Under the pieces are notes generated by a model, which saw only the letters and a program-made list of their open reading frames with translations, had not been told where the DNA came from and did no database searches. A stretch of DNA of 33,477 bases from Chloroflexota bacterium (lineage in GTDB: Bacteria; Chloroflexota; Dehalococcoidia; Lucifugimonadales; Lucifugimonadaceae), in contig PBER01000001.1 in NCBI GenBank assembly GCA_002718455.1, positions 20,095-53,571 on the forward strand, given 5' to 3'. Shown piece after piece: positions 1 to 33,477 of this stretch. The position numbers and the translations under genes were made by a program. Numbering within the stretch: the first letter of the stretch is position 1; every line of letters starts with the position of its first letter.

Positions 1-160
1 ATCAAAAAATCAATATTTTGATTTCATAGGATTTAATAATAATTTTGTTCCTAATTACAATAAAAAAATAGATTGTATTTTCCAATTAAGAACTGATCTA
101 TGGAACGGGGTAATTCAAAAAAAATTGCAATTATTAGAGATTGAGAACTCACTGATTTAA
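1..160 (+). CDS. recJ: RecJ-like single-stranded-DNA exonuclease, C-terminal fragment (truncated by window start)
   Basis: Open frame from the window edge to TAA at 158-160 reads ...QYFDFIGFNNNFVPNYNKKIDCIFQLRTDLWNGVIQKKLQLLEIENSLI*, resembling the RecJ C-terminal 'F.LR...WNG...QL.L.DI' segment. Not in the supplied ORF track. Confidence 0.55.
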   Translation, partial: SKNQYFDFIGFNNNFVPNYNKKIDCIFQLRTDLWNGVIQKKLQLLEIENSLI

Positions 161-996
161 TTATTTGTATTCCTTCGAGTTTTCAAACCTATAATGATTG
201 CAGATAAAACAAAACAAACTAAAGAGATAAAATGAGCTTCTTGAAATCCTAAGAAATATACATGATCAAGCCTTATCCACTGAATCATAAATCTACCAAA
301 ACTATACCAAGCAAGATATACAAACCACAGACTACCTAATGGTTTCAATTTTCCTCGAAGTACAACCAAAAGTACCAATCCTAAAATATCCCATATAAAT
401 TCATACAAGGCTGCTGGGTGAACTGGAGTGTGTAATATGGTACCTCCAGGAAAATGACCATTACTCCAAACTTCACTGTTTGATATACACTGCAAACCTG
501 GAGAATCTGGATGGGTGAAATACCATCCAAAAAAAAGATCAGTTGCTCGAGAACAATGTTCCCCGTTTATAATATCTCCAATTCTCCCAATTGCTTGAGC
601 AGAAAGCATTGCTGGTGCAGCAAAATCCATTAATTGTCCGATAAAATCATAAGAAAATTTACGATATAGAAGATAACTTGCTCCACCAATCCAACCACCC
701 AAAATACCACCCCAAAGAGCTATTCCTCCCTTCCATATATATAATAAATAAATCGGATTACTTGAGTAATAATCTAGGTTATCTGCTATATGTACAAATC
801 TTGCTCCAATGATACCTGCAATGATCCCCCAGGAAGCAGTGTTATAAATAATATCTTCATCTATATTTAATTTTTTCGCTTGTTTTACAACAATATATAT
901 AGCTACAACGACTCCGATAAAAGAAAGAAACCCGTGCCAAGACATCATAAAAGGGCCTATAGAAAAAATCATCGGATCAAATGGAATATTAATCAT
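157..996 (-). CDS. lgt: Prolipoprotein diacylglyceryl transferase
   Basis: 279 aa multi-TM protein with Lgt signature regions (GGIALWGGILGG, AQAIGRIGDIINGEHCSR, HPAALYEFIWD, GRFMIQWIRLD). Confidence 0.95.
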   Translation of the reverse strand: MINIPFDPMIFSIGPFMMSWHGFLSFIGVVVAIYIVVKQAKKLNIDEDIIYNTASWGIIAGIIGARFVHIADNLDYYSSNPIYLLYIWKGGIALWGGILGGWIGGASYLLYRKFSYDFIGQLMDFAAPAMLSAQAIGRIGDIINGEHCSRATDLFFGWYFTHPDSPGLQCISNSEVWSNGHFPGGTILHTPVHPAALYEFIWDILGLVLLVVLRGKLKPLGSLWFVYLAWYSFGRFMIQWIRLDHVYFLGFQEAHFISLVCFVLSAIIIGLKTRRNTNN

Positions 997-1105
997 AGTT
1001 TAAAGACAAATAACCTGTTTAGTTTTTTTCTTGAACTTATAAAGTCTAGTATTTATCATAAATATCAAAGATTCAAGTTAAACATGTTTCATTTAAATAA
1101 GATTT

Positions 1106-2002
1106 ATGAATTTTGATGAACATTTAGAAAAGTTTTATTATTATTTATCTTCAGAAAAAAGATATAGCATTAACACGCTTGAATCTTATTCAAATGATTT
1201 AAAATTACTCACTAATTTTCTTGAATCTAAACAGAAAAAAAACTGGAAAAGCATAAGTGAATCAGATATAACAAATTATTTCAAAGGCCTAAATAAAAGT
1301 TTATCTAAAAATACTACTAAAAGAAAATATGCATCCATAAAATCATTTTTTAAATTTTTGTTGCAAGAAGGATATATTCATAAAAACATTTTAATGGACA
1401 TAAAATCACCAAAATCTTCCTCTGCAATTCCTAAGCCTCTATCGATCAAAGAAATGGATATGATTTTAATGAAAACTAATACTTCAAAAAAATTTTCCCG
1501 CGACACATCTATCTTTACTACTATGTATGCAGCTGGACTTAGAGTAAGTGAGGTTCTAAATATTAATTTAGGTGGAATAAAAATAACTGACAAGACATTA
1601 AAAGTATCTGGAAAAGGAAGTAAGGAAAGAATTTTGCCCATATATCAAGAAGCTTGTAAAGAATTACAATATTACATAAAAAATATTAGACCTTTTTTCT
1701 CTAAAGATAATGATTTCTATTCTTTATTATTTACTGATAAAAACTCTAAACCTATGACAAGACAATACGTATGGCGTTCATTAAAGATTAGAGCATTAAA
1801 AGCTGGTATCAATAAAAATGTTTCACCTCATATGATAAGACATAGTTATGCAACTCATCTACTACAAGGAGGGGCTAGCATACGACATGTTCAAGAGTTC
1901 TTAGGTCATAATTCTGTTGAATCTACTCAAATATATACAAAGATACCTAATCAAAGATTGATTAAAGATTATAATCTTGCACATCCTAGAGGAAATCAAT
2001 AA
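1106..2002 (+). CDS. Tyrosine recombinase XerC/XerD family
   Basis: N-terminal SAM-like domain plus catalytic motifs: AAGLRVSEVL, SPHMIRHSYATHLLQGGASIRHVQEFLGH, STQIYTKI. Confidence 0.93.
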   Translation: MNFDEHLEKFYYYLSSEKRYSINTLESYSNDLKLLTNFLESKQKKNWKSISESDITNYFKGLNKSLSKNTTKRKYASIKSFFKFLLQEGYIHKNILMDIKSPKSSSAIPKPLSIKEMDMILMKTNTSKKFSRDTSIFTTMYAAGLRVSEVLNINLGGIKITDKTLKVSGKGSKERILPIYQEACKELQYYIKNIRPFFSKDNDFYSLLFTDKNSKPMTRQYVWRSLKIRALKAGINKNVSPHMIRHSYATHLLQGGASIRHVQEFLGHNSVESTQIYTKIPNQRLIKDYNLAHPRGNQ

Positions 2003-2023
2003 AATAACTATTAGGAGATTATA

Positions 2024-2719
2024 ATGACCGTAATTACTGTAGAAGGGTTTTTGGGATCAGGTTATCAAAATATTGGTAAAAAAGTTGCCAGAAAACTAAA
2101 TATTGACTTTGTTGATAGGTTTTTGCTATCTAAAGTTGCTGAATTAACAAATACTAAATTATCTGATGTTTTAGATTTGGAAAAACCTGAAGACACTTTA
2201 ATACAAAAACTTTCAAAAAAAATTCTAATAATGTTAGAACGCTCAGCCTTAACTGGAGGGGGTTCAGATCCGTTCTTTGGTCATGGGGTAGAAAGCCTTC
2301 TTTCTCAACCTTATAAAGATTTTCCACACACTGAATCATTGACCGAAAACATAGATTTTAATAAATCAATTACTAGGGTTGTAAATTCACTTGCAAAACA
2401 GGGTAATGTTTTGATTTTAGGTAGAGGAGCATCTGGAATATTAAGAAAAAATAAAGACACACTGAAAATAGGAATATTTTGTGAATATGAACTTAGGTTA
2501 AAAAAATATGCAAAGAGAAATAAAATAAGTATAGAAGAGTCACGTATAAAAATTGATTCTTATGATTCTGCAAAAAGAAATTATTATTTAAATGTATTTC
2601 AAAAAGAACCTTTAGATCCATCAATGTTCAGTTTAATTTTCAATACGGAAATATTATCAGATTCAGAAATCATTGAAGATATCTGTGCTGCCGCAAAAAA
2701 ATATATAGTAAAATCATAA
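2024..2719 (+). CDS. Cytidylate kinase-like family protein
   Basis: N-terminal GFLGSGYQNIGKKVARKL nucleotide-binding-like segment, VLILGRGASGIL, and the overall layout of cytidylate kinase-like proteins. Confidence 0.75.
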   Translation: MTVITVEGFLGSGYQNIGKKVARKLNIDFVDRFLLSKVAELTNTKLSDVLDLEKPEDTLIQKLSKKILIMLERSALTGGGSDPFFGHGVESLLSQPYKDFPHTESLTENIDFNKSITRVVNSLAKQGNVLILGRGASGILRKNKDTLKIGIFCEYELRLKKYAKRNKISIEESRIKIDSYDSAKRNYYLNVFQKEPLDPSMFSLIFNTEILSDSEIIEDICAAAKKYIVKS

Positions 2720-2723
2720 GATA

Positions 2724-2969
2724 ATGGCAAAGAAAGTTAGAAAAAACAAAAAGAATAGAAAACCCAATGTTTTTGTGCAAGATACATCTATTACAGTTAC
2801 GGAAACAAAACAAATTGATTCAATAAAAAGTGAACAGCCTTCATTAAAAATATCTCAAAGAAATCCAACTGTTACCAATGAATTTTCATATGGGGAATTA
2901 ATCAAAATGGGGTATATTACATCCTCTATTTTTGTTATATTAATTATCCTTACTTTCATACTTGGATAA
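2724..2969 (+). CDS. Small single-TM protein, unknown function
   Basis: 81 aa with a Lys-rich N-terminus and a C-terminal hydrophobic helix (YITSSIFVILIILTFILG); 4 nt after the upstream gene and 3 nt before uvrC. Confidence 0.6.
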   Translation: MAKKVRKNKKNRKPNVFVQDTSITVTETKQIDSIKSEQPSLKISQRNPTVTNEFSYGELIKMGYITSSIFVILIILTFILG

Positions 2970-2972
2970 ATT

Positions 2973-4826
2973 TTGACACTATCTAAAAATATAATAAAAA
3001 ATCGAATAGGTGAAATTCCAAAAAAGCCAGGTGTTTATCTTCACATGAATAAAGAAGGAGAAGTTATTTATGTTGGAAAATCAAATTCTTTATTTGAAAG
3101 AATAAAATTTTACTTTACTAAACAAGAAGAAATTTCAGAAAAGGTAAAAGAACTAATTTCTAATATTAGTGATTTTGATTATATTGTTACAGAAACAGAA
3201 CAGGAAGCATTGTTATTAGAAAATCAACTGATAAAACGGCACAAACCAAAATACAATGCAAGATTAAAAGATGATAAATCATACCCATTCATAAAAATCA
3301 CCAAAAACGAAGATTTTCCACAAGTTATTATAACTAGAAATCCCAAAAGAAATGATAAAAATAAGTATTTTGGACCTTATTCATCAGTAAGTAGTGTTAG
3401 AAAAACATTAAACCTATTAAGTAAAATTTTCCCTTATAGAAGTTGTAATAAATTAATTACAGGGAATGATAAAAATGCTTGTATAGAATTTGAAATTGGG
3501 AGATGCAATGCACCGTGTATAGGTAATGCAAGTAAATCAGAATATTCAGAAGTGATAAATAGCGTAGAATCATTTTTGAATGGTAATACATCTCCAATTG
3601 TAAAAGATTTAAAAAAAGACATGAAGCAAGCTTCAATGGAACAAAAGTATGAAAAAGCTGCAATTTTTAGAGATAGAATACAATCCATAAAGAAATTACT
3701 TGAAAAACAAAAGGTTTCAGGACTTAGAAATGAAAGTTTTGATTTAGTCGCTCTACATAAATCTGAACAAGAATCAATGATCGTAATATTTAAGATTCGA
3801 AAAGGTAATATGATAGGTCATGAAAAAATTAATGTTGAAAAAACTAAAGATATATTGCCCGAAGAAATTATTCGTTTATTTTTGATTGATTTTTATTCCA
3901 AAGCTATACATATTCCAAACAATATAATCGTATCACATATGCCAAATGAATCCGATGTTATACAAAATCTTCTTGAAACACAAATAAATAATAAAATTAA
4001 AATTTCAAAACCTTTGAGGGGAAGTAAAAAAGATTTACTGAAAATGGCTCTATCAAATGCAGAAGAAGCGTTATTACAATGGCAAATCAAGTGGATCAAT
4101 GATTCTAAAAAAACACAAAAAGCTTTGAGTGAATTACAAATTGAATTAGGATTATCAAATAATCCAAAAAGAATTGAATGTTTCGATATATCGCATATTC
4201 AAGGTACAAGTGTAGTTGGATCAATGTCTGTCTTTGAAAATGGTTTCCCAAAAAAAAGTGATTATAGAAGATTTAAATTATCTAAAGATAAAAATGACGA
4301 TTTTGCATCAATTAGAGAAATTATTGAAAGAAGATATTCCAAATTGAAAGAAAAAAATACAAATATTTCAAAAAAATTAGATTCTTTTAGTAAATATCCC
4401 GATTTAATTCTAATTGATGGTGGAAAAGGGCAATTAAGTTCGGCTCTACAAGTTCTACTTGAATTAGGTATGGCTAATATTCCCCTAGCTGCTATAGCAA
4501 AAAAAGAAGAAGAATTATTTTTACCTTTTTCTGATGAATCCATAATTTTAAATAAATATTCACAAGGTTTGTATCTTATTCAAAGAATTAGAGATGAGGC
4601 TCACAGATTCGCGATAACATATCATAGAAATGTAAGAAAAAAACAATATACTGAATCAAGTTTAGATTCAATAAAAGGTGTAGGTAATATTACAAAAAAA
4701 TTATTGATGGAAAAATTTAAATCTATCGATAGTATGAAAAATTCTACTATTGAAGAATTGGCGTCAACTAAAAACGTAAATTATAAATTAGCAACTAAGA
4801 TTCTAGATAAGTTAAATTCCATATAA
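2973..4826 (+). CDS. uvrC: UvrABC system protein C (TTG start)
   Basis: GIY-YIG domain (PKKPGVYLHMNKEGEVIYVGKS), UVR motif region, UvrC RNase H-like domain (RIECFDISHIQGTSVVGSMSVFENG), C-terminal HhH (LDSIKGVGNITKKLL). Confidence 0.96.
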   Translation: MTLSKNIIKNRIGEIPKKPGVYLHMNKEGEVIYVGKSNSLFERIKFYFTKQEEISEKVKELISNISDFDYIVTETEQEALLLENQLIKRHKPKYNARLKDDKSYPFIKITKNEDFPQVIITRNPKRNDKNKYFGPYSSVSSVRKTLNLLSKIFPYRSCNKLITGNDKNACIEFEIGRCNAPCIGNASKSEYSEVINSVESFLNGNTSPIVKDLKKDMKQASMEQKYEKAAIFRDRIQSIKKLLEKQKVSGLRNESFDLVALHKSEQESMIVIFKIRKGNMIGHEKINVEKTKDILPEEIIRLFLIDFYSKAIHIPNNIIVSHMPNESDVIQNLLETQINNKIKISKPLRGSKKDLLKMALSNAEEALLQWQIKWINDSKKTQKALSELQIELGLSNNPKRIECFDISHIQGTSVVGSMSVFENGFPKKSDYRRFKLSKDKNDDFASIREIIERRYSKLKEKNTNISKKLDSFSKYPDLILIDGGKGQLSSALQVLLELGMANIPLAAIAKKEEELFLPFSDESIILNKYSQGLYLIQRIRDEAHRFAITYHRNVRKKQYTESSLDSIKGVGNITKKLLMEKFKSIDSMKNSTIEELASTKNVNYKLATKILDKLNSI

Positions 4827-5393
4827 ATCCAACCTAGCCTCTAATAGCTTTATAGCCGCCATAATTGATTCTTTAGATTCTTCAACTTCAAGATTAACAC
4901 CCGATAATTGTAATTTTAAATCTTTGTAGTCAATTAGGTCCTTGTTTTCAATAGAAACATTTGATCGATGCAATCGTATATTTAATATAAGATTCCTTAG
5001 TCTCCGTAATGTCTTTTTTTCAATTTTTTGGTCCAATATATTTGTAAAGTCATCTAAGGTAGGGTTAGAAGGTAAATCTCGTGCAAAACGATTCAAAAGT
5101 GGAAAAGTTTTAGAAGTTGAATATAATTCTTTAGAAATATTAGACAAATATGAAGAATCAGTTAGATTTTTACCAAGGGAAGTTAATTGAAAGGGATTTC
5201 CGGTTGTTATAAGACCCCATAAGCGAGAAGAAGATAAACGTAGATTAAAAGCACCACCGGTATCACTTAAGCCAAGAGTACGGGCAAAATAGTCTTTTTT
5301 AATTAAATTTAAATTTATGGATAACATCGGCTTAATAAATTTTATACTTTCTGTAAGGGTAAAATCTGGTATTTTTGTTTTATTTATAATCAA
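4812..5393 (-). CDS. Uncharacterised protein with a putative winged-helix-like N-terminal domain
   Basis: 193 aa; the 'FARTLGLSDTGGAFNLRLSSSRLWGLIT..GNPFQLTSLGKNL' segment resembles wHTH domains of uncharacterised small proteins. SD-like AGGAAGG upstream. Converges on and overlaps the uvrC 3' end by 15 nt. Confidence 0.6.
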   Translation of the reverse strand: MIINKTKIPDFTLTESIKFIKPMLSINLNLIKKDYFARTLGLSDTGGAFNLRLSSSRLWGLITTGNPFQLTSLGKNLTDSSYLSNISKELYSTSKTFPLLNRFARDLPSNPTLDDFTNILDQKIEKKTLRRLRNLILNIRLHRSNVSIENKDLIDYKDLKLQLSGVNLEVEESKESIMAAIKLLEARLDLYGI

Positions 5394-5480
5394 AACCTTC
5401 CTGCTTTCTGTAGGAATATTGGAGGCATTTAGTAGGAAGTATAAATAATTGTATAATTTGCCACCATATAAAAGTTAAAC

Positions 5481-5504
5481 AAGTTTATAAATATTTATAA
5501 ACTT
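5481..5504. repeat. Perfect 24-bp palindrome AAGTTTATAAATATTTATAAACTT
   Basis: Read directly; the left 12 nt are the exact reverse complement of the right 12 nt. Confidence 0.9.
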
Positions 5505-5892
5505 AATTATTTAGTAGAAATCTATAGAGAATAAGTAAAATCAGGCACACATGCACTATTTTTCTTTAGTTTGCCATTTTGTGTAAAAAAATAGCATATA
5601 AATAAAATGTAACACTTTTTTTATCTCAAATAATTTTCATTATCAGTACATTTATTCTTATTTTGTGTATAAGATTTATAAAAATATTATTGTATATATT
5701 TTTTTGTTAATTTAATTTTAATTAAAATATTAACTTGAAATTGTTAATAATATTATCTCTGATGCAGTAAGGTAAAATAATTTTTTTATACATACCTTCT
5801 TGGAAGCAAAATGGTAGCAAGTTATTTAAAATATGAAATCATCTTTGAAAAGCTGAAAATATAAATAAAATATACTATACTTATCCATCAAT

Positions 5893-7152
5893 ATGATCCC
5901 AAATATATCACGTGAAAAAATCAAATCTATTTTCCCATATGATGCTTTTGAATATTTCGATTATAGGCTTTTATGGCTCTCTGGAGTAGCAGCTACATTA
6001 ACTATGAGCCTTCGTATGATCATAACTGGAGTTTGGTTATATGAGCGAACAGGACTAGGATCTACTTTAGCATATTTAGGATTAGTAGAACTGGCAGTCA
6101 GAATCCCATCTAATCTATATGGTGGCGTTTTTGCTGATAGGTTTGATAGAAAAAAAATGATTTCTATAACACAGTTTTTTAGCTTCTTTTTTATTGGTGT
6201 GATGGCAATTTTTGAAACTATAGATATGCTTGAAATATGGCATGTATATATTATAACGGGTATTTTATCAGCTACCAGCGTTGGAGGTCATCCTGCTAGA
6301 TCTGCCCTAACTGCCAGAGTTGTACCAAGAAAGATCTTAGGGCAAGCTGTTGCAATGAATACGATTACTTGGCAAATAGGATCTATATTGACTCCTTTCA
6401 TTTTCCTAGTAACTTCTTTTGGAGAAAGTCTGGCACTTGCATTTTGGTTGACAACTGCAATCGCAATAATTAGTGTTTTGTCTCCATTATTTATTAGACA
6501 AGGGGGAACTCCCGAAAATATAACCAATACAACAAGTGTAAATAAAAATCTCATTGAAGGTTTTAAATACGTAATGGCACACCCTATATTACCAGGTTTA
6601 TATATACTGGACGTAGGTGTCACGGTGGTTTCTTATTATCGTGAACTTTTTCCAATTTTTGCAAAACAGTTATATTCAAGAGGACGTGATGTAGTTTCAC
6701 TTATGACTGCATTTAATTCAGTTGGTGCAATTTTAGGTAGTTTATTAGTTATTTATACACATAAAGTAAAAAGAAAAGGTGTAGTTGTTCTTTATGCTAC
6801 TTTAATGTACGGTTTCTTATTAATTCTCTTTGGGTGGGCAACTTCACTTTGGATAGGTCTTTTCTCTTTGATTGCGTTAGGTGCCGCAGATGCGGTAGGA
6901 ATGACTATGAGGCAAACAATCGTTCAGCTAACAACTCCAGACCATTTGAGAGGCAGGGCTACAGCTGCACATTCTTTGGCTGCAATGAGTGCCAATGGGA
7001 TAGGGAAATGGGAAGTTGGATACGTTTCTGACGTTATCGGAGCTGGAAATACTTTGGTTATAGGTGGGTTTGTTTCTATAATTGTTGTATTGATAATTTG
7101 GTATGGCTTATCAGGAATTAGAAAATACAGTTATGTAGAAGAAAATAATTAA
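5893..7152 (+). CDS. MFS transporter
   Basis: 419 aa, about 12 hydrophobic segments, MFS loop motif GGVFADRFDRKKM. Confidence 0.88.
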   Translation: MIPNISREKIKSIFPYDAFEYFDYRLLWLSGVAATLTMSLRMIITGVWLYERTGLGSTLAYLGLVELAVRIPSNLYGGVFADRFDRKKMISITQFFSFFFIGVMAIFETIDMLEIWHVYIITGILSATSVGGHPARSALTARVVPRKILGQAVAMNTITWQIGSILTPFIFLVTSFGESLALAFWLTTAIAIISVLSPLFIRQGGTPENITNTTSVNKNLIEGFKYVMAHPILPGLYILDVGVTVVSYYRELFPIFAKQLYSRGRDVVSLMTAFNSVGAILGSLLVIYTHKVKRKGVVVLYATLMYGFLLILFGWATSLWIGLFSLIALGAADAVGMTMRQTIVQLTTPDHLRGRATAAHSLAAMSANGIGKWEVGYVSDVIGAGNTLVIGGFVSIIVVLIIWYGLSGIRKYSYVEENN

Positions 7153-7155
7153 AAT

Positions 7156-8871
7156 TTATTTCTTATTTTCTTTTTCAGCTACTAGGGCTCCTTCTCTTAC
7201 ATTAACTGTTGATAAATAAAGTGTACCAATGACGACTAAGGCCCAAATTATCAATACTCCCAATTTTTGACTACTTGCATTTACTGCAATTACATATATC
7301 AAAGGGCCCATTACAGTAGATGCTTTCATTGTGAAAGCATAAAAACCAAAAAATTCTGCAGATTTTTTGATTGGTGTCATCATTGAAAAACATGCTCTTG
7401 CTAAAGCTTGACTTCCTCCCAATACCATTCCACTTAGTAAACCCAAAATCATCCATTGAAACCCAATAGTAATACCAAGAGGTTGCCATAAATTTGATCT
7501 AAGAAATTCTGGCCAAATGTCGATCCATTTATCACTCAATTCAGTCGGATGCTTTGAGCTTACAGCTCTTATGGAATCCAGGTCGCCTCCTTTGACTACA
7601 ATTGAAAACAAACTACTTTTTTCATTCTTAATAATGTCGATGAAACTTGTCAGATCAGCTTTATTAAAAGAATGTCCCATTTCTTTGTGAAAATTATTTT
7701 TCCAAAAAATAACATCCGAATTTTCTTCGGTTGTTGAAAATTCAGGAGCAACTAGAATTTTATAGTTGTCTTTAGATTTAACATACTCAATTTGATAATC
7801 ATAATCTTCATCTTTTTCTAAGCTAAGAGGAGCAAATCCTAAAACAAATAGAATAATTATGATCCAACCCGATAAAGCAGTAATTAAAGCTTCTTTAGTT
7901 CCAAATTTATCAGCAAGCCAACCAAAAAGAATAGATCCTGGAGCAGCAACAAACTGAATAATCAAAATTGTTATCATATTAAAAATAAGATCTACGCCTA
8001 GAACATCTGCCCCATATGCCCCAGCAACAGAGATTACAGTTTGAATACCATCGTTAAAAATATAATAAGCTATTAAAAAAGTAAAAAGGTATTTAAACTT
8101 TTTTATTTCAGAAAAAGTTTGTCTTAATCTAGAAAATGCTGTGAGGATTATAGTAGAGAGTTTATCGTTTTTTGAATTTGATTCTATAGGTGGCTCTGGA
8201 ACAGTTTTTAGAGTCCATATTGACCAACCAAACCACCAAATACCCACTGAAACTATACAGAGTCTAGTTACTAAATCAACTGTTTCACTATCAAAATAGA
8301 TACTTGATCCTTGAATTAGTATCAAATGAAAAAGCAATAATAAACCTCCTCCAATATATCCATATGCATAGCCTTTAGTAGAAATTTCATTAACGTATTT
8401 ACTAGAAGCAAGACTGGGTAAAAGAGAATTGTAGAATACATTAGCTCCTGCAGCTCCAATATTAGCTATAAAATAGCATCCAATTAACCAAGCCCAAGAG
8501 TTAGCAACATAAGCAGAAAAAAAACTAATTATAGTAAATACAGATCCAATAATCATATAATATTTCAAAAAAGTTTTTTTCAAAGGTTTTGTATCAGCAA
8601 TAGCTCCCAGTATGGGACTGGATAGTGCAACGAACAGAGCAGATAAAGAAACCCCTAATGCCCAAAGTGAGGATCCTGTAAATGTTATTCCAAAAATTTT
8701 GGTTTGACTTCCAAATGCTGCCTGAAAAGCGACAACAAAATAAATAGGGAAAATAGCAGTTCCTGCAGAGGTGAAAAAAGCAGAATTCGCCCAATCATAT
8801 ATGCACCATCCCCTTATTGCGCTCCTGGTTTTCTTATCTAAATTTGCAACAGAATCGTGTTTATCGTTCAT
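7156..8871 (-). CDS. MFS transporter, UMF1/Atg22-like family, with a large soluble insertion
   Basis: N-terminal IRGWCIYDWANSAFFTSAGTAIFPIYF and GLLSGMVLGGSQALARACFSMMTP are typical of UMF1/Atg22-like transporters; about 110 aa hydrophilic insertion before NLWQPLGITIG. Confidence 0.85.
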   Translation of the reverse strand: MNDKHDSVANLDKKTRSAIRGWCIYDWANSAFFTSAGTAIFPIYFVVAFQAAFGSQTKIFGITFTGSSLWALGVSLSALFVALSSPILGAIADTKPLKKTFLKYYMIIGSVFTIISFFSAYVANSWAWLIGCYFIANIGAAGANVFYNSLLPSLASSKYVNEISTKGYAYGYIGGGLLLLFHLILIQGSSIYFDSETVDLVTRLCIVSVGIWWFGWSIWTLKTVPEPPIESNSKNDKLSTIILTAFSRLRQTFSEIKKFKYLFTFLIAYYIFNDGIQTVISVAGAYGADVLGVDLIFNMITILIIQFVAAPGSILFGWLADKFGTKEALITALSGWIIIILFVLGFAPLSLEKDEDYDYQIEYVKSKDNYKILVAPEFSTTEENSDVIFWKNNFHKEMGHSFNKADLTSFIDIIKNEKSSLFSIVVKGGDLDSIRAVSSKHPTELSDKWIDIWPEFLRSNLWQPLGITIGFQWMILGLLSGMVLGGSQALARACFSMMTPIKKSAEFFGFYAFTMKASTVMGPLIYVIAVNASSQKLGVLIIWALVVIGTLYLSTVNVREGALVAEKENKK

Positions 8872-8962
8872 TTTTTATGATTATTAAAGAAAGTAACAAA
8901 AAAACGGTATGTGTTTGAAATCAAAAATCATTCCTTAAATTGTTATATATATAAATTGCCCA

Positions 8963-10267
8963 TCAAATGGATTTTCTTAGATTTCGAGCAAAAAACCAAG
9001 CAAACCAAGCTTCAAAAAACAACGTTAATCCCCAAGCTAGTCCACCCACCATAGGCCCCGAACTCTTATATAACAATATACCAGTATAAAGACATATAAT
9101 TAATACTCCAAAACGACATATATTTATGTAAATAATAGAAGTTGTTATTTTTGAATCCATAATTAATCCAACATAAAGTTGTTCCATGACCAAAAAAGGA
9201 GGCAAAAATGATAATATTCTAAAAACTAAAAGTGAGTTAGACGCAAATTGATGATCCAGTCCTAAAATTTTTACAAAGATTAGAGAAGAAATGGGGTCAA
9301 CCCAGCCTGCAATTAAGCATATAAACAATGTTATAAATCCAATAATATATGAAAAGTTTCTTATTTTTATATAGTTATATCCATTTGTCAATAAAGATAA
9401 AATAGTTGATTGACAACCATTAATGGCAAAACCTAGTGTTCCAAAAATACCAAAACCTACACTCACTGAAGCAATAGATAATTCGGGATTTTCAAATCTT
9501 GATAAAGTAGCATTTACTAGAGGAAAGGTTATACCTGGCAAAAATGCTGCAAAAAGCAATGGATAAAAAAATTTGAACAAAAATATCATATTTAAGTCTT
9601 TCTGAAAAATTTTACTTTTATAATCCCAAAGTTGTTTTCTAACTAAATATGCAATAAAAATTGTTTCGAGTAAGGTTGCTATTGAAAAAGATAAAATCCC
9701 AATTAAATAACCATCGTATCTCATAAAAAAAATAAATATGGCTATTAATATAGTTGCTATAAAACTAAAAATTGTTCCTCTCCAAATATTTTTAGATTCT
9801 TTTGAAACTATAGCAATTCCATAAAAATGCATTTTCAAAACTAATATGAAAGGAATAAAGAAAGAAAGTTTCAAGGAATGGTTCACTTGTGATAATAAAT
9901 CTCCTGATAAACCAAAAATCAATTTTAACAAATAAATATTTAACGGTGTAAAAAAAATCAAAACAGATAGGATTGTACATAACAATCCAACTAATAAAAC
10001 AAAATAATGGATAGTTATTTTATTAAAGTTTTTATAATAAACTATGGTTAATTGCTGAATCCTTAAATGTGGCAATCCTATAAAAAATATAATAGACATA
10101 GATATTGCGTAAACGCTTATAGACAATTCTGGGTTTTCCGTCCTCCCCATAAAGGAATTCAAGATTGGAGAAAGAAACAAATTTGCCGATAAGCTTATAG
10201 CTGTTGGAATTAGTATAGACAAACCGATTATAAAAAAATTATCAAATTCTAAATATTTTTTTAACAA
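8963..10267 (-). CDS. MATE-like polytopic membrane protein
   Basis: 434 aa, about 12 hydrophobic helices, with two-fold internal similarity (GRTENPELSISV vs SRFENPELSIAS). Confidence 0.6.
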   Translation of the reverse strand: MLKKYLEFDNFFIIGLSILIPTAISLSANLFLSPILNSFMGRTENPELSISVYAISMSIIFFIGLPHLRIQQLTIVYYKNFNKITIHYFVLLVGLLCTILSVLIFFTPLNIYLLKLIFGLSGDLLSQVNHSLKLSFFIPFILVLKMHFYGIAIVSKESKNIWRGTIFSFIATILIAIFIFFMRYDGYLIGILSFSIATLLETIFIAYLVRKQLWDYKSKIFQKDLNMIFLFKFFYPLLFAAFLPGITFPLVNATLSRFENPELSIASVSVGFGIFGTLGFAINGCQSTILSLLTNGYNYIKIRNFSYIIGFITLFICLIAGWVDPISSLIFVKILGLDHQFASNSLLVFRILSFLPPFLVMEQLYVGLIMDSKITTSIIYINICRFGVLIICLYTGILLYKSSGPMVGGLAWGLTLFFEAWFAWFFARNLRKSI

Positions 10268-10268
10268 A

Positions 10269-11300
10269 TTATGCTTTCAATATTGAAAATTTAATATTCC
10301 CAGTTTTAATAACTTTATTTGAAAGAAATCCACTAAATTGATCAGAAGAAATTGTTATCAAATCGTCAGAGTCATATTTCCATTTTCTGGTGGAAAAAGA
10401 TAATTGACTTGTTCCAAAAAAATGTAGATGTATATCTCCAGGGATTCTATGTATGTCATACTTAAAGTGGTGATACTCCATATTTGAAAGACTATGAGAC
10501 ATAAATTCTTCACCTGACTTCAAATTGCCACTATCGTAAATTATTGAACCCTGTCTTTTAACATTACATTGCAAAGTGATATCATCAAAATTCAATTCTG
10601 TATCCAACTCAGGACCTATAGAACAGTTTCTTAATTTTGAGTGTGCTAAATATAGATAATTGATTTTCTCTGTTTCATGGTCAGAAAATTCATTGCCCAA
10701 AGTGAATCCAACACGAATCGGATTTTTATCTTTACTAATGAAATAACAGCCTACTACTTCAGGCTCTTCTCCTCCATCAAGAGAAAAATTAGGTAATTCT
10801 ATTACTTCATTTGGACCTTTTAAATTGTGCCCATTTCCTTTATAAAACCATTCAGGAGCTACTCCTATTTTCCCTTGTGGTGGTTTCCCTCCTTTTAATC
10901 CCATTTGAAACATCTTGGCAGAATCAGTTTGATTTTTATTTTTATCATCTTCATTATGCATCATATCTCTTGATTTTACTGAACCAGTATGAGTCAATCC
11001 GGTCCCAGATATAAATGTTCTATATGGATCTGGATGATCAATGGGCATTAATAACCTGGGAACCCTTTTATCATCTTTATCATTAAGGATATCTTGGTAA
11101 CTAAAGTCTAGTAGTTTAGATTTTTCAGATAAATCATTGATAAAATTATTTAGATCATTCCCATTATTCAAAGAAGCAGATATCAATTCATATGTAGAGC
11201 CATATTGGTTTTCTCCAGAACTTAAGTTTAAAATTTTGTCTCCAGTTAATAAACCAACAATTCTTTTGCCATTACTTTGAGCTAATTGAATTAATTTCAT
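10269..11300 (-). CDS. AraD1/GguC-like protein, fumarylacetoacetate hydrolase superfamily
   Basis: MKLIQLAQSNGKRIVGLLTG..., RTFISGTGLTHTGS, SLDGGEEPEVVGCYFI, GNEFSDHETEK match the AraD1-type FAH fold. Confidence 0.82.
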   Translation of the reverse strand: MKLIQLAQSNGKRIVGLLTGDKILNLSSGENQYGSTYELISASLNNGNDLNNFINDLSEKSKLLDFSYQDILNDKDDKRVPRLLMPIDHPDPYRTFISGTGLTHTGSVKSRDMMHNEDDKNKNQTDSAKMFQMGLKGGKPPQGKIGVAPEWFYKGNGHNLKGPNEVIELPNFSLDGGEEPEVVGCYFISKDKNPIRVGFTLGNEFSDHETEKINYLYLAHSKLRNCSIGPELDTELNFDDITLQCNVKRQGSIIYDSGNLKSGEEFMSHSLSNMEYHHFKYDIHRIPGDIHLHFFGTSQLSFSTRKWKYDSDDLITISSDQFSGFLSNKVIKTGNIKFSILKA

Positions 11301-11347
11301 CTTCTGCCTCTAATAATTAATAATAGTGAAAAGTAGTAATTATTTTT

Positions 11348-11387
11348 TATATATTATTTTATTCTAATAATAATAAAATAATATATA
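11348..11387. repeat. 16-bp perfect inverted repeat (8-nt loop) between divergent genes
   Basis: TATATATTATTTTATT (11348-11363) and AATAAAATAATATATA (11372-11387) are exact reverse complements. Confidence 0.7.
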
Positions 11388-11414
11388 TAACAAATTTCAA
11401 AATAATATTACAAA

Positions 11415-11837
11415 ATGAAAAAAATATTGGTTATTAACGGACCTAACTTAAATATGCTCGGGAAAAGAGAACAAAAAATCTATGGTGATAAAACGCTTGA
11501 AAAAATCAATGCTTCTTTAAATGTATTAGCAAAATCAAAAAATATTGATTTAGAATTCTTTCAAAGTAATCATGAAGGTGAAATAATTGATAAAATCCAT
11601 AATTTAAATAGCAAAATAGATGGTTGTATTATAAATGCTGGTGCCTTGACTCATTCTTCAACTGCACTCCACGATGCCATAAAATCAGTAGAATTCCCGT
11701 TCATAGAAGTTCATATGTCTAATATTTATGCCCGAAAAGAATCATGGAGACATACATCACTGATTTCTCCAGTTGTTGTAGGTACAATTCAAGGATTTGG
11801 TGAAGACAGTTATAAGGTTGCTCTAGATCTTATTTAA
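11415..11837 (+). CDS. aroQ: Type II 3-dehydroquinate dehydratase
   Basis: ILVINGPNLNMLGKREQKIYG, QSNHEGEIIDKIH, INAGALTHSSTALHDAI, EVHMSNIYARKESWRHTSLISP. Confidence 0.97.
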   Translation: MKKILVINGPNLNMLGKREQKIYGDKTLEKINASLNVLAKSKNIDLEFFQSNHEGEIIDKIHNLNSKIDGCIINAGALTHSSTALHDAIKSVEFPFIEVHMSNIYARKESWRHTSLISPVVVGTIQGFGEDSYKVALDLI

Positions 11838-11844
11838 AAACTAA

Positions 11845-12372
11845 TTAGAAATTTTCTCCCCATTTTTCTAGAGAAAAATGATTTTCCATTTTATTTCTTG
11901 TTCGTTCTTTAGGCGTTTCGGAAGAGTCGGCCTTGTGTCCAACAACTAACAAAAAAGCAATCTTACTTTCATCAGGGATTGAAATAGCTTGTTTTACTAA
12001 TTCTTCGTCCCATCCTCCAATTGGATGAGTTTCTAAATGTAATTCTGTTGCTTTCAACATAGCATTTTGTCCAGAAAAGCCTATGTCTAGAAATATTTTA
12101 GGGTTAAAATCATCTTCAATTATTGTTGTAGCAAAAACCAAAATTAATCCAGCATTTTTTGCCCATATTTGATTGCCTCCTGATAACGCAGAAATAATTT
12201 TATTGAAGTTTTTAGTTCCATGCTCTATTCCAATAATCTTCCAGGGTTGACCATTTCTTGATGATGGAGCCCACATACTTGCATCTATTATTTCTTTTAT
12301 CATTTGAGATGAAAGTTTCTTAGGTAAAAATGATACTGAACTTTTTCTTTTATAAATAAAATCCTTAGACAT
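11845..12372 (-). CDS. Nitroreductase family protein
   Basis: IIDASMWAPSSRNGQPWKIIGIE and the FMN-binding nitroreductase layout. Confidence 0.88.
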   Translation of the reverse strand: MSKDFIYKRKSSVSFLPKKLSSQMIKEIIDASMWAPSSRNGQPWKIIGIEHGTKNFNKIISALSGGNQIWAKNAGLILVFATTIIEDDFNPKIFLDIGFSGQNAMLKATELHLETHPIGGWDEELVKQAISIPDESKIAFLLVVGHKADSSETPKERTRNKMENHFSLEKWGENF

Positions 12373-12464
12373 ATTAACCTTATCGTTTAATTGTGATGTT
12401 GAATTTGACTGTAATTATTTTACTATAAAATATAACAGAAATAACATTTCAAAAAGGATATAAA

Positions 12465-13079
12465 GTGATTTATGAGTTTAGAACTTATCAAATATCTACG
12501 GGAAGTTTAAATAATGTATTAGACAAATTCCGGGAAAAAATAAATGCTAGAAATAAAATATCAAAATTAGGGGCTTTTTGGTACACAGAAATTGGTCCGC
12601 TGAATGAAATAATTCATGTATGGCCTTATGATGATATGGAACATAGAAATAGATCTAGAGAACAAGCAATTAAAGACAAAGTATGGCCTCCAGATTCAGC
12701 TAAATATATGGTTACAATGAATACGGAGTTTTGGAAACCAGTTTCATTTAGTCCAGAATGGAATGAAAGGCATATAGGTCCTTTTTTTGAAATGCGAATT
12801 TATACTTTTCCTTTTAATGAAATTGACAAAATGCTTCCAGCTTGGGAAAAAAAAATAGACGATAGAAATAAATTGGCTCCCTTGGTGGGCGCATTTATTT
12901 CAGAAGTTGGAGATGTAAACAAATTTATGCATATATGGGCCTACAAAAGTCTTCAACATAGAACAGAAGCAAGAGAAAAATTTGCATCTATTGGATGGCC
13001 TCCAAAATCCGAAGCTAAACCCCCTGTTAAAATGGAAAATAAAATAGTCTTGCCTAGTGATTTTTCACCAATTCAGTAA
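12465..13079 (+). CDS. NIPSNAP family protein, two tandem NIPSNAP domains (GTG start)
   Basis: IYEFRTYQISTGSLNNVL...WYTEIGPLNEIIHVWPYDD and EMRIYTFPFNEIDKML...FISEVGDVNKFMHIWAYKS; SD AAGGA upstream of GTG. Confidence 0.88.
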   Translation: MIYEFRTYQISTGSLNNVLDKFREKINARNKISKLGAFWYTEIGPLNEIIHVWPYDDMEHRNRSREQAIKDKVWPPDSAKYMVTMNTEFWKPVSFSPEWNERHIGPFFEMRIYTFPFNEIDKMLPAWEKKIDDRNKLAPLVGAFISEVGDVNKFMHIWAYKSLQHRTEAREKFASIGWPPKSEAKPPVKMENKIVLPSDFSPIQ

Positions 13080-13082
13080 ATT

Positions 13083-13541
13083 CTATGAACCAATAAAATT
13101 TGATTGCCTCCAACACTCGTAAGCAACTACAGAAACAGAATTACAGATATTGAGTGATCTTATAGAAGGAGCCATTGGTATCTTTATAATATTATTAGGA
13201 TTGTATGCATCCAAAATTTCAGGATCTAAGCCTTTACTCTCTGGGCCAAAAATGAATGTGTCATTAATAGTAAAATCACATTCTGAATAATATTTTTCAG
13301 CTGAAGTATCTGTAAGATATATATTTGAGTTATCAATATAACTAATACATTCTGATAAATTCTTGCAAATTCTTACATCACACAAATCAAAATAATCAAG
13401 TGCAGCTCTTCTAAGATTACTATTGTTTAAATCAAATCCTAGAGGTTTTATAAGAAAAAGATTTGCATTTAAATTGGCGCATAATCTTATTATATTTCCT
13501 GTATTATGCGGTATTTCAGGATTATAAAGAACTATATTTAT
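13083..13541 (-). CDS. trmL: tRNA (cytidine/uridine-2'-O-)-methyltransferase TrmL-like (SPOUT), apparent ATA start
   Basis: The frame extends upstream of the track ORF: (I/M)[60 protein letters not shown]..., then [15 protein letters not shown]...[24 protein letters not shown]. No ATG/GTG/TTG is available in frame between the upstream stop and this N-terminus. Confidence 0.85.
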
Positions 13542-15586
13542 CTTCCCACTCCTATTTCATTATTAATTTGTTTTTGAAGTAATTCAATATCATCAGCGGG
13601 AAGATTGCAAACATTGTTTTTACACAAATAAACAGTTGTTTTTTTATTATTTGTTCTACCTTTAAAAAGAGGTGAATCAAAACTATTATCATCTAAATCA
13701 TTTGCAACGATTATAGAATTTGGGATATAAGTTGATAGTATCAACTTTTTTGCTTCACGAAAGTAATCACTCTCCCTATCCCCTGTAAAAACAATATCGA
13801 TATTATCATCGTGTAATTCTGAATATAATAAAAACCAATTTGGTGTGTCTAATGGTGAATTCGTTAATATTGGAGAAACTTTTTCCATTGATTTGTTTAC
13901 TATAGAAAAATATTTTTGTTCATTATTCATTCTATATAATTTATAACAATTGGAAGCAGCTATTGCAGCTGCGTTAGGCATCATAGGATCATAAAATGAT
14001 CTTGGCCTTAAAATTAAATCTGACATTTCAGTCGTATCAAAAAAAACCTTCTCTTTTTCATCCCAAAAATTTTCAATTGTTTCATCACAGAAATTCTTAG
14101 CTAGGTGATACCATTTTGATGATAATGTAGAATTGTATAAATCGAGTAAAGCTCTCGTAAAATAAGAATAATCTTCAAGGAATGATTGTGAATAACCAAT
14201 GCTATGAAACAATAATTTTCCCTTAGTAAGATTTTTCATTATTGAATAGGTAGTATTTTCTGCTTGATCTAGATAGATTTGATTTTCAGTTGCATCATAA
14301 GATTTGCATAATCCTGAAATTACTAGAGAATTCCAAGATAATATAATTTTTTTATCAATATTAGGTTTAATTTCTTTTTCTTTGTATGAAATCATTTTTG
14401 ATTTTACCAATTCAATAGATTTATTTATTGAATCCACATCTTTATTAAATTTCTCAGAAATATCCTTAATTGAACTCTTTATACTTAATATATTTTTACC
14501 ATCTAAATCCCCTTCAGGGGTAATATCCCATAATTTCTTAACCATAGTAAATTCATCTTTAGATAAAATTGTTTCTAATTGATGATAATCCCATAAATAA
14601 AATTTACCTTCTTCGCCATCTGAATCTGCGTCTTGACTTGAAAAAAACAAATTTTTATCATTTTTCATTTCCTTAAGTAAAAATGAAATATTTTGCTTAA
14701 TGTTAATTAATATTTCTTTATTCTTGGTTATTTGATATGAAATAGATAATAACCTTATTAGTAGGCCATTATCATATAGCATTTTTTCAAAATGAGGTAT
14801 TTTCCACGCTCTATCAGTAGAATATCTAGAAAATCCACCTCTTAGTTGATCAAATAACCCTCCTGTAATCATTGAACCTAATGATAATTGAGCCATATCT
14901 AAATAATCATCGTGATTATATCTTTTAGATAATTTAAGTAAAATTTCTAGTTTAGATACCTCTGGAAACTTAGGTTTTATACCAAAACCACCTTTTTCAT
15001 AGTCAAAAATGTTATTTATTTCATCTGACATTTTGTCATATAGGTTATGAACTTTTATCTTTTGTGTACTACTTTGTGTAAAATATTTCTTTAGGTTTTC
15101 ATATACGAGTTCTGAGTGCTTATATACGCTCTCTTTATCTCTTGAATATATTTCTATAATTTTTGCTAAAACTTCAGTAAATGATGGATAATGACTATTT
15201 GGCTTAGCTGGGAAATAAGTTCCAGCAAAAAATGGCATCCCCTTTTCATTTAGAAACAATGTCGCAGGCCATCCTCCGCTACCCGCAATCATTTGTACTG
15301 CAGCCATGTATAAAGAATCTATATCTGGCCTTTCCTCTCTATCAACTTTTACAGAAATAAAATTTTTGTTTAATATATCAGCAGTGAATTTATCCTGAAA
15401 AGACTCTTTTTCCATTACATGACACCAATGGCAACTTGAGTATCCTATAGATAAAAAAATTGGTAGGTTCAGTTTTTTTGATAATTGAAATACTTCTTCT
15501 GACCATGGATACCAATTTACAGGATTCGTTGAGTGTTGTAAAAGATATTCTGATTTCTCAAAAGCTAGTTTATTTTTATTTTTCAA
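13538..15586 (-). CDS. Thioredoxin-domain protein, YyaL/DUF255 family
   Basis: [44 protein letters not shown] and the C-terminal six-hairpin-glycosidase-like region. Confidence 0.93.
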
Positions 15587-15596
15587 AGGATCATCC

Positions 15597-16352
15597 TTAA
15601 AAATCTATATCAATAGCAATTGGACAATGATCTGAGCCCATAATCTCCGAATATATAAATGCATTATTCAAGTTTTCTTTTAAACTTTTTGAAATACAAA
15701 AATAATCAATTCTCCATCCGATATTTCTTTCTCTCGCTCTTCTCATATAACTCCACCAAGTATAATTATCTCCTTCGGAGTTAAAAAATCTAAAAGTGTC
15801 TATAAATTCATTGGAGACAATATTATCAAATCCTATTCTTTCTTCTTTAGTGAAGCCAGCATTTCTGGTATTTGATTTAGGATTTTTCAAATCAATTTCT
15901 TTATGAGCTACATTTAGGTCTCCACAAAATATAACAGGCTTATCCAATTGTAATTCATTAACGTAAGACAAAAAATCTACATCCCATTCTTGTTGTCTAT
16001 ATCCTAATCTAGAAAGATCACGCTTGGAATTGGGTGTATAGACATTAACAAGATAAAAATCTTGATATTCCAATGTGATCACTCTTCCTTCATCATCATG
16101 TTTAGATATACCTAAACCATAATTCTCGTTTAATGGAATATCTTTTGATAAAACAAGAGTTCCTGAATAACCCTTTTTTTCAGCACTATTCCAATATTGA
16201 GTATAATCAGGAGTAATCAAATCAACCTGATCAGTAGATGCTTTAGTTTCTTGAATACAAAAAATATCAGCGTCTATGTTTTGAAAGAAAGTCATGAAAT
16301 CCTTTTTTAAACATGCTCTGATACCGTTAACATTCCAAGAAACTATTTTCAT
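15597..16352 (-). CDS. xth: Exodeoxyribonuclease III family
   Basis: [63 protein letters not shown]. Confidence 0.95.
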
Positions 16353-16590
16353 ACATACTCCTATAGATATTTATTTGAATGACTAAAAAATCTATTAGCC
16401 ATAGGATTAATTATCAATTAATAACAAATGATGTCAATTTTGACCAATTTTTAAATTCTAAAGTGTAAAAATTCTTTATATTTTTTCAATTTTCTCGACC
16501 AAACTTGTAATAAAATTTATATTTTTTTGACCAATAAATAGTATATATTTATATTGAAAAAGATAAAAATAATCAATTTTAATAAACTAA

Positions 16591-17625
16591 ATGGACAAAT
16601 TTAAATCAATTTTTAACTATAAAAAAGGTAGCATAGGGCTCGGAAACTCTCGAGAAAAAAAGGAGTTTTTGCAGGCAATGGCATTTATGTACATAGCTTC
16701 CTGTGGGGGTGAAGCAAGGTATAGGGACGTTATAGAGGCTATAGAGATAAAGATAGACTCCAAAATAGCACGAAGAAACATTAGAGGTGCGATCACAGAC
16801 TTAAAAGACCGATATCCAGTCGAATATCTTCAAAATAAACAAATTGAATATCTTAAGATAAATAAAAATAAACTAAAAAAAGAAATTTTATCCAAATCTC
16901 AATCAAACATAATCAAACATTTATATAAATCTTCAAGTGATATCAGAAATTTTTTCCTTAATGATTTTTATATCAATGAACGTCAGTTTTATAGATATAT
17001 GAATGGAGAAAGAGTAATAATAAACGAAGAGAAAATTCTGACCTTAGCAGCTTATATTTCAACAAAATTAGCTGATGATAAAAGATTTAAGTACTACCCC
17101 ACTTTTAGTTTGGAATTATTGGAATCCCAAATAGGATATATTTTTTGTAAAACTACCCCCCTGATAGTGGTAAATCCAAAATTAGAAGAAATTTTAGCTC
17201 TAAGTTTTATGATGAATTCAAAATTATTGTTTTTTTATCTTACTAGATTATCTAAAGAATTGAACTTTTCATCTGAAGAAGCATTTGAAATTATAACTAC
17301 TCTATCTAAAGAGGAAACAAGAAATATTTCATTTGATTTAAATAATTACAAAAATTTTTATAATATGATGGATGAAAACGGAGATTTTATAGACATACAA
17401 ACTATAGAACGCTCCGGACAGTTAGGAATAAAAGAAAAAATTAAATTAATTCCACAGATTGAAAAGGATATTTTTTCTTCTATGCCTTTATTGTTTATAG
17501 AATGTTGGGAACTTTCAAAATCCCTTCTTGAAAAACTTCGGATTGAAATTAACAGACAACACAATAATAAGACAATTAGGAAAAGAGATTTGTTAAACGA
17601 TAAACTTGCTAGTTATTTTCAATAA
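16591..17625 (+). CDS. Uncharacterised protein; possible N-terminal winged helix
   Basis: 344 aa uninterrupted ORF. The N-terminus (EFLQAMAFMYIASCGGEARYRDVIEAI...ARRNIRGAITDLKDRYP) looks wHTH-like; the remainder matches nothing I recognise. Confidence 0.7.
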   Translation: MDKFKSIFNYKKGSIGLGNSREKKEFLQAMAFMYIASCGGEARYRDVIEAIEIKIDSKIARRNIRGAITDLKDRYPVEYLQNKQIEYLKINKNKLKKEILSKSQSNIIKHLYKSSSDIRNFFLNDFYINERQFYRYMNGERVIINEEKILTLAAYISTKLADDKRFKYYPTFSLELLESQIGYIFCKTTPLIVVNPKLEEILALSFMMNSKLLFFYLTRLSKELNFSSEEAFEIITTLSKEETRNISFDLNNYKNFYNMMDENGDFIDIQTIERSGQLGIKEKIKLIPQIEKDIFSSMPLLFIECWELSKSLLEKLRIEINRQHNNKTIRKRDLLNDKLASYFQ

Positions 17626-17693
17626 AATATATTAAATTACAAAGAATTTATAATATCATAATTTAAGTTGTTTAAACAAAAAGGTGGCGAATC

Positions 17694-18287
17694 ATAAATC
17701 AAAAGATTAAAGAAAAAAATGAAAAACTTATACTTAGTGTAAACAGATCAATATTAATAAAGCTATCTATATCACTTTCTTTAATAATTCTTACGGTAGT
17801 TTTTGCTCAACTCAGATTCTTCATACCAGGAAACCCTGTACCAATAACCTTTCAAACTTTAGGAATATTACTTATGGGAGGGTTACTTGGTCCATTTTGG
17901 GGGCTAGGAACCTCAACAGTGTATGTTTTATTAGGTATGATGGGCTTGCCGGTCTTTCAAGGTGGAAATGGTGGATTTGACTATACCTCGGGAGTTACCG
18001 GAGGTTATATTATTGGGTTTATACTATCTACATTTACCGTTGGTTGGCTATTTAGGATCGGTTTAGATCGATCAAAGTCATTATGGGCTTATATTATAGG
18101 AACAATGATAATTTATGTACCAGCAATAATCTGGCTTTCAGTATTTGATTTTGGATGGCCTAAAGAAGGTGAAATGCTATCGCAAGCAGTTTATCCATTT
18201 GTTATTGGAGATCTGCTGAAAGCTGTTATAGCTTCTTTGTTTACAATTTCTTTTTCTATGATTAGTAAGAATTTATCGGAAAAATAA
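17694..18287 (+). CDS. bioY: Biotin transporter BioY (S-component), apparent ATA start
   Basis: The frame continues upstream of the track ORF: ...LIILTVVFAQLRFFIPGNPVPITFQTLGILLMGGLLGPFWGLGTSTVYVLLGMMGLPVFQGGNGG. No ATG/GTG/TTG in frame between the TAA at 17673 and the ATG at 17874; AGGTGG SD 6 nt before ATA. Confidence 0.8.
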   Translation: MNQKIKEKNEKLILSVNRSILIKLSISLSLIILTVVFAQLRFFIPGNPVPITFQTLGILLMGGLLGPFWGLGTSTVYVLLGMMGLPVFQGGNGGFDYTSGVTGGYIIGFILSTFTVGWLFRIGLDRSKSLWAYIIGTMIIYVPAIIWLSVFDFGWPKEGEMLSQAVYPFVIGDLLKAVIASLFTISFSMISKNLSEK

Positions 18288-18292
18288 ACTGA

Positions 18293-19207
18293 TTATATTC
18301 TTGGTACCTTATATTTGTTTAATAGAATATCAAGCTCTTTAAATCTTTCCTTTGAAGGCCTCCTAGATGGAGGTCTGGGGGGTCCAGCATTTAGTCCAAT
18401 AAGTTCCATAGCAGCCTTGATGAACGGCCCTTCCCCACCAGTTTCTTTAACTACTTTACCTACCCATTCTCTCCACTCATACTTGAATCCACCCAAAAGT
18501 TTCTTGGCAGTTTCATAATCTTTTACTAACAATGCATCCCAAATTTTTTCAGGATATTCTGGCCAAAAACTACTTAAATGTGTTATAAATCCTTTACCTC
18601 CATAAATTGTACTGAGAATATGGTTTCCTGAATTATCTATCATGCTGACTTTATTAGAATATCTATTCAAGCCTTCCTTAAACAACTCTATATTACTATG
18701 GCTCCATTTTATAGAAATTACATTTGGGATATCAACAAGTTGATCTAGAAGGTCAAAATCCATGATAAATCCATCCCACCAAGTATGATAAATCATAAGT
18801 TTTATATCACTCTCTTTTGCAACATTAATAAATAAATCCTTAACATCTTGTGCAGTTGGAGTATAGTAGTAAGTTGGACCCAGTTGACATCCATATACAC
18901 CAGATTTCTCAGCGTGTTTAGCTAAATTAATGATTTCTCGCCAGTCAGTATGTTGAATAGAGGTTAGTACAGGTACTTCATTATTAGCAGATTCTACGGC
19001 TTTATCCATTAATTTTTTTCTTTCGGGGATATTCAGAACAGGATGTTCTCCTCCTGCTCCACCTATAAGAAGAGTTGCTCTATTATTTATTATTCCTCTA
19101 TCAATCATAAAACGTATGTTTTTTTCAAAAGAATTATAATCAATTGAAAAATCATCGTTGAATGGAGTAGCAACTGCTACCATTGGGCCAACTAGTTTGT
19201 CGTTCAT
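18293..19207 (-). CDS. Dihydrodipicolinate synthase/N-acetylneuraminate lyase family aldolase
   Basis: GPMVAVATPFNDDFSIDYNSFEKNIRFMI, LLIGGAGGEHPVLN, QLGPTYYYTPTAQDV, VISIKWSHSN. Confidence 0.85.
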   Translation of the reverse strand: MNDKLVGPMVAVATPFNDDFSIDYNSFEKNIRFMIDRGIINNRATLLIGGAGGEHPVLNIPERKKLMDKAVESANNEVPVLTSIQHTDWREIINLAKHAEKSGVYGCQLGPTYYYTPTAQDVKDLFINVAKESDIKLMIYHTWWDGFIMDFDLLDQLVDIPNVISIKWSHSNIELFKEGLNRYSNKVSMIDNSGNHILSTIYGGKGFITHLSSFWPEYPEKIWDALLVKDYETAKKLLGGFKYEWREWVGKVVKETGGEGPFIKAAMELIGLNAGPPRPPSRRPSKERFKELDILLNKYKVPRI

Positions 19208-19302
19208 AAAATTCCTACTTTTTTTGTTTTTTTTATCTAGTATTAAACTCTAATATAAAAAAACTAATTATAAATAATTATTTTTCATTATAAAATCTTA
19301 TT

Positions 19303-19992
19303 ATGATTAAAAAAGTAGATTTACCCGATTCGTGGCTGAATTTGATTATTGATGAATTCCATAAAGGATATATGGATGACATCAAAAAGATGATAATTGA
19401 AAATAAAAAAAAAGGTATTATCATATATCCTCCCAGTTCTAAAATATTTAATGCCTTTAAATTGACCGAATTTAATCTAATTAAAGTAGTGATTTTAGGT
19501 CAAGATCCTTATCATCAGGAAGGACAAGCTCATGGTCTTAGTTTTTCTGTACCAACAAATATTCCACCGCCTCCATCTTTGATAAATATTTACAAAGAAT
19601 TGTCTGTAGATATGGATTCTCATTTTGATAATAGCAACGGAAATTTAGATTCATGGGCTAAACAAGGAGTTTTTTTGTTAAACACAACTTTAACAGTACA
19701 AAAAGGGAAGCCTCTTTCACACAGTAAAATAGGTTGGAACTTATTCACAGATAGAGTTATTGAAGTCATTAGTAATAATAAAGAAAAAGTAGTATTTATA
19801 TTATGGGGTATGCAAGCTCAATCTAAAAAACATCTCATAGATAAAAATAAGCATCTCATCTTAGAATCCGCTCATCCTTCTCCTCTATCAGCTCATCGAG
19901 GCTTTTTTGGGAGTAAACCATTTTCAAGAACAAATCATTATTTGGCTTCAAATGATTTAAAAATGATTGAATGGACAAATTTTGACTTGTAA
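19303..19992 (+). CDS. ung: Uracil-DNA glycosylase family 1
   Basis: VVILGQDPYHQEGQAHGLSFSVP, GVFLLNTTLTV, ILESAHPSPLSAHRGFFGSKPFSRTN. Confidence 0.97.
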   Translation: MIKKVDLPDSWLNLIIDEFHKGYMDDIKKMIIENKKKGIIIYPPSSKIFNAFKLTEFNLIKVVILGQDPYHQEGQAHGLSFSVPTNIPPPPSLINIYKELSVDMDSHFDNSNGNLDSWAKQGVFLLNTTLTVQKGKPLSHSKIGWNLFTDRVIEVISNNKEKVVFILWGMQAQSKKHLIDKNKHLILESAHPSPLSAHRGFFGSKPFSRTNHYLASNDLKMIEWTNFDL

Positions 19993-20024
19993 TTATATTT
20001 TTTATTTATAATTATTTATAATTC

Positions 20025-20093
20025 GAATATATGAAGGGAACTGAAAACATTGTCAGTTTTTTATAAAAGGTATTTAGTTCCCTTCATATATTC
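20025..20093 (+). promoter_or_regulatory. Long inverted repeat/hairpin in the ung-RRM intergenic region
   Basis: GAATATATGAAGGGAACT (20025-20042) and AGTTCCCTTCATATATTC (20076-20093) are exact reverse complements. Confidence 0.8.
20039..20062 (+). terminator. Terminator-like hairpin nested in the larger inverted repeat
   Basis: AACTGA...TCAGTT stem (20039-20044/20053-20058) running into a six-T tract at 20057-20062. Confidence 0.5.
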
Positions 20094-20126
20094 AAAAAAT
20101 GCACTTTTATTTGTGTATTTTTTGAA
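20091..20126 (+). promoter_or_regulatory. Second hairpin upstream of the RRM gene
   Basis: TTCAAAAAATGCAC (20091-20104) pairs with GTGTATTTTTTGAA (20113-20126), 13 Watson-Crick pairs plus one G-U; 8-nt loop. Confidence 0.75.
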
Positions 20127-20197
20127 TAAAAAATGTTCTAATAGTTAAGTGTTAAAAAAACTACACACATGAAACAGTTTTATTTAAGGATAATTAA

Positions 20198-20446
20198 TTG
20201 GATATTTATGTTGGTAACATACCCTGGAAAGTTAATGATAACGATCTAAAAGAGTTGTTTTCACAGTACGGGGATGTTGAAAGTGCGAAAATTATAAAAT
20301 ACAGAGATTCAAACCGATCTAAGGGTTTTGGTTTCGTAGAAATGGATGATGACGGTGCTGAAAAAGCAATTGAAGCCCTAGAAGGATTTGAGATGGAAGG
20401 AAGACCTTTAAAGGTAAATCAATCTAAAGGGAAAAGTCCTGAATAA
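20198..20446 (+). CDS. RRM-domain RNA-binding protein (TTG start)
   Basis: MDIYVGNIPWKVNDNDLKELFSQYGDVESAKII...SKGFGFVEMDDDGAEKAIEALEG: RNP2 (IYVGNI) and RNP1 (KGFGFVEM); SD AAGGA 7 nt before TTG. Confidence 0.93.
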   Translation: MDIYVGNIPWKVNDNDLKELFSQYGDVESAKIIKYRDSNRSKGFGFVEMDDDGAEKAIEALEGFEMEGRPLKVNQSKGKSPE

Positions 20447-20776
20447 TTCTTTCAAAATTTGAGAGTCAACTAATAGATATTAGATATCTATAATTGATAA
20501 GAAAAATCATAAAAATCAATAACCAATAGGCCTTTAGGTAAAAAGAAAAAATCTAAAATCAATTGGTACTTTAGTCAGTCATAGTTTTTCTATACCCTCC
20601 TAATCTTTAGTTTAGGATTATTATCTTTTATACTAATCAGAACTTATGGTGTAGTTACACTTTTATCTATTTGATTTTTATCATTCATATATTTCATAGT
20701 AAAGAAAAAGACAACCTAATTGCACATTTTAATCTCATTGTTATATCATGTAGTTTCTATATAAATTTTATGAAGA

Positions 20777-20932
20777 ATGAAATCAAAAAGAAAATCATTA
20801 ATAATAAAGAATTCCAAGATCATCTACAAAGATCAAAACGGAAAAACAGTTGATAAAGAAAGCTGGTTAAAAATAAGTGAAAACAAACCTTATTTCATTT
20901 ATGATATTAAAGATTTTAGAACAGTATATTAG
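20777..20932 (+). CDS. Possible small protein, 51 aa
   Basis: ATG ORF MKSKRKSLIIKNSKIIYKDQNGKTVDKESWLKISENKPYFIYDIKDFRTVY*; below the track length cutoff; protein-like composition but no convincing SD. Confidence 0.35.
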   Translation: MKSKRKSLIIKNSKIIYKDQNGKTVDKESWLKISENKPYFIYDIKDFRTVY

Positions 20933-20950
20933 ATATCTACCAAATTTGAT

Positions 20951-21703
20951 TTATAAAATTTGACTTAGAAAAAGCTTAGTTCTTTCTTCTTGAGGGTTAT
21001 TAAAAAAGTGATCGGGAGTCCCTTCTTCAACAATGAGTCCCTCATCAAAAAATAAAAAGCGATCAGCAACTTCTCTAGCAAAACCCATTTCATGAGTAAC
21101 GCATATCATTGTCATTCCTGATTGAGCCAATTCAATCATAACATCCAAAACTTCTTTTATCATTTCAGGGTCTAAAGCAGATGTAGGTTCATCAAATAAC
21201 ATTATTTTTGGTTGCATAGCTAAAGCTCTTGCTATAGCTACTCTTTGTTGTTGCCCTCCTGATAATTGAGCTGGATATTTTTCAGCCTGTTCTGGAATCC
21301 CAACTCTTTCCAAGAGACTCATCGCCAATTCTTCTGATTCACTTTTTGATAATTTTTTTACTTTTTGAGGTGCCAAAGTTATATTTCTCAAAACAGAAAG
21401 ATGAGGGAAAAGATTAAATTGTTGAAAAACCATTCCCACTTGACCTCTTATCACATCACGATTTTTGACATCATCATTTAAAGGGATGCCATTAACCGTA
21501 ATTTCACCTGAGTTATGTTCTTCAAGTCCATTTATTGTTCTAATAAAAGTAGACTTCCCCGAACCAGACGGTCCTAAGACCACTACAACTTCTCCTTCAT
21601 ATATATTAGCAGTAATTCCTTTCAAAGCTTGAAAATCACCAAAAGATTTTGTAATACCTTTAGCCTCTACAGAAATTTTCTTTTTAGATACCTTTTTTTT
21701 CAT
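20951..21703 (-). CDS. aapP: Amino-acid ABC transporter ATP-binding protein
   Basis: Walker [10 protein letters not shown], signature [15 protein letters not shown], Walker [17 protein letters not shown]-loop VTHEMGFA. Confidence 0.93.
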
Positions 21704-21728
21704 TGCAAATCTCCTTATTTACGAATAT

Positions 21729-22880
21729 TTAAATATTTAGTTTTTTCTCTATAGTTCTACTTATTTGTGAAAGTACTAGTGAAACTACCCAAAATAACAA
21801 AGCAACCACAGCTAATGATTCTATACTTTTACCAAAAAATGCTTGTTGCTGTTCAGGGATCAGTCTACCAATTCTTAGAAGGTCAGTTATAGCCAAAATA
21901 AATACCAAAGAAGTATCTTTAAAAATAGCTATGAAAGTACTTACTACTGTAGGAATTACAATTCTTATGGCTTGTGGTAAAACTATGAAAATAGTAGTTG
22001 ATATTGAATTGATCCCCAGTGCAAAGGATGCTTCTTCTTGTCCCTTAGGAATAGATTGTAAGCCTCCTCTAATAACCTCAGCAATATAAGCACTTGCAAA
22101 AAGGGACAAAACTATCATTGCTCTAACAACAATGTTTATGTCACTTAGTCCAAATAGGTTAGGTAAAAATTTCGGCAATACAAACCAGGCCAACAGCAAC
22201 CAGGCAACTAAAGGAGCTCCCCTAATCACTTCAATATATACAGTTGATACTAATTTAATTAATTTGTAAGAGCTCGCTCTACCCAGGGCCAATAAAATAC
22301 CTAAAGGGAATCCTGCAAAAATTGCTATGGCTGCTAGAATTAAATTAATCATAAATCCACCCCAAAGAGTCATTTTAGGACCATCCAGAATATTTAATAT
22401 CAAAAAACAAATAGGTAATAATATAATCCAAGAAATCATAATTATTTTTGACACAATATTCTTTAATTTTGAATTCTTAGACCTGTGTCCTAAATAAAAG
22501 AAAACAATGGAAATAAACATAATTAATAACACATATAATACGGTATTTTTTGTAGTAAAAATTAAAAATGGTATAAGAAGTAACAAAATATAAAAAATTG
22601 AACCTTTTATATTAATCTTGAACCAAAAAGAAATGGATATTGTCATCAATATAGACGTTAGAGAAAATATAGTCCAAATCCTCCAAATTTCTTCTTGAGG
22701 CATTAATCCTGTCAGCATTAATTGTCTGTTAACCATGATAAGAGTCCAATCAGAATTTAATATAAAAGATATAACTGTCGATAAAACAAAATAAATAAAT
22801 AACACACCAGTTATAGTCATAGCAACATCCAACTTAGTTCCAAAAAAATTTTCTCTTATCCAATTTAATAAAATCATCAA
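21729..22880 (-). CDS. aapM: General L-amino acid ABC transporter permease, AapM-like
   Basis: GFPLGILLALGRAS, YIEVIRGAPLVAWL, EVIRGGLQSIPKGQEEASFALGI, LPQAIRIVIPT. Confidence 0.92.
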   Translation of the reverse strand: MMILLNWIRENFFGTKLDVAMTITGVLFIYFVLSTVISFILNSDWTLIMVNRQLMLTGLMPQEEIWRIWTIFSLTSILMTISISFWFKINIKGSIFYILLLLIPFLIFTTKNTVLYVLLIMFISIVFFYLGHRSKNSKLKNIVSKIIMISWIILLPICFLILNILDGPKMTLWGGFMINLILAAIAIFAGFPLGILLALGRASSYKLIKLVSTVYIEVIRGAPLVAWLLLAWFVLPKFLPNLFGLSDINIVVRAMIVLSLFASAYIAEVIRGGLQSIPKGQEEASFALGINSISTTIFIVLPQAIRIVIPTVVSTFIAIFKDTSLVFILAITDLLRIGRLIPEQQQAFFGKSIESLAVVALLFWVVSLVLSQISRTIEKKLNI

Positions 22881-24100
22881 GCACCTATCCTAGTCACTCG
22901 ACGGTTAATTATGTTCATTATCAAAGAAATTATCAAACTCAGAGTTAAATAAGTAATTAATATTAATACAAACATTGGTAATGCATGGCCTGCGTTATTC
23001 ATAATCGTACGAGATACCATAAATAAATCAGGATATGCTATGGCAACAGACAAACTAGAATTTTTTGTCAGGTTGAGATACTGATTAGTTAGTGGAGGAA
23101 TAATGGAACGTAGAGCCTGTGGCAAAATAATTAATGTTATCCTTTGATAAGTATTCAACCCTAGAGCCATTGCTGCTTCTGTCTGGCCTATGGGCAAACT
23201 CTGAATACTTCCCCGTACAATTTCTGTAATAAAAGTCCCTGTGTACAAAACTAATGCAAATAAAATTGCGGCAAATTGTGGAGTTAATGCGAATCCTCCA
23301 CTTTGAATATAGGTCCCATGTTGATTTATATTTACTTCTGGAACGTTAAAAGAGAGCTTCATAGATAAAGCAAAAAAAGAAATTATTGCAATGACAACAA
23401 AAGTAAAAAAGGATATTAAATTAGGAGAGAAAAGATCAACATGTTCTTCTTTATATTTGAATAATCTAGATCTAAGAATTAATGAAATGATTAGTCCCAA
23501 CAATAGAATTAAAGACCATAATGAACCATTTTCATTGCTAGAAATAATTGGTAAATAAATTCCTCTATTTGACCAAACAGAAAGGCCTCCAAATGTTAAT
23601 GCTTTAGAAATATGAGGCAATTGTAATAAAAGAAGCTGCCAAAAAATTATTTGAACAAGCAAGGGGGTGTTTCTAATAAACTCTACATAACCTGTTGAGA
23701 TTTTATTGATCAAAAAGTTAGGAGAAAGTCTCGCCAAGCCCATAAAAATACCTAGGATTGTAGCTAAAACTATACCTACTAGACTAACTCTTATAGTATT
23801 GATTACTCCAGCAAAATATCCCATCCATCTACTATCATTACTATTATAATCAATAATGAAAGTATGACTTAGCCCAAATCCAGCTCTACTTGATAAATGC
23901 CCAAATCCTAACTCGAGATTTAATGCTTTATCAACAACATAAAAAAACAATAGTAATAAGAATATTCCAAAAACAAATTGAATAAAAAATCTTCTAAAGT
24001 TTCTGTTTCTAATTAATAAACTTAGTTTCTTCTTTATTGAATCTTCAGATTTAAATTGGGTAAATAAACTAGAGGGCATAGTTACAACATACAGGGTCAC
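22877..24100 (-). CDS. aapQ: General L-amino acid ABC transporter permease, AapQ-like (start more likely about 24079)
   Basis: GFGHLSSRAGFGL, YVEFIRNTPLLVQI, EIVRGSIQSLPIGQTEAAMALGL, LPQALRSIIPPLTNQYLNLTKNSSL. The track start lies inside an intercistronic hairpin. Confidence 0.92.
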   Translation of the reverse strand: MTLYVVTMPSSLFTQFKSEDSIKKKLSLLIRNRNFRRFFIQFVFGIFLLLLFFYVVDKALNLELGFGHLSSRAGFGLSHTFIIDYNSNDSRWMGYFAGVINTIRVSLVGIVLATILGIFMGLARLSPNFLINKISTGYVEFIRNTPLLVQIIFWQLLLLQLPHISKALTFGGLSVWSNRGIYLPIISSNENGSLWSLILLLGLIISLILRSRLFKYKEEHVDLFSPNLISFFTFVVIAIISFFALSMKLSFNVPEVNINQHGTYIQSGGFALTPQFAAILFALVLYTGTFITEIVRGSIQSLPIGQTEAAMALGLNTYQRITLIILPQALRSIIPPLTNQYLNLTKNSSLSVAIAYPDLFMVSRTIMNNAGHALPMFVLILITYLTLSLIISLIMNIINRRVTRIGA

Positions 24101-24120
24101 ATAACTAAATGCGACCCTGT
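24091..24120 (-). promoter_or_regulatory. Intercistronic hairpin between aapJ and aapQ
   Basis: ACAGGGTCACAT (24091-24102) / ATGCGACCCTGT (24109-24120): 12-bp stem with one mismatch/wobble, 6-nt loop, no following T-tract on the minus strand. Confidence 0.7.
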
Positions 24121-24142
24121 ATTTTATTATGCAAAATTATTT

Positions 24143-25222
24143 TTATCTAAATGGAGGTGCGTAAATCAAACCACCATCTGTCCATTGAGCATTTAGACTG
24201 CCTTCTCTAGTTAAACCTAGTGGCACTAAATGTCTGTCATACACTTCACCGTAGTTACCTACTTGGTAAAGTACATTTTGCATGAAATCAGCAGAAATTC
24301 CAAATCCGAAATCTTGCACTTCTCCGCCTTCAAAGCCCACACCAAGTAATCTTGCCATACCTGGATCTGCAGGGTTTGCAGCCATAGAAGATACATTAGC
24401 ACTTGTGATGCCACTTTCTTCTGCTTGCATCATACCAAATACTACCCACTGAACAACGTCATACAATTCACTGTCGTTATCTCTTGTCAAAGGACCAAGG
24501 GGTTCTTTAGACAAAGTCTCAGCAAGTACCACTAAAGCTTCAGGACCACCAGAAGCAGCTGGGAAACCAGCTCTCTTTGAAGCTAATCCTGATTTATCAG
24601 TAGTCCAACCTTCACATTGTTTTGCTTCAAATGCAGCCTGTAAAGGATCATTTGTTTCAAAAGTCAGTGGAGTATAAGGAATACCAGAACCTGTAAATCT
24701 ATCATCTAGATTAAGTTCAGTGGTTGTTCCTTGTAAAACACAGACGGTAGCTCCAGACATAGACTCAATTGAATCATATCCACTGTCAGCATATACCATC
24801 ATTCCTTGTCCATCATAGAAAGTAGGTGCTGTAAAATCATTACCTAAATCTCTATCTCTACTCGCAGTCCAAGTAGTGTTTCTAATCAATACGTCAACTT
24901 CACCTGAACCAAGAGCTTCAAATCTTGCAGATGCGGTTAACGGTGTATATTCTACTTTGCTTGCGTCGCCAAGTATAGCAGCAGCTATAGCTTTACAGAA
25001 ATCTATATCAAAACCTTCAAATGCACCATCCGGAGTAACAACTCCAAAACCAGTAAGATTATCATTAACTCCACAATTCAACGTGCCTCGGTCTTTGATT
25101 ACCTCAAGAGTATTAGAAGATGCTTCGGAAGATCCACTAGATGTAGATTCATCAGAACAAGCAGCAAGTACGAATAAAACAGCAAATAGACTTATTATGC
25201 CTATCAACCTAAATTTAAACAT
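24143..25222 (-). CDS. aapJ: General L-amino acid ABC transporter substrate-binding lipoprotein, AapJ-like
   Basis: Start reassigned to the ATG at 25222 (MFKFRLIG...VLAACSDES lipobox) behind AGGAG; body has LEVIKDRGTLNCGVNDNLTGFGVVTPDGAFEGFDIDFCKAIAAA. Confidence 0.92.
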   Translation of the reverse strand: MFKFRLIGIISLFAVLFVLAACSDESTSSGSSEASSNTLEVIKDRGTLNCGVNDNLTGFGVVTPDGAFEGFDIDFCKAIAAAILGDASKVEYTPLTASARFEALGSGEVDVLIRNTTWTASRDRDLGNDFTAPTFYDGQGMMVYADSGYDSIESMSGATVCVLQGTTTELNLDDRFTGSGIPYTPLTFETNDPLQAAFEAKQCEGWTTDKSGLASKRAGFPAASGGPEALVVLAETLSKEPLGPLTRDNDSELYDVVQWVVFGMMQAEESGITSANVSSMAANPADPGMARLLGVGFEGGEVQDFGFGISADFMQNVLYQVGNYGEVYDRHLVPLGLTREGSLNAQWTDGGLIYAPPFR

Positions 25223-25311
25223 ATCTTTCTCCTTTTTATGTTTGTAAAACCACCAGGAGTGACACCAGCTGCCGTAAATTGGTACGGGATTCACCGATAG
25301 GTTCTCGGCTC
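25223..25311 (-). promoter_or_regulatory. GC-rich structured 5' leader of aapJ; riboswitch/cis-regulatory RNA candidate
   Basis: Minus-strand leader gagccgagaacctatcggtgaatcccgtaccaatttacggcagctggtgtcactcctggtggttttacaaacataaaaaggagaaagat-ATG, with short helices CCGA/UCGG and CCGU/ACGG and CUCCU complementary to the SD AGGAG. Confidence 0.5.
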
Positions 25312-25362
25312 ATTATATTACAAAAAAAATAAAAAATAAACAATTGTAATAATCTAGTTTAT

Positions 25363-26292
25363 TTATAAGAAGATTGGTTGTGACCATGCTTTAGTTCCAT
25401 CAGAAGAAATGACAACTAATCTATAATAATTTTTTGCACCATTGATTTGCATATCAATTTGATCATTTTCATCTTCAAAAAAAGTTAATCCATTATTATG
25501 GATGATTTTAATTGTATATTTTGATTTTTTTGAAGAATCCTCTATTTCTATTTTCACATTTATTCTATTCTTAGATAATTCTAATTTTGAAAATTTTACT
25601 CCACTACTTGAGTAAAATTGCCCAGATCTCATAGCATTAATAATATTTTCTTGACTCAATTTGTTTGCATTTACCATCAACCAACCTCTACCTGGGTTAG
25701 ATCGGTTAGCTGAGAATTCTTCATTAAAATGATGTGAATCATCAGTTGCTACACCATAAATCAATTTTCCATGACTTAACACATCATCCCATATCTCTTC
25801 AGTAGACATTGAATAAAGAGATCCATCGTTATTAGCTGACATATGGCCATTAAACACTTCAAAAGCCCACGTATCTCCAGAATGCTTAATATCTTCTGAA
25901 GTTAGCCACCATTGATAATTAGGATGATTGATACTAGACAACCCATTTTGTTCTTTAATTTTATCAACGATGTCATTTATTGCATCTATGTTATTTTCAT
26001 ATGCACCTGGCATTATTACTTTATTAATTCCAATTCCATTAATGTGAAGTGCTGCGGGTTTAGAATCTATTTCTCTTATGGTAATTTCTTCTCCAGGTAT
26101 TAACAAGGGCCATTTCTTAGGGACTTTTTTATCTTCGTCTAAAATAGTCAGATGATTATGATCTGACAAAACCAAAAAATCGTAATTATTTTTTTTGTAC
26201 CATTTAGAAACGTGATCAGGAGAACTGTCACCATCGCTATTCGTAGTGTGAGTGTGGATGTTCCCTTTGAACCAAGGCATAATTCTATCCAA
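25363..26292 (-). CDS. PHP-domain metal-dependent phosphoesterase (CehA/McbA-like)
   Basis: FKGNIHTHTTNSDGDSSPDHVSKWYKKNNYDFLVLSDHNH, SSINHPNY, YGVATDDSHHF. Confidence 0.85.
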   Translation of the reverse strand: MDRIMPWFKGNIHTHTTNSDGDSSPDHVSKWYKKNNYDFLVLSDHNHLTILDEDKKVPKKWPLLIPGEEITIREIDSKPAALHINGIGINKVIMPGAYENNIDAINDIVDKIKEQNGLSSINHPNYQWWLTSEDIKHSGDTWAFEVFNGHMSANNDGSLYSMSTEEIWDDVLSHGKLIYGVATDDSHHFNEEFSANRSNPGRGWLMVNANKLSQENIINAMRSGQFYSSSGVKFSKLELSKNRINVKIEIEDSSKKSKYTIKIIHNNGLTFFEDENDQIDMQINGAKNYYRLVVISSDGTKAWSQPIFL

Positions 26293-26356
26293 TCTTTCGT
26301 TTTTGTAATTAAATATGATTTTTTTCAGAATAACATTAAGATAATATGTTTACGGT

Positions 26357-27664
26357 ATGATGAGAGCAATATTAAGGCCATTTGTAAGATTCCCTATATT
26401 ATCCGGGGGGGTTCTTATTTCTTTAATATTATTGGGAATTTTTGCTCCTATAATCGCCCCCTATGATCCCTATATTGGAGATATTAGAGTCAGACTTCAA
26501 AAACCAGGGATCGTTAGTGGAAACATGAATCAAAACAACTACGATTTGATTCAAACCAAAGATCAAGTTGACGAAATGCCAGAATGGATGAGAGCATATT
26601 CAACAGAAGATACGAATGAATCAAAAATGACAATTCATAAAGGAGAAAAGGGAATCATTGAATTTTATATGGGTCCTGGTCTTTCATTTGTGGATGAAAA
26701 TAGGAACGGAACTCATACTGACGACGTAAGTTTTGATATTTTTTCTGAAAATTGTCTGGGACAATCAAAAAATTATTGTCCGAAACCCGATATTAAATTC
26801 ACTAAAGTTTATAAAAAGGAATCTGTTGGATATATAGAATATGTTGCTAATGAAGATATAGTGGATGATTTAAATGATATTATTTCAATTGATATAAACG
26901 CTATAAGGGGAGACACAAAAAAATGGCCTTGGTGGCCTTCTGGATTGCATTTGTTAGGAACAGATCAAATAGGTAGAGATTACTTTTCAAGATTAATTTA
27001 TGGAGGCAGATGGAATTTGAGTCTAATGTTAATTACTGGTGTTGTGGGAAGTATAGTCGGAGCATCTTTAGGCATGATAAGTGGGTGGACCGCATTTCAA
27101 CCAAATGGCAGATGGGTAATCGATGAAATAATTTTGCGTATAGTCGACATCACAAGTGTAGTGCCTATATTACTGATAGCTATAATGACCACCTTAGTTT
27201 TGGGAAATAACATATGGGTTTTCGTAATTATATTAACTCTTTTTACTTGGCAAAATTTCGTCAGAATTATAAGAGCTAAAACTCTTACTTTGAGAACACT
27301 CGAATATGTTAATATGGCTAAAATATCTGGTGCTAGCACTTTTAGAATATTAAGAACTCACATTTTACCTTCTCACCTAAATGATATTATGGTTATTGCA
27401 ACTTATAATTGTGCGTTGATTATTACCCTAGAGGCAGTTATGTGTTTTTTTGAAATAGCAATTCCAAGACATTGGACTGCTTGGGGTAATATGATGAAAT
27501 TAGCTTCTGAATATTGGAATTATGGAGAGTTTTCTGGAACATATCCATATAGATATCAAATGTTGATCCCGAGTGGTTTAGTAATTATAACGGTCTTATC
27601 TTTGAATTTTCTAGGAGATTGGGCAAGAGATAAGTTAGATCCGAAATTAAGAGAGTTTGAATAG
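26357..27664 (+). CDS. OppC/DppC-like ABC transporter permease with an enlarged extracytoplasmic insertion
   Basis: N-terminal TM, APYDPYIGD; then about 140 aa; LLGTDQIGRDYFSRLIYGGRWNLSLML; EYVNMAKISGASTFRILRTHILPSHL (EAA loop). Confidence 0.87.
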   Translation: MMRAILRPFVRFPILSGGVLISLILLGIFAPIIAPYDPYIGDIRVRLQKPGIVSGNMNQNNYDLIQTKDQVDEMPEWMRAYSTEDTNESKMTIHKGEKGIIEFYMGPGLSFVDENRNGTHTDDVSFDIFSENCLGQSKNYCPKPDIKFTKVYKKESVGYIEYVANEDIVDDLNDIISIDINAIRGDTKKWPWWPSGLHLLGTDQIGRDYFSRLIYGGRWNLSLMLITGVVGSIVGASLGMISGWTAFQPNGRWVIDEIILRIVDITSVVPILLIAIMTTLVLGNNIWVFVIILTLFTWQNFVRIIRAKTLTLRTLEYVNMAKISGASTFRILRTHILPSHLNDIMVIATYNCALIITLEAVMCFFEIAIPRHWTAWGNMMKLASEYWNYGEFSGTYPYRYQMLIPSGLVIITVLSLNFLGDWARDKLDPKLREFE

Positions 27665-27747
27665 CATTAATTTAATAACATTAATGATTTTATCTTCATT
27701 ATTTGTCTTTTAGTTTTAACATAGATTTCATATAAACTATAGTTAGC

Positions 27748-28500
27748 ATGATTAAAATAAAAACACTTACTAGATATCCCATCAAATCTTTATCAGGTGA
27801 GAATAAAAATAAATTATCCGTAAATAGACAAGGTAAAATAGAACTGGATCGAATAGCTGCATTTAGACTTGGAAACAATTCTGATTATGATGGAAAGTGG
27901 AAATCTAAAATCAATTACTTATCTTTAATGCATGTCCCCTATTTATCTTTAATTCAACTGACATTCGATGATAAAAGAAAAATTATAAGTATCAAAATAG
28001 AAGAAGAAAAAAAAGAAAAATTCCAATTTAATGAAATGCGTCTCATTGAAGAAAAAATAAAAGGATTCTTAATAACTAAGGGATTTGATAAAAAATTTAG
28101 ACTCATTTTTCCTAAAGACAGTTCTTCATTTCATGACTCAAAAACAGGTTTGATAAGCTTGCATTCTGAAGCAAGTGAAAATGAATTAAAATCTTTTTTT
28201 GAAGATGCAGAAGGTACCAGATTTAGAACTAATATTGTAGTTAAAAATTCTTTGCCATTTGAAGAATTAGATTGGGTTGGTAAAAAATTAGTGATTGGGA
28301 ACTTAACATTTAAGGTTGCAAAACCTATTACTAGATGTATGGCTGTAAATTGCAATCCAACAAAAGGGATCTATGATTTAAATATTTTGAAAATGCTTCC
28401 TAAATTAAATCAAATAAAAGAACCTACTTTCGGAGTTAAGCTGGAACTTGTTTCTGGACCGGGACTAATAAAAATAAAAGATAATGTATCAATACTTTAA
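27748..28500 (+). CDS. MOSC domain-containing protein
   Basis: IKTLTRYPIKSLSGENKNKLSV (MOSC N-terminal barrel) and FRTNIVVKNSLPFEELDWVGKKLVIGNLTFKVAKPITRCMAVNCNPTKG. Confidence 0.88.
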   Translation: MIKIKTLTRYPIKSLSGENKNKLSVNRQGKIELDRIAAFRLGNNSDYDGKWKSKINYLSLMHVPYLSLIQLTFDDKRKIISIKIEEEKKEKFQFNEMRLIEEKIKGFLITKGFDKKFRLIFPKDSSSFHDSKTGLISLHSEASENELKSFFEDAEGTRFRTNIVVKNSLPFEELDWVGKKLVIGNLTFKVAKPITRCMAVNCNPTKGIYDLNILKMLPKLNQIKEPTFGVKLELVSGPGLIKIKDNVSIL

Positions 28501-29615
28501 AATCTTAAAATATCTTCACGATGAAAATCAATCCATTCTTCATCTAATTCCAAACCAATACCTTTTTTATTAGGGATTTTTATACTTCCGTCTTCATTTG
28601 TAATTATCAAGTCTTTTGTACCCCATTCGTGAACAACTTTAGGGAACCAATTTTCATAAAACGAACAATTGTTTATAGAAGAAATCACATGTAAATTTGC
28701 AGCATTAGAAAAATTATTACCAGCAAGTCCTACTTCACAGTTGGCATTATATTTATTACATATTTTTGATATTTCTATAAGTCCTGTAATTCCATATTTT
28801 CGACTTGATGCTTTAATTGATTTTCCATTATATTTTTCCATAAAAAGTATAGATTCATCTTGAAAAAAATCTTTATCATCTGAAATTGTGATCGGAGTTT
28901 TTAAAATTCTATTTAGACTTTTAAGATCATCCCAATTTTTCCAATACATTGGATCTTCAAACCAAAAGAAATTAAGCTCATCTAATTTGGTACCGATTTC
29001 CAAAGATGCTTGATAATCATATCTTGAGTTGGGATCAAGCATGAGATAAAAATCTTCGCCTAACGTTAGTCTGATTTTATCCAAGGTTAAAAACAATTCC
29101 TTTTTGTTTAGTGCACCGGGATGAATTTTGTAAGCATGAAAGTTAGTTTCTTTTACTTGTTTAGCCTCTTCTGTATATGAAGAAACATTACTAGATAATG
29201 GAGGAAATGTAATATAACATTCTACGGATTCATTTGAATTCCCCAACATTTCAGACACTGAAACATTTTCCATTTTGGCGTATAAATCCCATAAGGCAAT
29301 ATCTATCGGTGCATAATCAGAAATTTTACATTTGGTTGATTTGATAAATTTTTTAATTTCACCCCATATCAATTCAGGGTGTATTGTTTTTATATTTAAC
29401 AAATAATCAATAAAATTACGTTTTATACTGCTTATTTGCTCATCCATATTTTGATTTTGAATCCCTATTAAACTATTTCCTTCAACACCCTCAGAATTAA
29501 TAATCCTTAATACTCCTTGAGTGATTTCTCCTCCCAAAAATTTTCTTTCATCATTAACATAGAATCTAGGGATATTCCTCTTCAATATATCAATTTGGAT
29601 ATTTTGTATTTTCAT
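28497..29615 (-). CDS. Enolase superfamily (mandelate racemase/muconate lactonizing enzyme-like)
   Basis: Likely start at the ATG at 29615 (MKIQNIQIDILKRNIPRFYV); YKIHPG, LMLDPNSRYDYQASLEIG, FFWFEDPMYWKNW, ISDDKDF. Confidence 0.82.
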   Translation of the reverse strand: MKIQNIQIDILKRNIPRFYVNDERKFLGGEITQGVLRIINSEGVEGNSLIGIQNQNMDEQISSIKRNFIDYLLNIKTIHPELIWGEIKKFIKSTKCKISDYAPIDIALWDLYAKMENVSVSEMLGNSNESVECYITFPPLSSNVSSYTEEAKQVKETNFHAYKIHPGALNKKELFLTLDKIRLTLGEDFYLMLDPNSRYDYQASLEIGTKLDELNFFWFEDPMYWKNWDDLKSLNRILKTPITISDDKDFFQDESILFMEKYNGKSIKASSRKYGITGLIEISKICNKYNANCEVGLAGNNFSNAANLHVISSINNCSFYENWFPKVVHEWGTKDLIITNEDGSIKIPNKKGIGLELDEEWIDFHREDILRF

Positions 29616-29713
29616 AACATTAAAATATTTCTTAGATGTTATAAATAATAATAAAATAATTACCTTAAATATGTGATAAAGTTTTTTGAAAATAAAACAA
29701 ATATGGAGCAAAG

Positions 29714-30460
29714 ATGACGAAAAGATTAGAAAACAAAGTCAGTATTGTTACAGGAGGAGCCTCTGGAATAGGAGAAGCTACTGTAAAAACATTTTTGGAG
29801 GAAGGTTCAAAAGTTTGTGTTATTGATAATAACAAAGAAAAACTCGAGACATTTGATTCTTACTCAAAAGATGTTATAACTTGTTTATTTGATGTAACGG
29901 ATGAAAATGGATGGAAAGAAAATGTAACTCGAATATTGAGTAAGTGGAATAAAATTGATGTTTTAGTTAACAATGCAGGCATATCTTTGAGATCGAGTTT
30001 TGAAGAAATGAATAGAAAAGAGTGGGATAATGTTTTTGCCGTTAATTCTACAGCTGTTATGTTGGGTACCCAAAGTGTAATTGAAATAATGAAAAAAAAT
30101 AAATCTGGTTCCATTATAAATATTTCCTCTATTTTTGGGCTCGTAGGAAGCCATAGAAGTTCAACAGCTTATCATGCTTCCAAAGGGGCAACTAGAATCT
30201 TTTCCAAAACTATTGCTGCTCAATATGGGAAATACAACATCCGTTCAAATTCTATACATCCTGGTTTTACAGATACTCCTATGACAAAGGATCTACATTC
30301 AATAGAAGAAAGATACAATGAAAGACTTTCAATGACACCGATGGGCAGACTAGGGACTCCACAAGATATTGCATATGGGGTACTCTATCTAGCCTCGGAA
30401 GAATCATCTTGGGTGACAGGATCAGAATTAGTTATTGATGGAGGAGAAACTTGTTGGTAA
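29714..30460 (+). CDS. Short-chain dehydrogenase/reductase
   Basis: VSIVTGGASGIGEATV, LVNNAGIS, SGSIINISSIFGLVG...YHASKGA, C-terminal VTGSELVIDGGETCW. Confidence 0.95.
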   Translation: MTKRLENKVSIVTGGASGIGEATVKTFLEEGSKVCVIDNNKEKLETFDSYSKDVITCLFDVTDENGWKENVTRILSKWNKIDVLVNNAGISLRSSFEEMNRKEWDNVFAVNSTAVMLGTQSVIEIMKKNKSGSIINISSIFGLVGSHRSSTAYHASKGATRIFSKTIAAQYGKYNIRSNSIHPGFTDTPMTKDLHSIEERYNERLSMTPMGRLGTPQDIAYGVLYLASEESSWVTGSELVIDGGETCW

Positions 30461-30463
30461 CGA

Positions 30464-31003
30464 TTAATTAACTTGTTTTTCCCAATCAGATTTTAGAATT
30501 GAATAATAAACAACATCTCTTCTGATATTTTGAGATATAATATGTTTTTTTAAAAGAGCTTCTTGTTGCATATTCATTTTTTTCATAACTGATTGAGAAG
30601 GTAGGTTCAACAAGTCTGTTTGTGCAAAAATCTTTTCTAATTTCATATCTATAAACCCATATCGAAAAACAGCTCTAACAGCTTCAGGAATTATTCCTTG
30701 CCCCCAATATTTTTTTGATAGCGAATAACCTATCTCAGCTATTTTTTCCTTTTGATTAATATACAAGCCCACACTACCGATTGTTTCTGATTTTAATGTA
30801 ATGACAAACCTTGCATTATCATTCCAATCTGAAATTACTGCTAATTCAACAAATTCTTTGACACTTTCTTTTGTATGAAAATCCAAAAATCTGAAAAATT
30901 CATCTTCTAAAGAATATTTTTGTACAATTGACAAATCCCTTAACTTTATTGGTCTTAGAATTAATCTTTCGGTTTTTAACAACGGCTCTTTATGTATATT
31001 CAT
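30464..31003 (-). CDS. GNAT family N-acetyltransferase (RimJ/RimL-like)
   Basis: TERLILRPIKLRDL, IGSVGLYINQKEKIAEIGYSLSKKYWGQGIIPEAVRAVFRYGF. Confidence 0.92.
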   Translation of the reverse strand: MNIHKEPLLKTERLILRPIKLRDLSIVQKYSLEDEFFRFLDFHTKESVKEFVELAVISDWNDNARFVITLKSETIGSVGLYINQKEKIAEIGYSLSKKYWGQGIIPEAVRAVFRYGFIDMKLEKIFAQTDLLNLPSQSVMKKMNMQQEALLKKHIISQNIRRDVVYYSILKSDWEKQVN

Positions 31004-31086
31004 AATATTTATAGTTTATAGAAAATATAAACAAGTACAAAAAAAAAGATGGTGTTATTATGATGGTAATTTATTTTTAAATAGCC

Positions 31087-31995
31087 TTGTTTAATAAATA
31101 TAAAAAAATTTACTTAATAATAATTTCCGCTGTAACTATAATATTAGTTATTTACATTGTGTTATCTATATACATCACTACCCTTGCAATCAAAGCCACT
31201 AGAAAAACCGTTGAAGAAAATCCTAGTAATTATGGGATGAATTTTAAAGAAGCCAAATTTATGACTTCAGATAATATAAATTTACATGGTTGGTTTATAG
31301 AAAATAAAAAAAACCAAACCATTGTCTTTGTTCATGGAGTAGATTCTAATAAAGCTGATGATTATAAGCTTGAATTAATGAAAGATATTTATGATATGGG
31401 ATATTCAATGCTAGCTTTTGATCTAAGAGCACATGGTGATTCTGAAGGTAAAAACTTAGGATTAACATACTTCGAAAGAGCTGATTTAATAGCCTCACTT
31501 AAATATTTAAAAGAAATTCAAAACATTAAGGAAGTAATATTATATGGTTCCAGTTATGGAGGTACACTTGTTTTATCTAATTCCGATTTAACTGATGATG
31601 TTCAAATCAAAGGAATTGTTGCAGATAGCCCATTTTATGATTTACCTCGACTTGTAGCGGGAGAAGTATCAAGCAGAACTTTCCTTCCAAAGTCAGTAGC
31701 TTCAACGCTTAAATTTGGAATAATTCAAAGTATAAAATATATGTATGGTATTAGTGCACCAAAAATTATTGAAAGGATACAAAATATAAATAATTTCAAT
31801 AATCCTGTATTGCTATTCCATTGTATCCCTGATGACAGAATCCCTATAAAGCATTCCCAAGACATAAGTGAGTTTTTACCGGCAAATAGTCAATATCTCG
31901 AATTCGATTACTGTGATCATTCAAATGCTTACGAAATTGAAAAAAAAGAATTTACACAAATGTTAAAAACTTATTTTGAATCCTCATTTAATTAG
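31087..31995 (+). CDS. Alpha/beta hydrolase, N-terminal membrane anchored (TTG start)
   Basis: N-terminal TM; IVFVHGVDSNKADD, LAFDLRAHGDSEGK, ILYGSSYGGTLVL, DDRIPIKHSQDI, CDHSNAYE. Confidence 0.88.
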   Translation: MFNKYKKIYLIIISAVTIILVIYIVLSIYITTLAIKATRKTVEENPSNYGMNFKEAKFMTSDNINLHGWFIENKKNQTIVFVHGVDSNKADDYKLELMKDIYDMGYSMLAFDLRAHGDSEGKNLGLTYFERADLIASLKYLKEIQNIKEVILYGSSYGGTLVLSNSDLTDDVQIKGIVADSPFYDLPRLVAGEVSSRTFLPKSVASTLKFGIIQSIKYMYGISAPKIIERIQNINNFNNPVLLFHCIPDDRIPIKHSQDISEFLPANSQYLEFDYCDHSNAYEIEKKEFTQMLKTYFESSFN

Positions 31996-33045
31996 AGATA
32001 TAGGTTTTTGTTGATCAGAAGATAATCTAGCAGCTTTACAATAATTAAAAACTTTCATGCCATCTGTAGGAGATAGTTTGGAAATAAAATCTTCGCGAAT
32101 TGAATCTACAAAATTTTTCATTCCAATATTGAAAGAATTTCCCCAATCTAATTCTTCTTTAGGGAAAGTTATTTCATTAATTTCCCCTTTTGAAAAATAG
32201 ATTAATGGAGGCCCATCCAATATTTTACCCGAGCACCTATTTATCCAAATAAATCCTTGAGTTCCTGTTATTTCAAACCATTCATCTTCATTAAAGTAAT
32301 CTGAATTGATTTTTATTTTATGTGCCCTGACAATATCCCAAGATCCATGATTTTGATTTTCATAATTCCACATTATTATTCCAGGGCAATCTAAAAAAGA
32401 TCCATCAGACATTTCAGTATTTTCAACAAATGATGAAATCTTTACAATATCACCCATCAAGTCATAAGCAACTGAAAAAATATGATATCCATAATCAAAG
32501 AGTACTTTTCCTCCACCATTAATTTTTTCATTGAATCTCCAATTGTTTACTTTACTTTGTCGATCTGTTGAATATCCAAGAATACTTTTCAATCGAACAG
32601 ATTTTATTTCTCCAATCACTCCATCTTTAATAAGATCTTTAGCTTTAATGTAAGGAGGATAATAAAGGAAGTTATCAAAAACCCTTGATTTTTTGTCAGA
32701 TTTTATACTTTCATCTATCATAGCTTGACATTCTTTATCTGAAATCGCCATGGGTTTTTGAACAGACACATGTTTGCCACTTTTTAATGCTTCAATGAAT
32801 ATTTTTGAATGTAAATTATGAGGTGTTAAAATATCAATCACATCGATTTTTTTATCCTCAAGTAAGTCACGATAGTCTAAAGTTGTTTTTTCAACTTCCC
32901 AAAATCTAGCTTTTTGTTTAAGAGTTTTTTGATTTATATCAGCTATTCCCGCCACTTCTACATTCTCCATATTCTTATAGCCTTGTATATGCAGATCTGA
33001 GATTTTACCAACTCCAATTATTCCTATGTTAATGTTTTTTTTCAA
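31984..33045 (-). CDS. Gfo/Idh/MocA family oxidoreductase
   Basis: INIGIIGVGKISDLHIQGYKNMENVEVAGIADI, DVIDILTPHNLHSKIFIEALKSGKHVSVQKPMAI. Confidence 0.94.
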   Translation of the reverse strand: MKKNINIGIIGVGKISDLHIQGYKNMENVEVAGIADINQKTLKQKARFWEVEKTTLDYRDLLEDKKIDVIDILTPHNLHSKIFIEALKSGKHVSVQKPMAISDKECQAMIDESIKSDKKSRVFDNFLYYPPYIKAKDLIKDGVIGEIKSVRLKSILGYSTDRQSKVNNWRFNEKINGGGKVLFDYGYHIFSVAYDLMGDIVKISSFVENTEMSDGSFLDCPGIIMWNYENQNHGSWDIVRAHKIKINSDYFNEDEWFEITGTQGFIWINRCSGKILDGPPLIYFSKGEINEITFPKEELDWGNSFNIGMKNFVDSIREDFISKLSPTDGMKVFNYCKAARLSSDQQKPISLIK

Positions 33046-33049
33046 TTTT

Positions 33050-33477
33050 CTATTCTAAATATTTCTTTTTTACTTTTAATAAATAAGTGTAAGTAGGATT
33101 AACAAATTGAGTTACTCTTGCTTCTAATATCTGTGCTAGTAACATATATCCTTCTTTTTTATCAATTCCATAATCATTTTCAAGCCATAAAAGCATTTCT
33201 GATAAAGCTATTCTAAAAGCATCTTCGGCCGGTTTCCCTTGGGCAGTGGTCATAATGTATTCGTCATTTATAATTCTTGGCCATTTCATGAAATTAGAGA
33301 TTTTTTCTGATTTACACTTTAGCATCACGGTGCCACCAGTCTCAATTCCTCCTCCTCCACAAATTTCTCCATCCCCTTGTATAGCATGCATATCTCCAAT
33401 GTGAAGTAAAGAACCATCATGATTTATTGGAATTTGAACAGTAGCCCCACTAGTTATTTCTTGTATATCAAAATTTC
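33050..33477 (-). CDS. Acetamidase/formamidase family protein, C-terminal part (truncated by window end)
   Basis: Frame runs to the window end: DIQEITSGATVQIPINHDGSLLHIGDMHAIQGDGEICGGGGIETGGTVMLKCK... Confidence 0.9.
   Translation of the reverse strand, partial: NFDIQEITSGATVQIPINHDGSLLHIGDMHAIQGDGEICGGGGIETGGTVMLKCKSEKISNFMKWPRIINDEYIMTTAQGKPAEDAFRIALSEMLLWLENDYGIDKKEGYMLLAQILEARVTQFVNPTYTYLLKVKKKYLE

Follow-up and report, generated by a model that had tools for sequence, protein, structure and literature searches.

Eight classes of SAM riboswitches have been described (PMC13314739). SAM-I is a four-way junction of about 108 nt, while SAM-II is an H-type pseudoknot. SAM-III, SAM-IV, SAM-V, SAM-VI and SAM/SAH (PMC6914780, PMC7367207) are short leaders that sense SAM, and several of them act on translation. 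A small aptamer consisting of one hairpin with conserved internal bulges is the Xanthine-I (NMT1) type. Almost no riboswitch literature on the ocean bacteria studied here was found in the literature searched.

The leader RNA described below shares features with each of these systems. It resembles SAM-II (RF00521, SAM_alpha) in size and probably in ligand, and SAM-II is found at the same genes in genus g5 (metY and, in genome G012, thrC2); the new RNA is a long bulged hairpin with other conserved bases. With SAM-I (RF00162), which is the class of sister families in the same order and is located there before an mtnA-like gene, it has the sulfur-amino-acid regulon in common. It differs from SAM-III to SAM-VI and SAM/SAH in its conserved core and secondary structure, and from Xanthine-I, despite the similar one-hairpin design, in its genes and in its unmatched sequence. 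Our leading reading, to which we give a probability of roughly 0.62, is that this RNA represents a new structural class and acts in the methionine regulon as a SAM-sensing translational riboswitch, ligand binding being inferred.

The structured element upstream of aapJ

The window, the whole stretch of 33,477 nucleotides analysed here, encodes an amino-acid ABC transporter operon downstream of the leader. The operon and the leader comprise the following features:

20951..21703, minus strand: aapP-like ATPase (PF00005)
21729..22880, minus strand: aapM-like permease (PF00528)
22877..24100, minus strand: aapQ-like permease (PF00528)
24143..25222, minus strand: aapJ, solute-binding protein of the amino-acid ABC transporter (PF00497, E 3e-17; PDB relative 4z9n)
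25229..25233, minus strand: Shine-Dalgarno (SD) sequence AGGAG of aapJ, 6 nt 5′ of the ATG, predicted to be sequestered once the hairpin's 5′ strand is made unavailable
25250..25300, minus strand: structured RNA element of 51 nt, candidate aptamer (cmsearch score 62.2 bits, E 1.2e-14)

An ORF of 309 amino acids, located on the minus strand directly upstream of the leader (25363-26292), has no Pfam match. An earlier note, made from the sequence alone, had read 25223-25311 as a structured leader, and its coordinates and sequence held. It had also reported about 56% GC in AT-rich surroundings, which was confirmed: GC content is 56.5% for 25250-25311, whereas the flanks have 22% and 10% and the window as a whole 30%, and just 0.07% of the 61-nt windows have a GC content of 54% or more. 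The complementarity it had seen between CUCCU (minus strand, 25259-25255) and the aapJ SD AGGAG (25233-25229) was likewise confirmed, as was the spacing of 6 nt between SD and ATG. The −10-like TAATAT/TATAAT box that it listed is present, yet no minus-strand promoter reached the consensus threshold in the promoter scan. The note could not match the leader to a riboswitch class and left open a new or a divergent known one; no relevant match to Rfam 15 was found at gathering and none even at E<=10. The covariance model of SAM-II (RF00521) was unmatched at gathering and at E<=10, that of SAM-I (RF00162) at E<=10, and the models of the remaining SAM classes and of all other Rfam 15 families were also unmatched by the element.

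The folding energy of the single window sequence is no better than that of shuffled sequences (z −0.53), and the case for structure thus rests on comparison and not on energy.

The aapJ reading frame stays open in the upstream direction as far as a GTG within the RNA element (25223-25294); automated annotation could place the start too early.

Distribution of the RNA family and its gene partners

The leader was first traced by DNA search in genomes of the same genus, g1, and then by collecting aapJ orthologues. A shared motif, UUCGGUGAAUCCCG-RRC-N-GUY-GCUGGUGUCACUCCUGAA, is located 5′ of aapJ in eight g1 genomes, including that of the window. The element is conserved in all eight and aapJ is always the gene behind it; aapJ itself is approximately 80% identical among most of them. 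The motif is missing from the aapJ orthologues of other genera. A covariance model built from seven aapJ leaders matched copies in other genera of the family, 5′ of a threonine-synthase-like gene. A second model, built from these copies, was run on 250 genomes of the order and identified 55 family members with the RNA; G005, which was matched by other models, brings the family total to 56. A third model was run against 400 genomes of the phylum and matched family members only, plus one chance match inside an ORF. Altogether, 11 genera carry the element, out of 12 sampled from a single Chloroflexota family related to SAR202; genus g5 is the exception. Genomes with the element have a single credible copy each, and no credible copy was found outside that family in the genomes sampled from the phylum.

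Several matches were rejected as chance. R1, R2 and R3 matches outside the family (L138-L143, L179-L182, L251) lie mostly inside ORFs and none shows the gene context of the family. A second match in G028 (L178) is located, by reading of the ORFs, within a transposase-like coding sequence, and the pattern matches in viral contigs (L272-L279) are two coding sequences. In the metY leaders of genus g6 (L134, L177) the full element is followed after about 115 nt by a second copy of the 3′ strand alone (GCTGCTGCTGTCACTCTCGG), without a 5′ strand.

All 53 aligned copies are located 26-318 nt upstream of one of three genes, thrC2 (40 copies), aapJ (8) or metY (5), as the computation shows. The metY-linked copies belong to four g6 genomes and to G114 of genus g12, where the link arose independently; the identity of metY is supported by TIGR01326 above cut-off. 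The thrC2 gene is threonine-synthase-like and is a distinct paralogue: the genomes checked also encode other thrC-type genes. In the G019 operon (L218:3255-5143) the genes behind it encode a protein with a NIL domain and one of the ThiS/MoaD family; in most other genera checked, thrC2 likewise has a ThiS/MoaD gene, a NIL gene or both as neighbours. It has been reported that NIL/ferredoxin proteins have a part in homocysteine synthesis elsewhere (PMC5764234).

Each of the 22 genomes examined encodes metY, thrC2 or both. Among them, seven genera encode thrC2 and lack metY. The reverse, metY without thrC2, holds for g6, for all g1 genomes but one, and for one of the two g5 genomes. These complementary distributions suggest that the two are alternative homocysteine synthases. 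The thrC2-NIL-ThiS operon is a possible candidate for this role, which is inferred, the function not having been shown. The RNA is thereby associated with genes of the methionine pathway and sulfur-amino-acid metabolism, that is, metY and the operon complementary to it.

In g5 the aap operon is located near metY in divergent orientation (L288 in G031, L289 in G050), a possible link between Aap and methionine; in G031 a gene for an M20-type peptidase lies between the two.

Fold and covariation

Covariance-model alignments were used; in plain MAFFT alignments, gaps were placed wrongly between sequences of the aapJ and thrC2 types. The consensus fold is a single imperfect hairpin composed of P1, a CUC bulge, P1b, an AU bulge, P1c, a G/GCU internal loop and P2. 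In the window its parts are:

25294..25300, minus strand: P1 5′ strand CUAUCGG, paired with CUGGUGG (25256-25250); two-sided changes, e.g., G-C to A-U
25291..25293, minus strand: P1b 5′ strand UGA, paired with UCA (25262-25260)
25289..25290, minus strand: AU bulge, invariant across the alignment
25286..25288, minus strand: P1c 5′ strand CCC, paired with GGUG (25266-25263), the U being bulged
25270..25284, minus strand: P2 hairpin with variable loop; compensated pair variation across genera
25267..25269, minus strand: internal-loop strand GCU, facing a single G at 25285; conserved in the alignment of distinct rows
25257..25259, minus strand: 3′-side CUC bulge, conserved in almost every copy and part of the anti-SD CUCCU (25259-25255)
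25250..25256, minus strand: P1 3′ strand CUGGUGG, partner of 25300-25294

The earlier note had proposed two hairpins, which have to be revised to this single bulged one. Its CCGA/UCGG hairpin failed, as it is not conserved and the conserved helix is CUAUCGG/CUGGUGG. The CCGU/ACGG hairpin held in part: it can form in the window, and most relatives have the shorter P2 only. The P2 region of the window can alternatively form CCGUA/UACGG by borrowing bases of P1c, as seen in the MFE structure, and P2 has here either an A.C mismatch or a competing hairpin. P1c is C-CC/GGUG in the window and CAGC/GCUG or CAAC/GUUG in relatives. The copy in G003 (L010:1382-1455) carries a 28-nt insertion that lengthens P2 as a new helix and leaves the core unaltered.

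Across 41 distinct sequences base pairing is kept in 97.8% of cells, and 10 pairs show two-sided changes. None of 500 shuffles reached the observed values, and slid controls were far lower. The shuffle test is blind to the relatedness of the sequences; for this reason a tree-based null, our own implementation in the manner of R-scape, was run. It found 3 of 17 pairs to be significant, one each in P1, P1c and P2. The strongest covarying pair is located in P1c (pair types GC 27, CG 8, AU 6). P1b is near-invariant in these sequences and thus cannot yield evidence from covariation. This alignment, being fitted to the covariance model, leans towards the structure; this concern is limited by the slid controls and by an all-pairs test over the whole alignment, which was passed by the central P1c pair only. 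We regard the RNA family and its fold as shown by computation. The checks proposed in the earlier note thus gave no Rfam match, a leader conserved across related aapJ genes, and covarying helices.

Two rival explanations can be judged on these data. A chance GC-rich island with accidental SD complementarity would agree with the ordinary energy at which the single sequence folds. It is refuted by three results: the RNA is conserved across genera, its helices covary, and 53 of 53 copies are located in the leaders of three gene types. A leader peptide starting at the in-frame GTG at 25294 and acting by attenuation could be proposed, since the GTG ORF crosses the element and is in frame with aapJ in the window. 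Against this, 5- and 28-nt insertions shift the frame across relatives while the core bases are identical, and variation of the codon type is absent, which makes the leader peptide very unlikely.

Probable ligand, proposed switch and implications

SAM-I was not found in any genome of the element's family among those searched. It is present in one copy each in 21 genomes of sister families and precedes an mtnA-like gene in nearly all whose downstream gene was read; this gene, which was recognised by eye, we take to be mtnA. SAM-II was found among 120 relatives searched in g5 only, the genus without the new RNA, where several genomes have it upstream of metY and G012 has it immediately 5′ of a thrC2-NIL operon. 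The same two genes, metY and thrC2, are linked to SAM-II in one genus and to the new RNA in others, a replacement pattern that is shown by computation. Since SAM-II in g5 precedes genes that are preceded elsewhere by the new RNA, SAM is the most likely ligand. This identification is inferred from the gene partners and from other riboswitch classes at the same genes, without binding data; methionine, homocysteine or SAH fit almost as well. The idea in the earlier note that an amino acid is sensed is revised accordingly: relatives precede the thrC2 operon and metY, and the ligand is therefore likely to be SAM or a neighbouring metabolite and not a transported amino acid. The case for threonine as ligand is weakened by two facts: the genomes checked have further thrC-type genes, of which thrC2 is a paralogue, and metY is also a target.

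The SAM-II loci in g5 are L287 and L286/L282 (G012, G031), before metY and before thrC2. RF00521 is named for alphaproteobacteria, and horizontal transfer of the g5 SAM-II is possible. In the SAM-II leader 5′ of metY in G031 (L282/L288) a part (GATTGTCCGTGTACTGCAAAGTATGCGG) is present twice in close succession.

In most genera with thrC2-linked copies, the hairpin's 3′ strand has its complement in a segment a short way downstream, e.g., UCACUCCCGG with CCGGAAGUGA. Segment and position vary by genus and the complementarity mostly beats shuffles; significance is lacking in g10 and, for the complementarity taken alone, in most aapJ leaders. For g12 and g11, reading of sequences and folds indicates that this segment, once freed, can instead fold into a hairpin that encloses the ribosome-binding site, and formation of the element's own hairpin should therefore switch thrC2 OFF. 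The aapJ leaders have anti-SD pairings of their own (UCACUCCU with AGGAGUGA in G003, AUCUCU with GGAGAU in G005), and exclusion of the SD is predicted in several of them; in simulations of SD accessibility the two states were clearly separated in only some leaders. A platform for mutually exclusive pairing is thus shown by computation, on sequence evidence only and with g10 not significant.

We propose that the ligand probably stabilises the hairpin, the 3′ strand of which would then be unavailable for pairing further downstream. The downstream segment thus freed in thrC2 leaders is predicted to fold into a hairpin covering the ribosome-binding site or start codon, and synthesis would be OFF. 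In the aapJ leader the 3′ strand is itself the anti-SD, and hairpin formation is predicted to turn expression ON, opposite to thrC2 and odd for a SAM-repressed importer. Alternatively, the aptamer core might stay folded and P1 might be exchanged for the SD helix, giving OFF; both signs remain at aapJ and the direction is unresolved. The earlier reading of the leader as a translation-controlling RNA switch is supported to this extent, while riboswitch function, ligand binding, the identity of SAM, the signs of control and expression of the RNA are all inferred, without binding or expression data.

A different compound of the pathway could possibly be sensed by the same RNA, be it methionine, homocysteine, SAH or a homoserine derivative. 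Every partner gene is compatible with this, and a directly sensed amino acid would suit the opposite predicted signs, biosynthetic operon OFF and importer ON; against it, the sister genus g5 has SAM-II, a SAM-sensing class, at the same two genes. To our knowledge, there is no natural riboswitch for free methionine or homocysteine. A bolder version, also no more than possible, is a new class that senses one of these free amino acids with opposite signs; if true, the homocysteine-synthase operon would be shut off and the importer switched on in the streamlined relatives. Finally, the hairpin might be the site of a translation-controlling regulatory protein and not a metabolite aptamer. About 50 nt with conserved bulges are compatible with recognition by a protein, for which there are no binding data. 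The retargeting among three genes, the genus-specific platform of alternative pairings and the replacement by SAM-II at the same genes fit a riboswitch better, and we consider the protein site unlikely.

The SAM-sensing translational riboswitch remains our preferred reading and, if true, would add one more structural class to the SAM riboswitches. SAM-I, SAM-II and the new RNA are three structurally different RNAs on one pathway within one order, and two of them occur at the same genes, which makes turnover between riboswitch classes directly testable. In addition, the new RNA draws attention to thrC2-NIL-ThiS, which may be an alternative homocysteine synthase.
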